Positions 1 through 64,000 are shown, counted from the stretch's first letter. The stretch: 64,000 bases of DNA from Sulfurimonas sp. HSL1-2 (GCF_039645565.1 NZ_CP147914.1:620001-684000); one strand, 5' to 3'. Numbers and translations: made by a program. Notes: generated by a model not told the origin, from the letters alone.

Positions 1-109
1 TCCTTTGAAATAAATCATATCCAAATCTAACAGTATTGACTATAATGGATTTGTGCTGCCTTTATCGTCAGCGCTTCGCGGTGAATACGGAGAGTGGACG
101 GGAATGCGT

Positions 110-115
110 TATAAT
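110..115 (+). promoter_or_regulatory. -10 box for der
   Basis: A perfect TATAAT lies 19-25 bases before the der start, so the leader would be only about 12-18 nt. A second TATAAT-like stretch occurs around 40-46. No convincing -35 is visible. Bases 1-109 hold no gene that can be supported. Confidence 0.5.
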
Positions 116-139
116 TGCAAAAAATAAATTGGGATGTTG

Positions 140-1558
140 ATGAAAAAACTAGCCATTATCGGTCGTCCGAACGTAGGGAAAAGCTCCTTTTTCAATCGTC
201 TGCTGAAAGAACGGGATGCCATTACGTCGGAGATGGCGGGGACGACGCGCGACGTCAAAAAACGCGTTGCCACGGTCCTTGACCGGGAGGTAGAAGTGCT
301 CGATACCGGCGGGCTCGACGAAGGAAGTGAACTTTTTGACAAGGTGCGCGAAAAGTCGATCGAGGCCGCCAAGCAGGCGGATATCATTCTGTTCATGGTC
401 GACGGCAAGAACCTGCCGATCGAAGAGGACAAGAAACTCTTCCACGAACTCGAAGCGATGGGCAAAAGCATGGCCCTCGTCGTCAACAAGATCGATAACG
501 ACAAGATGAACGAGAAGGTGTGGGAGTACTACGAGTTCGGGACCCAGACCATCTTCGGCATCTCCGTCTCCCATAACCGCTCCATCAATCCGCTGCTCGA
601 GTGGATCGGTAAACAGCTGCCTTACATCCCCAAGGCCGAGGAGCTGGCAGCGTCGGAGCCGGATATGATGGACGAGTTCGACGATTTGCTCGATGCGTAC
701 GTGGAGGATGAAGAAGAGAGCTCCATCTACGACGAAAACGACGAAATGAAAGAGAGCGACGAAGATCCGAACCATATCAATGTGGCGATCATCGGCCGGG
801 TCAATGTCGGAAAGAGCTCCATGCTCAACGCCCTGCTGGGGGAAGAGCGTTCCGTCGTCAGCGACGTTGCCGGGACGACCATCGACCCCATCGACGAAAC
901 GATTGCACGCGATGATAAGACCATCACTTTTATCGATACGGCCGGTATCCGCAAACGCGGGAAGATCGAGGGGATCGAACGCTACGCCCTCTACCGGACG
1001 CGCACGATGCTCGAACGGGCCAATCTCGCCCTGCTGGTACTTGATGCTTCCGAGCCCTTCACGGACCTCGACGAGAAGATCGCCGGCCTCATCGACGAGA
1101 ACCGTCTGGCCTGTATGATCGTGCTCAACAAATGGGACAAGGCGCCCAAAGAGGATTACGACAAGATCGTCCAGCAGGTGCGCGACCGCTTCAAGTTCCT
1201 GCACTACGCCCCGGTCATTACCGTTTCGGCACTGACGAAGCAGCGCATCCACAAGCTCTACGACATGATCATCCAGATCAACGACAACTATTCGCAGCGT
1301 ATCACGACGTCGCGGCTCAACGAAGCGCTGGGCTTCGCGATGCGCAAACACCCGATCCCGTCGATGAACGGGCAGATGATCCGCATCTACTACGCCACGC
1401 AGTACGCGTCGCGCCCGCCGCAGATTGCGCTGATCATGAACAAGCCCAAGGGCCTGCACTTCACCTACCGCCGCTTCCTCGCCAACCAGCTGCGCGAGGC
1501 CTTCAATTTCGAGGGGACCCCGCTGCTCTTCAAAGCGAAGAAACGGGGCGAAAAGTAG
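140..1558 (+). CDS. der: Ribosome biogenesis GTPase Der (EngA)
   Basis: Tandem GTPase needed for 50S subunit maturation. The first G domain has GRPNVGKSS near residue 8 and DTGG near 56. An acidic linker of about 40 residues (DEFDDLLDAYVEDEEESS) follows. The second G domain has GRVNVGKSS near residue 217 and NKWD, and a KH-like C-terminal domain ends in a basic tail. The length (472 aa) is normal. ATG 140 gives MKKLAIIGRPNVGKSS. An in-frame ATG at 134 would add only Met-Leu, and neither has a strong ribosome-binding site. The gene converges on the metallophosphoesterase gene with 3 bases between stops. Confidence 0.96.
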   Translation: MKKLAIIGRPNVGKSSFFNRLLKERDAITSEMAGTTRDVKKRVATVLDREVEVLDTGGLDEGSELFDKVREKSIEAAKQADIILFMVDGKNLPIEEDKKLFHELEAMGKSMALVVNKIDNDKMNEKVWEYYEFGTQTIFGISVSHNRSINPLLEWIGKQLPYIPKAEELAASEPDMMDEFDDLLDAYVEDEEESSIYDENDEMKESDEDPNHINVAIIGRVNVGKSSMLNALLGEERSVVSDVAGTTIDPIDETIARDDKTITFIDTAGIRKRGKIEGIERYALYRTRTMLERANLALLVLDASEPFTDLDEKIAGLIDENRLACMIVLNKWDKAPKEDYDKIVQQVRDRFKFLHYAPVITVSALTKQRIHKLYDMIIQINDNYSQRITTSRLNEALGFAMRKHPIPSMNGQMIRIYYATQYASRPPQIALIMNKPKGLHFTYRRFLANQLREAFNFEGTPLLFKAKKRGEK

Positions 1559-1561
1559 GGC

Positions 1562-2350
1562 TCAGCCCGCGGCCAGAAGCAGCGGCTCCTCTTCGACCTG
1601 CTGCCGGTGGAAGTGCAGCAGTTTCCACTCCCCCTCCATCGTCTCCACCACTGCCGTACATGACTCTACCCAGTCGCCGCAGTTGAGGTAGTGTACCCCG
1701 TCGATATCCCGGTTCTCCGCTTTGTGGATGTGCCCGCAGATCACCCCGTCGAATTCCCGCCGCTTCGCCTCGGATACGAGGACCTGTTCGTAATCGTCAA
1801 TGAACATGACCGCTTTTTTGACGCTCTGCTTGGCGAAGTTTGAAAGGGACCAGAACCGTTTGTACCCGATCAGGCTCCGGATACGGTTGATGGGTTTGTT
1901 GAGCTTGAGCAGCATCTCGTAGCTGATATCGCCGAACTTGGCCAGCCACTTCTTTGTCATCGTGATGCTGTCGAAAAAGTCGCCGTGGGTGACAAGGTAC
2001 TCCCGCCCGTCGGCAGCGGTAAAGTGGTATTCGTTGGTGACCTCGATATTGTCCCCCAGGGTCAGGGGGAGAAAAGAACGGACAAATTCGTCGTGGTTGC
2101 CGAGCACGTAGACGATCCTGGTTCCCTTGCGGGCACGGCGCAGCAGCTTCTGAATGACATCCGAGTGCTCCTGCGGCCAGCTCCAGCGGCGGCGCAGCGC
2201 CCAACCGTCAATGATGTCGCCGACAAGAAAGAGGTGCTCGCATTCGAAATCGCGGAAAAATTCGAGCAGGGCGTCGGCCTGGGAGTGGCGGGACCCCAGG
2301 TGGATGTCGGAGAGAAAGACGGAACGGTATCGCGTGGCGCTGTTATCCAT
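1562..2350 (-). CDS. LpxH-like metallophosphoesterase (UDP-2,3-diacylglucosamine diphosphatase family)
   Basis: Calcineurin-like phosphoesterase of the COG2908/LpxH type. The metal-binding motifs occur in order: D15-x-H17 (SDIHLGSR), GDIIDGW with D45, GNHDE at 84-88, THGDFFD, and C-terminal GHIHKAE. The family includes enzymes that cleave UDP-2,3-diacylglucosamine to lipid X in lipid A synthesis, on the cytoplasmic membrane face. Some homologues have other substrates, so the substrate is inferred. ATG 2350 puts the first motif about 15 residues in; an upstream in-frame ATG (2392) would run into the divergent promoter. It is divergent from a GT4 glycosyltransferase, a pairing that suggests a shared envelope-lipid role. 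Confidence 0.85.
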   Translation of the reverse strand: MDNSATRYRSVFLSDIHLGSRHSQADALLEFFRDFECEHLFLVGDIIDGWALRRRWSWPQEHSDVIQKLLRRARKGTRIVYVLGNHDEFVRSFLPLTLGDNIEVTNEYHFTAADGREYLVTHGDFFDSITMTKKWLAKFGDISYEMLLKLNKPINRIRSLIGYKRFWSLSNFAKQSVKKAVMFIDDYEQVLVSEAKRREFDGVICGHIHKAENRDIDGVHYLNCGDWVESCTAVVETMEGEWKLLHFHRQQVEEEPLLLAAG

Positions 2351-2389
2351 TTGTGTCACTTTGGTTTGGTTTGTGAAACCATACTCCAC

Positions 2390-2395
2390 CATAAT
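2390..2395 (+). promoter_or_regulatory. -10 box directly abutting the GT4 start codon
   Basis: CATAAT at 2390-2395 lies 6 bases before the GT4 ATG at 2402. A start site about 7 bases downstream of the box would fall on or next to the A of the ATG, implying a leaderless transcript. No Shine-Dalgarno sequence is visible upstream. Confidence 0.4.
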
Positions 2396-2401
2396 TGCGA
2401 A

Positions 2402-3553
2402 ATGGATACAAAGGTATTACTGATCAGCGACACGGTCTACGACGCCAACGGGGTGTCGCGGTTTATCCAGGATATGGCGGCACAGTCGCGCCAAAGGGAC
2501 GGCCGCTTCTCAGTCCTGAGCTCGTCCCCGCTGGGCGGGGAAACGTCCGAGAGCAATATCGTCAACATCCGGCCCTTCTGGTATGTCCGCATGCCTTTTT
2601 ATAAAGAGCAGTACCTCACGATCGTACCGCCTTGGATGCAGATGTACCGCTACGTCAAAGCGGCCTCCCCGGACGTGATCCATATCTCGACGCCGGGGCC
2701 GCTTGGGATCTGCGCGATGCTCATTGCCAAGCGGTGCGCTATCCCCGTGGCGGGGACCTACCACACGGATTTTCCCTCCTATATCCGCAAGCAGATGAAG
2801 CTGGAGCTGGCTGAAGCGGTGACGCGGAGGTTCATGCGTTTCTTTTTTCAGCGCATGCAGCGGGTCTTCTCCAGGTCGCAGCACTACATGGGAGTGTTGG
2901 AAGATGAACTGAACATGGAAGCGAGGAAGTTGCGATTCCTGCCGCCGGGGAGCAATACGGAGCGTTTCTCGCTTCTTCACCGGGATGAATCGGTCTGGCC
3001 CCGATTTGACATCCGCTCCGACAGCCTGAAGATCCTCTACGTCGGGCGGCTCAGCGTCGAGAAGAACTTCCTCTTCGTCGTCGACCTTTTCGAAGCGCTT
3101 CAGCGCACCTGTGACCTGCCGCTTTCCCTGATCGTCGTCGGGGAGGGGACACTGTCCGAGAGCGTGAGCCGGCGGCGCAACAGCCATATCCATCTGCTGG
3201 GCCTGCAGGGCGGCCCGGACCTCTCCGCGCTTTATGCCTCATCGGACCTGATGCTCTTTGCCTCCGTCACCGAAACGCTGGGGCAGGTCGTGATGGAGGC
3301 CCAGGCTTCCGGGCTTCCCTGTATCGTCAGTGACCAGGGGGGCGTGACCGATACCGTTGAACACGGCCAAACAGGCTTCTGCCTCTCGGTGGAGGATAAG
3401 TCCGCATGGACGGAAGCAGCTTTGAAGCTTATTGCCGACAAAGGACTCCGTGAACGTATGGGCAGAGCGGCGCATGAAAAGATGCAGGGGCGTTCGATCG
3501 TACAGACCTATGAGCGCTTTATGCAGGCGCATGATGAAATCGTTAAACGTTAA
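2402..3553 (+). CDS. GT4-family glycosyltransferase
   Basis: Retaining GT-B glycosyltransferase of family 4 (383 aa). The N-terminal half carries a nucleotide-fold start (KVLLISDTVYDANGVSRF) and an acceptor-domain motif HISTPGPLG followed by GTYHTDFPSY. The C-terminal half has ILYVGRLSVEKN and the family EX7E signature in ETLGQVVMEAQASGLP, near residues 287-296. This is the arrangement of enzymes that glycosylate diacylglycerol or lipid carriers, but the acceptor cannot be read from sequence. The start at ATG 2402 is fixed by the divergent gene; a longer in-frame extension to 1985 overlaps that gene antisense and is rejected. Confidence 0.9.
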   Translation: MDTKVLLISDTVYDANGVSRFIQDMAAQSRQRDGRFSVLSSSPLGGETSESNIVNIRPFWYVRMPFYKEQYLTIVPPWMQMYRYVKAASPDVIHISTPGPLGICAMLIAKRCAIPVAGTYHTDFPSYIRKQMKLELAEAVTRRFMRFFFQRMQRVFSRSQHYMGVLEDELNMEARKLRFLPPGSNTERFSLLHRDESVWPRFDIRSDSLKILYVGRLSVEKNFLFVVDLFEALQRTCDLPLSLIVVGEGTLSESVSRRRNSHIHLLGLQGGPDLSALYASSDLMLFASVTETLGQVVMEAQASGLPCIVSDQGGVTDTVEHGQTGFCLSVEDKSAWTEAALKLIADKGLRERMGRAAHEKMQGRSIVQTYERFMQAHDEIVKR

Positions 3554-3711
3554 ATGTTGAGAGAAAGAGATAGGAGTTAAGAGCGCGTAGCGCGAGAGCT
3601 TTCCGCTGAGGAAAACTCGATATGCGCGCCCCGAGCGAAGCGAAGAAGTCCCCTTCGGGGGATTAGCGCAGTCGAAGGGGCGTTTGCTCCTCCGACGTAC
3701 CGAAGATGTGC
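3554..3711. other. Structured intergenic region between convergent genes
   Basis: No gene. It contains a C(UUCG)G tetraloop hairpin at 3648-3663 (stem TCCCC/GGGGA) nested in a possible larger stem (CGCCCC near 3627 with GGGGCG near 3682). It also has short purine-rich iterations of the type GAGCGAAGCGAAG. It probably ends transcripts arriving from both sides, although no long U tract follows. Confidence 0.4.
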
Positions 3712-4308
3712 TTAGAGCTCTTCGGAGTGTTTTGCGAGGTATTCGGCAACACCGGCAGTGTCGGCTTTCATACCTTCGTCACCCTTGTTCCAGCCGGCCG
3801 GACAGACTTCGCCGTGCTCGTTGGTGAAGAGCATCGTATCGACCATACGCAGCATCTCGTCGATGTTACGGCCGAGCGGCAGGTCGTTGATGACCGCGTG
3901 GCGGACCGTACCGTCAGTGTCGATCAGGAAAGAGCCGCGCAGTGCAACGCCGCCGTCGAGCAGGACGTCGTATGCTTTGGAGATCTCTTTTGTCAGGTCA
4001 GCGACGAGCGGGTAGCGGACCTGGCCGATACCGCCGTTTTCAACCGGTGTGTTCTTCCACGCGAAGTGGCTGAACTGGGAGTCGACGGAGACGCCGATAA
4101 CGTTGACGCCGCGATCCTGGAACTCCTGGAGACGGTGGTCAAATGCGATGATCTCAGACGGGCAGACGAAGGTGAAGTCCAGCGGGTAGAAGAAGAGAAC
4201 AGTCCCTTTTTCGCCGAAGTTTTCGTAGAGGTTGAAGTTGTCGACGATCTGGTTGTCGCCGAGGACGGTAGTAGCGGTAAAGTCCGGTGCTTTTTGTGTA
4301 ACGAGCAT
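3712..4308 (-). CDS. 2-Cys peroxiredoxin (AhpC/TSA family)
   Basis: Thiol peroxidase that reduces hydrogen peroxide and organic peroxides in the cytoplasm. The peroxidatic cysteine is C49 in DFTFVCPSE and the resolving cysteine is C169 in EVCPAGW, which defines a typical 2-Cys enzyme of normal length (198 aa). Start MLVTQKAPDF is preceded on the minus strand by AGGAG with 8-base spacing. A very long hairpin sits in the leader just upstream of that ribosome-binding site. No dedicated reductase is adjacent; in Campylobacterota such enzymes are normally recycled by thioredoxin. Confidence 0.95.
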   Translation of the reverse strand: MLVTQKAPDFTATTVLGDNQIVDNFNLYENFGEKGTVLFFYPLDFTFVCPSEIIAFDHRLQEFQDRGVNVIGVSVDSQFSHFAWKNTPVENGGIGQVRYPLVADLTKEISKAYDVLLDGGVALRGSFLIDTDGTVRHAVINDLPLGRNIDEMLRMVDTMLFTNEHGEVCPAGWNKGDEGMKADTAGVAEYLAKHSEEL

Positions 4309-4331
4309 GTGTGAAACTCCTGTTTTTGGTC

Positions 4332-4377
4332 TAAACGCACGACTGAAACCATGTGGAACGTTTCAGCCGTGCGCTTA
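4332..4377 (-). promoter_or_regulatory. Long hairpin in the peroxiredoxin 5' leader
   Basis: A 14-bp uninterrupted stem (4336-4349 with 4360-4373, one G-U pair in the minus-strand RNA) closes a 10-base loop. After one mismatch it extends by 3 more pairs. It ends about 14 bases before the AGGAG of the peroxiredoxin gene. It could be an RNA structure controlling translation or stability, or a palindromic protein-binding site. Confidence 0.55.
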
Positions 4378-4652
4378 ATGGTGCACATTCTATTCAAATA
4401 CTCTTTTAAAAAAAATTATCCTTTAGAAAAGTCGGCGTCGCTTTAACATCACTTCAGCACAGCGTATCTGGTCTCGGTTATGCAAGCCTCCAGACGAAAG
4501 GTGCAAAGCAGGAATGGCTGCCATGCCAGTGCTCCCGGAAGCTTAAAAACGGCACATGCAAACCTTAAGACGCGTCTATATAGGGTTTTTAGAAGTGCCC
4601 TTTGGCTATACTTCCGTGATTTTTAGCTTTTTGCTATCTTTCATCAAACCTG
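4378..4652. other. Intergenic region before metK with a direct repeat
   Basis: No ORF supported. Two imperfect direct repeats, ATGCAAGCCTCCAGACG (4480-4496) and ATGCAAACCTTAAGACG (4556-4572), match at 14 of 17 positions. The second runs into the palindrome AGACGCGTCT (4568-4577). A probable metK -10 is TATACT at 4604-4609. An AT-rich stretch around 4400-4425 would hold the peroxiredoxin promoter. Confidence 0.4.
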
Positions 4653-4697
4653 GGCACCTCACAAGCTCCCCGAGATGACGGGGGTTTCTGAGGTGCC
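4653..4697 (+). promoter_or_regulatory. Structured metK leader hairpin
   Basis: A 9-bp perfect outer stem (GGCACCTCA 4653-4661 with TGAGGTGCC 4689-4697) encloses an inner stem (CCCCG 4668-4672 with CGGGG 4679-4683) with loop AGATGA. It lies 22 bases before the metK GTG, just upstream of its AAGGAAAG ribosome-binding site. It is not followed by a U tract, so translational control seems likelier than termination. It does not match the SAM riboswitch cores that I can recall. Confidence 0.55.
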
Positions 4698-4719
4698 GAT
4701 TTTACGATAAAGGAAAGAT

Positions 4720-5877
4720 GTGTCTAAAGAGTATATTTTTACTTCCGAATCCGTTACTGAGGGACATCCGGACAAGATGGCCGACCAGATCAGCGATGCG
4801 ATCCTAGACGATATTATTTCAAAAGACCTTACCGCCCATGTTGCCTGCGAGACCCTTGTTTCAAACGGGTTCTGTATTATCGCCGGCGAGCTGAAAACGC
4901 ATGCGTACACCCCGATGCAGGATATCGTACGCCGTGTCGTCAAAGAGATCGGCTATACGGACTCCACCTACGGGTTCGATCACCGTTCTGCCGCGGTCCT
5001 CAATGCGATCGGCGAGCAGTCCCCGGAGATCGACCAGGGCGTCTCCCGCGAAGGCGGTGAGATCGGTGCCGGCGACCAGGGGCTGATGTTCGGGTACGCC
5101 TGCCGCGAAACCGACGTATTGATGCCGCTGCCGATCTATCTGGCACACCGCATTACCGAGCGTCTCGCCGAAGCGCGCAAAGAGGGGATTATCCCCTACC
5201 TGCGTCCCGACGGGAAGGCCCAGGTCAGTGTCCGTTACATTGACGGCAAACCAGTCAGCGTCGAAACGGTCGTTGTCTCGACCCAGCACCATGAGAACAT
5301 CCCGCAGGAGCAGATCCACAAGGATGTCATCGAAATGGTCATCAAGCATGTTATCCCGGCCGATCTGCTCAGCGCGGATATCGTCTACCACATCAACCCG
5401 ACCGGTTCCTTCGTTGTCGGGGGACCGCAGGGTGATGCCGGACTGACCGGCCGTAAGATCATCGTCGACACCTACGGCGGTTCCTGCCCGCACGGCGGCG
5501 GCGCGTTCAGCGGCAAAGACCCGACCAAGGTCGACCGCTCCGCGGCATACGCGGCGCGCTACGTGGCAAAGAACCTTGTCGCTGCAGGTGCCTGCGAGCG
5601 TGCGACGATCCAGGTTGCCTACGCCATCGGCGTCGTCGAGCCGATTTCGATCATGGTCGATACCCACGGCACGGCCGTCGTCTCCGAAGAGAAGATCGAG
5701 GCGTGCGTCCGCGAGCTTTTCGACCTGACACCGAAGGGCATTATCGAGACCCTCGATCTGCTGCGTCCGATCTACCGCAAAACAGCGGCATACGGCCATT
5801 TCGGCCGCGAACTCCCCGAATTTACCTGGGAGAAGACGGACAAAGCCGAAGCGATCCGCTCCTATCTCGGACTTTAA
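4720..5877 (+). CDS. metK: S-adenosylmethionine synthase
   Basis: Makes SAM from methionine and ATP in the cytoplasm. It shows the family signatures [19 protein letters not shown] at the N-terminus, [12 protein letters not shown] near residue 120, and the P-loop-like [19 protein letters not shown] near residue 260. Length 385 aa is standard. The start is GTG 4720 (V/M-S-K-E-Y-I-F) with AAGGAAAG directly upstream; the ATG at 4718 is in a different frame. The long structured leader suggests regulation at the RNA level. Confidence 0.97.
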
Positions 5878-5890
5878 GCCGGGAAAGTAC

Positions 5891-5924
5891 GGGAAAAGGC
5901 GGTGCCGAAAGGGTCGCTTTTCCC
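5891..5924 (+). terminator. Hairpin downstream of metK
   Basis: GGGAAAAG (5891-5898) pairs with CTTTTCCC (5917-5924), and CG/CG extends the stem inward after a bulge. It begins 13 bases after the metK stop. It lacks a proper U tract, so termination efficiency is uncertain. Confidence 0.45.
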
Positions 5925-6068
5925 CGTCATACACGCCATTTCACCCCATTTACCTGTTACCAATCTTCAGCCTCTTTTTTGCCATCTCATTTCAGCCTGT
6001 TTTTTTAGGAATCATTAAAGTTCTTTCGCTAAACTTTTTCCACATCTACCATAATTGAAGGAGAAAAT

Positions 6069-6353
6069 ATGGCAGTTTTGATTAACGACACATGTATCAA
6101 CTGCGGTGCCTGTATTGATGAATGCCCGGTTGAGGCGATCGTAGACGAGGATGATAACCCGACGGGTGAAGAGATCTACTACGTTTACGGTGACAAGTGT
6201 GTCGAATGTGTAGGCCATCACGATGAGCCTGCATGTGCGACAGCCTGCCCGACAGAGGGTTGTATCGTTTGGGACGCCGTCGGTGAAAGCCCTTCCAGCC
6301 GTGATGACATCACGGACGATATGCGCAATGACCACGTACCGGTTGTTGAGTAA
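6069..6353 (+). CDS. 2x[4Fe-4S] ferredoxin
   Basis: Small electron carrier (94 aa) with two cubane clusters. Cluster I motif is C9-x2-C12-x2-C15-x3-C19 (CINCGACIDECP). The second motif is expanded (CVECVGHHDEPACATACPTEGC), typical of YfhL/Alvin-type ferredoxins, which have very negative potentials. A clear AAGGAGA ribosome-binding site precedes ATG 6069, and CATAAT at 6050-6055 is a plausible -10. It stands alone between metK and ndk, so the redox partner is unknown; 2-oxoacid:ferredoxin oxidoreductases are common partners in this phylum. Confidence 0.93.
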   Translation: MAVLINDTCINCGACIDECPVEAIVDEDDNPTGEEIYYVYGDKCVECVGHHDEPACATACPTEGCIVWDAVGESPSSRDDITDDMRNDHVPVVE

Positions 6354-6373
6354 TCGATTCAAATAATGTACCC

Positions 6374-6391
6374 TTGCGCCTTCGGGCGCAA
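6374..6391 (+). terminator. UUCG-tetraloop terminator after ferredoxin
   Basis: A perfect 7-bp stem TTGCGCC/GGCGCAA with a UUCG loop lies 20 bases after the ferredoxin stop and is followed by the pyrimidine-rich run CCCTTCTTCT. Confidence 0.6.
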
Positions 6392-6452
6392 CCCTTCTTC
6401 TACAATTCTCCCAAAAATTTCCCGTTTCATTAGAATCAGATCTTTTTTTTGC

Positions 6453-6458
6453 TATAAT
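6453..6458 (+). promoter_or_regulatory. Extended -10 promoter of ndk
   Basis: TATAAT preceded by TTTTTTTGC, a strong Campylobacterota-type -10 in a T-rich context. It lies 36 bases before the ndk ATG. Confidence 0.6.
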
Positions 6459-6493
6459 TCCACCCTATTTTTGACTACTATAGGAGATACCGA

Positions 6494-6907
6494 ATGGAAC
6501 AAACACTTTCCATCATTAAGCCGGATGCCGTAGCGAAGGGTGTTGTCGGCAAGATTCTTGATCGTTTTGAAAGCAATGGTCTGCGCGTTGCAGCGACGAA
6601 GATGCTTCAGCTTTCCCGCAAAGACGCTCAGGATTTCTATGCTGTTCACAAAGAGCGCCCTTTCTTTACTGACCTGGTTGAGTTTATGGTCAGCGGACCG
6701 GTGGTGGTCAGCGTTCTTGAAGGTGAAGACGCCGTAGCCAAAAATCGTGATCTGATGGGCGCGACGAACCCGCAGGAAGCAGCACCGGGCACGATCCGCG
6801 CTGATTTCGCGGAAAACATCGATGCCAACGCGGTTCACGGCAGCGACTCTCTTGAGAACGCTGAGATCGAAATTCGTTTCTTCTTCGCACAGAGAGAGAT
6901 CTCCTAA
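6494..6907 (+). CDS. ndk: Nucleoside diphosphate kinase
   Basis: Transfers the gamma phosphate between NTPs and NDPs through a phosphohistidine. It begins [12 protein letters not shown], and the active-site histidine is H115 in NAVHGSDS. Length 137 aa is the bacterial norm. A GGAG ribosome-binding site precedes ATG 6494. It is followed after 5 bases by the DUF177 gene, so ndk probably heads the operon containing rpmF, plsX and fabH. Confidence 0.97.
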
Positions 6908-6912
6908 CGCAG

Positions 6913-7260
6913 ATGAACATCCCGTTTCGTCGCATTACGGCCGACCCTCATCCTTTCGTTCTGGAGAAGAACGGCGTGCGGTTTGAGGGGACGCTTCGCA
7001 AGTATCGCAGCGGTCTGGTACTGCTCGAAGCGACGATGCAGGGGAGTCTTGACGTAGATTGCTATCTCTGCGGCGATTCCTTTGCTATAATGCCGGATGA
7101 AAAAGTCGAATTTCTGATTTCTGACGGTGTTTTTCATGGTCAGGATGAGACATATGATGTTGTCGAGATGCATGGCGATGCCATTGATCTTGACGAAGTG
7201 TTCGATTCGGAAATCGCTTTGATCGAAAGCGATTACCATGCCTGCCCCAAATGCAGGTAA
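6913..7260 (+). CDS. DUF177/YceD family protein
   Basis: 115-aa YceD-type protein, nearly always encoded just before rpmF. It has the family pattern of a C-x2-C pair (CYLCGDSF, residues 57-60) after a beta-rich N-terminus, an acidic central stretch (DVVEMHGDAIDLDEVFDSEI) and a terminal CPKC pair that could bind metal. Homologues have been linked to 23S rRNA or ribosome assembly, but the molecular function is not settled. The gene contains a perfect extended -10 sequence at 7083-7091. Confidence 0.9.
   Translation: MNIPFRRITADPHPFVLEKNGVRFEGTLRKYRSGLVLLEATMQGSLDVDCYLCGDSFAIMPDEKVEFLISDGVFHGQDETYDVVEMHGDAIDLDEVFDSEIALIESDYHACPKCR
7083..7091 (+). promoter_or_regulatory. Possible internal promoter for rpmF-plsX-fabH
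   Basis: TGCTATAAT, identical to the extended -10 of ndk and purL, lies inside the DUF177 coding sequence (codons TTT GCT ATA ATG), 191 bases before rpmF. It may give rpmF-plsX-fabH a start site independent of ndk. Confidence 0.35.
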
Positions 7261-7281
7261 TCTACAAAGAAAGGAAATAAC

Positions 7282-7431
7282 ATGGCAGTACCTAAGAGAC
7301 GCGTATCTCACACGCGTGCAGCAAAACGCCGCACCCACTACAAAATCAAACTGGCACGTCCGGTCAAAGACAGTGACGGCACCTACAAAATGCCGCACCA
7401 TGTCAATCCGACTACCGGCGAGTATAAATAA
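7282..7431 (+). CDS. rpmF: 50S ribosomal protein L32
   Basis: A 49-aa basic protein that begins [20 protein letters not shown] and ends [10 protein letters not shown], the full L32 pattern of the zinc-independent type without the C-x2-C pairs. ATG 7282 follows an AAGGAAA ribosome-binding site. The neighbours DUF177 and plsX are the canonical context. The stop codon abuts the TTG start of plsX, implying translational coupling. Confidence 0.96.
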
Positions 7432-8430
7432 TTGAAGGTCAAAATCGCGATTGACGCGATGGGTGGGGACTTCGGTCCCGAGCCTATTGTCAAAGGAACG
7501 ATTGAGGCACTGAAGCATTACCGTTTTGAGCCGATCCTTGTCGGAAAGAAAGAGGAGATTTTGCCTTTGATTCCGGGCGGGTTCAAAGACAAGATTTCGA
7601 TTGTCGAAGCGGCGGATGTCATCGCGATGTCCGATGCGGCGACCGATGCGCTCAAGCGCAAAGAGAGCTCCATCTTCAAAGCGGTTGAACTCGTGCGCAA
7701 CGGCGAGGCGGACGGTGTCGTTTCCGCCGGACACAGCGGGGCGACAATGTCCGTGGCGACCCTGCGCCTGGGACGCCTCAAGCATGTCCTGCGTCCGGCA
7801 CTGGTCACCCTGATGCCGAACAAGAAGAAAAAGCGCACCGTGCTCCTGGACGTCGGCGCCAATGTCGACTGCAAACCTGAGCACCTGGCGCAGTTTGCCG
7901 TGATGGGAAGCTGTTACGCACACGATATGTGGGCGATCAACCTTCCGACCGTCGGTCTGCTGGCCAACGGCGAGGAGGAGACCAAGGGCAACGACGTCAC
8001 CAAGGGCGCTTTCCAGCGCCTTCGGACGATGGAAGGGTTCGTCGGCAACGTCGAGGGACGCGATATCTTCAACGGTACCGTTGACGTTGTCGTATGCGAC
8101 GGTTTTATCGGGAACCTCGTTCTCAAATCTTCCGAGGGGGTCGCCAGTACGATTACCCACCTGATCAAGGACTATATCCGCAAATCCCCCATCGCGATTA
8201 CGGGGGCGCTGCTGATGCGCAAGGTCTTCAAGCTCCTGAAAAAGGAGCTCGATTACGCCGAAGTCGGCGGGGCGCCGCTGATCGGGGTCAAGGGGTGTGC
8301 GATCGTCAGCCACGGCAAAAGCAACTCCAAAGCGATTAAAAACGCGATCAAACAGGCGATCGACTTTGTCGACACAGGCGTCAACGTTCATATTGAACGG
8401 GCCCTGGATGACGCCGTCAACAAAGGATAA
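7432..8430 (+). CDS. plsX: Phosphate acyltransferase PlsX
   Basis: Converts acyl-ACP to acyl-phosphate, the donor for PlsY in phospholipid synthesis; a peripheral membrane enzyme. It shows [14 protein letters not shown] at the N-terminus, GHSGATM near residue 100 and [15 protein letters not shown] near 140. Length 332 aa is typical. The start is a TTG immediately after the rpmF TAA, since no ATG or GTG precedes the conserved [10 protein letters not shown]. Coupled to rpmF upstream and fabH 3 bases downstream. Confidence 0.96.
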
Positions 8431-8433
8431 TCC

Positions 8434-9438
8434 ATGTACGCAGCTTTTCGTTCCATCGGGGCATACGTCCCCGAACGCATTCTGACCAACGCCGATCTGG
8501 AAAAAATGGTCGATACGTCCGACGAGTGGATTACGAAGCGTACCGGTATCAAAGAGCGCCATATTGCAGCGGAGAACGAGTTTACCAGCGATATGGGTGC
8601 CAAAGCGGCTGCACAGGCGATTGAGCGTGCAGGGATTGCCAAAGAGGATATCGACCTCGTGATCTGTGCGACGATTTCGCCGGACTACTTCAACATGCCT
8701 TCAACCGCCACGATTATCTCGGCGAAACTGGGACTGCCGCAGGTGATGGCCTTCGATATCTCCGCGGCCTGTACAGGGTTCGTCTATGTCGTGAGCATGG
8801 CCAAGGCCTTTATCGAGTCGGGGATGAAGAAGAATGTGCTCGTCATCGGGGCGGAGAAACTCAGCGCCATCACCGACTACACGGACCGCACCACCTGTAT
8901 CCTCTTCGGTGACGGTGCAGGCGCGGCGGTGATCAGTGCGACAGAGAACAAAGCCGAAGCGATCCTCGATGTACACACGGGGGCAGACGGCACCTACGCT
9001 GACCTGCTGATGACGCCGAACGGCGGAACAGGCTCTGCCCACGACGCCCTGGACGCGGAAGCCCAGACCGGCTGCTTCATGCAGATGAAAGGGAACGAGA
9101 CCTTCAAGGTCGCTGTCCGCACCCTGACCAACGACGTCAAGGCGATCCTGGCCGAAAACAATATGAGTGCCGACGATGTCAAACACTTCGTACCGCACCA
9201 GGCGAACTACCGCATCATCAAAGCCGTCGGTGACGCCTTGAACCTGCGCGACGAGCAGGTCGTGCTGACGGTCCATAAATACGGCAATACGTCCGGATCA
9301 TCCATTCCCATCGCGATCAACGACCTTTATGAGAGCGGCAAGCTTGAAAAAGGCGATATGATGCTGCTCGATGCCTTCGGCGGCGGACTGACATGGGGAA
9401 GCGCCCTGGTTCCGTTTGCGGGACCGGCATCCGTGTGA
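8434..9438 (+). CDS. fabH: 3-oxoacyl-ACP synthase III (FabH)
   Basis: Starts fatty-acid synthesis by condensing acetyl-CoA with malonyl-ACP. The catalytic triad is complete: C113 in ISAACTGF, H255 in VPHQANYRI and N285 in GNTSGSS. The C-terminal GGGLTWGS motif is present. Length 334 aa is standard. It lies 3 bases after plsX, linking the first committed steps of fatty-acid and phospholipid synthesis in one transcript. Confidence 0.97.
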
Positions 9439-9473
9439 TATAATCCCCGGGACACCGGACAGGAAAGAGGCTT

Positions 9474-9740
9474 ATGGTTTACGCAGCGATCGGACTTTCA
9501 CTACTCTTTGTATTTCTGCTCATTGCGTTTAACGTCCGTTCAAACCACTGGCGTAACCGCCGCAAAAATCAGCGCCGCGAGGTTCCTGACCGCCGCGTGA
9601 ACAAAGGGCGCCGCAAACGCAACAATCTCGACCATGAGAGCAGCCTTCCCGACCGCCGTCACGGTGGAGATCGCCGCGTCGGACCGGAAACCCGCCGTCA
9701 CAAAAAGCGCCGCGCGGAAGACCACCTTGGCCACAGTTGA
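9474..9740 (+). CDS. Small basic single-pass membrane protein, unknown
   Basis: 88 aa. One hydrophobic segment (residues 3-20, AAIGLSLLFVFLLIAF) is followed by a strongly basic tail built from RR-containing units: PDRRVNKGRRKRNN, then PDRRHGGDRR, then TRRHKKRR. The tail would lie in the cytoplasm and could bind nucleic acid or acidic lipid. ATG 9474 follows AGGAAAGAGG. The 3' end overlaps the probable start of the HIT gene by 14 bases, implying coupling. I do not recognise a family. Confidence 0.7.
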   Translation: MVYAAIGLSLLFVFLLIAFNVRSNHWRNRRKNQRREVPDRRVNKGRRKRNNLDHESSLPDRRHGGDRRVGPETRRHKKRRAEDHLGHS

Positions 9741-10098
9741 CCTCCCCCTTCTTTTCATAGAGATCCACGACAGCGAAATACCGTGGCTGAAGATCTTCGT
9801 GCGCCGCAGCGTACGCGAATTCAGCGAATGCACGGCTGTTGAGAAAACGGCGATCTGGGACGCCCTTGACGTGATCGAGCGGGAGATGCTTGACTACTAC
9901 CGCCCCGAAAAAATCAATATCGCCTCTTTCGGCAATATGCTTCCGCAGGTACACTGGCACATTATGGCCCGTTTCAAAGAGGACAGCTACTTCCCCGAGC
10001 CCATGTGGGGGCCGAGGCAGCGCGAAGGTGTGCTCGCGCTGCCGCCGATGGAGCCTTTCCTCGAAAACCTGCGCCGTAAACTCCTCCCCGAATCCTGA
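9727..10098 (+). CDS. HIT-like family protein
   Basis: About 123 aa with the HIT-fold pattern: LFIEIHDSEIPWLKIF, then FGNMLPQVHWHIMARF near residues 76-90, where HWHIMAR is the nucleotide-binding His motif in shortened form. Such proteins are nucleotidyl hydrolases or transferases. The substrate is unknown. The start is taken as TTG 9727 (LATVDLPLLF); residues upstream of it read through the preceding gene in another frame and look non-coding. Overlap with the upstream gene is 14 bases. Confidence 0.8.
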   Translation: MATVDLPLLFIEIHDSEIPWLKIFVRRSVREFSECTAVEKTAIWDALDVIEREMLDYYRPEKINIASFGNMLPQVHWHIMARFKEDSYFPEPMWGPRQREGVLALPPMEPFLENLRRKLLPES

Positions 10099-10112
10099 CT
10101 TCATCCCTTTTT

Positions 10113-10121
10113 TGTTAGAAT
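10113..10121 (+). promoter_or_regulatory. Extended -10 for ovoA
   Basis: TGTTAGAAT, a TGn-TAGAAT extended -10, lies 28 bases before the ovoA TTG start and after the HIT stop codon. Confidence 0.4.
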
Positions 10122-10148
10122 AGGACGAAAACGAAATAAAGGATAGTT

Positions 10149-12260
10149 TTGCACCGTTTTCACTCCTATCCGGTCAGACTGGACGGTACGGACCCGAAGG
10201 GGACGCGTGAGGCGATCCGTCATGATTTCCTAGCAGCTTTTTCACTTTTTGAATCCCTCTTCGACCTGTTGAAAGATGAGCGCGTCTTTTACCGCCACTC
10301 CGAACCGACCCGCCATCCTATGATCTTCTATTTCGGGCACACGGCAACTTTCTATATCAATAAACTCGTGCTCGCGAAAGTGATCGATAAGCGTATCAAC
10401 CCGGAGTTTGAATCACTCTTCGCGATCGGCGTGGACGAGATGGCCTGGGACGATATGGACAATGCACGCTATCACTGGCCGGCTGTCGATGCGGTCCGGG
10501 CGTACCGTGACAGGGTCAATGCACTGGTGCTGGAGCTGATCGATACGCTTCCGCTGCAGCTGCCCATAACGCAGGTGAGCCCCTGGTGGGTCATCCTGAT
10601 GGGGATTGAACACGAACGCATCCATATCGAAACGTCCAGCGTGCTGCACCGCCAGATGCCGCTGGAGTTGGTCAAACCGTCCGCCGCTTTTCGCTATTGC
10701 GAGGAGTACGGTGATGCACCGGAAAACGGCATGGTTACCATCACAGGCGCGACGGTCCATCTGGGCAAAATGAAATCGGACCCTTATTACGGCTGGGATA
10801 ACGAATACGGAAGTGCAGCGGAAACCGTGGCGGATTTCCGGGCATCAAGGATGCTGGTCAGCCACGGGGAGTACCTCGCTTTCGTCGAAGCGGGCGGGTA
10901 TGAAAATGCGGCATACTGGGACGAGGAGGGCGCGGCCTTCCTCGAACGCAGCGGTGTCAAACATCCCCCCTTCTGGGTATTAAAGGAAGGGGGCGGCTAC
11001 AGCCTCCGGCTGCTCGACCGGGAGATCGATCTGCCGATGAACTGGCCGGTGGAGGTGAACTGCCTCGAGGCGCAGGCTTTCTGCCGTTTCAAAAGCGCGC
11101 GGGAGAAGCGCCATTTCCGTCTGCCGACCGAAGCCGAGTGGGTGAGGATGCTTGAAATGTCCGACGTGCTGGACGGCGAACGGTTTGACGATGCCAAGGC
11201 GAATGTCAATTTCAACCACTTCGCCTCCTCCGTTCCCGTCGACACCTTCTTGCAGGGCGATCTGTACGACGTCGCCGGGAACGTCTGGCAGTGGACGTCG
11301 ACCCCCATTGACGGTTACGAAGGGTTCGAACCGCATCCGGTCTACGACGACTTTTCGCTGCCGACTTTCGATGGCAAGCACAACCTGATCAAGGGCGGAT
11401 CGTGGGCCTCGACGGGGAACGAGACCCTGCGGCACTCCCGTTACGCCTTTCGCCGTCACTTCTACCAGCACGCGGGCTTTCGTTACGTCGAGGCCGACGC
11501 CCTGACCGAAAGCATGCCGGGGAATATCTATGAAACGGACAGCCTTGTGGCGCAGTACTGCGAATTCCAGTACGGGCCGGAATATTTAGGCGTGAAGAAC
11601 TTTGCGCGCAGCTGCGCGGAGTACGCCATCGCTTTCACTGCTTCCACCCCCCGGAAACGGGCGCTGGATCTCGGATGTGCGACGGGACGTGCCGCTTTCG
11701 AACTGGCGCGGGTCTTCGACGACGTCACCGGGGTCGACTTCTCGGCCCGCTTCATCCAGGTCGCGGCGGCGCTGAAAGAACGGGGTGAGATCGCCTATGA
11801 AAGGGTAGAAGAGGGTGATGTGACGACCCGCCAGATCCACACGCTCGAAGCGTTCGGCCTGCAGGAAGCGGCTCGCAACGTGCAGTTCTGGCAGGGGGAT
11901 GCCTGCAATCTCAAGGCGCATTTCGTCGGCTACGACCTGATCATGGCGACCAACCTGATCGACCGCCTCTATGAACCGGAGCGCTTTCTAGGCACGGTGC
12001 ATGAACGGCTCAACGAAAAGGGAATCCTCGTGCTGACATCACCCTATACCTGGCTGGAAGAGTATACGCAAAAGCCGAACTGGATAGGCGGCTATTATGA
12101 CAAGGAGGGGAAGGCGGTCGACGGGCTTACGGGGCTCAAAGCAATCCTCTCAGCGCATTTCGAGCTGCTGGAGAGCTTTGACGTTCCCTTCGTGATCCGC
12201 GAGACGGCGCGCAAATACCAGCATACGCTCTCGCAGATGAGCGTCTGGAAAAAACGCTAA
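10149..12260 (+). CDS. ovoA: OvoA: 5-histidylcysteine sulfoxide synthase / mercaptohistidine N-methyltransferase
   Basis: Three-domain ovothiol enzyme (703 aa). An N-terminal DinB-type domain carries the iron site: HX3HXE motif H155-E-R-I-H159-I-E161 plus FGHTATFY near residue 60. The FGE-sulfatase domain follows (EYGDAPENGMV to AFRRHFYQHAGFRYV). The C-terminal SAM-dependent methyltransferase has LDLGCATGRAAF near residue 507. The enzyme makes the C-S bond between cysteine and histidine using oxygen, and the methyltransferase completes ovothiol. The start is TTG 10149, preceded by AAGGA; no earlier ATG exists. The 3' end overlaps convergent metF by 4 bases. Confidence 0.92.
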   Translation: MHRFHSYPVRLDGTDPKGTREAIRHDFLAAFSLFESLFDLLKDERVFYRHSEPTRHPMIFYFGHTATFYINKLVLAKVIDKRINPEFESLFAIGVDEMAWDDMDNARYHWPAVDAVRAYRDRVNALVLELIDTLPLQLPITQVSPWWVILMGIEHERIHIETSSVLHRQMPLELVKPSAAFRYCEEYGDAPENGMVTITGATVHLGKMKSDPYYGWDNEYGSAAETVADFRASRMLVSHGEYLAFVEAGGYENAAYWDEEGAAFLERSGVKHPPFWVLKEGGGYSLRLLDREIDLPMNWPVEVNCLEAQAFCRFKSAREKRHFRLPTEAEWVRMLEMSDVLDGERFDDAKANVNFNHFASSVPVDTFLQGDLYDVAGNVWQWTSTPIDGYEGFEPHPVYDDFSLPTFDGKHNLIKGGSWASTGNETLRHSRYAFRRHFYQHAGFRYVEADALTESMPGNIYETDSLVAQYCEFQYGPEYLGVKNFARSCAEYAIAFTASTPRKRALDLGCATGRAAFELARVFDDVTGVDFSARFIQVAAALKERGEIAYERVEEGDVTTRQIHTLEAFGLQEAARNVQFWQGDACNLKAHFVGYDLIMATNLIDRLYEPERFLGTVHERLNEKGILVLTSPYTWLEEYTQKPNWIGGYYDKEGKAVDGLTGLKAILSAHFELLESFDVPFVIRETARKYQHTLSQMSVWKKR

Positions 12261-13153
12261 GCCAGTAATTCGGCCGCGACTTCGAACTGGTTGGCCATCA
12301 TGAGGTGCACTTTCGGGTGCAGGGCCATGATGTCATCGAAGAGCTGCTTGCTTAGGTCGAAGCCGATCTTGTAGGCGTCGTCCGCATCCTTCGCGCCGCC
12401 GAGGGCTTCGAGCCAGGAGGGCGGGACGTGGATCCCCGGGACATGGGCATCAAGGAACTGGGCCGTGCGCAGTTTCGTAATGGGGAAGAGCCCGAGGACA
12501 AGTTGGGCGGATGTGCCGTGTCTCCTGTTGGCGTCCTCCATGAGTTCGAGCAGAACCTTCGCATTGTCGAGGTCGAAAACCGGCTGCGTGATGATGCCCT
12601 GCGCCCCGTGCTCGACTTTTTTGGCCATCTTCTTGTAGAGGCTTTTGGGATTGCGGGCAAAGGAGTTGACGACGGCAAAGGGGAGAATCGGCTGGGGGGC
12701 GACGGTGAAGGCTTTGCCTTCCAGGTCGGTGCCTGCATTAAAAGCGGCGATGATGTCCAGCAGAAGCGTGCTGTCGCTTTCAAACACCCCTTTTGCCTCT
12801 CTCTGGTCGGAGTTCTTGGCCGGGTCTCCGGTGAGGGCCAGGATGGCGCGGACGCCGGCCTCGTTGGCGCCGAGCAGGTCGCTTTGCAGGGCGATGCGGT
12901 TGCGGTCGCGCATGCTCATGGTCGCCAGGACCGGTTTGCCGAAGCGCTGCTGCATAAGTGCGGCGGCGAAGAGGGCGTTGTATTTCAGTTTTGCCAGGGG
13001 GTTGTCGGTCGTGCTGAACGCATCGACCCGTTCAGGCAGACCGAGGGCTTCGAGCGTGTCGATGACGGGGGCAAAGGAGGCGGAGTGCGACGGTGTCGTC
13101 TCGAGACTGACATAGCGTCCGTTTTTTAGCTTTGCTTCCAGTGCGTCAAACAC
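12257..13153 (-). CDS. metF: Methylenetetrahydrofolate reductase
   Basis: Flavoprotein reducing 5,10-methylene-THF to 5-methyl-THF for methionine synthesis. The TIM-barrel protein begins RYVSLETTPSHSASF and carries ALTGDPAK near residue 125, GIITQPVFDLDNAK near 195 and GLFPITKLRTAQF near 230. The 298 aa length fits the short bacterial type. ATG 13153. It is divergent from serB across a palindromic shared promoter. With serB (serine, the one-carbon source) and metK, the region holds several one-carbon genes. Confidence 0.92.
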   Translation of the reverse strand: MFDALEAKLKNGRYVSLETTPSHSASFAPVIDTLEALGLPERVDAFSTTDNPLAKLKYNALFAAALMQQRFGKPVLATMSMRDRNRIALQSDLLGANEAGVRAILALTGDPAKNSDQREAKGVFESDSTLLLDIIAAFNAGTDLEGKAFTVAPQPILPFAVVNSFARNPKSLYKKMAKKVEHGAQGIITQPVFDLDNAKVLLELMEDANRRHGTSAQLVLGLFPITKLRTAQFLDAHVPGIHVPPSWLEALGGAKDADDAYKIGFDLSKQLFDDIMALHPKVHLMMANQFEVAAELLA

Positions 13154-13173
13154 GATTTACCCCTGCGGTGCGA

Positions 13174-13191
13174 TATAATGGCGCCATTATA
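13174..13191. promoter_or_regulatory. Palindromic bidirectional promoter (metF/serB)
   Basis: TATAATGGCGCCATTATA is a perfect 18-bp palindrome carrying TATAAT on the + strand (13174-13179) and TATAAT on the - strand (13191-13186). The serB ATG is 37 bases downstream on one side and the metF ATG 33 bases downstream on the other. The two -10 boxes are only 6 bp apart, so both promoters cannot be occupied at once. Confidence 0.65.
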
Positions 13192-13215
13192 ACCAAGCGA
13201 GCGTAAAGGAGAGAT

Positions 13216-13839
13216 ATGCGGCTATGTGTGTTTGATTTTGACTCGACGTTGATGGACGGAGAGACCATCGATTTTTTTGCCGAGGCGCTGGGAATCGGCG
13301 AAGAGGTCGCCGCCATCACGGAGCGGGCCATGAACGGGGAGCTTGACTTCTTCGAGAGCCTTCAGCAGCGCGTCAAGCTGCTCAAAGGGCTGGATGTGGA
13401 GACCGTCGAGCGCATCAGCCGCAATCTTCCCTATATGCCGGGTGCCAAAGAGACGATCGCGGCATTGAAAGCCGAGGGGATCACCGTGGTCTGTTTCAGC
13501 GGCGGGTTCCGGACGGCGACCTCCTATGCCAAAGATATCCTCGGCTTTGACGCGGACTTCTCCAATGCGTTGCACGCCAAAGAGGGCAAACTGACCGGCG
13601 AAGTCGGCGGGGATATGATGTTCAACTGGTCCAAAGGGGATATGCTCGTGCGGTTGCAGGAGCTGCTCAAGGTGACACCGGAGGAGACGATGGTGGTCGG
13701 GGACGGTGCCAACGACATCAGCATGTTCGCGCATGCCGGCACACGGGTCGCTTTCTGTGCGAAACCGGTTTTGAAAGAGGCGGCGAACATTATCATCGAC
13801 ACCAAAGATCTCCGCGAGATCCTGGGACGGCTCGTATGA
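13216..13839 (+). CDS. serB: Phosphoserine phosphatase (HAD family)
   Basis: Last step of serine synthesis. HAD motif I is D7-F-D9-ST, motif II CFSGGF near residue 96, and motif IV VVGDGANDISMF near residue 157. Cap-domain residues match SerB (MNGELDFFESLQQRVKLLKG). Length 207 aa is the short form without an ACT domain. GGAGAG precedes ATG 13216. The stop overlaps the start of the following small gene (ATGA). Confidence 0.95.
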   Translation: MRLCVFDFDSTLMDGETIDFFAEALGIGEEVAAITERAMNGELDFFESLQQRVKLLKGLDVETVERISRNLPYMPGAKETIAALKAEGITVVCFSGGFRTATSYAKDILGFDADFSNALHAKEGKLTGEVGGDMMFNWSKGDMLVRLQELLKVTPEETMVVGDGANDISMFAHAGTRVAFCAKPVLKEAANIIIDTKDLREILGRLV

Positions 13840-14150
13840 ATCTCTGGGAACGTTACAACGAAGAACAGCTGCTGGGCGCCGCCCTTTCAGAGCTGACCGG
13901 CCTGCCGCTGATGCAGTGCGAGGAGAAAACGCTTTTCGAAGTGCTCAAGCGCCACCTGACACGCAAAGAGCTGCGCAGCTGGGTAATGGCCCGGGGCGGT
14001 GCCGATACGGCAGCAATCAGCGCGGAGACCGGACTGAATGACGAAGCGATAGGCAAGGCCGTTCATAAAGCTGCCAAAAAGATACGACAGCCCAAACTCC
14101 GCAGTGAATTCCAGCAGCTTCTGGCGAACCTGGAAGCGGAGTATGAATAA
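13836..14150 (+). CDS. Uncharacterised small protein translationally coupled to serB
   Basis: 104 aa, probably all helical and soluble. It starts MNLWERYNEEQLLGAALSEL and has a segment resembling a helix-turn-helix (TAAISAETGLNDEAIGKAVHKAAKKIRQ, residues 62-90). The ATG overlaps the serB stop by 4 bases, so it is co-translated with serB. No family recognised; a DNA-binding role is only suggested by the possible HTH. Confidence 0.75.
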   Translation: MNLWERYNEEQLLGAALSELTGLPLMQCEEKTLFEVLKRHLTRKELRSWVMARGGADTAAISAETGLNDEAIGKAVHKAAKKIRQPKLRSEFQQLLANLEAEYE

Positions 14151-14236
14151 CGGAGAATGTTAAGTTTTCTTTATCTTTCGTTCAGGCTGTCGTGATAGAA
14201 TTGTGTTACTCTAACGGTTTAGGAGGGATGGCAAGA

Positions 14237-14572
14237 ATGAAAAAATCACTATCGGCCCTGTTGGGCGCGGCGCTGCTTCTGGGTACCTTTTCGACAGCGG
14301 CGAATGCCGATGTCAAACGGGGGCAGAAAGCCTATTTGAAAAAGTGTAAACGCTGCCACGGCAACGGCACCAAAGGGGCCGCGATGAAGACCCAGAAAGA
14401 GTGGGCGGATGCGTTTGCGGATGATGCGGCGCTTTTTAAGGCGTGGCACAAAGATGACGCGAAAGCGATGCAGTACATCAACAGCAGCCGTTTCGGAAAA
14501 GATGCACCGAATCTCAAGGATTTCCTCTACGAATACGGTTCCGATTCCGGCAACGTTCCCTCCTGCGGCTGA
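14237..14572 (+). CDS. Periplasmic monoheme c-type cytochrome
   Basis: 111-aa exported protein. A signal peptide (KKSLSALLGAALLLGTF, cleavage after ANA at 22-24) is followed by one heme-binding site C37-K-R-C40-H41. The mature protein of about 87 aa is small, with no CXXCH repeat. The distal ligand is unclear; M69 or a terminal-half residue is possible. ATG 14237 has AGGAGG at 14221-14226 with good spacing; the in-frame ATG at 14228 is too close. A TGA-TAGAAT extended -10 lies at 14193-14201, so it is transcribed alone. The electron partner is unknown. Confidence 0.88.
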   Translation: MKKSLSALLGAALLLGTFSTAANADVKRGQKAYLKKCKRCHGNGTKGAAMKTQKEWADAFADDAALFKAWHKDDAKAMQYINSSRFGKDAPNLKDFLYEYGSDSGNVPSCG

Positions 14573-14583
14573 CGCATAACCGC

Positions 14584-14605
14584 CGTCCTTTCGGGACGGT
14601 TTTTC
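14584..14605 (+). terminator. Intrinsic terminator after the cytochrome gene
   Basis: CCGTCC (14584-14589) pairs with GGACGG (14595-14600), followed directly by TTTTT. It starts 12 bases after the cytochrome stop, and the ankyrin gene ends just beyond on the other strand. Confidence 0.85.
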
Positions 14606-14608
14606 TCC

Positions 14609-16021
14609 CTACTCCGACGCTTCGTCACTGTTGATCTCGATCGCACCATACTCCTGCAGCAGTTCGACAATACGTCTGCGCTGATGTTTCTGCGCGATGC
14701 GCATGGCACTCATCCCCTGCGGCGAGATACGGTTGACGTCGCAGCCGCATTCGCACAGGAAACGGCAGACGTCGATGTGGTTGTAGTAGACGGCCAGCAT
14801 CAGGGCGCTCCAGCCGTAGTGATCGATCCGGTCGATGTCCGCATAGTTGCTGATAAGGACTTCGACCGCGGACTGCCGTCCCATCGATGCGGCGACCATC
14901 AGGGCCGTGCGCCCGTTCTTGTCGGTATAGTTGACATCGCTTCCGAGCTGCATCAGCAGGCGAAGATGTTTTTTGATCCCCTCATCCTGGCGCCGGGCCA
15001 CGGTGTGAAAAAGCGGGGTCCACCCCGCGCGGTTCGTGGGGATATCGGTGTGCGCACCGCGGTCAAGCATGACCCGGAACAGGCGGCGGTAGCTGTCGGC
15101 GATTTCGGGGTAGGTTTCGATCCCGCGGTGCACCAGCGTGAGCGGGGTGTGGAGGCCGTCATGGGTCAGGATATTCGCCCCGTGGCGGATCAGCGCGGCG
15201 GCGCCATCGGGATTGCCGTTGCGCAGGGCAATGGTGAGGGCCGTGGCATGGTTGTCGGTGCGGTGCTCCAGGGTGGGGTAGCGCAGCAGCAGCTTTTCCA
15301 GGAGCCGGACGAACTTCGGGTGGGAGGCGGCAATGATGACCGGCGTGATGCCGTGCAGGTCCCCGGCGTCGATGAAGAGCCCCTTGTTGAGCAGGTAGGT
15401 GACCAGTTTCGGGTTATTCCCGAAGACGGCGTGGTGCAGCAGGGTCCGGTTTTGGGCATCGCGTCTGGAGAGTTCCATCGGTGTGGCCTCGGCATTGACG
15501 ATGGCGTAAAGGTTGCCGTTGGAGGCCAGGTCAAAGAGGTCCGGTTCCGCCGGGAGGTCGAAAACCGGGCGCACCTCTTCAAGCAGGGAGAGAAGCGTTT
15601 TGCTTTTCTGGGCCTTGGCGATCGCTGTCGGGGTGACGCCTTCACTGTTTTCCGTGTGCGGACGGGCACCGTACTGCAGCAGCTGCAATACGATTTCCGG
15701 ATCGCCGAGCTTGACGGCGACATGCAGGGGGGTCTCAAGCTCACGGTCCGCGAGGTTGGGGTTGGCACCGTGCAGCAGGAGAGACTCGACGATCCGTGTA
15801 CGCTGGAACATGACGGCCATCATCAGGGGCGGACGGTGGCCGAACGCATGGTAGTCGACATCGAACCCCTCTTCGATCATGGACAGCAGGGTGGCTTTGT
15901 CGTCGCTGCGGATGGCATTGAAAAAAGCCTCGCTCTTGTGCTCGATGATCTCTCCGGCAGTGGGGTCGTAGAGATGCGTCCCCAAAAGCATGGCACTGTG
16001 CAGACGCTCCATAAAGGGCAT
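14609..16021 (-). CDS. Ankyrin-repeat protein
   Basis: 470 aa with about ten to eleven ankyrin repeats over nearly the whole length. Recognisable units are RDAQNRTLLHHAVFGNNPKLVTYLL, DKNGRTALMVAASMG and DHYGWSALMLAVYYNHIDVCRFL. No signal peptide or membrane segment is visible, so it is probably cytoplasmic and binds another protein. Bacterial ankyrin proteins have no single function. No partner gene sits in an operon with it; it converges on a cytochrome gene and follows rpsR after a hairpin. Confidence 0.9.
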   Translation of the reverse strand: MPFMERLHSAMLLGTHLYDPTAGEIIEHKSEAFFNAIRSDDKATLLSMIEEGFDVDYHAFGHRPPLMMAVMFQRTRIVESLLLHGANPNLADRELETPLHVAVKLGDPEIVLQLLQYGARPHTENSEGVTPTAIAKAQKSKTLLSLLEEVRPVFDLPAEPDLFDLASNGNLYAIVNAEATPMELSRRDAQNRTLLHHAVFGNNPKLVTYLLNKGLFIDAGDLHGITPVIIAASHPKFVRLLEKLLLRYPTLEHRTDNHATALTIALRNGNPDGAAALIRHGANILTHDGLHTPLTLVHRGIETYPEIADSYRRLFRVMLDRGAHTDIPTNRAGWTPLFHTVARRQDEGIKKHLRLLMQLGSDVNYTDKNGRTALMVAASMGRQSAVEVLISNYADIDRIDHYGWSALMLAVYYNHIDVCRFLCECGCDVNRISPQGMSAMRIAQKHQRRRIVELLQEYGAIEINSDEASE

Positions 16022-16113
16022 AACGGCTCCTGCAATTGAATGGATTTTGTTCTATCCTATCATAAAAGTGTAAAAGGGGATTGAAGAAATAGGTGAAAAA
16101 ATGGGCTTAAAGC

Positions 16114-16133
16114 TCCGAAGCGGGTGCTTCGGA
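16114..16133 (-). terminator. Terminator after rpsR
   Basis: A perfect 8-bp stem TCCGAAGC/GCTTCGGA with loop GGGT lies 8 bases downstream of the rpsR stop. On the minus strand a run of six T follows about 15 bases later. It separates the rpsF-ssb-rpsR transcript from the ankyrin gene. Confidence 0.6.
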
Positions 16134-16140
16134 AGTGAAA

Positions 16141-16404
16141 TTACTTGATAATTTCGAACGGGTTGACGACAACTTCCTTGCGGGAAATTGTGTACGGGAT
16201 GATCGCTGCGGAGCGTGCACGCTTGATGGCGATCGTAACCATGTCCTGGTGGCGCTTGCAGTTACCTGTCAGGCGGCGCGGCATGATTTTGTAGCGCTCA
16301 GAGAGTGAGTGCTTGAGGCTAGAAGCGTCTTTGTAGTCGATGAAGTCGACTTTCGCTTCACAGTATTTGCAATAACGTTTTTTATATTTGCGTTTTTCTG
16401 CCAT
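16141..16404 (-). CDS. rpsR: 30S ribosomal protein S18
   Basis: 87-aa basic protein. It has the S18 pattern: [15 protein letters not shown] near the N-terminus (with a CxxC pair), [30 protein letters not shown] in the core. S18 binds the 30S platform with S6. It is the third gene of the universal rpsF-ssb-rpsR operon, 26 bases after ssb. Confidence 0.97.
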
Positions 16405-16430
16405 GGTTTTTTTCCTTGCTGTCTATTATT

Positions 16431-16964
16431 CTAGAATGGGATTTCGTCTTCGTCGATATCGATTTCCGGAATCGTGTTCTCCGGCATCTGCTGTTTCGGC
16501 GGCTGGTAGGCGTTCTGCGGCTGCGGCTGCTTCGGCGGGTTGTAGCCCTGCTGCGGTGCATTGTAGCCCTGGGAACTCGGGGCGTTGTAGCCGCCGTTGC
16601 CCGTCGGGGCACCGTAGCCTCCCTGCTGTTCCATGTCGCCGCGTCCGTCGAGCATTTTCATCTCTTCGACGTTGACGGAATGCTTCGAGCGTTTCTGCCC
16701 GTTCTGATCGGTCCACTGTTCAAGCATCAGTCTGCCTTCGACGAGGACTTTGCTCCCCTTGCGAAGGTACTGGTTTGCGATCTCGCCGCTGCGGCCGAAA
16801 AAGGTGATATCGATGAACATCGTTTCATCGACCATTTCGCCGCTCTGTTTCTTGAACTTGCGGTTGGTCGCAATGCCGGTTTTGGCGATGGCCATACCGC
16901 CTTGCGTGTAGCGCAGCTCAATGTCGCGTGTAAGATTGCCTACCAGGATGACTTTGTTGAACAT
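16431..16964 (-). CDS. ssb: Single-stranded DNA-binding protein
   Basis: OB-fold domain of about 110 residues (MFNKVILVGNLTRDIELRY to KHSVNVEEMKMLDG). A Gly/Gln/Asn/Pro-rich linker with QGYNAPQQGYN repeats follows, then the acidic partner-binding tip DIDEDEIPF. Binds ssDNA as a tetramer during replication and repair. Length 177 aa is normal. It sits between rpsF and rpsR. Confidence 0.97.
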   Translation of the reverse strand: MFNKVILVGNLTRDIELRYTQGGMAIAKTGIATNRKFKKQSGEMVDETMFIDITFFGRSGEIANQYLRKGSKVLVEGRLMLEQWTDQNGQKRSKHSVNVEEMKMLDGRGDMEQQGGYGAPTGNGGYNAPSSQGYNAPQQGYNPPKQPQPQNAYQPPKQQMPENTIPEIDIDEDEIPF

Positions 16965-16983
16965 GTGGAAACTCTCCTACTGC

Positions 16984-17358
16984 TTAAGAAGCGGCGCTCT
17001 CGCTGCTCTCTTCGGTTTTTGCCGGCTGTTTTGTCTTCTCGACCATATCGTTCCATGCTTTGACTTCGCGCTTGGAATCGTATTTGATCGTGACGAAACG
17101 GAGGAGTTCCTCGTTGATGCGGAAGCGGCGTTCGATCTCCGCGATCGCAGACGGCTCGATCGTATAATAGACAACGTGGAAGTAACCACGCGGGCTTTTT
17201 TCAATCGGGTAGGCCATTTTGCGCATACCCATCTCGTCGCGTGCTACGATTTGGCCACCGTTTTCAGTGATGACTTCTTCGATCGCAGCGATGCTGTTTT
17301 TGATCTCTTCTTCTGTCAGGGTCGGTTTGACGATGACAAGGTTTTCGTAATGTCTCAT
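16984..17358 (-). CDS. rpsF: 30S ribosomal protein S6
   Basis: 124 aa. It begins MRHYENLVIVKPTLTEEE and has the core ARDEMGMRKMAYPIEKSPRGYFHVVYY. The C-terminal 25 residues are a low-complexity acidic/alanine tail (KTEESSESAAS), as in many S6 proteins. First gene of the rpsF-ssb-rpsR operon. On the minus strand TTGTGC and TATTAT (17426-17421) 16 bases apart form a good promoter. Confidence 0.96.
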   Translation of the reverse strand: MRHYENLVIVKPTLTEEEIKNSIAAIEEVITENGGQIVARDEMGMRKMAYPIEKSPRGYFHVVYYTIEPSAIAEIERRFRINEELLRFVTIKYDSKREVKAWNDMVEKTKQPAKTEESSESAAS

Positions 17359-17556
17359 GTAGAGTATTTCTCCTTATGGTTTCATCCCTTATGGATCTCG
17401 GTCACGGGTCATCCCGCGCGATAATATGCAGTGCGTCGCAAAGCACAAAGAGTAAGGAACGCGCAATATTACATAATTACGGCTTAATTTAAGGTGAAAT
17501 TCAGAAGCAAGATCGTGACTTCTCCGCCGGAGCGCAGAGCGCATAGGGGCGCAACG

Positions 17557-18528
17557 CTATAAAAGCGACTGGACCTTTAAGAAGGCGGCGGCCAGCAGAG
17601 CGTTTTTACTCCCGCCGCCGGCCGATTTCATCTGAAGCTCCGTCTCGCCGAGCAGGGCCATCAGGCGGGTGTACTGCGGCTGCTTGAAACGCACGCTCTG
17701 CTGTGAACGCTCCTGCTCGATGCGCGGGGGAAGTTTATAGCCGAGGATCTTGGCCGAATCCGCCGCGCCGTTCAGGCGGATGGAGGCGTAGAAGAGATAG
17801 AGCTGGGCGATATGGTTTGAGAGCGCCGTCAGCAGCCTTATCTCATCTTCGCCGTGTTCGAGCAGGCGGCGCATCAGGGGGACGAAATCCTGTTTCTGCA
17901 GCAGGGTGTCGATCAGCTGGTCGACCTTGACTTCGGCGACGCCGTAGACAAGCTCGTCGATCTCCTTGATGCCGATGCGGCCCTGCAGCAGGGAGAACTT
18001 GTCCAGTTCGTTGATGGTGAGGGCCAGGTCGCCGTTTTGCGATTCGAGCAGGTGGGTGGCGGCGTAGGGATCGAGATTGATCCCCCTTGCGGCGGCCTCG
18101 TTGAGCACGATCTGGCGTGCTTCGGCGGGGAAAGGACGGAAGAGCCGGACGTCGGCTCCGCCCGATTTCGGGCCGAAGGCAGCGGTGGCGCTTTTTTTGA
18201 AATCGGTACCGAAATAGGCGTAGATGAAGAGGTTGCCGGGATTCTTCTGTACCAGTCCGATCAGGGCAGTGAGGTCGTTTTTCGGCAGCTTTTTTTCGCT
18301 TTTGACGATGAGAACGTTGCGGCCGCCGAAAAGCGACCCCTGCGAGAGGTGGGCTTTGGCGCTCGCGAACTGGTACTCGTCAAAGTAGACGCTGAGGATG
18401 TTCGGGTCCTCGACGGCGGCCAGCTGTTTGGTGTAGTGCTCGATCAGGAAGTGGCTCTCGCCGTAGAGCATGACGGCGCCCGGGGCGTTGCCCTGGCGGA
18501 TGAGGTTGTCAAGCTCCTGCCGTTTCAT
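17557..18528 (-). CDS. holA: DNA polymerase III subunit delta
   Basis: 323-aa clamp-loader subunit. The Walker-like N-terminal region contains VMLYGESHFLIEHY, then the delta pattern LSQGSLFGGRNVLIVKSEKKLPKND. Domain III contains LLTALSNHIAQLYLFYASIRLNG. Delta opens the beta clamp. The ATG overlaps the rnr stop (ATGA), so the two are coupled; rnr upstream of holA is a common epsilon arrangement. Confidence 0.88.
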   Translation of the reverse strand: MKRQELDNLIRQGNAPGAVMLYGESHFLIEHYTKQLAAVEDPNILSVYFDEYQFASAKAHLSQGSLFGGRNVLIVKSEKKLPKNDLTALIGLVQKNPGNLFIYAYFGTDFKKSATAAFGPKSGGADVRLFRPFPAEARQIVLNEAAARGINLDPYAATHLLESQNGDLALTINELDKFSLLQGRIGIKEIDELVYGVAEVKVDQLIDTLLQKQDFVPLMRRLLEHGEDEIRLLTALSNHIAQLYLFYASIRLNGAADSAKILGYKLPPRIEQERSQQSVRFKQPQYTRLMALLGETELQMKSAGGGSKNALLAAAFLKVQSLL

Positions 18529-20504
18529 TCACGCTCCTTGGAGAGGGTCGCATGGGACTCCACGGTGCGGACATAGGTCGTATGGATCCGCGCGGTGGCA
18601 AGGTTGACATTCTCGATGCGCAGTTCGATGTCGTCAAAGAGCATGACGGGCTCGTTCGTCACGACCTTGACTTTGGCGCCGCGCAGCGGAGCGGTGATCT
18701 CGGCGCGCAGTTCAGGGTCGGTCGCGTAGACGCGCGCCGGGAAGACCTCGCCAATGTGTTCATTGGCCCAGCGGGCGAACTTGCGGTCCATGAAACGCAC
18801 TTCGATATCGCTCGCCTCGCGCTCCTTGTCGCTGATGGCGAAACAGAGCGCATCGATGTTGCGTAGGACGTAGGAACCCTCCTCTTTGTCGCCGCGCTGG
18901 ATCGCTTTGAGCAGCCGGTGGACGATGAGGTCGGAGTAGCGGCGGATGGGGGAGGTGAAGTGGGTGTAACGCTCGAACCCCAGCCCGAAGTGGCCGACGT
19001 TGTCAGGGGCGTAGCGCGCCTGCATCTGGGAACGGATGATGAGGGTGTCGACCTCGTGCCCGATCCCGCGCTTCTCGGCCTCATGCTGGATACCCGTAAT
19101 GGTCTCCTTGAGGCTCTCTTTCTGTTCGGCGATGATTCCGATGCCGGCAAGCTCGGTGTAGAGGCTCTGCAGCTTGGCGGGACTCGGGGTTTCGTGGATA
19201 CGGAAAACGCCGCGCTCGTACATGGCTGCAGCCGCCTTGTTCGCCAGCAGCATACAATCCTCGATGAGCGCATGCGACGGCGTCTCTTCCGAGACGGTCG
19301 TCTCCAGAATGTGCTGCGCATCGTCCAGGGTCATCTCCAGCTCTTCGGAGCGGAAGTTGAAGCCCACCTTGAGGCGCTTTTCACGCAGGGCGTCGGTCAG
19401 CTTGCGCAGTTCGAAAAGGTTGGCGATAACGGTTTTTTCATCGTCGTTCTTCGGAGGCACCGCCGCAGGGGATTCAAAAAGCGCGTCCACCTCTTCATAG
19501 TTGAAACGGCGCTTGGAGTGGATGATCGTCTCGTAGAGTTCCGTCTCGACGACCTCGAGGCTTTCGGGGTCGAGGACCATTTTGAAGGTGTAGGCGAGGC
19601 GGTCGACATGGGGCTGCAGGGAGCATAGGGTCTCGGAGAGTTCGCGCGGCAGCATCGGGATGGAGCGGTGGGGCAGGTAGATGGAGAAGCTGCGGTAGAT
19701 CGCCTCGGCATCGATGGGGCCGAAAGGGGTGACGTAGGCGCTGACGTCCGCGATGGCGACGTAAAGGGTGTGGGACTCGGGCAGGTAGCAGACGGCGTCG
19801 TCGAAGTCCTTGGCCGTGACGGGGTCGATGGTGCAGAAGGGGAGGTGACGCAGATCTTTGCGGCCGGGGAATTTAGAGGCGTCGACCGTTTTGTCGAAAC
19901 TGGCGGCGAGTTTTTTGACCTCTTCGTCGAATTCGTCATGCTTGTTGTACATGGCGAGAACGATCTTTTCGTCTACCAGCGGGTCGGCCAGGTTGCCCAG
20001 TACCTCCATGATCTCGCCGTTCTGGTTGTTGACCTTGAAAAGGGTGCCCTCTTCGTAGCCGGCGAGGGCCTCGGCGCTGAGCGGTACCCCGGCGGGGTAG
20101 TCGTTGCGGATGTCGAGCACCGATTTGACGCCGTTTTGGACCTTGATGTAGGCGACGCTGAAGGTCTCCGCCCGCCCGACGACGGCGACGAGCTTCGCCG
20201 AGGGTCTGCCCCGGCGTCCGAGCAGCCGCTTCACGATGACGAGGTCACCCTCCTTGGCATCGCCCAGGTCATGTTCGTCGATAAAGAGGTCTCGGACATT
20301 GGCACCGAGGACCTGCAGGTAGGCGCCGCTGCCCGACTGGTTCATGGCGATGGCGCCGGCGCGGTACTGCGAGGGGAGGCGGTAGATGCCCTCTTCGAGC
20401 ACGACAAGGCCCTCTTGGAGCCATTGCACGACGAGGTCCTTTTCCGTTTCGGCGACATCCTGGGCATAGAGTCCGACTGTCAATCTGACAAGGAGTGATT
20501 TCAT
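18525..20504 (-). CDS. rnr: Ribonuclease R (VacB/RNase II family)
   Basis: 3'-5' exoribonuclease that degrades structured RNA. The central RNB domain carries the catalytic Asp cluster in IDPVTAKDFDDAVCY near residue 225 and the RHIHxTPSPxK-type stretch RIHETPSPAKLQ. It ends with HFTSPIRRYSDLIVHR and a short S1-like tail. At 659 aa it is shorter than the roughly 800 aa E. coli enzyme and lacks the N-terminal helix-turn-helix and basic C-tail, as in other Campylobacterota. -10 TATAAT is on the minus strand at 20533-20528. Confidence 0.93.
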   Translation of the reverse strand: MKSLLVRLTVGLYAQDVAETEKDLVVQWLQEGLVVLEEGIYRLPSQYRAGAIAMNQSGSGAYLQVLGANVRDLFIDEHDLGDAKEGDLVIVKRLLGRRGRPSAKLVAVVGRAETFSVAYIKVQNGVKSVLDIRNDYPAGVPLSAEALAGYEEGTLFKVNNQNGEIMEVLGNLADPLVDEKIVLAMYNKHDEFDEEVKKLAASFDKTVDASKFPGRKDLRHLPFCTIDPVTAKDFDDAVCYLPESHTLYVAIADVSAYVTPFGPIDAEAIYRSFSIYLPHRSIPMLPRELSETLCSLQPHVDRLAYTFKMVLDPESLEVVETELYETIIHSKRRFNYEEVDALFESPAAVPPKNDDEKTVIANLFELRKLTDALREKRLKVGFNFRSEELEMTLDDAQHILETTVSEETPSHALIEDCMLLANKAAAAMYERGVFRIHETPSPAKLQSLYTELAGIGIIAEQKESLKETITGIQHEAEKRGIGHEVDTLIIRSQMQARYAPDNVGHFGLGFERYTHFTSPIRRYSDLIVHRLLKAIQRGDKEEGSYVLRNIDALCFAISDKEREASDIEVRFMDRKFARWANEHIGEVFPARVYATDPELRAEITAPLRGAKVKVVTNEPVMLFDDIELRIENVNLATARIHTTYVRTVESHATLSKERE

Positions 20505-20518
20505 GGCGGCTTTTCGTT

Positions 20519-20559
20519 TTTTAGCAGATTATAGCGTATAGGAGAACTTATGCTAAAAT
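20519..20559. promoter_or_regulatory. Divergent promoter region rnr / unknown gene
   Basis: TTTTAGCA (20519-20526) and TGCTAAAA (20551-20558) form an 8-bp inverted repeat. On the + strand TGC-TAAAAT is an extended -10 for the 20600 gene. On the - strand TATAAT (20533-20528) serves rnr. Confidence 0.45.
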
Positions 20560-20599
20560 TTGCGACTACCCGAAACCAATTTATGACAGGAGAAAAACA

Positions 20600-20935
20600 T
20601 TGCAGTTTATTGACAGCGAAGCGGTATTGAAACAGCTCGGTTATACACCGAACGAGGCATTGATGGAACAGATCGAACGGATCGAAGCGAATACCGTCGG
20701 ATATGACAAAATCCAGAAACACATCCTCGACCTGCACGAACAGCTGAAAGTCGATGACAGTTTTGTGGCACTTTCCAACACCAAAGACTGTTTCAAGATC
20801 AAGATCGAGGCACCGAGCGATGAACGCAAAGCCGAAGCCGTGGAGCGTCTGCACCATTTCACCGAAAAATACAAGATCGACCTGGAGCAGGTACCGGGGA
20901 AAGAGACCTACTACATCCTGGGGTACAGCAAGTAA
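20600..20935 (+). CDS. Uncharacterised protein upstream of the GreA-type factor
   Basis: 111 aa, soluble. An N-terminal helical half (MQFIDSEAVLKQLGYTPNEA, a predicted coiled region through LHEQLKVDDS) is followed by an alpha/beta half ending HFTEKYKIDLEQVPGKETYY. No cysteines beyond one and no membrane segment. TTG 20600 is preceded by CAGGAG with 7-base spacing. It is 3 bases from the GreA gene, so it is probably co-expressed with a transcription factor. Family not recognised. Confidence 0.8.
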   Translation: MQFIDSEAVLKQLGYTPNEALMEQIERIEANTVGYDKIQKHILDLHEQLKVDDSFVALSNTKDCFKIKIEAPSDERKAEAVERLHHFTEKYKIDLEQVPGKETYYILGYSK

Positions 20936-20938
20936 CCG

Positions 20939-21466
20939 ATGCGGGTCGAACCGATGACCCCCGAAGGGTATGACCTTCTCGTCCGGGAGTTCAAATACCT
21001 CAAAGAGGTCGAAAAACCCAGGGTCAACCATGAAAAACAGGTGGCGGCAGAGCTCGGGGACCGCAGTGAAAACGCGGAGTACCACGCTGCAAAGGAGAAG
21101 CTCAGGCATATCGACAAGCGCCTCTTCTACCTCAACGGCATGATCGAAAAAGCCCGGGTGATTGATCCCTCCGGACTCGACCACAGCCGGGTGCATTTCG
21201 GCGCGACAGTCACCCTCGAGCGGGTCGAAGACGGCGAAGAGGAGCGTTATACGATCTGCGGGGTGCTCGAGAGCGAACCCGAGATCGGTCTGATTTCCGT
21301 GCATGCGCCCCTCGCCCGGGCCGTGATGGGCAAGGAGGAGGGCGACGAGCTCCGTGTCCGGCTCCCCGCGGGCCAACGCGTCTACGAGGTACTCGCCATC
21401 GAGTATATTCCGCTCTTTTCGCTGAAAAAGCAGATCCGCAGCGAAGCGGATTTCCGCTTCGCCTAA
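20939..21466 (+). CDS. GreA/GreB-type transcription elongation factor
   Basis: 175 aa. The N-terminal coiled coil carries the conserved tip LGDRSENAEYHAAKEK (residues 40-55) with acidic residues that activate RNA cleavage by backtracked polymerase. The C-terminal domain has GLISVHAPLARAVMGKEEGDEL as in GreA. It differs from E. coli GreA by about 16 extra C-terminal residues (FSLKKQIRSEADFRFA). Start ATG 20939; the second Met (residue 6, MTPEGYDLL) matches the usual GreA start and may be used instead. Confidence 0.9.
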   Translation: MRVEPMTPEGYDLLVREFKYLKEVEKPRVNHEKQVAAELGDRSENAEYHAAKEKLRHIDKRLFYLNGMIEKARVIDPSGLDHSRVHFGATVTLERVEDGEEERYTICGVLESEPEIGLISVHAPLARAVMGKEEGDELRVRLPAGQRVYEVLAIEYIPLFSLKKQIRSEADFRFA

Positions 21467-21529
21467 CCGCTCGCCTCATCCCCAGGATGCCCGTTGCGGG
21501 CGGCGTCGGGAAATTCAACTCCCCTTTGC

Positions 21530-21535
21530 TATAAT
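21530..21535 (+). promoter_or_regulatory. Extended -10 promoter of purL
   Basis: TATAAT preceded by TTTGC (TTTGCTATAAT), 32 bases before the purL start codon, with a TAAGGA ribosome-binding site downstream. Confidence 0.6.
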
Positions 21536-21566
21536 CCTACCCACTATTTACGCGTAAGGAAATGCA

Positions 21567-23780
21567 GTGAACCAACCACTTGAAAACATCAATGAGGTTT
21601 TGGCCCAACACAAACTCTCCCAGCTTGATTATGCCCATATCAAAGAGATTCTCGGGCGTGAACCGAACCTGGTTGAAATCGGTATCTTTTCAGCGATGTG
21701 GTCGGAGCACTGCAGCTACAAATCCTCCAAAAAACACCTGAGCGGTTTCCCGACAAAGGCCCCGTGGGTCATCCAGGGACCGGGCGAGAACGCCGGGGTT
21801 ATCGACATCGGCGACGGCTATGCGGCTGTCTTCAAAATGGAGAGCCACAACCACCCCTCCTTTATCGAACCGTACCAGGGTGCCGCAACGGGCGTCGGCG
21901 GGATCATGCGCGACGTCTTTACGATGGGCGCGCGCCCGGTTGCAAGCCTCAACGCCCTGCGTTTCGGCAATGTTCACGGTGACGATGAAACGGCGCACCA
22001 TCAGCGCTACCTCGTGCGCGGCGTCGTCGAGGGGATCGGCGGCTACGGCAACTGTATGGGCGTGCCCACGATCGGCGGCGAGATCAGTTTCGACGAGTGC
22101 TACAACGGCAATATCCTCGTCAACGCCTTTAACCTCGGCGTCGCAAAGGCCGACGAGATCTTCTACGGCCGCGCGGAGGGGATCGGCAACCCGGTCATCT
22201 ACGTCGGCTCCAAAACGGGCCGCGACGGCCTCGGCGGGGCGGTCATGAGCTCCGACTCCTTTACGGAGGAGTCAAAGTCGCTGCGCCCGACGGTCCAGGT
22301 CGGCGACCCCTTCACGGAGAAGCTGCTGCTCGAAGCGTGTCTTGAGCTTTTCAAAACCGACTACGTCATCGGTATCCAGGATATGGGTGCGGCGGGACTG
22401 ACGTCGAGCTCGTTCGAAATGGCAGGCCGTTCCGGTTCGGGGATGATCATGCACCTCGACCGTGTCCCGGCGCGCGAAGAGGGGATGATGCCGTACGAAT
22501 TCATGCTTTCCGAATCCCAGGAGCGGATGCTGCTCTGCGCGAAAAAGGGAAGTGAACAGGCGATCATCGACATCTTCGAGAAGTGGGACCTCGATGCCGC
22601 CGTCGTCGGCGAAGTCACCGACACGGGCCGTATGGAACTCTTCTGGCACGGCGAGAAGTGTGCCGACGTCCCGGTCGACCCGGTCTCCGAAGAGGCCCCG
22701 GTCCTCGACCGCCCGACGGCGCGTCCGGCGTATCTTGACACGATCAAAGGTGTCTCCATCAACGATTTCGAAACACCGTCCAACCAGGAGGCGTTCGAAA
22801 AACTGATGGCATCCATGGAGGTCGTCGACAAGGCGTGGGTCTACGAACAGTACGACTCCATGGTCCAGACAAACACCGTCAAAAAAGGTGGGATGCTCGA
22901 CGCCTCTGTCGTCCGTGTTAAAGAGAACGGCCGCGCCCTGGCGATGAGCTCGGACTGTAATGTCCGCTACTGCTACGTCGATCCGAGAAACGGCGCGGCA
23001 GCCGCCGTTATCGAAGCGGGCCGCAACGTCGCGATGAGCGGTGCGCGTCCGCTGGCGATTACCGACTGTCTGAACTACGGCAACCCGGAGAACCCGGAAG
23101 TGATGTGGCAGTTTGCTGAAGGGTGCCTGGGGATCAAAGAGGCATGTGCCGAACTCAACACCCCGGTCATCGGCGGTAACGTGTCGCTTTACAATGAAAC
23201 GAACGGCGTTTCCGTTTTCCCGACCCCGGCGATCGCGACCGTCGGCGTTAACGACGACGAGAAGAAGGTCCTGATGTCTTCTTTCCAGAAGGCGGGCAAC
23301 CTGCTTTACCTCGTCGGCGAGACGAAGAGCGAGTTCGGCGGTTCACTCTATATGAAAGAGCTCTGCAACACCGTTGCGGGCGAGATGCCTGCGATCGACT
23401 ATAAGAAGGAACTGGCACTCTGGGACCTCGTCATCGAGGCGAACAAGCAGGGCCTGCTCTCCTGCGCGAAAGACCTCAGCTCCGGCGGGGCAGCGGTCGC
23501 GCTCGGCAAGATGGCGGCAACAAGCGGCCTGGGCTGTGACGTCACCATGACGGTCGCTGATACCCGCGACATCTTCTCCGAAAGCATGGCCCGCGCAATC
23601 ATCGAAGTCGCGCCGGAAAACGCGGCGGCCTTCGAAGCGATGGCCGGCAGCCTCGCCTTCGAGAAGATCGGTACGGTCGGCGGCGACAGTGTCAAGATCA
23701 ACGATGTCGCGCTCGCGCTTGCGACACTGGATGAGCTCTACTTCAATACTTTCAAACGTGTCGTCGAGCAGGATATCTAA
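21567..23780 (+). CDS. purL: Phosphoribosylformylglycinamidine synthase, PurL subunit
   Basis: ATP-dependent step 4 of purine synthesis, as the small-PurL form that works with PurS and PurQ. The 737 aa length fits. Motifs include [19 protein letters not shown] near residue 35, [24 protein letters not shown] near 90 and IGGEISFDE near 170. The second ATP-binding repeat starts near residue 400. The start is GTG 21567 ([12 protein letters not shown]) after TAAGGA. No other pur genes are adjacent. Confidence 0.97.
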
Positions 23781-23828
23781 CACCGCCCGTACGATCCTCT
23801 TCGACTTTCCGAAGCTTCCCCGCCGGCG

Positions 23829-24449
23829 TTAGCCGGCATGATAGAAAAAGCCCCCGATACCCAGTGTAAAAACAAGATTGCCGTACAGGGCATGCTCGAT
23901 TGCGCTCATCGTGATGGAACGGGCACGCAGATAGGTGCTCATAAACAGTAACCCTCCAAATAAACTCAGGAGCAGGGCAACCGGATTTCCGAAGACACCA
24001 TGCACCAGGGAAAAGAGCAGGGCGTTGAGCAGGATAAGCAGCCGCTGGTCGATGATGAGGCGTTCAAACCGGTAGGCGAAAAATGCCCGGAAGATGATCT
24101 CCTGCGCCAGGGCGGAGAGCAGGGGGTAGAGGAGTATTATCAGCAGCCAGAGTCCGGGACGCTCGAGGGGAAACGCAAATAGCAGTTCGGGGAAAACGGC
24201 CCAGACCGCTATACCCAACAACGTTCCCAGGAGAACGAAGCGGGCAAATACCCTTAGAAGATCGGAGCCGTTGATATGCCACCGAAGATGCGCATCAGCA
24301 TTTTTTCGCAGTACAAACAAAGCATAGAACATCCCGAGCCACAACAGCGGCATGACGGCAAACTTGGGCAGCAAACCCGTGATGATCAGCAGCGGCAGCG
24401 CAAAGTAAAGCAGCAGCGTTTCAAGGAAGAGGGTTGTTTTCATGTTCAA
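23829..24449 (-). CDS. CPBP-family intramembrane glutamic endopeptidase-like protein
   Basis: 206-aa polytopic membrane protein with about six segments. The CPBP/Abi signature is present: Q-EIIFRAFF (first glutamate pair partly replaced, AQEIIFR), then LLFSLVHGVFG with the catalytic His, and IEHALYGN. The usual EExxxR first motif reads QExxxR, so one glutamate is Gln. Family members cleave prenylated or small membrane peptides or act in bacteriocin immunity; the role here is unknown. Its stop lies in a GCCGGC-GTTA-GCCGGC hairpin at the purL convergence. Confidence 0.82.
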   Translation of the reverse strand: MNMKTTLFLETLLLYFALPLLIITGLLPKFAVMPLLWLGMFYALFVLRKNADAHLRWHINGSDLLRVFARFVLLGTLLGIAVWAVFPELLFAFPLERPGLWLLIILLYPLLSALAQEIIFRAFFAYRFERLIIDQRLLILLNALLFSLVHGVFGNPVALLLSLFGGLLFMSTYLRARSITMSAIEHALYGNLVFTLGIGGFFYHAG

Positions 24450-24502
24450 TCAGAAGGGAAGAGCGTGGCGGAAGATGACGGTTCGGATCGTATGGGCCGG
24501 TA

Positions 24503-24631
24503 TCAGCGCATTTTGAGTGCCAACGTAAAGTCTTCATAATCCAGGTAGGTGAACCGGAAAAAGAAGCCGTCCAGACGCCTGCAGCATTTTGCAAAAAAAT
24601 TGATTGACTCTGCTTTCATGGGCTTCATCAT
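24503..24631 (-). CDS. Possible small ORF (42 aa) between the HD-GYP and CPBP genes
   Basis: On the minus strand ATG 24631 opens MMKPMKAESINFFAKCC, followed by aromatic-rich LDGFFFRFTYLDYEDF and a TGA at 24505-24503. It has a weak GAAGG upstream. It could be a small protein, a remnant of a larger gene, or chance. The rest of 24450-24743 shows no supportable gene. Confidence 0.2.
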   Translation of the reverse strand: MMKPMKAESINFFAKCCRRLDGFFFRFTYLDYEDFTLALKMR

Positions 24632-24743
24632 AATAGGCTTTTATTACCTTCGGGGGACAGACCTGCTACGGTTTGATTACATCGTTGGGGAAGGCAGTGG
24701 TGATGCGGGCAGCCTCTGGCTGATCGTCAAGGAAACAGCGAAG

Positions 24744-26678
24744 TTAACGGTGCTGCTGCGCGATACGGCGGAACTCCTCTTTGAGCGCGACAAAGACATC
24801 GACGATCTGCGGGTCGAAATGGATACCACGCCCCTCGACAATGATCGCCTCCGTCTTTTCGAATGAGAAGGGCTCTTTGTAGTAGCGCCGGCTGATGAGG
24901 GCATCATAGACGTCGGCCAGGGCCATCAGGCGCGCTTCGAGGGGGATCGCTTCTCCCGAGAGCCCCTGGGGATAGCCGCTTCCGTCCCACTTTTCGTGGT
25001 GGCCGTAGGCAATGTTGCGTGCGACACGGAGCATCTCGTTGTCGCGGTAGCTGTTGATGGCATTGTCGAGCATCTCCTTGCCGTAGACCGTGTGCAGTTT
25101 CATGGTTTCGAACTCTTCGGGCGTGAGTGCACCTGGCTTTTTGAGGATATGGTCGGGAATGCCGACTTTGCCGATGTCGTGCAGCGGCGCGGTATGGAAG
25201 AGCTGTTCGATATAGCCCTCATTGAGCGTTTCATTATAAGCCCCCTTCCGCGCCATCGCCATCGCAAGAAGTTTGACGTAATTCTTGGTCCGGATAATGT
25301 GGGCCCCCGTCTCCGTATCGCGGGTTTCTGCGACGAGGGCCATGCTATCGAGGGCCGCCTGGTGGGAGTGGCTCAGCTGTTCGTAGAACTGTTTGCGCTG
25401 GGTGTAGCCTATGACGGCGATAGAGAAGGCGGTGATAAGGAAACTGACGGCCAGCGGGGTCAGGAAATAGCCCGGCGCGATATAGAGGGAATAGGTCAAT
25501 GCCGTGACGGCGGCGGCACTGTAGAAGAGTGTCACGGTAACGAAGAAGACTATAATGGAGAGGTAGCGCCTGCGCCGGAACATGATCAGCGCTGCCATGG
25601 CACTCAGAAATGAGAGGAGCATGTTAAGCGGCGGCAAGATTTCCGGTTGGGAGATGAGGTCGCCGTTCATGAAGTTCTCGAGGAGCGTTGCGTGTATATA
25701 GATACCGGGCAGCGTCTCGCCGGGCGCTATCGTATAACGGTCATGCAGCCCTACGGCTGTGGCACCGACGAGTACGAATTTCCCCCGGATCAGGGCGGGA
25801 TCCACCCTGCCTCGGAGGAGGTCGACGGCGGAGATACGGCGATAGGCGTTACGGGGGTAGAAGCGGAGCAGAACGTTGGCGTGGGCGTCGGTGTAGATGC
25901 GGTGGTCGCCGAGCACCGCCTGGAGGCCGTAAGGGCTCTTTATCAGCTGCATTGTAGGCGGAAAGCGGCCCGATGTGAGGAGCATGGCCGCGGTGAGCGC
26001 GGCAACGGGCTCCTGCCGAAAGCGCATCGCCAGTGCCATCCGGCGGAAAATACCGTCGCGGTCCGCATGGGCATTAATAAAACCGGTTGAGCGTGCCTCT
26101 GCCTGCAGTGCGGGGATATTGCACAGCAGTCCGACACCGGTGTAAAGGGTATCGATCCCTTCGGCATCGATGCGGTACCCGGGCTTGTCGAAACAGACCG
26201 CCGTATCATCGTCGGTCTTGTTTTTCAGATAGAGCGGGAGCAGCAGCGGCAGGCTCCCGATCGTGTCGGCCAGCAGCGTGTCATTGTTGTAGAGCTGCTC
26301 CGGGAGCCCCTCGATGCGAAGGGCGAGACCGAAATAGTTTTGGTAGAAGTGTATCAGCTCCTGCGGCGACGTGCGGTCATTTTCAGGGAAGATAACGTCT
26401 GCCGCAATTTCCGCGGGCTTATAGGTGCCGATCTTCTCAAGCAGTTTGGCTGTCAGGACCCTGGGCCATGGCCACTGCCCCAGTGCTTCGAGGCTCTCGT
26501 CGTCGATCTCGACGATCACTGTTGCCGGTTCGCCGAGCTTGAGCGGAACGGTCGCTTCGGCGGCCCGTTTATAGAGATCATAGAGGAGATTATCGCTTTG
26601 CCGGAGCAGGGGGGTGCGGTAGGCGGCGAGGTAGAAGAGGAGTGTCACCGCCGCGACTGCCACATAGAATTTTCGCAT
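24744..26678 (-). CDS. CHASE2-HD-GYP sensor (putative c-di-GMP phosphodiesterase)
   Basis: 644 aa. One N-terminal membrane segment (residues 4-22) is followed by a periplasmic CHASE2 domain (VIVEIDDESLEALGQWPWPR to FVLVGATAVGLHDRYT, about 30-330), then three membrane segments (about 335-425). The cytoplasmic HD-GYP domain has intact HDIGKVGIP near residue 497 and HHEKWDGSGYPQGL near 558. HD-GYP enzymes hydrolyse cyclic di-GMP. It lies 4 bases after the OmpA-like gene, forming a trio with FecR and OmpA domains that probably supply the periplasmic input. Confidence 0.93.
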   Translation of the reverse strand: MRKFYVAVAAVTLLFYLAAYRTPLLRQSDNLLYDLYKRAAEATVPLKLGEPATVIVEIDDESLEALGQWPWPRVLTAKLLEKIGTYKPAEIAADVIFPENDRTSPQELIHFYQNYFGLALRIEGLPEQLYNNDTLLADTIGSLPLLLPLYLKNKTDDDTAVCFDKPGYRIDAEGIDTLYTGVGLLCNIPALQAEARSTGFINAHADRDGIFRRMALAMRFRQEPVAALTAAMLLTSGRFPPTMQLIKSPYGLQAVLGDHRIYTDAHANVLLRFYPRNAYRRISAVDLLRGRVDPALIRGKFVLVGATAVGLHDRYTIAPGETLPGIYIHATLLENFMNGDLISQPEILPPLNMLLSFLSAMAALIMFRRRRYLSIIVFFVTVTLFYSAAAVTALTYSLYIAPGYFLTPLAVSFLITAFSIAVIGYTQRKQFYEQLSHSHQAALDSMALVAETRDTETGAHIIRTKNYVKLLAMAMARKGAYNETLNEGYIEQLFHTAPLHDIGKVGIPDHILKKPGALTPEEFETMKLHTVYGKEMLDNAINSYRDNEMLRVARNIAYGHHEKWDGSGYPQGLSGEAIPLEARLMALADVYDALISRRYYKEPFSFEKTEAIIVEGRGIHFDPQIVDVFVALKEEFRRIAQQHR

Positions 26679-26682
26679 GGCG

Positions 26683-27279
26683 CTACCGGATCGTTATCTC
26701 GACACGGCGGTTTTTCGGTTCGTTGGTCTCATCCGGCGTCTGCACTTGGAGAAGGTACTCCCCCAGACCGTCGGTCTGGCATCGGCGCATCGCGACATGT
26801 TGTTGTTCAAGGAGTGTTCTGAGTGCCGATGCCCGTTTTTCGGAGAGGGCAAGATTGTAAGACGCACTCCCCGTCGTGTCGGTGTACCCCGTGATGGCAA
26901 CGTGGAGGGGACTCAACTCCCGAAGCAGCGGAAGGATCATGTTGAGATCACGGTGCGATTTCGGGGTAAGCTCGTCGCTGTTGTTTTCGAAATAGAGGGT
27001 GAGGGTCAACGGTGGAGGGGGGACCGCGGCGAAGGTGTCGGCATCGTCGGCGGTCAGTGCAGCATCCGAAACCGTTTCAGGCGTGCTGGGAGCTTTGGAG
27101 CTGCTCTCCAGACTGGTCCCCTCGTAGGGTGTATCAATGGTCACGCTTCCGCCTTCGGTGGTAACGATGATGGCATTTTGGCTTCTGTTGTTGTCCAGCA
27201 GGACGACATCCGTCCCGGAGGGTTCCATGACAAAGGCGGTGACGACAATGACGAGGGAAACAAGGAGAATTTCGACCAT
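26683..27279 (-). CDS. OmpA-domain protein with N-terminal membrane anchor
   Basis: 198 aa. N-terminal hydrophobic segment (VEILLVSLVIVVTAFVM) is followed by a beta-rich stretch and an Ala/Pro linker. The C-terminal OmpA/MotB-like peptidoglycan-binding domain (about 95-198) has LYFENNSDELTP, ITGYTDTTGSASYNLALSEKRA and NRRVEITIR. It should bridge inner membrane and peptidoglycan. The start is ATG 27279, one base after the FecR stop, so it is coupled. It is the middle gene of the trio. Confidence 0.9.
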   Translation of the reverse strand: MVEILLVSLVIVVTAFVMEPSGTDVVLLDNNRSQNAIIVTTEGGSVTIDTPYEGTSLESSSKAPSTPETVSDAALTADDADTFAAVPPPPLTLTLYFENNSDELTPKSHRDLNMILPLLRELSPLHVAITGYTDTTGSASYNLALSEKRASALRTLLEQQHVAMRRCQTDGLGEYLLQVQTPDETNEPKNRRVEITIR

Positions 27280-27280
27280 A

Positions 27281-27706
27281 TCAATGTACCTTTACGAAAA
27301 AGCGGGTGCCCCGCACCCCAATGGTGCCCTCTGGGACTCTGAAGGTGACGGATTCAGGGGAGAGCTTACCGATCTTGCCGGTCTCGACGATCGCGCTTCC
27401 TTCGCTCAAGGAGAGGTCGAAGCGGTAGGCTTTTTGGCTCGGTTCAAAGAGATAGTCGTCGATTTTCAGCACACTCTTGTGCCCGAGCGCGACCGTGCTC
27501 CCGTCGTTGAAAAGGATGCTAAGCGCCCCCTCTTTCCCGGTAAAAAGGATATCGCCTGGGTAGAGCTCCGCACCGCTGTCTTTCGGGGTGATGACGTCGC
27601 CTCCCCGGCGGATACCGACCTCGTTTTTCTGGCTGTCGAGTACGGCAACGGCCTCGGCGGACCACAGCTGGAGACTCATCAGGCACAAAAGGAGGAGGCG
27701 TTTCAT
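27281..27706 (-). CDS. FecR-domain periplasmic protein
   Basis: 141 aa with signal peptide (KRLLLLCLMSLQLWSAEA). The mature part is a single FecR domain: GGDVITPKDSGAELYPGDILFTG, GALSILFNDGSTVALGHKS and VPEGTIGVRGTRFFVKV. There is no anti-sigma N-terminal helix, so it is not a classical FecR regulator. First gene of the FecR-OmpA-CHASE2/HD-GYP operon; FecR-CHASE2 pairings also occur with adenylate cyclases. The ligand is unknown. Confidence 0.88.
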   Translation of the reverse strand: MKRLLLLCLMSLQLWSAEAVAVLDSQKNEVGIRRGGDVITPKDSGAELYPGDILFTGKEGALSILFNDGSTVALGHKSVLKIDDYLFEPSQKAYRFDLSLSEGSAIVETGKIGKLSPESVTFRVPEGTIGVRGTRFFVKVH

Positions 27707-27843
27707 GGTGTCACCTTAGACGGGGAGCATTTTTTAAAGATTGTATGACAAATTGTGTCTAATTGTCAAACTGATCTGCCCGGGGAAGGTAAGGATAGGC
27801 GTAGAGAATCCTGTCTGATGAGCGAATGGATAAAAGAAAGAGG

Positions 27844-28053
27844 TTAATGTCTGAAGAGATACATCAGCAGTGAGAGTATGATACTGACAACAATCATTGA
27901 GGTGATGGGGATAAAGAGACGGGCGTGTTCGTTTTCGACGCGGATGTCGCCGGGGAGTCTGCCGAACCAGCCGAACAGGCCGGGCATGAAATACAGCAGG
28001 AGGCCGACGACGACCAGCATAATGCCGGCAATGATCAGCCATTTTGCGATCAT
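27844..28053 (-). CDS. DUF2905 family membrane protein
   Basis: 69 aa with two membrane helices (residues 5-28 and 47-66). The loop PGLFGWFGRLPGDIRVENEHARLFIPITSM matches the DUF2905 signature GxLPGDIxxxxxxxxxxxPI. Function unknown. The ATG overlaps the SulP stop by 4 bases, so it is co-translated as the last gene of valS-sulP-DUF2905. Downstream to 27707 is a short AT-rich gap with no gene. Confidence 0.88.
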   Translation of the reverse strand: MIAKWLIIAGIMLVVVGLLLYFMPGLFGWFGRLPGDIRVENEHARLFIPITSMIVVSIILSLLMYLFRH

Positions 28054-29588
28054 ACGTTGACCGCGACCTTGTATGTGGGGTCGTTGACCTCATAGGTGCA
28101 GTGGGGGCCGGCGGCCTTGAGAAGCTTCTTGCAGTCTTCGCTGAGGTGCCGCAGGGTAAGCTGCTTGTTGGCATCCTCGTACTTGCGGGTGATCGTATCG
28201 ATCGCTTCGACACCGGAGGCGTCCATGACCCGGGCGTTGCGGAAGTCGATGACGACGCGCGGCGGGTCCCGGTCGATCGTGAAGGCGTCGAAGAAGCTTG
28301 CCGTCGAACCGAAGAAGAGGGGGCCGTCAAGCTCATACACCTTCGTGCCGTCCGCTTCGACCTGGCTTTTGGCATAGATACGTGCGTGTTTCCAGGCAAA
28401 GACGAGGGCGGAGATGATGACGCCGGAGATGACGGCGATGGCCAGGTCCTCCACGATGGTGATCAACGTGACGGCGACCATGACAAAGGCGTCGGAGCGC
28501 GGCATGTGCCGGATATGGCTGAAACTGCTCCATTCGAAGGTGCCGATGCTGACCATGAACATGATACCGACCAGCACGGCGATCGGGATAACGTTGAGCA
28601 CGTCGGTTAGCGACGCGACGAGCACCATCAGCCCGACGGCGGCGGTGACGCCGGAGAGGCGGCCGAGGCCGCCGGAGGTGTAGTTGATGATGGACTGGCC
28701 GATCATCGCACACCCCGGCATCCCGCCGAAGAGTCCGCAGGTCATATTCCCGGTCCCCAGCGCGATACACTCCTGGTTGCCGCTGCCGCGGGTGCCGCTC
28801 ATCTCGTCAAGGACAGCCAGGGTCAGCAGGGACTCGATCAGGCCGACAAGGGCCATGATGACCGCATAGGGGAGGACGACGAGGATGGCGCCCGGGTCGA
28901 GGATGAAGTCCGGAATGTGGAAAGAGGGCAGCTGACCTTTGAACGCGGAAAGGTTCGCCATGTCGCCGACGGTACCGGTCTGGAGGCCGAAAAGGTAGGC
29001 GACGAGGGTGAGCGCAACGATGGCGACGAGGCCGGCCGGGACTGCTTTGGTGTAGCGCGGCAGGACGAACATGATCAACATCGTGATCGCTACGAGGGCG
29101 TACATGATGACGCCTTCACCCTCAAAGAACTTGAACTGCGCCGTTGCGATGACGATGGCCAGACCGTTGACAAAGCCGTACATTGCCGGCTGGGGGACGA
29201 GGCGGATGAACTTACCCATCTTGAAGACGCCGAAAAGGATCTGGATCGCGCCGGTCAGCAGGGCGGCGAGAGTGACGTACTGCAGGACGCCCCAGGCGAG
29301 TTCCTCCCCGCCGAGCCCCTGCGAACGAAGCAATCCGGAGACCTCCAGGGTCAGGCCGATAAGGACGACGGCAACGGAGCCGGTCGCCCCGCTGATCATC
29401 CCGGGTTTGCCGCCGATGAGCGCCGTGATGAGGCCGAGGATAAAGGCGGTGTAGAGACCAACGATGGGGCTCACTTCGGCGATGAAGGCGAAGGCGATCG
29501 CTTCGGGCACAAGGGCGACGGCGACGACGAGCCCCGAGAGGACGTCGTTCTTGATGTTATCGGTACGGTAGTTCTGGAGGTTGAACAT
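28050..29588 (-). CDS. SulP-family inorganic anion transporter with STAS domain
   Basis: 512 aa, 10-12 membrane helices. The SLC26/SulP core reads VAVALVPEAIAFAFIAEVSPIVGLYTAF near the N-terminus. The C-terminal cytoplasmic STAS domain (about 405-512) has VVIDFRNARVMDASGVEAID, containing the DxSG site. Substrate may be sulfate, bicarbonate or another anion and cannot be fixed from sequence; no carbonic anhydrase or sulfate gene is adjacent. Start overlaps the valS stop (TGATG). Confidence 0.92.
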   Translation of the reverse strand: MFNLQNYRTDNIKNDVLSGLVVAVALVPEAIAFAFIAEVSPIVGLYTAFILGLITALIGGKPGMISGATGSVAVVLIGLTLEVSGLLRSQGLGGEELAWGVLQYVTLAALLTGAIQILFGVFKMGKFIRLVPQPAMYGFVNGLAIVIATAQFKFFEGEGVIMYALVAITMLIMFVLPRYTKAVPAGLVAIVALTLVAYLFGLQTGTVGDMANLSAFKGQLPSFHIPDFILDPGAILVVLPYAVIMALVGLIESLLTLAVLDEMSGTRGSGNQECIALGTGNMTCGLFGGMPGCAMIGQSIINYTSGGLGRLSGVTAAVGLMVLVASLTDVLNVIPIAVLVGIMFMVSIGTFEWSSFSHIRHMPRSDAFVMVAVTLITIVEDLAIAVISGVIISALVFAWKHARIYAKSQVEADGTKVYELDGPLFFGSTASFFDAFTIDRDPPRVVIDFRNARVMDASGVEAIDTITRKYEDANKQLTLRHLSEDCKKLLKAAGPHCTYEVNDPTYKVAVNV

Positions 29589-32212
29589 CAGGCTCCCTGC
29601 AGACTCTCGAGCTGGTCGAGGATCTTGCGCTGTTTGTTCTGGGCGTCAACGAGGGCTTCGCGGTTGGTGGCGACGACCTCTTCGGGTGCGTTGGCGACGA
29701 AGCGCTCGTTATTGAGCATCCCCGCCAGTTTGGCGATCTCTTTTTCCAGCTTCGCGTTCTGCTTCTCCAGCCGGTCGATGATCGGCGCGAGGTCGATGGA
29801 GCCGGTCGGGATGAAGACCTCGACCTTCTCCCCGACGTCACTGACGGCATTTTCCATCTTATCGGAAACGAAACCGACCTTCTCGACTTTTCCGAGGCGG
29901 CAGATGTAGGCATCCATCGCGTCGGATGTGACGGCATCCGTTTTGACGTAGGCCTCTTCGATCTTCTGGTTGCCCATATCGATGAGGGTCTTCGCGCGGC
30001 GGACGGTGACGATGGCATCCATGATGACGTCGAACATCGCCTCGATTTGCATATCGCGTTCGCCAGCAATGGGGTAGCGGCTGATCATGATGGAGTCGCC
30101 GTTTTCAAGCGACGTGCCGGAGAGCTCGTGGTAGAGGTACTCGGTCATGAACGGCATGAACGGGTGCAACAGCTTCATGGATGCTTTGAAGATGGCGCCG
30201 AGTTCCGGCACGCTCTCCTTGCTGACCTTGGAAAGCTCGATGCCCCAGTCGCAGAACTCGTTCCACAGGAAACGGTAGAGGACCGTGGCCGCGTCGTTGA
30301 AGCGGTACTCGTCGAGGAACCCGCGGGTTTCGACGACGGCGGCGTTGAAACGGCTCTGCATATAGCGTCCGAGATCCGTTGTGACCGTGATGTTTTCCAG
30401 GTCGTCGAAGGTCTCGACGTTCATCTGGAGGAACTTCGCCGCGTTGTAGAGCTTGTTGGTGAAGTTGCGGCTCAGTTCAAGTTTCTCTTCGCTGAGACGG
30501 ATGTCGCGCCCCTGGACGGCGAGGACGGCCAGGGTAAAGCGCAGGGCATCGGCGCTGTATTTTTCGACCATATCAAGCGGGTCGATGACGTTGCCCTTGG
30601 ACTTGGACATCTTCTGGCCGTGTTCGTCGCGTACCAGCGCATGCAGGTAGATGTGTTCGAAGGGGAGTTTGCCCATGAAGGTCTCGCCCATGAGCATCAT
30701 CCGCGCGACCCAGAAGAAGAGGATGTCGAAACCGGTGATCAGCAGGCTGTTCGGGTAGAAGTTCTTGAGATCGTCGCTCTCGAACAGCTTGTCCATGACC
30801 GGATCGCCGTTGCCCCAGCCCAGGGTCGAGAAGGGCCAGAGCGCCGAGGAGAACCAGGTGTCGAGGACGTCGGGGTCCTGGACGATGTTCTTGGAGGAAC
30901 AGTGCGGACACGCTTCCGGTTCCTCCTGCTGCGTCGCCCACTCGTGGCCGCAGTCGTTACAGTAGAAGACCGGGATGCGGTGGCCCCACCAGAGCTGGCG
31001 GGAGATACACCAGTCGCGCAGGTCGTTCATCCAGGCATTGTAGCTGTTGATCCAGTGCTGCGGGAAGAACTTGACGAGGCCGTCGTTGACTTTCTCGATG
31101 CTGCCGCGGGCCGTTTCGGCGCGGACGAACCACTGCTTGGAGATGTAGGGTTCGACGACGTTTTTACAGCGGTAGCAGTGGCCGACCTGGTGGACGTGGT
31201 CTTCGATCTTCTCGACGAAGCCTTCCTCCTCGAGGCGCTTGACGATGACCTCGCGCGCTTCGAGGCGTTCGAGCCCTTTGAACTCGCCGGCGAAATCGTT
31301 GAGGATCCCCTTCTCGTCGAAGACGGTGATGAATTCGAGGTCGTGGCGCTTGCCGACCTCGTAGTCGTTCGGGTCATGTGCCGGGGTGACCTTGACCATC
31401 CCGGTTCCGAACTCCATGTCGACGTGCTCGTCGGCGATAATTGGGATTTCGCGGTCGATCAGCGGCAGTTTGAGCTTCTTGCCGATAAGGGCTTTGTAGC
31501 GCTCGTCGTCCGGGTGGACCATGACGGCGGTATCGCCGAAGTAGGTCTCCGGGCGGGTCGTGGCGACGACGATGTGTCCGCTGCCGTCCGCGTAGGGGTA
31601 GCGGACGTGGTAGAAGTGGCCGTTGTGCTCTTCATACTCGACCTCGATGTCGGAGAGGGCACCGTCATGGGTACACCAGTTGACCATGTAGTTTCCGCGG
31701 ACGATCAACCCTTTGTCATAGAGGTTGACGAAGGCTTCCTTGACGGCGGATTTGAGCCCCTCGTCCATGGTGAAGCGCTCACGGCTCCAAGCGGGGGAGA
31801 CGCCCATCTTGCGCAGCTGGCCGACCATGATCCCGCCGGACTCCTCCTTCCAGGCCCAGACGCGTTCCAGGAACTTCTCGCGCCCGAGTTCCTCTTTGGT
31901 CGTTCCCTCTTCAAGCAGCTGCTTCTCGACGACGTTCTGCGTCGCGATCCCCGCGTGGTCCGTGCCCGGCTGCCACAACGTCTTGTAGCCGTCCATCCGT
32001 TTGTAGCGGACGATGATGTCCTGGAGGGTGAAAGTGAGGGAGTGGCCGATGTGCAGACGCCCGGTGACATTCGGCGGCGGCATCATGATGGCGAAGTTCT
32101 TGCCCTCTTTCTGGATGGCTCTGTTCCCGTCGATCTCAAAATAGCCGCGTTCTTCCCAGATAGGGTAGAACGCCGACTCGACGGATGAAGGATCGTAGCT
32201 TTTTTTTGACAT
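29588..32212 (-). CDS. valS: Valyl-tRNA synthetase
   Basis: Class I aminoacyl-tRNA synthetase (874 aa). HIGH motif in PPPNVTGRLHIGHSL near residue 46, KMSKS motif in GQKMSKSKGN near 530. The CP1 editing domain lies between them, and a C-terminal coiled coil (KQNAKLEKEIAKLAGML) is typical of ValRS. Start ATG 32212. Minus-strand TATAAT at 32289-32284 is the likely -10. Followed by overlapping SulP and DUF2905 genes. Confidence 0.97.
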   Translation of the reverse strand: MSKKSYDPSSVESAFYPIWEERGYFEIDGNRAIQKEGKNFAIMMPPPNVTGRLHIGHSLTFTLQDIIVRYKRMDGYKTLWQPGTDHAGIATQNVVEKQLLEEGTTKEELGREKFLERVWAWKEESGGIMVGQLRKMGVSPAWSRERFTMDEGLKSAVKEAFVNLYDKGLIVRGNYMVNWCTHDGALSDIEVEYEEHNGHFYHVRYPYADGSGHIVVATTRPETYFGDTAVMVHPDDERYKALIGKKLKLPLIDREIPIIADEHVDMEFGTGMVKVTPAHDPNDYEVGKRHDLEFITVFDEKGILNDFAGEFKGLERLEAREVIVKRLEEEGFVEKIEDHVHQVGHCYRCKNVVEPYISKQWFVRAETARGSIEKVNDGLVKFFPQHWINSYNAWMNDLRDWCISRQLWWGHRIPVFYCNDCGHEWATQQEEPEACPHCSSKNIVQDPDVLDTWFSSALWPFSTLGWGNGDPVMDKLFESDDLKNFYPNSLLITGFDILFFWVARMMLMGETFMGKLPFEHIYLHALVRDEHGQKMSKSKGNVIDPLDMVEKYSADALRFTLAVLAVQGRDIRLSEEKLELSRNFTNKLYNAAKFLQMNVETFDDLENITVTTDLGRYMQSRFNAAVVETRGFLDEYRFNDAATVLYRFLWNEFCDWGIELSKVSKESVPELGAIFKASMKLLHPFMPFMTEYLYHELSGTSLENGDSIMISRYPIAGERDMQIEAMFDVIMDAIVTVRRAKTLIDMGNQKIEEAYVKTDAVTSDAMDAYICRLGKVEKVGFVSDKMENAVSDVGEKVEVFIPTGSIDLAPIIDRLEKQNAKLEKEIAKLAGMLNNERFVANAPEEVVATNREALVDAQNKQRKILDQLESLQGA

Positions 32213-32283
32213 GGATGTCCCCGTATTCTGCGCTTGTTTGGTTCAGATTTTGAAATGAATGAAGGCGCTTAAATTTTAGGCGG

Positions 32284-32289
32284 ATTATA
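32284..32289 (-). promoter_or_regulatory. -10 promoter of valS
   Basis: TATAAT on the minus strand, preceded by CGC, 72-77 bases upstream of the valS ATG, in the space divergent to the helicase. Confidence 0.5.
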
Positions 32290-32326
32290 GCGAAACGGAG
32301 GTAAAATGCCGGACTCAACAGCGTTA

Positions 32327-32345
32327 GGCTGTCACCTTGACAGCC
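32327..32345. promoter_or_regulatory. Tight inverted repeat upstream of the helicase gene
   Basis: GGCTGTCA (32327-32334) and TGACAGCC (32338-32345) form a perfect 8-bp stem with a 3-base spacer CCT. In the preferred gene model it lies in the 5' leader, about 55 bases before the GTG. It may be an operator or RNA hairpin. Confidence 0.4.
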
Positions 32346-32398
32346 GAAACATCCCGCATCTCACCCGTAAGAGCGAAGCCTACCCGCAAAGGACAGCA

Positions 32399-34480
32399 GT
32401 GCCCCTTTCCCGTCTCAACGAAGAACAGTACCGTGCCGCAACCGCACCTTTCGGCCATAACCTGATCATCGCCTCCGCCGGTACAGGAAAGACGTCGACG
32501 ATCGTCGGGCGGATCGCGCACCTGCTGGGGCAGGGAGTGCAGCCCCACGAGATCCTGCTGCTCACCTTCACGAACAAGGCGGCGGCGGAGATGGTCGAAC
32601 GCGTCGCCTCCTTTTTCGGGACGGAGAAGGCCGGGCAGATCGACGCCGGGACCTTCCATGCGGTAAGCTACCGCTGGCTCAAGCGGCAGCAGGGCAAGGT
32701 CGTTCTCAAGCAGCAGCGTGAGCTCAAGACCCTCTTCCGCAGCGTTTACGAAAAGCGCAGTTTCCACCACCTGGAGGGGGAGAACGAACCCTACGGCGCC
32801 AACTACCTCTACGACCTCTACTCCTACTACCAGAATACGGAGATGGACAAGAGTTTCGAGATGTGGATTACGGAAAGGCAGGAGGAACATGACCGGTTCG
32901 CCATGATCTATGCAGATATCATCGACGAGTTCGAGGAGCTTAAAACCCAGTACGGTTTTTTGAATTTCAACGACCTGCTCCTGCAGATGCGCAAGCTCTG
33001 CGAACGGATGGAACTGGGGTACAAAGAGGTGCTTGTCGACGAGTACCAGGATACCAACGCCTTGCAGGGAACGCTCATCGACGCCATGAGCCCGCCTTCA
33101 CTCTTCTGCGTCGGCGATTACGATCAGTCCATCTACGCCTTTAACGGGGCGGACATCTCCATTATCGGCTCCTTTTCGCAGAAGTATCCCGAGGCGGCTG
33201 TCCATACCCTCTCGAAGAACTACCGATCGACGGTTCCGATCCTCTCTCTGGCGAACAAAGTCATTGCCAAGAATGAGCGTATTTACCCGAAACAGCTGGA
33301 GGTGACCCGCGATCACGCCGCCCCGCCGCCGAAACTTCTGGTCTACGACGAACTGTTTGAACAGTACCACGGCATAGCCGAGATGATCGGAAAGAGTGTC
33401 ACCGAGCATGAAGAGATTGCCGTCATTTTCCGCAACAACTCCAGCGCGGACGGGATCGAGGCGGCACTGCGGGAAAAGGGGATCGCCTGCCGCCGGCGCG
33501 GCGGGGTCAGTTTTTTTGATGCCAAAGAGGTGAAGTTCGTTCTCGATATCTACACGCTGCTCGTCAACGAGAGTGATATGATGGCTTTCATTCATGTATT
33601 CGAACATGCCAAAGGGGTCGGCAGCGCGTTGGCCAAGGAACTCTACGTCGCGCTGCAGTTCCTCGGCGGCGGTTCGATGCTGCGCGGGCTCTATACCCCT
33701 GATCTCAAGATCAGCAACCCTTTCGAAAAGCGGAAGCTGAATCACCAACTCGGACTGTTTGACGATTTTCTTGAGCTCGGGCATGCCGGCCGTTTTGCCG
33801 AGGTCATCAGCGACAAGAAACTGCTGAAGAATCCTGTGCTGAAGCATCCGAAGCTCACCAAAGACGGGGCGAAAATGCTTTCCCAGTTCTATACGCTGCT
33901 GCAGGCGATCAAAAATCTCTCCCGCCCCCAGAACGTTGTACAGAAGATCGCATCCTCCGAACTGTATGCAACGGTCGCGGAGCAGCTGGCCGTCCGGCGT
34001 GCCATTCTGCCCGACGGCCAGGTCGATGCGAAGCTTAAGACGGAAGCATTGGAGCGTATCCGCCGCAAACCGGCAGTACTCCAGGAACTGGCCAAGCCCT
34101 ACAAAGAGCATGAACGCTTCCTTAATGCCATGATCCTCGGCTCTCAGGACCTGACTCAGGGCGAGGGGGTGCACCTGCTCAGTATCCATGCCTCCAAAGG
34201 CCTGGAATATAAAGAGGTCTATGTCATCGACCTGATGGACGGGCGTTTCCCGAACCGAAAATTGATGGGACGGGGCGGGAGCCTGGATGAGGAACGGCGG
34301 CTCTTTTACGTAGCGGTGACCCGCGCCAAGGATATCCTCTATCTCAGTTTCGCGAAATACGACCGGATCAAAAAAGCGCAATTTGTCCCGTCGATATTCC
34401 TGTATGAAGCCGGCATGCTCAAAGAAGATGAAGAGTATCGAATGCTTGTGAAAAAAGAGGAAGCGAAAGAAGAAAAATAA
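32399..34480 (+). CDS. UvrD/Rep-family ATP-dependent DNA helicase
   Basis: SF1A helicase (about 693 aa). Q-motif LNEEQYRAA, Walker A ASAGTGKTSTIVGR, motif Ia TFTNKAAAEM, motif II VDEYQDTN, motif III GDYDQSIYAFNGA, motif IV NYRST, motif V LLSIHASKGLEY, motif VI VAVTRAK. GTG 32399 with AAAGGA at 32388-32393 is preferred. ATG 32306 with CGGAGG would add 31 residues that resemble nothing in the family and cover a perfect hairpin, but it remains possible. Role in repair or restart of replication is inferred. Converges on the pilus operon. Confidence 0.92.
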   Translation: MPLSRLNEEQYRAATAPFGHNLIIASAGTGKTSTIVGRIAHLLGQGVQPHEILLLTFTNKAAAEMVERVASFFGTEKAGQIDAGTFHAVSYRWLKRQQGKVVLKQQRELKTLFRSVYEKRSFHHLEGENEPYGANYLYDLYSYYQNTEMDKSFEMWITERQEEHDRFAMIYADIIDEFEELKTQYGFLNFNDLLLQMRKLCERMELGYKEVLVDEYQDTNALQGTLIDAMSPPSLFCVGDYDQSIYAFNGADISIIGSFSQKYPEAAVHTLSKNYRSTVPILSLANKVIAKNERIYPKQLEVTRDHAAPPPKLLVYDELFEQYHGIAEMIGKSVTEHEEIAVIFRNNSSADGIEAALREKGIACRRRGGVSFFDAKEVKFVLDIYTLLVNESDMMAFIHVFEHAKGVGSALAKELYVALQFLGGGSMLRGLYTPDLKISNPFEKRKLNHQLGLFDDFLELGHAGRFAEVISDKKLLKNPVLKHPKLTKDGAKMLSQFYTLLQAIKNLSRPQNVVQKIASSELYATVAEQLAVRRAILPDGQVDAKLKTEALERIRRKPAVLQELAKPYKEHERFLNAMILGSQDLTQGEGVHLLSIHASKGLEYKEVYVIDLMDGRFPNRKLMGRGGSLDEERRLFYVAVTRAKDILYLSFAKYDRIKKAQFVPSIFLYEAGMLKEDEEYRMLVKKEEAKEEK

Positions 34481-34504
34481 GAGGACGCTGGGAGAGCGTC
34501 CTCT
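34480..34504 (-). terminator. Strong terminator of the MSHA/Cts-like operon
   Basis: A perfect 10-bp stem AGAGGACGCT/AGCGTCCTCT with a 5-base loop. Reading on the minus strand it is followed by TTATTTTTC. It lies 7 bases after the stop of the GspF-like gene and overlaps the helicase stop, so it can serve both convergent genes. Confidence 0.88.
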
Positions 34505-34510
34505 GAGAAA

Positions 34511-35755
34511 TTAACGGCCGTGGACGGCGTCGTTGAGCGACCACATCGGCAGGAAGATACCGAGGGCCAGCAGTAGGACCATGGATGCGATAACAAAGAG
34601 CATGATCGGTTCGATCGCTTCGGCCAGACCGTCGATAATCTGGTCAAACCGCATTTTGTAGTAGTCGGTGACTTTCTCAAGCATGGAGTCAAGCTGACCC
34701 CCCTGCTCACCGGCAGAGATCATCTGAATAATCATGTTTTCAAACAGCCCGGTGTCTGCAAGCCCTTCACTCAGTGAAGCTCCTTTCTCAACGGCCTGGC
34801 GCACAGTGGAGAGTTTTTCCTGCAACGGAAGGTTGTCGATCATGGCAATTGACGTGTCGAGCGCATCTGCAATCGGAATACCTGCTTTAACCAGTGCGGA
34901 AAAAACCAGCGTAAAACGGTTGAGTGTCGAGTACATGATCAAATCTTTGATGAGATAGGTTTTCAACAGAAGTTGGTGCCAACGGAATCTGAACTCCCGG
35001 TTGGTATTGAGCATGTAGCGGAAAATAATAATCAGAACGATCAGTGCGGCTAACACGTAAGGGCCGAAATTGTTGAACAGATACTCAAGTTTCAACAGAA
35101 TAATCGTAGGCAGTGGAAGATTGGCATGCAAATCTTCAAAGATCTGTTTGAACTGCGGTACGACGTAGGAGATTAGAATCGTGAATGCAACAGCCATGGC
35201 GATCATGACGTTTCGCGGATAGGCCATTGCTTTTTTAAATTTGATGACGTTTCGACGGATCTCTTCGAGCATATCGGCAAGCTGGTAAAGCGAATCCGCC
35301 ATATTACCTGTCTGCTCACCGAGTTCTACCATAGCCAGGGTCAGACCACCGAGCTGGAAACGGAAGTTTTCCATGGATTTTGACATGCTGGAACCGGAGT
35401 TGATGTCTTCGGCGATAGAAGAGAAGATCTCTTCAAGTACCGGGTCATTGGAAGCGCGTGCAATCTCGTTGAGTGCATCATGCACGGAGATACCGGCATT
35501 GGTCATAACCGCAAGCTGACGAATCGAGGCAATCAGCGAGTCAGGCTTGACCTTTTTCTTCTTGATATTTCCTATGAAACGCTCTTTGAAGTGTTTGATC
35601 TGATCTTCAAGAGGTGCTGCACCTTCAGCGACATTGACGACGATTCCCGGATAGCGGACTTTGGCAATATACATTGCCTCTTTTTTACCGTCGGCATAAA
35701 AGCCGTGCTGAACCTTTTTACCTTTGGCCAGGACTGTTGCGAGATAGTATTTCAT
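34511..35755 (-). CDS. GspF/PilC/MshG-type inner-membrane assembly protein (CtsF-like)
   Basis: 414 aa with the tandem T2SSF domain architecture: LIASIRQLAVMTNAGISVHDAL near residue 75 and its repeat STLNRFTLVFSALVKAGIPIADAL near 275. Membrane segments follow each repeat (AMAVAFTILISYVVPQF; VLAALIVLIIIFRY; IMLFVIASMVLLLALGIFLP). It is the platform protein on which the ATPase drives pilin polymerisation. Last gene of the operon; the ATG overlaps the stop of the ATPase gene. It equals MshG in MSHA order and CtsF in Campylobacter. Confidence 0.93.
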   Translation of the reverse strand: MKYYLATVLAKGKKVQHGFYADGKKEAMYIAKVRYPGIVVNVAEGAAPLEDQIKHFKERFIGNIKKKKVKPDSLIASIRQLAVMTNAGISVHDALNEIARASNDPVLEEIFSSIAEDINSGSSMSKSMENFRFQLGGLTLAMVELGEQTGNMADSLYQLADMLEEIRRNVIKFKKAMAYPRNVMIAMAVAFTILISYVVPQFKQIFEDLHANLPLPTIILLKLEYLFNNFGPYVLAALIVLIIIFRYMLNTNREFRFRWHQLLLKTYLIKDLIMYSTLNRFTLVFSALVKAGIPIADALDTSIAMIDNLPLQEKLSTVRQAVEKGASLSEGLADTGLFENMIIQMISAGEQGGQLDSMLEKVTDYYKMRFDQIIDGLAEAIEPIMLFVIASMVLLLALGIFLPMWSLNDAVHGR

Positions 35756-37488
35756 TCTTTTGCCACCCTTAAGACTTCTTCGATGGTTGTTTTACCTTCG
35801 ACAACCTTCTTCATCCCATTCTGGAACATACTAACAAAACCTTCCTGAATTGCCTGTTTCATCATCTCCTCTTTGGATGCACCCCTGGCAATCATACTGC
35901 TCAGTGTTTCAGTGATAGGAAGAACCTCACTGATCATTTCCCGGCCGAGATAGCCACTGCCGTTACACTCTTTGCACCCCACACCATGGTAAAAGACCGT
36001 TTCTGGCGGAAGGTAGGCTTTATACTCTTTGAGTATGCTTTGCGGTATTTCAAGCTCTTTTTTACAGTGGGGGCAGATTTTACGGACCAGACGTTGTGCC
36101 TGAACGGCAACAACGGCCCCGCTGATAAGGTAGGGCTCAATCCCCATATCTGCCATACGGGGCAGGGCACTGATGGCATCATTCGTATGCAGTGTCGAGA
36201 TGACGAGGTGACCGGTCAGAGCCGCCTTGATGGCGATTTCCAGGGTTTCGTGGTCACGGATCTCACCGATCATGATCTTGTCTGGGTCCTGGCGCAAAAT
36301 GGAGCGCAGTGCCGCGGCAAAGGTCATCCCCACCTGCGGATGAACCTGAACCTGTTGAATCAGGTTCATCCGGTATTCGACCGGGTCCTCAACGGTAATG
36401 ACTTTATCTTCCACGTTACGCAGTTCGTTGAGGGCACCGTAGAGTGTTGTTGTTTTCCCCGAACCGGTCGGTCCCGTAACGAGGAGGATACCGTGCGGTT
36501 TTTTGAGTGCCTGGATAAGCTTTTTGTACCCGTCGGCATCCATACCGGCATCTTCCAGGCGGATAAGCGCCTTCTCTTTATCCAAAATACGCATAACGAT
36601 CGACTCGCCGTAGAGAATCGGAAGCGTGGAAAAACGGAAGTCATATTCACGGTCACCGACTACTGCTGAGAAACGACCGTCCTGGGGTTTGCGCTTTTCG
36701 GCAATATCAAGATTGGAGAGGAGTTTGAAGCGCGAGGCCAGCGGCGGGTAGATGTCCTGGTCGAAGATGAAAATCTCGGCAAGTTTGCCGTCGACACGTG
36801 CACGGACGACGCAGTTATTTTCAGTCGGCTCGATGTGGATGTCACTGGCGCGGCTTTTGATACAGGTTTTCAGAATGACATTGATTAGCTGCAGGATTGA
36901 TGAAGCATCCTTTTGCTCTTCGGGCGAACCGATCGTGTTGAGTTCTTTACGGATGTTGTCAACGAGGCCTTTGACGCTGCTTTTGATTTCGATCTTGTAG
37001 AGATAGGACTGGATCTGTTTTGCCGAAGCAATGGCAACCTGGAGCGGCTTGCGGGGGAAGACGCGCTGAATCGCTTCCTGGGCATCGATGTTAAGAGGAT
37101 CGGCGAAGGCTACGGTGATGCTCATGTCATTTTCCGCTACCGGCAATGCGTTGGAGCGTTGCAGCAGATTGAGTTGAACGCGCTCGGCGAGGCGGTAATC
37201 CATATCGATCGAGTCGAGATCGATATACTGGATCTCAAGGACCTCCGCCAGATATTCCAGGACTGCTCTTTCGGGAAGGAAAGGGTACTGTTTGAGAATT
37301 TCCAGGTCATATTTACCTGCCCGGATCTGTTCGACGACAAAACGTTTGACAAAATTGAGTGAAACGGCACCGACTTTCGTCAGTGTCTCCAGTAGAATCT
37401 CTTCTTTGACCCCGACCTTTACAAGGCGGTCAATCTGGGTCTGGGAGATATGCTTTTTTTCCAGAAGATCGTGTGTAATTCTATCCAC
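35752..37488 (-). CDS. GspE/PilB/MshE-type assembly ATPase (CtsE-like)
   Basis: 578 aa. N-terminal GspE_N domains (residues about 20-150), then the ATPase core: Walker A GPTGSGKTTTL near residue 340, Asp box TVEDPVEYRM, Walker B QDPDKIMIGEIRDHET and a tetracysteine zinc motif (CPHCKKEL with CKECNGSGYLGR) near 480-520. It powers pseudopilin or pilus extension at the inner membrane. Starts 13 bases downstream of the preceding gene and ends in a 4-base overlap with the GspF-like gene. Confidence 0.95.
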   Translation of the reverse strand: MDRITHDLLEKKHISQTQIDRLVKVGVKEEILLETLTKVGAVSLNFVKRFVVEQIRAGKYDLEILKQYPFLPERAVLEYLAEVLEIQYIDLDSIDMDYRLAERVQLNLLQRSNALPVAENDMSITVAFADPLNIDAQEAIQRVFPRKPLQVAIASAKQIQSYLYKIEIKSSVKGLVDNIRKELNTIGSPEEQKDASSILQLINVILKTCIKSRASDIHIEPTENNCVVRARVDGKLAEIFIFDQDIYPPLASRFKLLSNLDIAEKRKPQDGRFSAVVGDREYDFRFSTLPILYGESIVMRILDKEKALIRLEDAGMDADGYKKLIQALKKPHGILLVTGPTGSGKTTTLYGALNELRNVEDKVITVEDPVEYRMNLIQQVQVHPQVGMTFAAALRSILRQDPDKIMIGEIRDHETLEIAIKAALTGHLVISTLHTNDAISALPRMADMGIEPYLISGAVVAVQAQRLVRKICPHCKKELEIPQSILKEYKAYLPPETVFYHGVGCKECNGSGYLGREMISEVLPITETLSSMIARGASKEEMMKQAIQEGFVSMFQNGMKKVVEGKTTIEEVLRVAKE

Positions 37489-37500
37489 TTCGGACTGCCT

Positions 37501-38049
37501 TTAACGGTAAATATGCTGTTTTGTTAATATTGTATCATAATATTCAGTGATGCCCAGATTCAGGGAGTGACCGGTGCGCTGAAGGAAAAGTTGATAGCTT
37601 CTGCGGGCATTTTTCGGATCGCTGAAAACATAGGTATCACCGTTTTTGACAAACTGGTTCGCACTATACAGATCAAACACCCGTGAGAGAAGATGATCGG
37701 ATGTGGGGAGGTTGAGGCCCGTAATCGGTACATGTTCCTCCAGGGCATTGAGCAAAAGACTTTTTTGCAGGAGAATCGCCGTGAAATAGGTGGCGTTTTT
37801 GCGTGCCTCCGGAGAGTTTTTCAGCATGACAATAGGCAATGCAAGGCGGTCGATCCGATCGGCTTCAAGGCAGGCAAAAGCATATAGAGAGATAAAACGC
37901 TCATCGTCTTGATGACGGTGAAGCTCTTTTACCCCTGTATTGCAGGCTTGAATATACTGACCGTTTTGATAGAGTCTGTAGAGTTCACTGCTGTCAGAAG
38001 CAGGGAGGAGTAATGGCACGAGTGTCAAAAGTGAAGCGAGGCGCTTCAT
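37501..38049 (-). CDS. Exported protein of unknown function within the pilus operon
   Basis: 182 aa with a signal peptide (KRLASLLTLVPLLLPASDS). The mature part is helical and could form TPR/SEL1-like pairs (LYRLYQNGQYIQACNTGVKELHRHQDD). It ends SLNLGITEYYDTILTKQHIYR. Its ATG overlaps the TPR gene's stop by 4 bases, so it belongs to the operon, yet the MSHA order has no gene here between mshN and mshE. In the Campylobacter cts locus a small gene occupies a similar place. Family not recognised. Confidence 0.78.
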   Translation of the reverse strand: MKRLASLLTLVPLLLPASDSSELYRLYQNGQYIQACNTGVKELHRHQDDERFISLYAFACLEADRIDRLALPIVMLKNSPEARKNATYFTAILLQKSLLLNALEEHVPITGLNLPTSDHLLSRVFDLYSANQFVKNGDTYVFSDPKNARRSYQLFLQRTGHSLNLGITEYYDTILTKQHIYR

Positions 38050-38990
38050 TCAAGCGAGCCTTTCTCCATCTGGTCCAGGGTGAGTTTGGCTTTGACGGAG
38101 CTGCTCTCCTGGATATAACTTTTCAGTGTCTTGATCGCCATCTCCTTTTGATCCATTTTATAAAGCGACTTGGCAAAGATAAGCCATGAATCCTCAATCG
38201 TACTGTCAAGTTCATTGGTGATCAACGCATAATTGTATGCCTGCTGGTAGTTGCCGATATTGTAATAACGTTTGGCGACAAAGAGACTCAGAACAGGGTT
38301 CTTGCTCTTTTTGAAACGGGCAATGACATCTTGAATATCTTTCATGTCATCGTCGCGCAGGATCGTCATACGACCTGAATCTTCTGTATCATCCACTTTC
38401 TCTTGAGGCTTTTCGTTACTACTTTGCATAGATTTAACAGACTTTTGAGGCTGGATAGACGGCAAAGACTCTGCTTGAGGGGATGGCGCTTCAATGTTTT
38501 GGATTTCCTCTTCCGGGGGTGCTGAAATGACCGGAGCGGGAGTAGGCGCTTGTTTGACAGACTTTGGCTGTACGGCAGGCGGGTCATTCCTGATAACAGG
38601 AGCCGGTTGTGTATTGACGTGCGCATAGTAGTCCATCACATCAGATTCCATCTCTTCCATGAATTCCATAGAAGGTGTAAGTTTCATTGTGGGGATTGCC
38701 GCTCTCTCTTCCCCCGGTGAATATGGAGTTTCTTCGACTTCAGCAGTGAGCACTTGTGATGGCGCGACGACTTGTTGAGTGGATGAAACCGCCGCTGTTT
38801 CTTGAACCGGAGAAGGTTTGATTATACCCGCTATTTTTACTTCTGTCGGCACCTGCGTGTCGGGAGTCATGACAACAAAAGCCGCGATGACTATCGTGAG
38901 AACGACAGCTCCGCTACCGATCAGATAGGGAACCTGGCGCGTCCGACGATATTTTTTCCAACGCTGTTCGAGTTCAGGGACGTTAAGCAT
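38046..38990 (-). CDS. MshN-like membrane-anchored TPR protein
   Basis: About 314 aa. A basic N-terminus (QRWKKYRRTRQ) is followed by one membrane helix (SGAVVLTIVIAAFVVM), a long Pro/Ser/Gln-rich periplasmic linker, and a C-terminal helical repeat region (YYNIGNYQQAYNYALITNELDSTIEDSWLIFAKSLYKM). This matches MshN in architecture and position, and the place of CtsX in Campylobacter. ATG 38990 overlaps the end of the AAA ATPase gene by 8 bases; a TTG at 39008 would add six residues. Confidence 0.82.
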   Translation of the reverse strand: MLNVPELEQRWKKYRRTRQVPYLIGSGAVVLTIVIAAFVVMTPDTQVPTEVKIAGIIKPSPVQETAAVSSTQQVVAPSQVLTAEVEETPYSPGEERAAIPTMKLTPSMEFMEEMESDVMDYYAHVNTQPAPVIRNDPPAVQPKSVKQAPTPAPVISAPPEEEIQNIEAPSPQAESLPSIQPQKSVKSMQSSNEKPQEKVDDTEDSGRMTILRDDDMKDIQDVIARFKKSKNPVLSLFVAKRYYNIGNYQQAYNYALITNELDSTIEDSWLIFAKSLYKMDQKEMAIKTLKSYIQESSSVKAKLTLDQMEKGSLE

Positions 38991-39795
38991 GGATAAACCC
39001 CGTTTCAATACCCGCCATTTCGATCATTTTACGGCTCATGGACGTATAGTTGATCTGTGTCGGTTGATTCTCTTCATACCATGATGCAATACTGAAAAGG
39101 GCAAAGAGCAGTTTGTTGGTATTGCGGTAATTACCTTCGGTCAGTTCATGGATCCTGCGGACATTCTTATCGTTGAACATGTTGGCAACATCAAAACAGT
39201 TCGACCGAAGCAGTTTTTTCTGAATATAGATTTTCAGCTCTGCGGGGGAAGCGTTGAGAAGCTCCTGTGCCTCCCAGATACGCGATTGGAAGTGCTCTTT
39301 GGCAATAACATCTTCCTGTTCTGTTTTGTGGAGGGAGATAATAAACTTGATCTGTCGTGTGTCGGAGATCAGACGTATTTTCTCCAACAGAGCCGTCGAA
39401 TACATTTGTGCTTCATCCAGTAAAACTACCGGCGGTGTTTCAAAGGTATACTGCGCAGCCAACTCATTAAAACGTGTAAAATGAATAGGTTCGTCTGTTA
39501 TGTAGTCAAATACGTCACGTGCCAGTGAACGGAAAAACGCATCCTCATCCGTAATCGGAGTCTGAAAGAGAACGATCTTTTGCCGGTCATGCAGCTCTTT
39601 GTAGATGCGGCTGAGCATCATACTTTTCCCTGTACCGGGTTTCCCGAACAGCAAGATCATTTTAAGGGGTTTTTTAATGGCTTCCATCAGGGATTTATAG
39701 ACGATGGCGACGCGATCGAGCTGCACATATGCATTCGCGTCGACGACATCGAGAAAGACCTCTTTGGAAGCGTCAAAGAGGTTGTTATTCTGCAT
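38983..39795 (-). CDS. MshM/ExeA-type AAA ATPase (CtsP-like)
   Basis: 270 aa soluble ATPase. Walker A is LFGKPGTGKSMML near residue 50, Walker B VVLLDEAQMYS near 123, with sensor region FIISLHKTEQED. C-terminal helices resemble the ExeA/GspA winged domain. MshM and ExeA link the pilus machine to secretin insertion; CtsP in Campylobacter is a Walker-box protein needed for transformation. It overlaps both neighbours: the secretin stop by 11 bases and the MshN-like start. Confidence 0.9.
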   Translation of the reverse strand: MQNNNLFDASKEVFLDVVDANAYVQLDRVAIVYKSLMEAIKKPLKMILLFGKPGTGKSMMLSRIYKELHDRQKIVLFQTPITDEDAFFRSLARDVFDYITDEPIHFTRFNELAAQYTFETPPVVLLDEAQMYSTALLEKIRLISDTRQIKFIISLHKTEQEDVIAKEHFQSRIWEAQELLNASPAELKIYIQKKLLRSNCFDVANMFNDKNVRRIHELTEGNYRNTNKLLFALFSIASWYEENQPTQINYTSMSRKMIEMAGIETGFIHA

Positions 39796-41449
39796 TGGCC
39801 TCGTCAGCAGTTGTATTATTGGTGTCGAGTCCTACTTCTCTGTCAGTAAACTTGGTATAGCCAAGGTCTGAAAGAGAGATTGTGTTGTTCTCTTTTTTAA
39901 TAATGTGCGGTTCGATAACGATGACCAGCTCCGTCGTATCAATCCCTTTCTCTTCATATTTGAAGAGGTAACCAAGGCCCGGGATGTCTCCGAGGAGGGG
40001 AACTTTATTGGTGTGCATGCTTTCGGATTTGTCGATCAGACCACCGATGACGATGCTGTTTCCATCTTTGACTGTGACAACGGAAGCGAGCTGGCGGCGG
40101 TCAAGGTCCGGCGGCATAGTACGTTTTTGCTGCTCTGTTTCAGCACTGTTCAATTTGATCCGCGTCTGGCTTACAGACGGGTTGATTTTCAGCGTGATGG
40201 TATTGTCGTTCGAAATTTCCGGAGTAATATCCAGGAGTACACCCGCAAAGATAGAGTTGACAACATCGTTCTGGGTAGTTTGGGACGTTCCTGAGGAGCT
40301 GCCTGCCAAAATACTGGACTGCTGAATTTTGTAAAAGTACTCCGTACCTACCGTGATCAGTGCAGGCTGGTTGTTGAGGGTCAAGACTTTTGGATTCGAA
40401 ATCGCCTGGACATCTCCCTGCGTTTCAAGGAACTTGACCAGCTCATTGATCGTATTTCCGCCGTAGATTCTGAGCAGTGAAGCCGGACCGGTGTAGCCGC
40501 CGGTTCCCCCCGTCAGGATCTGACCTGTCGTGTCAAAGGTATTGACATTGAGCGCCTCGAGCTTGTCGATGGAGACATTAAGGTTCTGCAATGCGTAAAT
40601 CTGTGACCAGTCGATACCGTTTGATTTGAGATCACTGAGTGTGACAGCCATCATACGTACATCAATGAGTACCTGATACTGGATTTTTTTCTGTAGCTCT
40701 GTGAGATATTTCTCAAGACGCTGCTGCTGGCGTACCGTTGCAGTGACAGTGACCAGACCGGCATTTTTGTTGACAATGGGCGCTTCCGCCTGATAGAAGT
40801 CTGTCGGACGGTTCAGGACACGCTGAAGCTCCAGGTCAAGTTCTTCCCAGAATTTAACTTCGTCCAGGGATTCGATTTTGATACCTGAGGTATTGTTTTT
40901 TGTGATTTGCTTTGAACCGTATCCGAGATCTGTTCCTACACCACCACCACTGCCGCCGCTACTGCCGCCGCTTCTGCTGCCACCTGAGCCTGATGTGCTA
41001 GAACCGCTCTGACTTCCCGTTGCCTGTGAGCTACTCAGAAGAATGTCCGTACTGCCGATACTCTTTCTGGCACTGATGATGTAATCAATATTGTAGGTCT
41101 TCGTCTCAATGAACGAGATCTTAAGAATATTGTTCTCCAGTGTATAGTTCAGATTGTTGTCGACAAGGAGAATATCCAATACTTCGTTCAGCGTCAGATT
41201 CTTAAGGTTCGTCCGCTGAAGACGTTTGGACATCTTCTTCTCAGCCTCGTTGTCACTGATGATCAGTGTCAGTTCACACTCATCGCTCAGCTGATCAATG
41301 TATTTGGAGATTGTCATCCCTTTTGCACCGCTGATGGAAAAGAGCTCGTAGGTACAGTCTGCTGCCTGTACCGATGAGGCCAACAGCACTGCCGCGGCTA
41401 CCGAAGTGAGTGACTTGTTGATTTTATGGAATGGAGTCATGTTTTTCAT
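39785..41449 (-). CDS. mshL: Secretin of MSHA/type IV pilus type (MshL; CtsD-like)
   Basis: 554 aa outer-membrane channel. Signal peptide (KSLTSVAAAVLLASSVQA), an STN/N0 domain (KGMTISKYIDQLSDECELTL) and a long Gly/Ser linker (about 140-170). N1 domain near 230 is followed by the secretin core (residues about 330-525) with SNPKVLTLNNQPALITVGTEYFY, LKINPSVSQTRI and VPLLGDIPGLGYLFKYEEKG near the end. No lipobox, so a pilotin or its own assembly is needed. Fourth gene of the operon. Confidence 0.94.
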   Translation of the reverse strand: MKNMTPFHKINKSLTSVAAAVLLASSVQAADCTYELFSISGAKGMTISKYIDQLSDECELTLIISDNEAEKKMSKRLQRTNLKNLTLNEVLDILLVDNNLNYTLENNILKISFIETKTYNIDYIISARKSIGSTDILLSSSQATGSQSGSSTSGSGGSRSGGSSGGSGGGVGTDLGYGSKQITKNNTSGIKIESLDEVKFWEELDLELQRVLNRPTDFYQAEAPIVNKNAGLVTVTATVRQQQRLEKYLTELQKKIQYQVLIDVRMMAVTLSDLKSNGIDWSQIYALQNLNVSIDKLEALNVNTFDTTGQILTGGTGGYTGPASLLRIYGGNTINELVKFLETQGDVQAISNPKVLTLNNQPALITVGTEYFYKIQQSSILAGSSSGTSQTTQNDVVNSIFAGVLLDITPEISNDNTITLKINPSVSQTRIKLNSAETEQQKRTMPPDLDRRQLASVVTVKDGNSIVIGGLIDKSESMHTNKVPLLGDIPGLGYLFKYEEKGIDTTELVIVIEPHIIKKENNTISLSDLGYTKFTDREVGLDTNNTTADEANAE

Positions 41450-41458
41450 CGTCTTTCC

Positions 41459-41890
41459 CTATTTGGCGTTGATTTGGATTTTTGGGTTCTTCTTCTTCAA
41501 AGTGAGCGTAATCTGCTTTTTCTTCTTCTGAAGTAAGACGCTGTCACGTTCAATTTTTACGATAGCATACCCATAGATGGTGTCATTTTGCTTATACCAT
41601 TTACCGTCAATCAGTGCCGTATGGCTGTTGATGACAGATTCAAGCGTCAAAGGAGGCTTCGGTGCATAACGCTGCACATAGGCCGTTGTCCCCTTTTTTG
41701 CCTGAGGCGGTTGGTTCAGGATCAGTTGTGCTCTGAACGGATCCTGCAGCCCAAACAGGGCAGCTGACGAGACCCCTTGCCTTGGGGGTTTGATGGCTGC
41801 AATCTCCTGATCGACCCATTGCATATCAGGCTGTACATCCTGTGCAAAAGCGAACAGAGGAAGCATGAGTAGTAGTAGTTTCGTTTTCAT
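41459..41890 (-). CDS. MshK/PilP-like periplasmic protein (CtsR position)
   Basis: 143 aa with a signal peptide (KTKLLLLMLPLFAFA). The mature protein has DPFRAQLILNQPP and then an HR-type beta domain: SVINSHTALIDGKWYKQNDTI and VKIERDSVLLQKKKKQITLTL, as in MshK/GspC/PilP. It should connect the inner-membrane complex to the secretin. ATG 41890 overlaps the stop of the PilO-like gene (TAATG), and an upstream in-frame ATG 41908 is unneeded. Nine bases before the secretin gene. Confidence 0.78.
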   Translation of the reverse strand: MKTKLLLLMLPLFAFAQDVQPDMQWVDQEIAAIKPPRQGVSSAALFGLQDPFRAQLILNQPPQAKKGTTAYVQRYAPKPPLTLESVINSHTALIDGKWYKQNDTIYGYAIVKIERDSVLLQKKKKQITLTLKKKNPKIQINAK

Positions 41891-42522
41891 TAGTAAGTGA
41901 TCCCCCATACTGATGAGTTGACATCGAGTTCCAGTTTTTCTTTGGCACTCAGGCTGAGACCGTGCAGATCGATAACCAGATCACTCTGTTCCATTGCGTT
42001 AATGAATTTGAGCATATTGTCAAAATCACCTGACGCAAAGACTTTGATGTCAAGTACGTGACCAAACTTCTCTTTTTCCAGAGCTCTTTTATTACTCAAG
42101 ACGGAGAGCTTAACTTTGTACTTTTTGGCATTTTCAGCGATCGAGTCAATATATTTACCCCAGGCTTCCTCATTATAGAAGAGTTCGGAGATCTGACTGA
42201 TCTTGTAGCTGATATATTCATTCTTCTCTCTGACAGCCAGTGTTTCCGCTTTAATTGCTTCAATCTGGGCTTCGATCTGATGAATTTCGCTTTCAGGATG
42301 CATGGCGAGATACTGCTCATCTTCTCTGAGTTTCTTCTCGACCGCAATCCGTTCTGTTTTGATTTGCTGATACTCAAGCTCTGAACTTTCCCAGAACAAA
42401 AGGTAGGAAAAAGCGATAAGTGCTACGGCGATCATGCCGTAGATCATATAGACTTCGCCCTGTTTTTTACTTGCGAAAGACTGGTCTATCGGATAGAGGT
42501 ATTGTTCAATATTGAATTTCAT
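41890..42522 (-). CDS. PilO/MshJ-like inner-membrane protein
   Basis: 210 aa. One membrane helix (MIYGMIAVALIAFSYLLFW, residues 26-44) is followed by a coiled coil (about 50-105, QIKTERIAVEKKLRED to LAVREKNEYISY) and a periplasmic ferredoxin-like domain with VFASGDFDNMLKFINAMEQSD and SLSAKEKLEL. This is PilO/MshJ architecture; it forms the alignment complex with the PilM/PilN-like fusion. ATG overlaps the stop of that gene by 4 bases. Confidence 0.82.
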   Translation of the reverse strand: MKFNIEQYLYPIDQSFASKKQGEVYMIYGMIAVALIAFSYLLFWESSELEYQQIKTERIAVEKKLREDEQYLAMHPESEIHQIEAQIEAIKAETLAVREKNEYISYKISQISELFYNEEAWGKYIDSIAENAKKYKVKLSVLSNKRALEKEKFGHVLDIKVFASGDFDNMLKFINAMEQSDLVIDLHGLSLSAKEKLELDVNSSVWGITY

Positions 42523-44051
42523 TTCAGCACCACCTTCAGATCACCGCGATAATAGCTGGTGTTGTCATCCAATTCGATTTTTTCGATATTGTAATGGAAA
42601 CGTTGTGTCCGGTTCTTTGTCATAAACTCGACAAGGTCGGTGATCTGTTTGTCTTTTTTAGCCATAACACTCAAATTGAATACTTTTTCATCTTCATCTT
42701 GATTGTATGTAATGTCTGATACACCGACGTCAAAGCGGTTCAACTCTCTCGTGAGCGCAGCCATGATCTCACCCTTCATCGGGTAATTGACTTTGACATC
42801 ATGGATCTTGATCAATGTGGCTTTCCGCTCTTCAAAGAGTTCGTTTTCCGCATCAAGCAGTTTCTGTGCTTCGGCCTTCTGTGCAAGCTTCAGGTTGATC
42901 GTCTCTTCCCGGGTGACTTTGATGGCATGTGTCTCACGGTACTCTTTTTCCAACAGTGCCTTCCGCACGCTTTCGGCATAGCCCATCGTCCAGTAGGTAA
43001 CCGGGTAGGCGAACGCCACAACAAGCGAAAGTGCGGTGACCGCAAACAGCTTTCCGCTATGGCGTTGGAAGAATGGCGGCGGCCGATGGTAGATGGAAAA
43101 GTTGACTTCATAGCGCGCGGATTTGTCCGTCCGGACATACAGCTGCATCAACTGATGGATCTGATCGATGTAGCTGTCCGTTGCAAATCCGTATGAGAAG
43201 TCGAACGCCTTGGCTTCAAAACCAAGGTACGTCTGGCAATATTCGTCAACCCCGGCGATAGAGCCGATCTGGGAGCCGATGTAGATCTCTTCGATCGTTT
43301 CGATTTCATAAGCGCGTTTGGCGTAGTTGAGAACGTCGTTGATATGGAGGAAAAGCTCACCGAAGAGTTTGATCAGATACTTCTGATACTCCGGATTTTG
43401 TGTTGCAAGCCCTTCCGTCGCAAGCAGCGTCTGGAAATCAACGAGATCGATCTGCTCGCCCAGAAGTTCACAGAAGCGCTCATGCATGTCACGGAAAGCG
43501 TACTTCAGGCTCTTCGTATAAACGAATTCCTGTTCGTTGTAGAGCGTGAAGAACGCGTCGTTTTCCTGAAAGTAGATATAGCAGTGGGCGCCGTATCCCT
43601 GAACGATTTCATGGGTGTAAAGGGTTTTAAGCAGTAGCGGTACCGGAACGATCTGGTCGATATACTGCAGATCGGAAACCGTCTGTGCAAAGGTTTCATC
43701 GATAATCAGCGGATCAACGATGAAGACGTGGAAAGTACGCTCTTTCGCACTCCCGTCTGTCGGTACCTCGATATAGTCGATCGTATACTCGATCGCCATG
43801 TCAAGGGCGAGTTCTTCATATGCCTTGGTTTCGATGACAAATGCAAGGTCATCGTCCGGGATATTTTTGCTTACACCGATCTGCGCGGTGATGAAGCTAC
43901 TCGTGTTGAGATAGGAGATCCCGTACTGTTTTTTACCGTACTGCGGGTTTTTAACGGCACTTAACTGGTTGCCGCTCCCCAAATAGTAGGTATGTTTGTA
44001 CGGGTTGTTCGAGAGGACCGTATCAAAAACCTGCTCGTTTGAATTGTTCAT
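42519..44051 (-). CDS. PilM/PilN-type fusion (GspL/MshI-like)
   Basis: 510 aa. The cytoplasmic N-terminal part (1 to about 325) resembles the actin-like PilM/GspL fold; its end IEEIYIGSQIGSIAGVDEYC corresponds to the GG-containing terminal motif, with weak ATP-binding signatures. A membrane helix (VTALSLVVAFAYPVTYWTM, about 345-363) and a coiled coil follow, then a PilN-like periplasmic domain ending LDDNTSYYRGDLKVVLK. MshI combines both parts in one protein. ATG 44051 (MNNSNEQVF) is preferred to a start 15 codons earlier. First gene of the operon. Confidence 0.8.
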   Translation of the reverse strand: MNNSNEQVFDTVLSNNPYKHTYYLGSGNQLSAVKNPQYGKKQYGISYLNTSSFITAQIGVSKNIPDDDLAFVIETKAYEELALDMAIEYTIDYIEVPTDGSAKERTFHVFIVDPLIIDETFAQTVSDLQYIDQIVPVPLLLKTLYTHEIVQGYGAHCYIYFQENDAFFTLYNEQEFVYTKSLKYAFRDMHERFCELLGEQIDLVDFQTLLATEGLATQNPEYQKYLIKLFGELFLHINDVLNYAKRAYEIETIEEIYIGSQIGSIAGVDEYCQTYLGFEAKAFDFSYGFATDSYIDQIHQLMQLYVRTDKSARYEVNFSIYHRPPPFFQRHSGKLFAVTALSLVVAFAYPVTYWTMGYAESVRKALLEKEYRETHAIKVTREETINLKLAQKAEAQKLLDAENELFEERKATLIKIHDVKVNYPMKGEIMAALTRELNRFDVGVSDITYNQDEDEKVFNLSVMAKKDKQITDLVEFMTKNRTQRFHYNIEKIELDDNTSYYRGDLKVVLK

Positions 44052-44351
44052 GTTGCAAATCCCTGTTCTTTTTGGACTGTCCGGCAGCCATATCATGAAG
44101 GGTGAATGCCATCTCTAGATGGCCGGGGGTGTCCGGTGATCCGCCCGTTCTTTCACCTTCTTCATTCTATAACAACATAAAACCACATCGACTTATAACA
44201 TTGAATGTTAATGTTCTTAGGTTTCACACATTTTCATTGTAGCCCAAGTAAACTTAAAAATTTTCTTATATCACAGGAAAAAAGTGCCTGATTATGGATG
44301 TTGCGGGGGGATGGAATAATGGGGAGATGAGATGGGATTACAGGGCGAATC
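44052..44351. other. AT-rich promoter region of the MSHA/Cts-like operon
   Basis: No gene in 300 bases. On the minus strand TTGTTATAGAATG near 44176-44164 is a probable -10. AACATTGAATGTTAATGTTC near 44195-44215 contains short AACATT/AATGTT inverted repeats that could bind a regulator. The strong AT bias is in line with the operon behind it. Confidence 0.45.
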
Positions 44352-45227
44352 TCAGGTTTGGTACCCGAGATCTTCCAGCATCTTCTTGTCATTTGTCCAG
44401 TTGGGTTTCACGCTGACGAACAGATCGAGGTAGGCGCGGTGGCCGGAAAGGGATTCGATTTTCTGACGGGCATGCTTGCCGATACGCTTGATCGTTGCCC
44501 CGCCTTTTCCGATCATAATGCCTTTTTGGCTCTCTTTCTCGACGATGATCGTGGCCCGGATATGGTCGATGTCATCGGCTTCATCGATTTTGTCAATGAC
44601 AACATCGGTTCCGTAGGGGATCTCGTCGCTGATGTTCTCGAAGATCGATTCGCGGATGAACTCTCTGAAGATATCCCGAAGCTTTTCATTGGTGAGGTCT
44701 TCGGGGTCAAAGAGATAGGGGGATTCCGGCAGAAACCTCGTGATGACATCTTTAAGCTGCTCGAGTCCGGTATGCTTGGTCACGGAGACAGGGATGAGTG
44801 CTTCGAAACGTTCCGAAAAGGCGTTGTACTCCGAGATGCGTGCGAGCAGCTCCCCCTGGGAGATCTGGTCGATTTTGCTCAGCGCGATCAGGTGCTTTTT
44901 CCCGCCGGCGAGTTCCAGGAAGCGTTTGTAGTGCTTAACGCTGTCCGCGGCCGGGGCCAGGTAGACAATGAGGTCGCAGTCACCGATCGCCTTGAGGGCC
45001 TCTTCGAGCATGAACTGGTTGAGCTTGCGCTCTTTTTCATGCAGGCCGGGCGTATCGACGAAGATGAGCTGATCCTCCCCGTGCATGACAATGGCGTTGA
45101 GGCGTCTGCGCGTGGCATTCGCTTTCTGGCTTACCATGGCAATTTTTTCGCCCAGCAGGGCGTTGAGCAGGGTACTTTTGCCCGCATTCGGGCGTCCGAC
45201 GAGGGCGATAAAACCGGCTTTGGTCAT
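44352..45227 (-). CDS. era: GTPase Era
   Basis: Essential 16S rRNA-binding GTPase (291 aa). G domain motifs: GRPNAGKSTLLN near residue 10, DTPGLHEKE near 58, SKID near 116. The C-terminal KH domain has GIMIGKGGATIKRIGKHARQ near 235. Last of the argG-era run on the minus strand, 10 bases downstream of hslU. Confidence 0.97.
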   Translation of the reverse strand: MTKAGFIALVGRPNAGKSTLLNALLGEKIAMVSQKANATRRRLNAIVMHGEDQLIFVDTPGLHEKERKLNQFMLEEALKAIGDCDLIVYLAPAADSVKHYKRFLELAGGKKHLIALSKIDQISQGELLARISEYNAFSERFEALIPVSVTKHTGLEQLKDVITRFLPESPYLFDPEDLTNEKLRDIFREFIRESIFENISDEIPYGTDVVIDKIDEADDIDHIRATIIVEKESQKGIMIGKGGATIKRIGKHARQKIESLSGHRAYLDLFVSVKPNWTNDKKMLEDLGYQT

Positions 45228-45237
45228 TCAGAGCTCC

Positions 45238-46566
45238 TTAGAGGATATAGCGGGAGAGGTCTTCATCCTCGATGACGATGTCCAGCTTGTCATGGACGAT
45301 CGTTTTGGTGACGGTGTAGGTCTCTCCGGCATAGGCTTCGGCGTCGAAGCTGATCTCTTCGAGGACCTTTTCCAAAATGGTATGCAGGCGTCTGGCACCG
45401 ATGTCTTCGGTTTTCTCGTTAGCCTGCTGCGCAAGCGCGGCGATGGCACGGATGGCGTCGTCCTCAAACTCAAGGGTGACATTTTCGACGGCGAGCAGCG
45501 CCTTATACTGTTTGATCAGTGAATTCTTCGGCTGGGTCAGGATGGCGTAGAGCGCCTTCTCGTCAAGTGACTGCAGTTCGACGCGCAGTGGGAAACGCCC
45601 CTGAAGTTCCGGGATAAGATCGCTGGGCTTTGTGAGGTGAAAGGCCCCGGCGGCGATGAAGAGAATATGGTCGGTCTTGACCGGGCCGTACTTGGTACTG
45701 ACGCTGCTCCCTTCGACGATGGGGAGCAGGTCGCGCTGCACCCCCTCTTTGCTGGGGTCGTTACGCCCCTGGCTCTTGGAGCTGACGGCGATCTTGTCGA
45801 TCTCGTCGAGGAAAATGATGCCGCCCTCTTCCGCGCGGCGAACGGCTTCACTGCGGATGGCGTCCATGTCCAGCAGGGCATCGGTCGCTTCGCTGTCAAG
45901 GATGCGGATGGCATCGGAGACCTTCATCTCCTTCTTGTTCTCTTTTTTGTTGATCGATGAGAACATTTTGGCGAACGACTCCTGCATCTTTGCCATCTCC
46001 GGCGGCATACCGGTGTCGTTGAACTCGATGTTCCCTTTGGGCAGTTCGATCTCGATGGTCTTGTCGTTCATCTCACCGTCAATAACCCTCTGTCGCATCC
46101 GTTCGCGGGAGGAGGCATATTCGGTTTTCTTGGTTTCGGAGGAGAGCGGCGGCAGCGGCGGCAGCAGTTTGTCGACGATCTTGTCGAGGACGTACTCCTT
46201 GATGGCATCCTCGTTCGCCGCTTTCTGCTCCTCTTTGACGAGGGCGATGGAGGTCATGACGAGATCGCGGACCATCGATTCGACGTCGCGGCCGACGAAG
46301 CCGACCTCCGTGAATTTGCTCGCTTCGACTTTGATGAAAGGCACGCCCATCATCTTGGCGAGGCGGCGGGAGATCTCTGTCTTCCCGACCCCGGTCGAGC
46401 CGATCATCAGGATGTTCTTGGGCATGATCTCGTGCTGCATCTCGCCATCGAGCTGCATCCGGCGGTAGCGGGTGCGCAGGGCGAGGGCAATACTCTTTTT
46501 CGCGGCCTGCTGGCCGATAATGTAGGCATCGAGATAGGAGACGATCTCTTTGGGGGTCATGTTCAT
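45238..46566 (-). CDS. hslU: ATP-dependent protease ATPase subunit HslU
   Basis: AAA+ unfoldase of the HslUV protease, 442 aa. It begins [24 protein letters not shown]; Walker A is [16 protein letters not shown] near residue 52, Walker [14 protein letters not shown] near 250, with an I domain between. The C-terminal tail [13 protein letters not shown] inserts into HslV. Start overlaps the hslV stop by 4 bases (ATGA). Confidence 0.97.
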
Positions 46567-47108
46567 GCTTCCGAGGCCTCCAGGGTCAGGATTTTGATCT
46601 CGTGGTTGGTGTAGATGCAGAGATCCGCCGCGATATGCAGGCTCTCTTCGACGAGGGCTTCGGGGGCCAGGTCCGCGTGTTTCTTCAGGGCCCGGGCACT
46701 GGCGATGGCGTAGTTCCCGCCGCTGCCGATGGAAGCGATCTGTCCGTCTTCGGGCTCGACGACGTCACCGTTGCCGGTCAGGATGAAGATGTGCTCGGTA
46801 TTGAGGACGATCATCATCGCTTCGAGACGGCGCAGCACCTTGTCCTTCCGCCACGCTTTGGAGAAGTCGATGATAGCCTTGACCATGTCGCCTTTGCGCG
46901 CGGAGAGGAACTCCTCGAACATATCAAAGAGGTTGAAAGCGTCCGCCGTGGAGCCGGCAAAGCCGGCCAGGACCTGGCCGTTGTGCAGTTTGCGGATCTT
47001 GGTAGCATTGTTTTTGAGGACGGTGTTTCCGAAGGTGACCTGCCCGTCGCCGCCGATGACCGCCTTGCCCTCACTTTTGTAGGCGAGGATCGTCGTTGCG
47101 TCGAACAT
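46563..47108 (-). CDS. hslV: ATP-dependent protease subunit HslV
   Basis: Proteasome-like peptidase, 181 aa. The active-site threonine follows a short propeptide ([27 protein letters not shown]), as in other Campylobacterota. It also has [20 protein letters not shown] and [14 protein letters not shown]. Assembles as a double hexamer capped by HslU. The ATG overlaps the rplI stop (TAATG). Confidence 0.97.
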
Positions 47109-47554
47109 TACGCACCTACGATGTCGAGATGCAGCAGCGCGTGGATGCCGTGGCCGAGTTTGAGGTCGACCTCGTGTTTTCCGGTCATTTTGATCGCCTT
47201 TTTGGCTTCGATATGTTTTTTATCGATGGTGATGCCGTGTGCATCCTCGAGCGCCTTGGCAATGTCATCTTTGGTGACGGCACCGAAGAGGTGACCGGTG
47301 TCACCGAGCTTTTTGGCGATGGTGACTTCGAGGGTTTCTAGCTTCGCTTTCATGGCGGTGAGGTCGGCGATCTCCTGGGCCTCATTCGCGGCAGCCTGGC
47401 GCTTCGCCTCTTCCCACTCGGCGATGACCTCGTCGGTGGCATGTCTGGCAAATCCTTTGCCGATCAGGAAGTTCTTGCCGTAGCCGTCCTTCACCTCTTT
47501 GATCTCACCGGCTTTTCCGAGGCTTTTGACATCTTTGATCAACAGTACTCTCAT
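47108..47554 (-). CDS. rplI: 50S ribosomal protein L9
   Basis: 148 aa. The N-terminal domain has [36 protein letters not shown], the L9 signature. A long helix ([18 protein letters not shown]) joins it to the C-terminal domain. It precedes hslV and hslU, an arrangement usual in this phylum. 16 bases separate it from the FTR-rhodanese gene. Confidence 0.97.
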
Positions 47555-47570
47555 TGCTTCTCCTTGTGTT

Positions 47571-48299
47571 TCAGCGTTCGAGTTCGCCGCCGTAGGCGAC
47601 GATCCCGTAGGTCAGGTTTCCGACGTTTTCATACCCCATGTCGCTGAGGATACGCTGGCAGTGTGCGCTGCGGCTGCCGACGTGGCAGTAGACGATCAGC
47701 TTCTCCTGCTTGGAAAGCTTCGCACTCTCCAGGGTATCGAAGAAACTGCTGGTGGGGATGAGGCGGTCGGCGCCCTTGATATGCCCCATTTGCCACTCCA
47801 TGTGTTCGCGGACGTCGATCAGTTTGAAATCGACCATCCCGAGTGCACGTCCCTCGAGCAGGGCGGCGAGCTCGTCGCCGTCGAACTGTTCTTTTTGAAG
47901 CAGGAGCGCACACTCTTCGGCGCTAAGCCCGCGGGAGTGCTGGTGGACGACCTCTTCGATCTCCTCTTCGCTGCGGTGCTGGGCAGCGTATTCGGGGGTG
48001 CAGAAGATCTGGCAGTGGCAGACGCCGTCTTCGGGGATCTCTTTTTCGATGGCCGGTTTGCAGGGGCAGATGCGGTCCTGTTCCTTGTCGCCGGTGACGA
48101 AGAAGCAGGGGCAGTAGCGTTTGCCGTGCATCAGTTTGTTGCGCGTCAGCCCCAGCTGAATGCCCTCGTTGATCTCCGCGTCGGGGTTGTAGGACCAGCC
48201 GAACTGCTCGACGACTTTGTCGGTGAAGCGGACCGTCCGCTCGAGCTCGCTCTGGAATTCGTCAGAGTTGATATCGATCTTCGTAATTCCGCCGGCCAT
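47571..48299 (-). CDS. Ferredoxin:thioredoxin reductase catalytic domain-rhodanese fusion
   Basis: 242 aa. N-terminal half has the three motifs of the FTR catalytic chain: C63-P-C65, C78-P-C80 and C94-H-C96, which bind a [4Fe-4S] cluster beside a redox disulfide. The C-terminal half is a rhodanese domain (DVREHMEWQMGHIKGADRLIP; active-site loop C205-HVGSR). FTR reduces thioredoxin-like disulfides using ferredoxin electrons; rhodanese transfers sulfane sulfur as a persulfide. No FTR variable chain or thioredoxin is adjacent. Between argG and rplI, same strand. Confidence 0.88.
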   Translation of the reverse strand: MAGGITKIDINSDEFQSELERTVRFTDKVVEQFGWSYNPDAEINEGIQLGLTRNKLMHGKRYCPCFFVTGDKEQDRICPCKPAIEKEIPEDGVCHCQIFCTPEYAAQHRSEEEIEEVVHQHSRGLSAEECALLLQKEQFDGDELAALLEGRALGMVDFKLIDVREHMEWQMGHIKGADRLIPTSSFFDTLESAKLSKQEKLIVYCHVGSRSAHCQRILSDMGYENVGNLTYGIVAYGGELER

Positions 48300-48311
48300 A
48301 CGTTATTCCTT

Positions 48312-49526
48312 TTACTGCTTGCGCGCTTTGCCCGCGATGATGAAGCGCAGGGCGTTGAGCTTGATGAAGCCGTTGGCGTCTTTCTGGTCGTAGACCGCGT
48401 CCTCTTCGAAGGTACAGTATTCCGGGTTGAACAGCGACTGCTCGGAGCTGCGGCCGACGACGACGACGTTGCCCTTGTAGAGCTTGAGACGGACTGTCCC
48501 TTCGACGTTCTCCTGGGTCTTGTCGATGGCAGCCTGGAGCATCTCGCGCTCCGGTGCGAACCAGTAGCCGTTATAGATCAGGCTGGCATAGCGCGGCATC
48601 AGCTCGTCTTTGAGGTGCGCCTCTTCACGGTCGAGGGTGATGGACTCGATGGCACGGTGCGCTTTGAGCATGATCGTACCGCCCGGCGTTTCGTAACAGC
48701 CGCGGCTCTTCATCCCGACGTAGCGGTTCTCGACGATATCGGCGCGGCCGATACCGTGTTTGCCCGCCAGCTTGTTCAGGGTCTCGAGCATTGTTGCCGG
48801 GGAGAGGGCTTCACCGTTCAGGCTGACCGGGTCGCCGTTTTTATAGCCGATCTCGATGTACTCGGGCTCGTCCGGTGCCGCCTCCGGGGAGACGGTCCAG
48901 CGCCACATATCTTCTTCGGGTTCCGCGGCGGGATCTTCAAGGATGCCCCCTTCGTAGGAGATGTGCAGGAGGTTGGCGTCCATGGAGTAGGGGGATTTTT
49001 TCCCGCTCTTCTCGATCTTGATGCCGTGCTGTTCGGCGTAGGCGAGCAGCTTTTCGCGGGAGTTGAGGTCCCATTCGCGCCACGGGGCGATGATGGTGAG
49101 GCTGCTGTTCTGGCCCAGGTAGCCCAGCTCGAAGCGGACCTGGTCGTTCCCTTTGCCGGTCGCACCGTGGCTGACGCCGTCGGCACCGGTGATCTTGGCG
49201 ATCTCGGCCTGGCGCTTGGCGATCAGCGGACGGGCGATGGAAGTGCCCAGAAGGTACTCGCCTTCGTAGATGGCGTTGGCGCGGAACATCGGGAAGACGT
49301 AGTCGCGGACGAACTCTTCGCGCAGGTCGTCGATAAAGATGTTTTCAGGTTTGATACCGAGGCTGAGCGCCTTCTGGCGTGCAGGTTCGACCTCTTCGCC
49401 CTGGCCGATATCGGCGGTAAAGGTGACGACTTCGCACTGGTACTCATCCTGCAGCCACTTGAGGATGACGCTGGTGTCCAGGCCGCCGGAGTAGGCCAAA
49501 ACGACTTTTTTGACTTCTTTTTTCAT
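48312..49526 (-). CDS. argG: Argininosuccinate synthase
   Basis: Joins citrulline and aspartate, using ATP, in arginine synthesis. 404 aa with the N-type P-loop [15 protein letters not shown] near residue 10, [14 protein letters not shown] near 118 and [17 protein letters not shown]. Start ATG 49526. First gene of the minus-strand run argG, FTR-rhodanese, rplI, hslV, hslU, era. Confidence 0.97.
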
Positions 49527-49622
49527 GGATAGGTGTCCTTGAAGAATAATTATGATGCCGCGATTTTAGCGCAGATTAGATGACGGCGAGGTAAATCGTT
49601 TCGGGTCATTCGGGGGACTTGC

Positions 49623-49628
49623 TATACT
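49623..49628 (+). promoter_or_regulatory. -10 promoter of the 49653 gene
   Basis: TATACT preceded by TTGC, an extended TGC-TATACT -10, 25 bases before the ATG. Confidence 0.45.
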
Positions 49629-49652
49629 GTCGAAAAAGATTTGGAGCCCTCC

Positions 49653-49904
49653 ATGCCCAGTTTTGCCATTATCGGCGGGATTCTGCTCAACGTCGGCGCC
49701 TTCCTGACCTACCGCGGAAAGATCTTCGAAGCGGTCTGGGCCTACCTGGTGGCGGATCTGTGCTGGATTGCGATGGCGTGGGAACGCAACGACGGCTGGG
49801 GGATGCTCTTTATCGCCGTCGGCATCGCGTTCGGGCTGCTCGCCTTTCGGCGGATGCACCGGGGCGACATGGAAAAATCACTGAACAAGGATGAACGTGG
49901 CTGA
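49653..49904 (+). CDS. Small membrane protein, unknown
   Basis: 83 aa with two to three membrane helices (SFAIIGGILLNVGAFLTYRG; FEAVWAYLVADLCWIAMAW; MLFIAVGIAFGLLAF) and a charged tail. ATG 49653 has GGAG at 49643-49646; TTG 49641 is a weaker alternative. Overlaps the next gene by about 8-14 bases. Family not recognised; it resembles small integral proteins of the CBU/PnuC-like repeat type only in topology. Confidence 0.75.
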   Translation: MPSFAIIGGILLNVGAFLTYRGKIFEAVWAYLVADLCWIAMAWERNDGWGMLFIAVGIAFGLLAFRRMHRGDMEKSLNKDERG

Positions 49905-50196
49905 CACGATGCTTTACGAGGCGCAGGGGCTGCAGCTCGACCTCTCCAAAATCACCCGTCTCTACCCGGCGGCGATCGTCGAGGGGGGCGGGGCCGAGGC
50001 CCAGGTCTCCCTGGAGTGGGCGGAACTTAAAAAAGATGAGGTCAGGATCGCTGAGTACGTTCTGGTCTTTGACTTCGACCCCCCGGGAGAGGTCCCGGTC
50101 CAGCGGAAGCTGCTCCATTTCGAGACGAAGGCGGCCCTTTTCGAGACGATGCAGGCCCTCTCCGATATCTTCGAGAAGGCTTACAAGGGGGCCTAG
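49891..50196 (+). CDS. Uncharacterised soluble protein
   Basis: 101 aa, alpha/beta, no signal peptide. Features: QLDLSKITRLYPAAIVEG, EVRIAEYVLVFDFDPPGE, and a helical end ETKAALFETMQALSDIFEKAY. Start ATG 49891 (GTG 49897 also possible), overlapping the membrane-protein gene, so coupled. Its stop overlaps the EnvC-like stop on the other strand by 4 bases. Family not recognised. Confidence 0.75.
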   Translation: MNVADTMLYEAQGLQLDLSKITRLYPAAIVEGGGAEAQVSLEWAELKKDEVRIAEYVLVFDFDPPGEVPVQRKLLHFETKAALFETMQALSDIFEKAYKGA

Positions 50197-51407
50197 CGTA
50201 TCACCTGCAGCGGGTCGATATGGTAGTTCTTCTGGGTCACTTCGAACATCAGTTCGTCGTTGACGCGGCCGATCACGCTCCCTTTCTTGAGGCGCTTGCC
50301 TTTGCTGACCGTCGGGGCGATCTGGTCGAGGTGGGCGTAGATTGTATGCAGCCCGTCGGCGTGTTCGATAATGACGACGTTCTCGAGCATCGGCGTCTCC
50401 TGAGCGAGAATGACCTTGCCGTTGAAGACCGCTTTGACCTTGGCGTCGGGGGTTTTGGGCTGCAGGGAGACCGACTCGTTGAAGATCTTGATTTTGTAGA
50501 TCGGGTCGGTATAGGTGCCGTAGCGCTTCAGTACCGTATAGGCATCCAGCGGCGCAATCGTCTTTGAGCCCCGGTAGCGGCGGGTCTGCGCCTTGTGGTA
50601 GCTGCTGCCGACCGAACGTACATCGGGGACCTCTTTGGAGGCGAGCAGCGCTTCGTTGCGCTGCTCTTCCTGGCGTGCGGCCGCTTTTTGCGATTCGCTC
50701 TCCTGGATGATGTGCAGCTGGGCCAGGGTCTGTTTCAGGGCGGATTTCTGTGCCAGGATCTTCTGTAGCTCTTTCTTGTAGCGGCCCTTTTTTGTCTTCA
50801 GGTCGCCCAGGGCTGTCTCGTTCGCTCTTTTCGCTTTTTGGAGATCGCGTTTCTCCTGCTCGATCGAGGCGATGTCCGTTTTGAGCCGTGCCGTTTTTTC
50901 CGTCAGCTGTTTCAGGGCCGCTTCGTTCGCGCGGTAGTCATTGCCCAGTTTTGTGATCTGTGCTTTGGTCTGTTCGTTCAAAGCGGCAAAGACTGCCTCG
51001 CCGATGATGGTATCGGGGGAGAGGGTGTTGTTGTCCTCCTGGATCATCGCGAGGGAGATGATGCGGGCCATGAGGTCGGCCAGGTCGTCGCGAAGCTTTT
51101 TGCGGTTCGCTTCGAGGGTCTCCTGCGTTTCCGCAAGCGTGATCAGCTCTTCTTTGGCGCCGGAGAGGGTGGCGGCTTTGCCCTGCAGTGCCGACTCGAG
51201 CGACGCGATCTTCTTCTGCTGGGTGAGGACGGTCCGCTTTTTTTTCAGGATCGCCTTGGCGGTCTTGGCCATTTTGGCATTCACCGAGGCGTAGTTTCGG
51301 TCGAAAGAGCTGAGACTTTTGGAGGTCTCGTCAATCTTGTCGTCGATGCTCTTGGCCGCCACGGCGACAGTGAGCAGAAGGCCAAGCAGCAGTGCGAACC
51401 GGATCAT
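50193..51407 (-). CDS. EnvC-like murein hydrolase activator with degenerate LytM domain
   Basis: 404 aa. Signal peptide (IRFALLLGLLLTVAVAAKS), a long coiled coil (about 20-250, with QKKIASLESALQGKAATLSGAKEEL), then a C-terminal M23/LytM fold (about 300-404: VIIEHADGLHTIYAHLDQI). The zinc-binding HxH is replaced (ELMFEVT) and the upstream HxxxD is missing, so it should not cut peptidoglycan itself. As with E. coli EnvC, it probably activates an amidase under FtsEX control. ATG 51407 overlaps the ftsX stop (ATGA). Confidence 0.9.
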   Translation of the reverse strand: MIRFALLLGLLLTVAVAAKSIDDKIDETSKSLSSFDRNYASVNAKMAKTAKAILKKKRTVLTQQKKIASLESALQGKAATLSGAKEELITLAETQETLEANRKKLRDDLADLMARIISLAMIQEDNNTLSPDTIIGEAVFAALNEQTKAQITKLGNDYRANEAALKQLTEKTARLKTDIASIEQEKRDLQKAKRANETALGDLKTKKGRYKKELQKILAQKSALKQTLAQLHIIQESESQKAAARQEEQRNEALLASKEVPDVRSVGSSYHKAQTRRYRGSKTIAPLDAYTVLKRYGTYTDPIYKIKIFNESVSLQPKTPDAKVKAVFNGKVILAQETPMLENVVIIEHADGLHTIYAHLDQIAPTVSKGKRLKKGSVIGRVNDELMFEVTQKNYHIDPLQVIR

Positions 51408-52216
51408 ACCTCTTCTTTGTGCCCCATGACGATCATAGAGGCGAGCAGGATGGAGAGGGAGATGGCAACGCCCGTGAGCAGGGGCACGTCGTGCAGCGGC
51501 TGGAAGAGGGTCGGCTGCAGCTGCACGAGCGAGAGCAGCTGCGCCATCCAGCCGTAATGGTCGACCAGGAGAAAGACGCTGGTTGCAATCACGGAAGCGA
51601 TCACGGCGTCGACGATGGCGAGGCGGAACAGCACGGCCGAGCGGAGCCAGACCGGGGCGCCGAAGAGGGCCATGATGTTCATTCGTTCGCGGTGCTGGAA
51701 CTGCCACAGGCGCATCTCTTTGACGATCAGCAGCGAGGTGACGAGCAGGACGACGGCGGCGAGGACGCTGACGACGTTCTTGAAGAGCTGCAGCAGACGG
51801 TAGACGGTGTCGTGCTGCTGGGCAAAGGTCTCGACACGGGTGATGGCGCGGTCGCGCAGGAGCCTCTCTCCCAGTGCGCGGGCCGCATCGGGTGTAATGA
51901 AGTGGGCCATCCGCAGCCGGTAGAAATGCGGTAGGTTCAGCGTCATCAGGTTGATCTGGGAATCGCCCGTCTGTTGCTGCAGCTGCTGGAGCATCCGGGT
52001 AGGCGACAGGGGCTCGACGGCGCTGATGGCACTGTCGATACTCTGGAAAAAGGCGAGGGAGAGGTTGTTGTCGCTGACGACGACGATGCCGTAGTTGTCT
52101 CCCAGGCGCTGTTCATAGGCCCCGATGACACGGTCCAGGCTCAAAAAAAGCTGGAGGGTGATGAGGATGGAAAAGAGTGCCGTAATCAGCGAGAAGTGGC
52201 TTTTAAGAGACTTCAT
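51404..52216 (-). CDS. ftsX: Cell division protein FtsX
   Basis: 270 aa ABC-type permease with four membrane helices: HFSLITALFSILITLQLFL near the N-terminus and three in the C-terminal half (VVSVLAAVVLLVTSLLI; FRLAIVDAVIASVIATSVFLLV; VAISLSILLASMIVM). The periplasmic loop between helices 1 and 2 should bind the EnvC-like coiled coil. Overlaps ftsE by 14 bases and the EnvC-like gene by 4. Confidence 0.9.
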   Translation of the reverse strand: MKSLKSHFSLITALFSILITLQLFLSLDRVIGAYEQRLGDNYGIVVVSDNNLSLAFFQSIDSAISAVEPLSPTRMLQQLQQQTGDSQINLMTLNLPHFYRLRMAHFITPDAARALGERLLRDRAITRVETFAQQHDTVYRLLQLFKNVVSVLAAVVLLVTSLLIVKEMRLWQFQHRERMNIMALFGAPVWLRSAVLFRLAIVDAVIASVIATSVFLLVDHYGWMAQLLSLVQLQPTLFQPLHDVPLLTGVAISLSILLASMIVMGHKEEV

Positions 52217-52874
52217 AGACGTCTCCGTGCTCGATATGGAAGTGCTTGTACTTGATGCCCAGCGTTTCGGGGATGTGGTGGGTAACGACGACGACGGTCG
52301 CTTCGAGCTGGGTATTGGCTCCCTCCAGCAGGTTCCAGATGACTTTGGAAGAGTATTCGTCGAGGTTCCCCGTTGGTTCGTCCGCGAGGATGAGGATGGG
52401 GTTGTGCGCGAGGGCGCGGGCCATGGCGACGCGCTGCTGTTCGCCCCCGCTCAGCTCCATGGGGTATTTGCCACGCTGGTGGGTGAGCTTGACGTGGCCG
52501 AGGAGCTTCTCCACCTGCATCTCGCTGATGTCGCGGGCGTAGCCGTTGATGAGCAGCGGCAGCATGACGTTCTTGTCGATCGTCCACTCTTTGACAAGCT
52601 TGTAATCTTGGAAGACGATCCCGACGTGGCGGCGCAGGAAGTTGAGTTTCTTGGCGCTGATACTGTCCATGTCGACGCCGCCGACCGTGAGCGCGCCCGA
52701 GAGCAGCGGCAGGGCGCCGAAAAAAGATTTCAGCAGGGTCGATTTCCCGCTCCCGCTGGCGCCGGTGATAAAGACGAAGCTGCCGGAGTCGATCGCGAAG
52801 GTCGCCTTGGAAATGATCGTTTCGTGTCTGCCGTAGCCCAGGGAGAGGTTGTCGGCGACGATGATCTTATCCAT
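52203..52874 (-). CDS. ftsE: Cell division ATP-binding protein FtsE
   Basis: 223 aa ABC ATPase. Walker [14 protein letters not shown] near residue 40, signature [17 protein letters not shown] near 138, Walker [14 protein letters not shown] near 160, H-loop THHIPE. With FtsX it transmits ATP hydrolysis to the EnvC-like activator. Overlaps trmB by 8 bases. Confidence 0.94.
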
Positions 52875-54039
52875 GCAGGGCCTCGATCAGGAGCTGATGG
52901 GCCCGGGCGTTTGTGCGGGAACGCACCGGCGGCGTCGGGAGGTAGGCGGGGGCGTCGCCGAGGATCAGGTAGAGATGCTCGGGACGGGCATAGGGGCCCA
53001 TGGAGAGGCGGAACATATAGCGGCCGTCATCGGTACGGTAGAGGCGTTCGAAATGCACGAACCCTTCGTCGAAGCGCAGCGTTGTCCCGTTGAGGGCCTC
53101 AAGGTGCGCCGGGTCGGGGGTGATGGCGTCGAAGGCGAAGGGGGCGATCGCTTCCAGCGGCCCGGACTCCTCCGTATTGTGCATCAGCACATCGTAGATG
53201 TTCTTCTCCATCCGGCGCCAGCGGTCCTCGTACTTGCTGCTGACCTCCAGTGCACGGTTCTTGTAGATCTCGATATGGTTCTGGTTCAGGGCCATAAAGG
53301 TTTCGAAACTGTAGGCGAAGTAGTTGTCGCTGTCGGTACGCAGTTCCAGTTTCCCCTCCGGTTTCAGTACCCGGATGCTTTCGGCAATGAAGGCTTCCCC
53401 GATGACGCGCCGCTGGGGTTTCTTGTCCCAGGGGACCGGGAAATGGACGTAGATGCGCCCGGCGAGGTTGGAGGGGACGAGTTCCAGGAAGAGGCGGGCA
53501 TCGTAGTCGAGCAGCAGGAGGTTGTCGAGCTGCTGGATATTGATCTGCTTGAGGACCTGTTCGATGGAGGGCTTGTGGATCTCGATCCCGATAAAAAGGA
53601 TTTCCGGGTTCGCCTTGGCCTGGTGAAGGAGGTGGCGGCCGGAACCGAATCCCACCTCGATGCGGATTTCCCGGTCGGCGGGGAAGTCGCGTTCGAAGTC
53701 GTGGATGGTCCACAGCGCACTGTCGTTGCCCAGGTGCATGTTCGCTTCGCCGCTGTCGACGTTCGACGCCAGGACGTCCAGCCCCGCCACACCGGCATAG
53801 GCCTGAAGGGCGCGTTTGACGAAGTGGGTCGCCGAAGGGCGCGTGATCTTGTCCGCTTTGAGCAGGGTCTTGTCCGGCAGGCGTTTGAGCAGGAGGAAGA
53901 ACGCCTTCTCCCCGACGGAAGCGGCGATCAGGGTCTCATCGTCGTGGAGGGTATTGTCCGCCATGTAGTGGAACGTAACCCCGTCCGCGGTCGCGGGGAA
54001 GGCCGGGGCCTTGAACGAAGCGATATGGAGGTGGGGCAT
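52867..54039 (-). CDS. trmB: tRNA (guanine-N7-)-methyltransferase, long epsilon type
   Basis: Makes m7G46 in tRNA with SAM. 390 aa, against about 240 in E. coli; the extra length is an N-terminal domain (about 1-120) and a C-terminal extension, as in Campylobacter and Helicobacter. SAM site EVGFGSGRHLLHQAKANPEI near residue 133, then FIGIEIHKPSIEQVL, and HFPVPWDKKPQRRVI with the TrmB PxPWxKxxH-like motif. Located between the FN3 lipoprotein and ftsE. Confidence 0.92.
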   Translation of the reverse strand: MPHLHIASFKAPAFPATADGVTFHYMADNTLHDDETLIAASVGEKAFFLLLKRLPDKTLLKADKITRPSATHFVKRALQAYAGVAGLDVLASNVDSGEANMHLGNDSALWTIHDFERDFPADREIRIEVGFGSGRHLLHQAKANPEILFIGIEIHKPSIEQVLKQINIQQLDNLLLLDYDARLFLELVPSNLAGRIYVHFPVPWDKKPQRRVIGEAFIAESIRVLKPEGKLELRTDSDNYFAYSFETFMALNQNHIEIYKNRALEVSSKYEDRWRRMEKNIYDVLMHNTEESGPLEAIAPFAFDAITPDPAHLEALNGTTLRFDEGFVHFERLYRTDDGRYMFRLSMGPYARPEHLYLILGDAPAYLPTPPVRSRTNARAHQLLIEALHG

Positions 54040-54043
54040 CGGG

Positions 54044-55297
54044 TTACTGGTCCTCCAGAACGATGGTTTTGGAAGCGGAAGGTTCCGACTTGAGCCCGTT
54101 GGCGTCGACGGCGATCACCTTGTAGCTGTACTCCAGCCCCGGGGTGACGTTGACATCGGTGAAGCTGTCGGTTTTGATGTCGCGGATGACGCTCTCTTTG
54201 CTGTCGAACCAGCCGCTTCGGGTCGTCTTGAGGAGTTCGAAACCGACGGTACGGGCATCTTTTGCCGTCCAGCGTACCACCACCGCTTTGTTGCGCAGGG
54301 CGAGGCCGGTCAGCTCCGGCACGGCGGGAGCAGCCATCGTCGTGCCTTCGGCAGGTTCGCTCGGCAGGCTCTCCAGTTCATCCTTGTCGACGGCTGCGAC
54401 CTTGTAGAAGTAGTCGGCCCCGTTTTCTTCGACCTTGTCCGTGAAAACGGTTCTGTCGACTTTGGCGCGGTAGCTGTAGTAGCCGTCCTCGCGTTCGGCG
54501 CGGTAGACCTTGTAGTAGACGATCCCCTTGTCCGGGGAGGGCTGCCACTGCAGGGCGATCGCATGGATCGCACCCCGGCCGGCGGAGAGCTGCGTCGGCG
54601 GCAGCGGGAGGGGTTTGGTCGCGACGGTCACGACGGCGGAAGGGGCGCTCTTCTCGCCGCTGAAAGTGCGGGCGATGATACGGTAGCGGTAGACGCTGTT
54701 GTCATCGAGATCGTGGTCGATATACTCGGCATTGAGGCGGCCGTCGATGCGCGCGATCCAGTGGAAGGATTTCTCTTCCGGATCGAGGCGTTCGATCTCG
54801 TAGCCGTCGACGCGCAGGTCCGGGTGGGGGCGCCAGAGCAGTTTGGAACTGCGGGCCAGCTCTTTGGTCGCCGTGAAGTAGCTGACCGGTTCCGGGAGGC
54901 TCAGTGTTTTGGCGCTGAGGGTGTTGTCGGGCATGGACTCGCGCCCTTTGGCGTCGACGGTCGTAAAGCGGTAGCGGTAGGTCGTGGAGGGGCGGAGGCC
55001 CGTGTCGACATAGTGCGTGCGGAGGGTGTCATCGACCGCGGCAATGCGGTAGAGTTTGCTGTCCCCGCCGCCCGGGGTGTCGCGGTAGATGCGTACGCCC
55101 TTCACCCGCGGGTCCGTGACCGGCTTCCATTCGAAAGCGATGGCGGCGGTGTCGCTGAGGTAGCCGTTGATGCCGACCTGCGGCAGGGTTTTGTCGATAG
55201 CGACAGGTTCGGCAGGGGCCGGGCCTCCGACACAGCCGCTAATCAGCAGTGTCAGTGTCGAAAAGAGTGCCGATGCGATCAGGGGCGAGCGTCTCAT
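54044..55297 (-). CDS. Fibronectin type III repeat lipoprotein
   Basis: 417 aa. Signal peptide with lipobox LLIS-G-C (cysteine at residue 22) followed by four FN3 modules: about 45-138, 140-235, 240-330 and 330-415. Each has the pattern W-x(n)-Y-x-I-x-R and TYRYRFTTVDAKG or DYFYKVAAVDKD. Likely anchored in the outer or inner membrane facing the periplasm and binding envelope polymers. It overlaps the RluD-like gene by 59 bases; the start is fixed by the signal peptide. Confidence 0.9.
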   Translation of the reverse strand: MRRSPLIASALFSTLTLLISGCVGGPAPAEPVAIDKTLPQVGINGYLSDTAAIAFEWKPVTDPRVKGVRIYRDTPGGGDSKLYRIAAVDDTLRTHYVDTGLRPSTTYRYRFTTVDAKGRESMPDNTLSAKTLSLPEPVSYFTATKELARSSKLLWRPHPDLRVDGYEIERLDPEEKSFHWIARIDGRLNAEYIDHDLDDNSVYRYRIIARTFSGEKSAPSAVVTVATKPLPLPPTQLSAGRGAIHAIALQWQPSPDKGIVYYKVYRAEREDGYYSYRAKVDRTVFTDKVEENGADYFYKVAAVDKDELESLPSEPAEGTTMAAPAVPELTGLALRNKAVVVRWTAKDARTVGFELLKTTRSGWFDSKESVIRDIKTDSFTDVNVTPGLEYSYKVIAVDANGLKSEPSASKTIVLEDQ

Positions 55298-56219
55298 CCA
55301 GTGTCTCCGTAGCGAAATGCGACTGCAGCCGTTCTTCGAGCGCCGCGGGAAGCGGGGCCGTAAAACGCATCACCTCCCCCGTCCGGGGATGGGTGAAGTA
55401 GAGCGTGTAGGCGTGCAGCAGAATACGCTGGATTTTATCGGGATTGCTCTTAATGCCGTATAAATGGTCGCCGAGGATGTGGCGGCTGAAACTCTCCAGG
55501 TGGACGCGGATCTGGTGGGTGCGCCCGGTAAAGAGCTTACAGGCGATCAGCTCCTCCTTCTCATCCGTGGAGAGGAGCAGCTTCTTGAAGAGGGTCTGCG
55601 CGCTCTTGCCGTGCGGAACGACGGCCATCTTGAGACGGTTGTGGGGGCTTCGCCCGATCGGCTTGTCGACGAGGGTGAGATCCTCTTTGAGCGGCGGGGT
55701 GACGACGGCGAGGTAGTAGCGTCCCATGCTCTTGTCCTGGAGCTGTTTGGAGAGGGCGTCGTGGGCCTCGTTCGTTTTGGCGACGATCATGACGCCGCTG
55801 GTACCTTTGTCGAGGCGGTGGACGATGCCGTGGCGCTCCTCACCGCTCAGTGTCGAGAGACGGATGTCGTGGTGCTTGAGCCAGTCGACGAGGGTCGGCT
55901 CCTTGACGCTGGGGGCGGGGTGGACGGTAAGGCCGCTGGGTTTGTCGATGATGAGCAGGTCGTCGTCTTCATAGAGGATGGGGACGTCGAAATCGATAGG
56001 CTGCGCTTCTTCCGGTTCCATCTGCGGCAGGGTAACCGTGACTTTTTCGCCGGGCTTGAGTTTCACCCCCGGTTTGGCCGCCGCCTTGGCTTCGACGGCG
56101 ACGAGACCGTTCTTGATGAGGTGGGCGATCTGGTTGCGGGGTTCGTTCATCGCCTGCCCCAGAAAGGTGTCGAGGCGTTCGCCTCCGGCGGCTTCGAAAG
56201 TCAGGACAGTTGGCTGCAT
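55239..56219 (-). CDS. RluA/RluD-family pseudouridine synthase
   Basis: 326 aa. N-terminal S4 RNA-binding domain (GGERLDTFLGQAMNEPRNQIAHLIKNGLVAVEAK), then the synthase domain with the catalytic Asp in GIVHRLDKGTSGVMI near residue 135 and LFTGRTHQIRVHLES near 225. It converts uridine to pseudouridine in 23S rRNA or tRNA; RluD specificity is likely but not proven. ATG 56219 has AAAGG 6 bases upstream; ATG 56252 would add 11 residues. First gene of the minus-strand division/envelope run. Confidence 0.92.
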   Translation of the reverse strand: MQPTVLTFEAAGGERLDTFLGQAMNEPRNQIAHLIKNGLVAVEAKAAAKPGVKLKPGEKVTVTLPQMEPEEAQPIDFDVPILYEDDDLLIIDKPSGLTVHPAPSVKEPTLVDWLKHHDIRLSTLSGEERHGIVHRLDKGTSGVMIVAKTNEAHDALSKQLQDKSMGRYYLAVVTPPLKEDLTLVDKPIGRSPHNRLKMAVVPHGKSAQTLFKKLLLSTDEKEELIACKLFTGRTHQIRVHLESFSRHILGDHLYGIKSNPDKIQRILLHAYTLYFTHPRTGEVMRFTAPLPAALEERLQSHFATETLDETLAPDRIGTLFDTDTAD

Positions 56220-56231
56220 GGGAACCTTTGT

Positions 56232-56237
56232 TATAAT
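56232..56237 (+). promoter_or_regulatory. -10 box upstream of rodA
   Basis: TATAAT in GTTATAATTTT, about 110 bases before the rodA start. The sequence is nearly symmetrical and may also help transcribe the divergent RluD-like gene. Confidence 0.45.
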
Positions 56238-56269
56238 TTTGGCACTGGGCATTAAGCGCTGTGGCTAAA

Positions 56270-56293
56270 AGCGGGAGGAAGACCCCTGCCGCT
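56270..56293. terminator. Terminator-like hairpin in the rodA leader
   Basis: AGCGG (56270-56274) pairs with CCGCT (56289-56293), with AGG/CCT inside after one mismatch. AAAA precedes and CTTTT follows, so it looks like an intrinsic terminator on both strands. It lies between the rodA -10 and the rodA start, suggesting attenuation or a block to antisense transcription. Confidence 0.4.
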
Positions 56294-56345
56294 CTTTTAT
56301 CTGCAAGGCTTGGCGCTGAACGCTTTACGCTTGAGAGGACGTGCC

Positions 56346-57455
56346 TTGCGCAGAATAGATAGACGCATTTTAGCACACTTCGATTTTGTCATCCCGGCAC
56401 TGATTGTGCCCCTTGTGCTGGTATCGGGGTGGCTGATCGGGGAGATCCACCCCCTGCTGGCGCACAAACATCTCGTCTACGTCGGCGTGGGGGCGGTCGT
56501 CTTCACCTTTTTCTTTTTCCTACCCGTGCGGCGGCTGAGCTGGATGATCCCGATCTTCTACTGGTTCAACATCGGGCTGCTGCTCGCCGTCGAGTTCTTC
56601 GGCCATGCGCGCCTGGGGGCAAAACGCTGGATCGAGCTTCCTTTCGTCCATTTCACCATGCAGCCCTCCGAGCTGATGAAACCGGCGTTCATCCTGATGC
56701 TGGCCTACCTCGTCTCGCGCAACCCGCCCCCTTACGGCGGGTACGGTTGGGCCTCGTTTACCAAGCTCTCGTTTTTCATCCTGCTTCCCTTTTTCTTGAT
56801 CGCCAAAGAGCCGGACCTGGGGACGGCCACCGTCCTGCTGCTGCTGGGGGTGGGGGTGCTTTTCCTTGTCGGGGTGCGCTGGAAGATCTGGCTGACGCTG
56901 GCGGTGGGGTTCATCGTCTCGATGCCGCTCATCTACACCCAGCTGCACGACTACCAGAAGAAGCGGATCACGGACTTTATGAGCGAGAAACCGAGCTACC
57001 ACGTGCAGCAGTCCATCATCGCCATCGGTTCGGGCGGTGTCGTCGGCAAGGCAAAAGAGGAGGCGACGCAGACCCAGATGAAGTTCCTTCCCATCGCGTC
57101 GAGTGACTTCATCTTCGCCTACGTCGTGGAGCGTTTCGGGTTTATCGGGGCGGTGATGCTGATCGGGCTGTACGCTCTCATCATTATCCATCTGCTCGGC
57201 ATCAGCCTCTATACCCACGACCCCTACATCAAGGTCGTCAGCGCATCGGTCTCGCTTCTGATCTTCGTCTACATGGGCGTCAATATCGCGATGACAATAG
57301 GCCTTGCCCCGGTCGTCGGCGTCCCGCTGCCGATGTTCAGTTACGGCGGCAGCAGCTACGTCAATTTCATGATCCTCTTCGGGATCCTCGAAAACCTGAT
57401 GGCCTTCCGCTTCCTCGAACTCTATCACCGCCGGGGCAAAAAAAGCTTCGTCTAA
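56346..57455 (+). CDS. rodA: Rod shape-determining protein RodA (SEDS glycosyltransferase)
   Basis: About 369 aa, ten membrane helices. Peptidoglycan polymerase of the elongasome. SEDS motifs: GAKRWIELPFVHFTMQPSELMKPAFIL near residue 95 and KFLPIASSDFIFAYVVERFGFIGA near 250, ending APVVGVPLPMFSYGGSSYVNFMI. The TTG at 56346 (LRRIDRRILAHFDF) has AGAGGA at 56334-56339 and is preferred to TTG 56310. The catalytic Asp lies in the loop around residue 254. Confidence 0.93.
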   Translation: MRRIDRRILAHFDFVIPALIVPLVLVSGWLIGEIHPLLAHKHLVYVGVGAVVFTFFFFLPVRRLSWMIPIFYWFNIGLLLAVEFFGHARLGAKRWIELPFVHFTMQPSELMKPAFILMLAYLVSRNPPPYGGYGWASFTKLSFFILLPFFLIAKEPDLGTATVLLLLGVGVLFLVGVRWKIWLTLAVGFIVSMPLIYTQLHDYQKKRITDFMSEKPSYHVQQSIIAIGSGGVVGKAKEEATQTQMKFLPIASSDFIFAYVVERFGFIGAVMLIGLYALIIIHLLGISLYTHDPYIKVVSASVSLLIFVYMGVNIAMTIGLAPVVGVPLPMFSYGGSSYVNFMILFGILENLMAFRFLELYHRRGKKSFV

Positions 57456-57496
57456 AGGGCGCGAAAGTATAATTCGCTCCTTCCGATAGAGGATGT

Positions 57497-57573
57497 GGGT
57501 CTTTAGCTCAGTTGGTTAGAGCCCCCCGCTCATAACGGGGTGGTCCAGGGTTCGAGTCCCTGAGGACCCACCA
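57497..57573 (+). tRNA. tRNA with CAT anticodon (Ile2 or elongator Met)
   Basis: A full 77-nt cloverleaf including encoded CCA. The acceptor stem GGGTCTT pairs with AGGACCC, the D arm is TAGCTCAGTTGGTTAGAGC, the anticodon stem CCCCG/CGGGG closes loop CTCATAA, and the T arm is CCAGGGTTCGAGTCCCTG. The 1-72 pair is G-C and the anticodon stem lacks the GGG/CCC triple, so it is not the initiator. Elongator Met and lysidine-modified Ile2 cannot be told apart here. Confidence 0.93.
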
Positions 57574-57625
57574 CCTGTTTTCGATAGACTTCCCTTTTTC
57601 TCAACACGCATTATTTATCAGAACG

Positions 57626-58192
57626 TCACTGTGCTTCCAACAGGTTTTCAATGGCGCTTTCAAGCGCTTTGGGTTTGGTCGAAGGTGCAAAGCGTTCGAC
57701 GACGTTGCCGCTGCGGTCGACGAGAAACTTCGTAAAGTTCCATTTGATCGCCTCGCTGCCCAGCACGCCCGGCTGTGCCTTTTTGAGAAAACGGTAGAGC
57801 GGGTGGGCATCATCGCCGTTGACGTCGATCTTGGCGAACATCGGGAAAGTAACGCCGAAATTGCTCCGGCAGAAGGTCATGATCTCCTTTTCGGTCCCTG
57901 GCTCCTGGGAACCGAACTGGTTGCAGGGGAAACCGAGGACGACGAGGCCCCTGGACTTGTACTTTTCATAGAGCGCTTCGAGCCCTTCGTACTGCGGGGT
58001 ATAGCCGCAGCGGCTCGCGACGTTGACGATAAGCATCACCTCGCCGCGGTAGGGGGCCAACGTCGCTGGCGTGCCGTCAATACGTTTCACGTCGATCGCG
58101 TAAATGTCTGTCATCGTGTTCTCCTTGGCGCAGTTCTGGAGTGAGAGCGTTAAAAGTGCCGTCAGCACTATTGTAAAGGTGCGTCGCGTCAT
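57626..58192 (-). CDS. Glutathione peroxidase-family protein (Cys type)
   Basis: 188 aa from ATG 58192. Peroxidatic cysteine C62 in NVASRCGYTPQY, with FPCNQFGSQEPG and IKWNFTKFLVD completing the catalytic Cys-Gln-Trp-Asn set. In bacteria these use thioredoxin more often than glutathione. The N-terminus (RRTFTIVLTALLTLSLQNC) looks like a signal peptide with an atypical lipobox (LQNC). An internal ATG 58114 (MTDIYAIDVK) has its own GGAG and would give a cytoplasmic 162-aa form. A TGT-TACAAT extended -10 lies on the minus strand at 58232-58224. Confidence 0.9.
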   Translation of the reverse strand: MTRRTFTIVLTALLTLSLQNCAKENTMTDIYAIDVKRIDGTPATLAPYRGEVMLIVNVASRCGYTPQYEGLEALYEKYKSRGLVVLGFPCNQFGSQEPGTEKEIMTFCRSNFGVTFPMFAKIDVNGDDAHPLYRFLKKAQPGVLGSEAIKWNFTKFLVDRSGNVVERFAPSTKPKALESAIENLLEAQ

Positions 58193-58372
58193 CGTCTGTC
58201 TCCGTTCGTCGGTCTGAAACCACATTGTAACACTCCTCCTGCCTCGCGGAGCAAACCACATGAAAACTCGGCGGAAAACGCAGGGTGTGGGCCGCGGTCG
58301 AATCTTTTGCCGCTGCCGCGGAAATGGGCGAAAAATAGGCGCCCTTTTCCCGAAGTTGAACCGAGAACAGTA

Positions 58373-58378
58373 TATAAT
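58373..58378 (+). promoter_or_regulatory. -10 promoter of the transglutaminase/DUF2126 gene
   Basis: TATAAT (in AGTATATAATGC) 34 bases before ATG 58412; AAGGA ribosome-binding site at 58402-58406. The interval 58193-58372 has no gene. Confidence 0.55.
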
Positions 58379-58411
58379 GCAGCGATATTCCTAAGATGCA
58401 CAAGGAAAACC

Positions 58412-61400
58412 ATGGCGCTCAAAGTCGTAATCTCCCACAAAACCCATTATCAGTATGACCGTTACGTGTCGCTCTCGCCGCACACCATCCGATTACGTCC
58501 CGCACCGCACAGCCGCACCCCGATCGAGGCCTACTCCCTCAAGATCAAACCGGACAACCACTTCCTCAACTGGCAGCAGGACCCGTTCGGCAACTACCTT
58601 GCCCGCGTCGTTTTCCCGGAAAAAACGAAAGAGATGAGCATCGACGTCGAGATCATTGCCGACCTGATCACCATCAACCCTTTCGACTTCTTCGTCGACG
58701 AATATGCGAAGAATTTCCCGTTCAAGTACAAAGCGGGGCTGAAAAAAGAGCTACTGCCTTATCTCGAGATCACGGACAAGGGCAAGAAACTCAAAGCGTT
58801 CATGGATTCGCTCGACCTGAAAACGGAACGCTCCATCATCGACTTCCTGGTCTACCTCAATACCGAGATCCACAAGTACCTCGACTATACGATCCGTCTT
58901 GATCCCGGCGTACAGACCTGCGAAGTGACCCTGGGCAACAAGCTGGGGAGCTGCCGCGACTACGCCTGGCTCTTCGTGCAGGTGCTGCGCCACCTGGGTC
59001 TCGCGGCGCGCTTTGTTTCGGGCTACCTCGTCCAGCTCACCGCCGACGTCAAATCCCTTGACGGTCCGAGCGGTCCCGAAGCGGACTTTACGGACCTGCA
59101 CGCCTGGACGGAGGTTTTCGTCCCGGGTGCGGGATGGATCGGCCTCGATGCGACCAGCGGCCTTTTTGCCGGGGAGGGGCATATCCCCCTGGCGTGTACG
59201 CCCCATTACGACAGCGCCCACGCCATCGACGGTGCGACGGACAAGTGCGAAACGGAGTTCGATTACTCCAACACCGTCACGCGGATCTTCGAATCGCCGC
59301 GGGTGACCAAACCGTACCGCGACGAGCAGTGGGAAGCAATCTACAACCTCGGGTTCGAGGTCGACAGGGAGCTCGAAGCCAATGACGTGCGCCTCTCGAT
59401 GGGGGGCGAGCCGACGTTTGTCTCCATCGACGACATGGAGTCCGAGCAGTGGAACACGGAGGCCGACGGCGAGCATAAGCGCGAACGCGCGGACGTCCTC
59501 GCCCACCGGCTGCTGGGCTCGTTCGGCAAGGGCGGGATGCTGCACTACGCCCAGGGGAAATGGTACCCGGGCGAACCGCTGCCGCGCTGGCAGAAATCGG
59601 TCATCTGGCGCAAAGACGGCAAACCGATCTGGCGCAACCCGAACCTTTTTGCGGACATGAACGCGACCTACAGCTACACGACAGAGGATGCAAAGCGCTT
59701 CCTGGAGCTGCTCTCCCTGACCCTCGGCGTCAGCGACAAAAACATCATTGAAGCGTATGAAGATCCTGTCTATTACGTCATCAAGGAGTCCGAACTTCCC
59801 ATCGACGTCGACCCGACGAAGTTCGACCTGGATGACCCGCTCGAACGCCGCACCCTGGCGCAGCTGCTGCAGCAGGGGCTGGCCAACCCGGTCGGCTTCG
59901 TGCTGCCGCTGGGCTACGGCCAGACCCGTTGGATCACCTCGGCCTGGGAATTCCGCCGCGGCAACCTTTATCTGAGCGCCGGGAACTCGCCGCTGGGCCT
60001 GCGGATGCCGCTGGATTCGCTGATGGAAAAACCGCATGTGGAGCTGGCGCAGAACTTCGAGCCCGACCTTTTTGCACAGGCCCCGGCGCTGGGCGATTAC
60101 CTCGACGATGCCCGGGCACGCTGCGAAGCGGTGACGCCGGAGACGACGGAGGCGAACCGCTACAACGCCTTTGTCCGCACCGCGATCAGTACGGAAGTGC
60201 GCGACGGAAAGCTCTATATCTTCCTGCCGCCGCTCAACCATACCGAGGCCTTCCTGGACCTCATGGCCTCCATCGAAGCGGTCGCGGCGAAGCTCAATGT
60301 CAAAGTCGTTCTCGAAGGGTACGAACCGGCCCACGACAACCGCATCGAGCGCATCAAAGTCACCCCGGACCCGGGCGTCATCGAAGTCAATATCCACCCG
60401 GCGAAGAACTGGAGCGAACTGACCGAAACGATGCTGGGGCTTTACGAGGATGCACGCCAGTCGCGGCTGGGGACAGAGAAGTTCATGGTCGACGGCAAGC
60501 ACACGGGAACGGGCGGGGGGAACCACGTCACGATCGGGGCGATGACGCCGCATGACAGCCCGCTGCTGCGCCGCCCGGAACTGCTGCGCAGCCTCATCAC
60601 CTTCTGGCAGCACCACCCGTCGCTCTCCTACCTCTTCTCCGGCGCCTTCATCGGGCCGACGTCCCAGGCGCCGCGTGTCGACGAGGGGCGGGCGGAGAAC
60701 CTCTATGAGCTGGAGATCGCCTTTGCCCAGATCCCCGAAAACGGGGAGGTGCCGTACTGGCTTACCGACCGGCTCTTCCGCCATATGCTGACCGACATTA
60801 CCGGCAACACCCACCGCTCCGAGTTCTGTATCGACAAGCTCTACTCGCCCGATTCGAGCACCGGACGCCTGGGGATCCTGGAGCTGCGCGGCTTCGACAT
60901 GCCGCCGCATTCGCAGATGGCCCTGATGCAGATGCTGCTGGTGCGCACGCTGGTCTCGCTCTTCTGGCGCAAGCCCTACCGCCACAAGCTGGTCCGCTGG
61001 GGAACGCAGCTGCATGACAAGTTCCTGCTGGAACACTACGTCAAAGAGGATATCGCCGATATCGTCCGTTTCCTGAACGCCGAGGGTTACCCCTTCGAGC
61101 TGGACTGGTTCGACCCCTTCTTCGAGTTCCGCTTCCCGCTCTACGGCATGGCGACGGTGGAGAACGTCCACCTCGAACTCCGCGCGGCCATCGAGCCGTG
61201 GCACGTCCTGGGCGAGGAGAGCGGTTCGCAAGGGACGTCGCGCTACGTCGATTCGTCGCTTGAACGCGTCCAGGTGAAGGTGAACAACTTCGTCCCCGAA
61301 CGCTACGTGCTCACCTGTAACGGGGTTGCGGTGCCGCTCAGCCCGACGGGCATCGAGGGCGAGTTCGTCGCCGGGGTCAAGTACAAGGCGTGGCAGCCGT

Positions 61401-61783
61401 GGTCGGCCCTGCATCCGACGATCGGGGTCGATACCCCGCTCACCTTCGACGTCGTCGACCGCTGGAACCAGCGCTCCACCGGCGGGATGACCTACTACGT
61501 CTCCCACCCCGGCGGCCGCAGCTACGACACCTTCCCGGTCAACAGCTACGAGGCGGAGTCGCGCCGTATCAACCGTTTCTGGGGCTTCAACCATACGCAG
61601 GGAAGCGTCGAAGAGGTACCGACCCATGTCGTCGAACAGGCACTCCCTTCCAACGACGGGGAGACGACGCGCAAGGTGGCCGAGAAGCATGCCGGCGACA
61701 AGATCTTTGTCTTCCAGGAGCTGCCGCGCAGTGCTGAGTACCCGCATACGCTTGACCTCAGACGGAAGTGGACCAGGGTGTAA
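58412..61783 (+). CDS. Transglutaminase-DUF2126 (putative amidoligase) fusion protein
   Basis: 1123 aa, cytoplasmic. An N-terminal beta domain (VVISHKTHYQYDRYVSLSPHTIRLRP) leads into a transglutaminase-like fold with a complete triad: C181 in GSCRDYAW, H230 in DLHAWTEV and D246 in GLDATSG. From about residue 328 (LSMGGEPTFVSIDD) to the end is DUF2126, which Pfam lists as a putative amidoligase of the glutamine-synthetase-like type. The transglutaminase half probably hydrolyses or transfers a peptide-type bond and the second half forms one. The TAA is directly followed by the ATG of the ATP-grasp gene. Confidence 0.92.
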   Translation: MALKVVISHKTHYQYDRYVSLSPHTIRLRPAPHSRTPIEAYSLKIKPDNHFLNWQQDPFGNYLARVVFPEKTKEMSIDVEIIADLITINPFDFFVDEYAKNFPFKYKAGLKKELLPYLEITDKGKKLKAFMDSLDLKTERSIIDFLVYLNTEIHKYLDYTIRLDPGVQTCEVTLGNKLGSCRDYAWLFVQVLRHLGLAARFVSGYLVQLTADVKSLDGPSGPEADFTDLHAWTEVFVPGAGWIGLDATSGLFAGEGHIPLACTPHYDSAHAIDGATDKCETEFDYSNTVTRIFESPRVTKPYRDEQWEAIYNLGFEVDRELEANDVRLSMGGEPTFVSIDDMESEQWNTEADGEHKRERADVLAHRLLGSFGKGGMLHYAQGKWYPGEPLPRWQKSVIWRKDGKPIWRNPNLFADMNATYSYTTEDAKRFLELLSLTLGVSDKNIIEAYEDPVYYVIKESELPIDVDPTKFDLDDPLERRTLAQLLQQGLANPVGFVLPLGYGQTRWITSAWEFRRGNLYLSAGNSPLGLRMPLDSLMEKPHVELAQNFEPDLFAQAPALGDYLDDARARCEAVTPETTEANRYNAFVRTAISTEVRDGKLYIFLPPLNHTEAFLDLMASIEAVAAKLNVKVVLEGYEPAHDNRIERIKVTPDPGVIEVNIHPAKNWSELTETMLGLYEDARQSRLGTEKFMVDGKHTGTGGGNHVTIGAMTPHDSPLLRRPELLRSLITFWQHHPSLSYLFSGAFIGPTSQAPRVDEGRAENLYELEIAFAQIPENGEVPYWLTDRLFRHMLTDITGNTHRSEFCIDKLYSPDSSTGRLGILELRGFDMPPHSQMALMQMLLVRTLVSLFWRKPYRHKLVRWGTQLHDKFLLEHYVKEDIADIVRFLNAEGYPFELDWFDPFFEFRFPLYGMATVENVHLELRAAIEPWHVLGEESGSQGTSRYVDSSLERVQVKVNNFVPERYVLTCNGVAVPLSPTGIEGEFVAGVKYKAWQPWSALHPTIGVDTPLTFDVVDRWNQRSTGGMTYYVSHPGGRSYDTFPVNSYEAESRRINRFWGFNHTQGSVEEVPTHVVEQALPSNDGETTRKVAEKHAGDKIFVFQELPRSAEYPHTLDLRRKWTRV

Positions 61784-64000
61784 ATGGGCATTTTCGACCG
61801 ATATTTTTCCGAAAGCTCCTTCGACGAGATGGTCGATGCGCAGCGGCAGTGCCGTCCGCACTGGCAGACGATCTGCGACCAGATCGAGGCGGCCGGTATT
61901 GATGGGCTGAAAGCCAAACAGGCGGAAATAGACTGGAGCCTGGAAGAGAACGGCGTCACCTATAACGTTTACGACACGCCCGACGGTGTCAGCAAGCGGC
62001 GCTGGACCCTTGACCCCATCCCCTTTGTCGTTACGCAGACGGAGTGGCAGGAGGTCGTGCGGGGGCTGCGCCAGCGTGCGAAACTCTTCGACCTGGTGCT
62101 GCGGGACCTCTACGGCGATCAGCACCTGCTGCGGCAGGGGATCCTCCCCGCCGAAGTCGTCTATGCGCACAAAGGGTATGCGCCGGAGATGTTCGGCTTC
62201 GGGACGAAAAAGGATTTCGAACTCTTCTTCTACGCGACCGATATGGCCCGCGGGCCCGACGGAAAGTTCTGGGTCGTCAATGACCGCATCCAGGCCCCAT
62301 CGGGGCTCGGCTATGCCGTTGAAAACCGCCTGAGCATGAATATCATCGCCAAGTCGCTCTACCCGGGGGTGCATACCCGCCGGCTTGCGGGCTTCATCGA
62401 CGAGATGAAGGCGATGATCGACCGCCTCAGCGGCGGTGACCGCTCCAAGGCGGCCCTGCTGACGCCCGGGCCGCACAACGAAACCTACTTCGAACACGCC
62501 TACCTCAGCTCTTTGCTGGAGATCAGCCTCGTGCAGGGGGAGGATATGCTGGCCAAAGACGGGGCGCTGTGGCTCAAAAACCTGAGCGGCCTGACACGGA
62601 TCAACACCCTGCTGCGCCGTGTGGACGACCGCTACTGTGACCCGCTGGAACTGAAAAACGACTCGCACCTGGGGGTCGCGGGGCTCGTCGACGCGGCGCG
62701 CCGGGAGAACCTGTCGATGATCAACCCGGTCGGCAGCGGTATCTTGGAGAACCTCGGCTTCAACCCCTTTATGAAAAACATCGCGCAGTTCTTCCTCGAC
62801 GAAGAGCTGATCCTGCCGCAGATCGCCACCTGGTGGTGCGGGCAGCCCGGCGAACTCGAATACGTCCTCAAGCACCTGGACAAACTGATCGTCAAGCACA
62901 TCGACCGGACCGAGACGGCCCAGGTCTACGTCGGCCGAAAGATGGACGCTCCGGCGCTCGACGCCCTGCGAAAACGCCTGCAGGAGTTTCCGCACCTCTA
63001 CGTGGCGCAGGAGGAGATCGGTTTCTCCACCGTGCCGTACTTTACCGGGGAGTCCGTCGAACCGCGCAACGCCGTCATCCGCTCCTACTCGTTCAAGCGG
63101 GGCAGCAAATACTGGGTGATGAACGGCGGGCTCGTGCGCGTCGCTTCGCAAAAGGACGCCTTCCTGATCTCGTCGCAGAAAGGGGGGACCAGCAAGGACC
63201 TCTGGATCGTCGGCGAGGATGAGGAGCGCGCGCCGAGCAACCCCTTCAAGCAGCTGCCGTGCATCGACGCCTCCATCGACCAGATCCCGACAAGACGCGC
63301 GGAGAACCTCTTCTGGCTCGGCCGTTACCTCTCAAGGGCGATCGTGACGACGCGCCTGATCCGCTATGCCGTCAAGCGCCTCATCAACGTCTACCGGGAC
63401 GAGTCGTATGCCTCGGCGGAGTCGCAGCACCAGCTGCTGCGCGCGATCACGCATATGACGATGACCTACCCGGGCTTCCTGAACAAGAAAACTTCCGAAA
63501 AGCTGCTGGAGAACCCGATGAAAGAGATCATCTCCGTGCTCAAAGAGTACAGCCGGGTCGGATCGCTCTCCTTTACGCTGTCGATGCTTTCAGGGGCGAA
63601 TATCAGCATCAAAAATCTGCTGGGCATCGAGGCGTGGAAGCTCTTTGACAAACTCCAGTGGGAGTGGCAGATCTTCTGCAGCGCCAATACCCGCATGAAC
63701 CGCACCATCGTCAACGAGATGGACAAGCTGCATATCAACCTGCTGGCCTACAAGGAGCTCGTCGAGGAGAGCATGTTCCGAGAGCAGGGGCTGGTGCTTT
63801 ATGATATCGGCTACCGTATCGAAAGCGTCCAGCTGCTCATCTCCAAAGCGCGCTCCCTGCTCTGTCTGCGCCAGGAGAAGGCCGCGGAGTATGAACTGCT
63901 CGAAGCGCTGCTCAACACCTGTGAGAGTTTCAACGCCTACCGCGCCCACTACCGCAGCGCCCTGCAGCTCGAGAACGTCATCGAGTTCCTGCTGCTCAAC
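61784..64000 (+). CDS. Circularly permuted ATP-grasp/alpha-E fusion (partial, 3' end outside)
   Basis: 739 codons are in the window and no stop is reached. Residues 1 to about 500 are a COG2308-type circularly permuted ATP-grasp: RGLRQRAKLFDLVLRDLYGDQ, GFGTKKDFELFFYATDMARGPDG, VVNDRIQAPSGLGYAVENRL, ALLTPGPHNETYFEHAYL, VGSGILEN and ATWWCGQPGE. From about 505 (RRAENLFWLGRYLSRA) the alpha-E (COG2307) helical domain begins. The two are often separate genes; here they are fused. Predicted to make an amide bond in an unidentified peptide or metabolite, with the preceding protein. Confidence 0.93.
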   Translation, partial: MGIFDRYFSESSFDEMVDAQRQCRPHWQTICDQIEAAGIDGLKAKQAEIDWSLEENGVTYNVYDTPDGVSKRRWTLDPIPFVVTQTEWQEVVRGLRQRAKLFDLVLRDLYGDQHLLRQGILPAEVVYAHKGYAPEMFGFGTKKDFELFFYATDMARGPDGKFWVVNDRIQAPSGLGYAVENRLSMNIIAKSLYPGVHTRRLAGFIDEMKAMIDRLSGGDRSKAALLTPGPHNETYFEHAYLSSLLEISLVQGEDMLAKDGALWLKNLSGLTRINTLLRRVDDRYCDPLELKNDSHLGVAGLVDAARRENLSMINPVGSGILENLGFNPFMKNIAQFFLDEELILPQIATWWCGQPGELEYVLKHLDKLIVKHIDRTETAQVYVGRKMDAPALDALRKRLQEFPHLYVAQEEIGFSTVPYFTGESVEPRNAVIRSYSFKRGSKYWVMNGGLVRVASQKDAFLISSQKGGTSKDLWIVGEDEERAPSNPFKQLPCIDASIDQIPTRRAENLFWLGRYLSRAIVTTRLIRYAVKRLINVYRDESYASAESQHQLLRAITHMTMTYPGFLNKKTSEKLLENPMKEIISVLKEYSRVGSLSFTLSMLSGANISIKNLLGIEAWKLFDKLQWEWQIFCSANTRMNRTIVNEMDKLHINLLAYKELVEESMFREQGLVLYDIGYRIESVQLLISKARSLLCLRQEKAAEYELLEALLNTCESFNAYRAHYRSALQLENVIEFLLLN

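Follow-up and report, generated by a model that had tools for sequence, protein, structure and literature searches.

Operons that combine an ATP-grasp protein, an Alpha-E protein, a transglutaminase (TGase) and a TG-DUF2126 fusion protein have been predicted to carry out peptide synthesis (Iyer et al. 2009; Pfam families CP_ATPgrasp, Alpha-E and DUF2126), and the locus of Sulfurimonas sp. HSL1-2 analyzed here encodes the same domains. A TG-DUF2126 fusion adjoining a fused ATP-grasp/Alpha-E gene also occurs in Azospirillum, Burkholderia, and Enterobacter; this pair of fused genes is a known architecture that already carries annotation. The Anbu operon (Pseudomonas putida PP_2685-2688, Yersinia bercovieri) resembles our locus in having separate ATP-grasp and Alpha-E genes, a TGase gene, and a hydrolase gene; however, the hydrolase there is the Ntn-hydrolase Anbu, whereas here it is a pair of M14 proteins. 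The Burkholderia cenocepacia cluster I35_5080-83 (BCAM1233-1236) likewise encodes DUF404/407, DUF403, TGase, and large TGase proteins, but its ATP-grasp and Alpha-E are separate, and no M14 gene is named in the paper (PMC5491218). RimK/RimB and RloABC also combine an ATP-grasp ligase with a dedicated hydrolase; their ATP-grasp is of another type, the hydrolase is a retropepsin, and no Alpha-E or DUF2126 is named in them. The TGase domain of RloB is inactive (PMC12239564). The feature of our locus for which the literature searched gave no description is an apparently active/dead pair of M14 proteins in the place of Anbu, and what is corrected is the status of the fused ATP-grasp, probably a pseudo-enzyme with the true ligase encoded next door.

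The class is widespread, and in two genera nitrogen limitation induces it strongly. The B. cenocepacia genes I35_5080-83 are nitrogen-limitation genes that strongly depend on NtrC/sigma54 (PMC5491218), and PP_2685-2688 of P. putida are induced by nitrogen limitation (PMC7801951, PMC8050072). The ATP-grasp protein of Y. bercovieri releases phosphate from ATP; Anbu lacked peptidase activity in vitro and did not associate stably with the products of its operon (PMC6376114).

The window, i.e., the whole 64,000-nucleotide stretch of DNA that was analyzed, corresponds to positions 620001-684000 of the complete 2.52 Mb host genome. The TAA stop codon of the TG-DUF2126 gene is followed directly, with zero spacing, by the ATG of the fused ATP-grasp/Alpha-E gene, which runs past the window edge to a stop at window-equivalent position 64276 and encodes a protein of 830 aa (Table 1). 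The preliminary description had presented these genes as a two-gene system. The domains that it named are borne out by full-length matches to Pfam families in both proteins, at levels that chance does not explain, and the spacing is as stated. The system is larger, however: a second TGase gene starts 3 nt downstream, and a convergent second operon follows. The two genes of the window are two-thirds of a conserved three-gene module 1 on the plus strand (TG-DUF2126, fused ATP-grasp/Alpha-E, TGase). Module 2, on the minus strand beyond the window and convergent to module 1, consists of the separate ATP-grasp, Alpha-E, M14b, and M14a genes and a third Alpha-E gene. The anatomy of this two-module locus (genes, domains, and order) is secure, and the convergent pair is also present in relatives.

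Table 1. Features of the locus. Positions are those of the window; positions marked L002 belong to the extended locus beyond it (window coordinate = L002 + 52000).
Feature	Position	Strand	Remarks
TG-DUF2126 protein	58412..61783	+	1123 aa; ATG at 58412; Pfam matches
Bact_transglu_N, residues 7-82	58430..58657	+	Pfam, E 2.8e-26
Transglut_core, residues 144-247	58841..59152	+	Pfam, E 1.5e-16
TGase triad codons	58952-58954; 59099-59101; 59147-59149	+	Cys181; His230; Asp246
DUF2126 putative amidoligase, residues 277-1117	59240..61762	+	1282 bits; profile 1-826/826
Fused CP-ATP-grasp + Alpha-E protein	61784..64000	+	5' 739 codons in window; Pfam matches
Circularly permuted ATP-grasp domain (CP_ATPgrasp_1/2), residues 80-454	62021..63145	+	Pfam; probably dead
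Degenerate E-x-N-x-R motif	62279..62293	+	N166-D-R168-I-Q170 vs E-D-N-L-R
Degenerate phosphate-loop region	62912..62923	+	T377-E-T-A where GGYG expected
Alpha-E domain, residues 502-825 in complete protein	63287..64000	+	Pfam; continues past window
TGase 2	L002 12280-13272	+	starts 3 nt after stop of fused ATP-grasp/Alpha-E
M14a	L002 13269-14201	-	beyond window; convergent operon
M14b	L002 14188-15144	-	beyond window; convergent operon
Alpha-E, separate gene	L002 15147-15803	-	beyond window
Separate CP-ATP-grasp	L002 15805-17169	-	beyond window
Third Alpha-E	L002 17433-18299	-	beyond window

The locus shows the arrangement characteristic of the class, with TGase N-terminal to DUF2126 and the CP-ATP-grasp and Alpha-E domains in one gene run. 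Its domain content agrees with the proposed membership of a predicted amide-bond-forming class, to which no substrate is assigned in the literature searched. Unlike the system of Iyer et al. (2009), it includes a second operon with M14b/M14a, and the genome has no Anbu gene: the Anbu-type proteasome homologue that was to be looked for past the window was not found, and hslV, adjoining hslU, is the sole gene of this genome with a proteasome fold. The hydrolase partner beyond the window is of the M14 family instead. As for the third ligase or small substrate gene that was also to be looked for past position 64000, another ATP-grasp is indeed encoded there; a small gene for a substrate did not come to light.

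The TGase part of the TG-DUF2126 protein has, as previously stated, an intact Cys-His-Asp triad (C181/H230/D246), which is invariant in all 35 related TG-DUF2126 ORFs. Candidate catalytic residues of DUF2126 (E333, E658/N660, N704/H705, E824/R826) are conserved into distant Proteobacteria. A comparison of DUF2126 with glutamine synthetase using hhalign, made with shallow profiles and alignments, did not reveal similarity (Prob <1%), and no sequence relatives of TG-DUF2126 beyond the TGase part were found in the PDB. AlphaFold2 models of the two window proteins, built from alignments of close relatives only, reached pLDDT values of 42 (DUF2126) and 60.

M14b of module 2 matches AstE_AspA_cat and the DoeB structures 6TWL/6TWM, and is thus related to the AstE/AspA deacylases of M14; however, with 38.8 bits it stays far under the 402.7 bits required for DoeB and, unlike DoeB, is paired with a dead paralogue. 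Both zinc His residues and the zinc Glu (HxxE, second His) as well as the catalytic Glu are present in 80/80 M14b sequences; the His/Glu motifs were partly selected by the search pattern and the catalytic Glu was not, and unselected relatives agree. M14a lacks both zinc His residues and the catalytic Glu in 78/78 sequences from Campylobacterota, Aquificota, and Clostridia. Judging by these residues, M14b is an active-type and M14a a dead M14 hydrolase. M14a has conserved residues of its own, e.g., GETTQRIA and Y-N-W, which indicates a preserved protein and not one in decay. No paper on the association with M14 was found in the literature searched, which did not cover the class-founding work of Iyer et al. 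(2009). A link to cyanophycin via M14 (CphZ) was considered and dropped, as the only paper found gives that name to an isoaspartyl dipeptidase; a reading as a defense system was dropped for want of a PADLOC match.

The gene order ATP-grasp, Alpha-E, (TGase), M14b, M14a does not vary where the stretch is complete; it recurs in Campylobacterota, Aquificota, and Clostridia, whether or not DUF2126 is present. Among 298 Campylobacterota genomes, DUF2126 was detected in 21, M14a (threshold E<1e-100) in 23, and both in 17; Alpha-E was found in 27, exactly the union of DUF2126 and/or M14a carriers. The co-occurrence of DUF2126 and M14a gives a Fisher p of 3e-19, although the genomes are related and the value overstates their independence. 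The second operon thus accompanies DUF2126 in 17/21 genomes, sometimes unlinked, and the other four lack M14a. Sulfuricurvum-type genomes have module 2 by itself at its locus; in all five tested, an ORF of TG-DUF2126 size (1123-1151 aa) lies elsewhere, with a TGase approximately 5.8 kb downstream. Only one of 15 module 2 genomes searched (Clostridia, Aquificota, and some Campylobacterota) has DUF2126. Module 1 is thus optional, as Clostridia and others possess module 2 but no DUF2126. Within an order-level sample centered on a lachnospiraceal genome, M14a was found at E below 1e-69 in 29 of 295 genomes. An Enterobacter plasmid carries, in one gene run, a separate ATP-grasp, Alpha-E, TG-DUF2126, fused ATP-grasp/Alpha-E, and TGase. 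In 5 of 25 clostridial loci, an amino-acid-type ABC transporter (family-3 solute-binding protein and permeases) is located upstream on the same strand; besides it, no conserved flanking genes were revealed in these 25 loci, most other shared ORFs being antisense frames.

The E-x-N motif of ATP-grasp enzymes provides Mg2+ ligands; carrying this role over to the permuted family is a mapping made in this analysis. The motifs of 37 fused Campylobacterota proteins were compared with those of 83 separate ATP-grasps and the solved structure 3N6X, which is the closest to the fused ATP-grasp (E 5e-72). In 37/37 fused proteins, L-E-D-N has lost its Glu and Asn, Gln stands in place of the next Arg, and the GGYG loop is missing, whereas E-x-N, Arg, and GGYG are present in 83/83 separate ATP-grasps and in three from Proteobacteria. 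Similar losses, and in part additional ones, are seen in the fused homologues from Enterobacter, Sinorhizobium, Sphingomonas, Azospirillum, and Burkholderia; the Sphingomonas protein still has the Arg. The ER motif of the fused protein's Alpha-E reads S517-R518. Since the residues lost in the fused form are kept in the separate one, the fused ATP-grasp is most likely a catalytically dead pseudo-ligase, even though such motif loss may leave ATP binding or an altered chemistry. Inactive forms of the ATP-grasp family are reportedly often fused to Alpha-E according to its Pfam description, and our residue comparison, in agreement with it, is a confirmation and not a discovery. The locus does hold a catalytically intact ATP-grasp, with LEDN and GGYG, in the separate gene.

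The preliminary description had proposed a stable complex of the two window proteins, in which DUF2126 and the fused ATP-grasp are both active and make two bonds, one of them hydrolyzed by the TGase. The zero gene spacing, the double fusions, and the conserved candidate residues of DUF2126 speak for such a complex. Nevertheless, it appears very improbable: E-x-N and GGYG are missing from the fused ATP-grasp in all homologues examined and the Arg in all but Sphingomonas, so that two ligase folds no longer imply two bonds, and an intact separate ATP-grasp is encoded next door. The loss of ATP-binding or catalytic residues had itself been named as evidence against the proposal, and, by sequence, this is what the ATP-grasp half displays. 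The idea of a stable complex is further weakened by the failure of Anbu to form one with its operon partners. Alternatively, the fused ATP-grasp might still be active via other ligands, such as the Asp of RRxDD or NDR, and catalyze nucleotidyl or phosphoryl transfer. The window protein indeed retains the ATP-grasp Lys (K371), RRVDD, and several fold residues; however, the Lys has gone in the fused homologues of Sinorhizobium, Sphingomonas, and Burkholderia, and part of RRxDD in those of Sinorhizobium and Sphingomonas, as expected for a non-catalytic domain, and we consider this alternative rather improbable.

Another explanation concerns the product. The tagging hypothesis for the class, credited to Iyer et al. 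(2009) and summarized in PMC6376114 and PMC5666114, holds that proteins receive a short peptide or an amino acid from the ligases and lose it again through the hydrolases, which would be Anbu in other loci and M14 in ours. The gene context of the class fits this hypothesis. However, the closest functionally named sequence relatives of M14b are small-molecule deacylases (DoeB), known members of its metallo-deacylase family act on small N-acyl amino acids, no small tag gene was seen in the locus, some operons lie behind an amino-acid transporter, and no confirmed tag is reported in the literature found. Protein tagging seems unlikely here. With a metallo-deacylase family in the place of Anbu, the range of likely bonds shifts from protein tags to small conjugates. 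The NtrC-regulated homologues, the lack of peptidase activity of Anbu in vitro, and the clostridial transporters also favor small-molecule conjugation over tagging, although weakly.

As an explanation of the whole locus, we suggest a bipartite cytosolic system of amide ligation and hydrolysis formed by modules 1 and 2, and regard its chances as evenly balanced. The separate ATP-grasp would activate a carboxylate as an acyl phosphate and join the acyl group to an amine, and DUF2126, where present, may add a second ligation of the glutamine-synthetase type. M14b and the TGase Cys domains would hydrolyze or transfer the amide, while the dead fused ATP-grasp and M14a could serve as structural or substrate-holding partners of the active enzymes. 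More broadly, the set ATP-grasp, Alpha-E, (TGase), M14b, M14a might represent an undescribed conjugation pathway widespread in Campylobacterota, Aquificota, and gut Clostridia. In this pathway, an active/dead M14 hetero-complex would replace Anbu, and the hydrolase and, in genomes with module 1, the ligase as well would each be a pair of an active enzyme and a pseudo-enzyme; we advance this tentatively, as slightly short of an even chance.

The most plausible role of such a system would be the handling of amino nitrogen when nitrogen is limiting, with a small amino compound being reversibly conjugated in analogy to gamma-glutamylation routes. This lead, whose chances we put below even, is drawn from the NtrC regulation of homologous operons and from the position of some clostridial copies behind amino-acid ABC transporters; the evidence for nitrogen regulation comes from phyla other than that of the host. 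Upstream of modules 1 and 2, the best sigma54 promoter sites either did not exceed those in shuffled sequences or were not common to relatives. The active/dead pairing of ligase and hydrolase shows which proteins should be assayed alone and which together. A compact version of four to five genes, present in cultured Sulfurospirillum among others, is open to reconstitution.

In the Sulfurospirillum- and Thiovulum-type genomes, module 2 has its own TGase gene between Alpha-E and M14b (locus stretches L030, L081, L082, L083, and L086–L089). This gene is absent in most other Campylobacterota copies, and many of the copies lacking it are adjoined by module 1 with TGase 2. In L027 (genome G009), ATP-grasp and Alpha-E genes that lack the M14 pair are situated close to module 1, separated from it by a gene for a PAS/GGDEF/EAL-type protein. 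In two clostridial loci (L101 and L110), M14b–M14a is present, while ATP-grasp and Alpha-E were not detected within the fetched stretch.

A run of five genes (ATP-grasp, Alpha-E, TG-DUF2126, fused ATP-grasp/Alpha-E, and TGase) was found on the Enterobacter roggenkampii plasmid p1_120063 (L154); thus, enterobacterial plasmids can carry this system. This plasmid is of IncFII type and 91 kb long, and the fetched stretch of it includes a gene for an IS26 transposase.

Relatives of the catalytically dead M14a (32–34% identity) were found on four 'Bacteriophage sp.' records, MT835514.1, MT835471.1, MT839705.1, and MT838278.1 (hits H56–H59), at two places in each. These records are unannotated and originate from human stool; they are probably bacterial contigs of gut Clostridia misfiled as phage.

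Additional open frames in the genome of Sulfurimonas sp. HSL1-2 (L002, locus stretch of the same genome; window coordinate = L002 + 52000)
Feature	Position	Strand	Remark
Antisense open frame, 1466 codons	window 58751-63151	-	spans TG-DUF2126 and fused ATP-grasp/Alpha-E genes
Third Alpha-E gene	L002:17433-18299	-	outside window

Nothing marks the antisense frame as a gene, and it is probably a consequence of codon usage. The third Alpha-E is a diverged duplicate of the downstream Alpha-E, extended at the N-terminus; among the stretches read, it was found in the genus Sulfurimonas only (L002, L023, L024, and L025).
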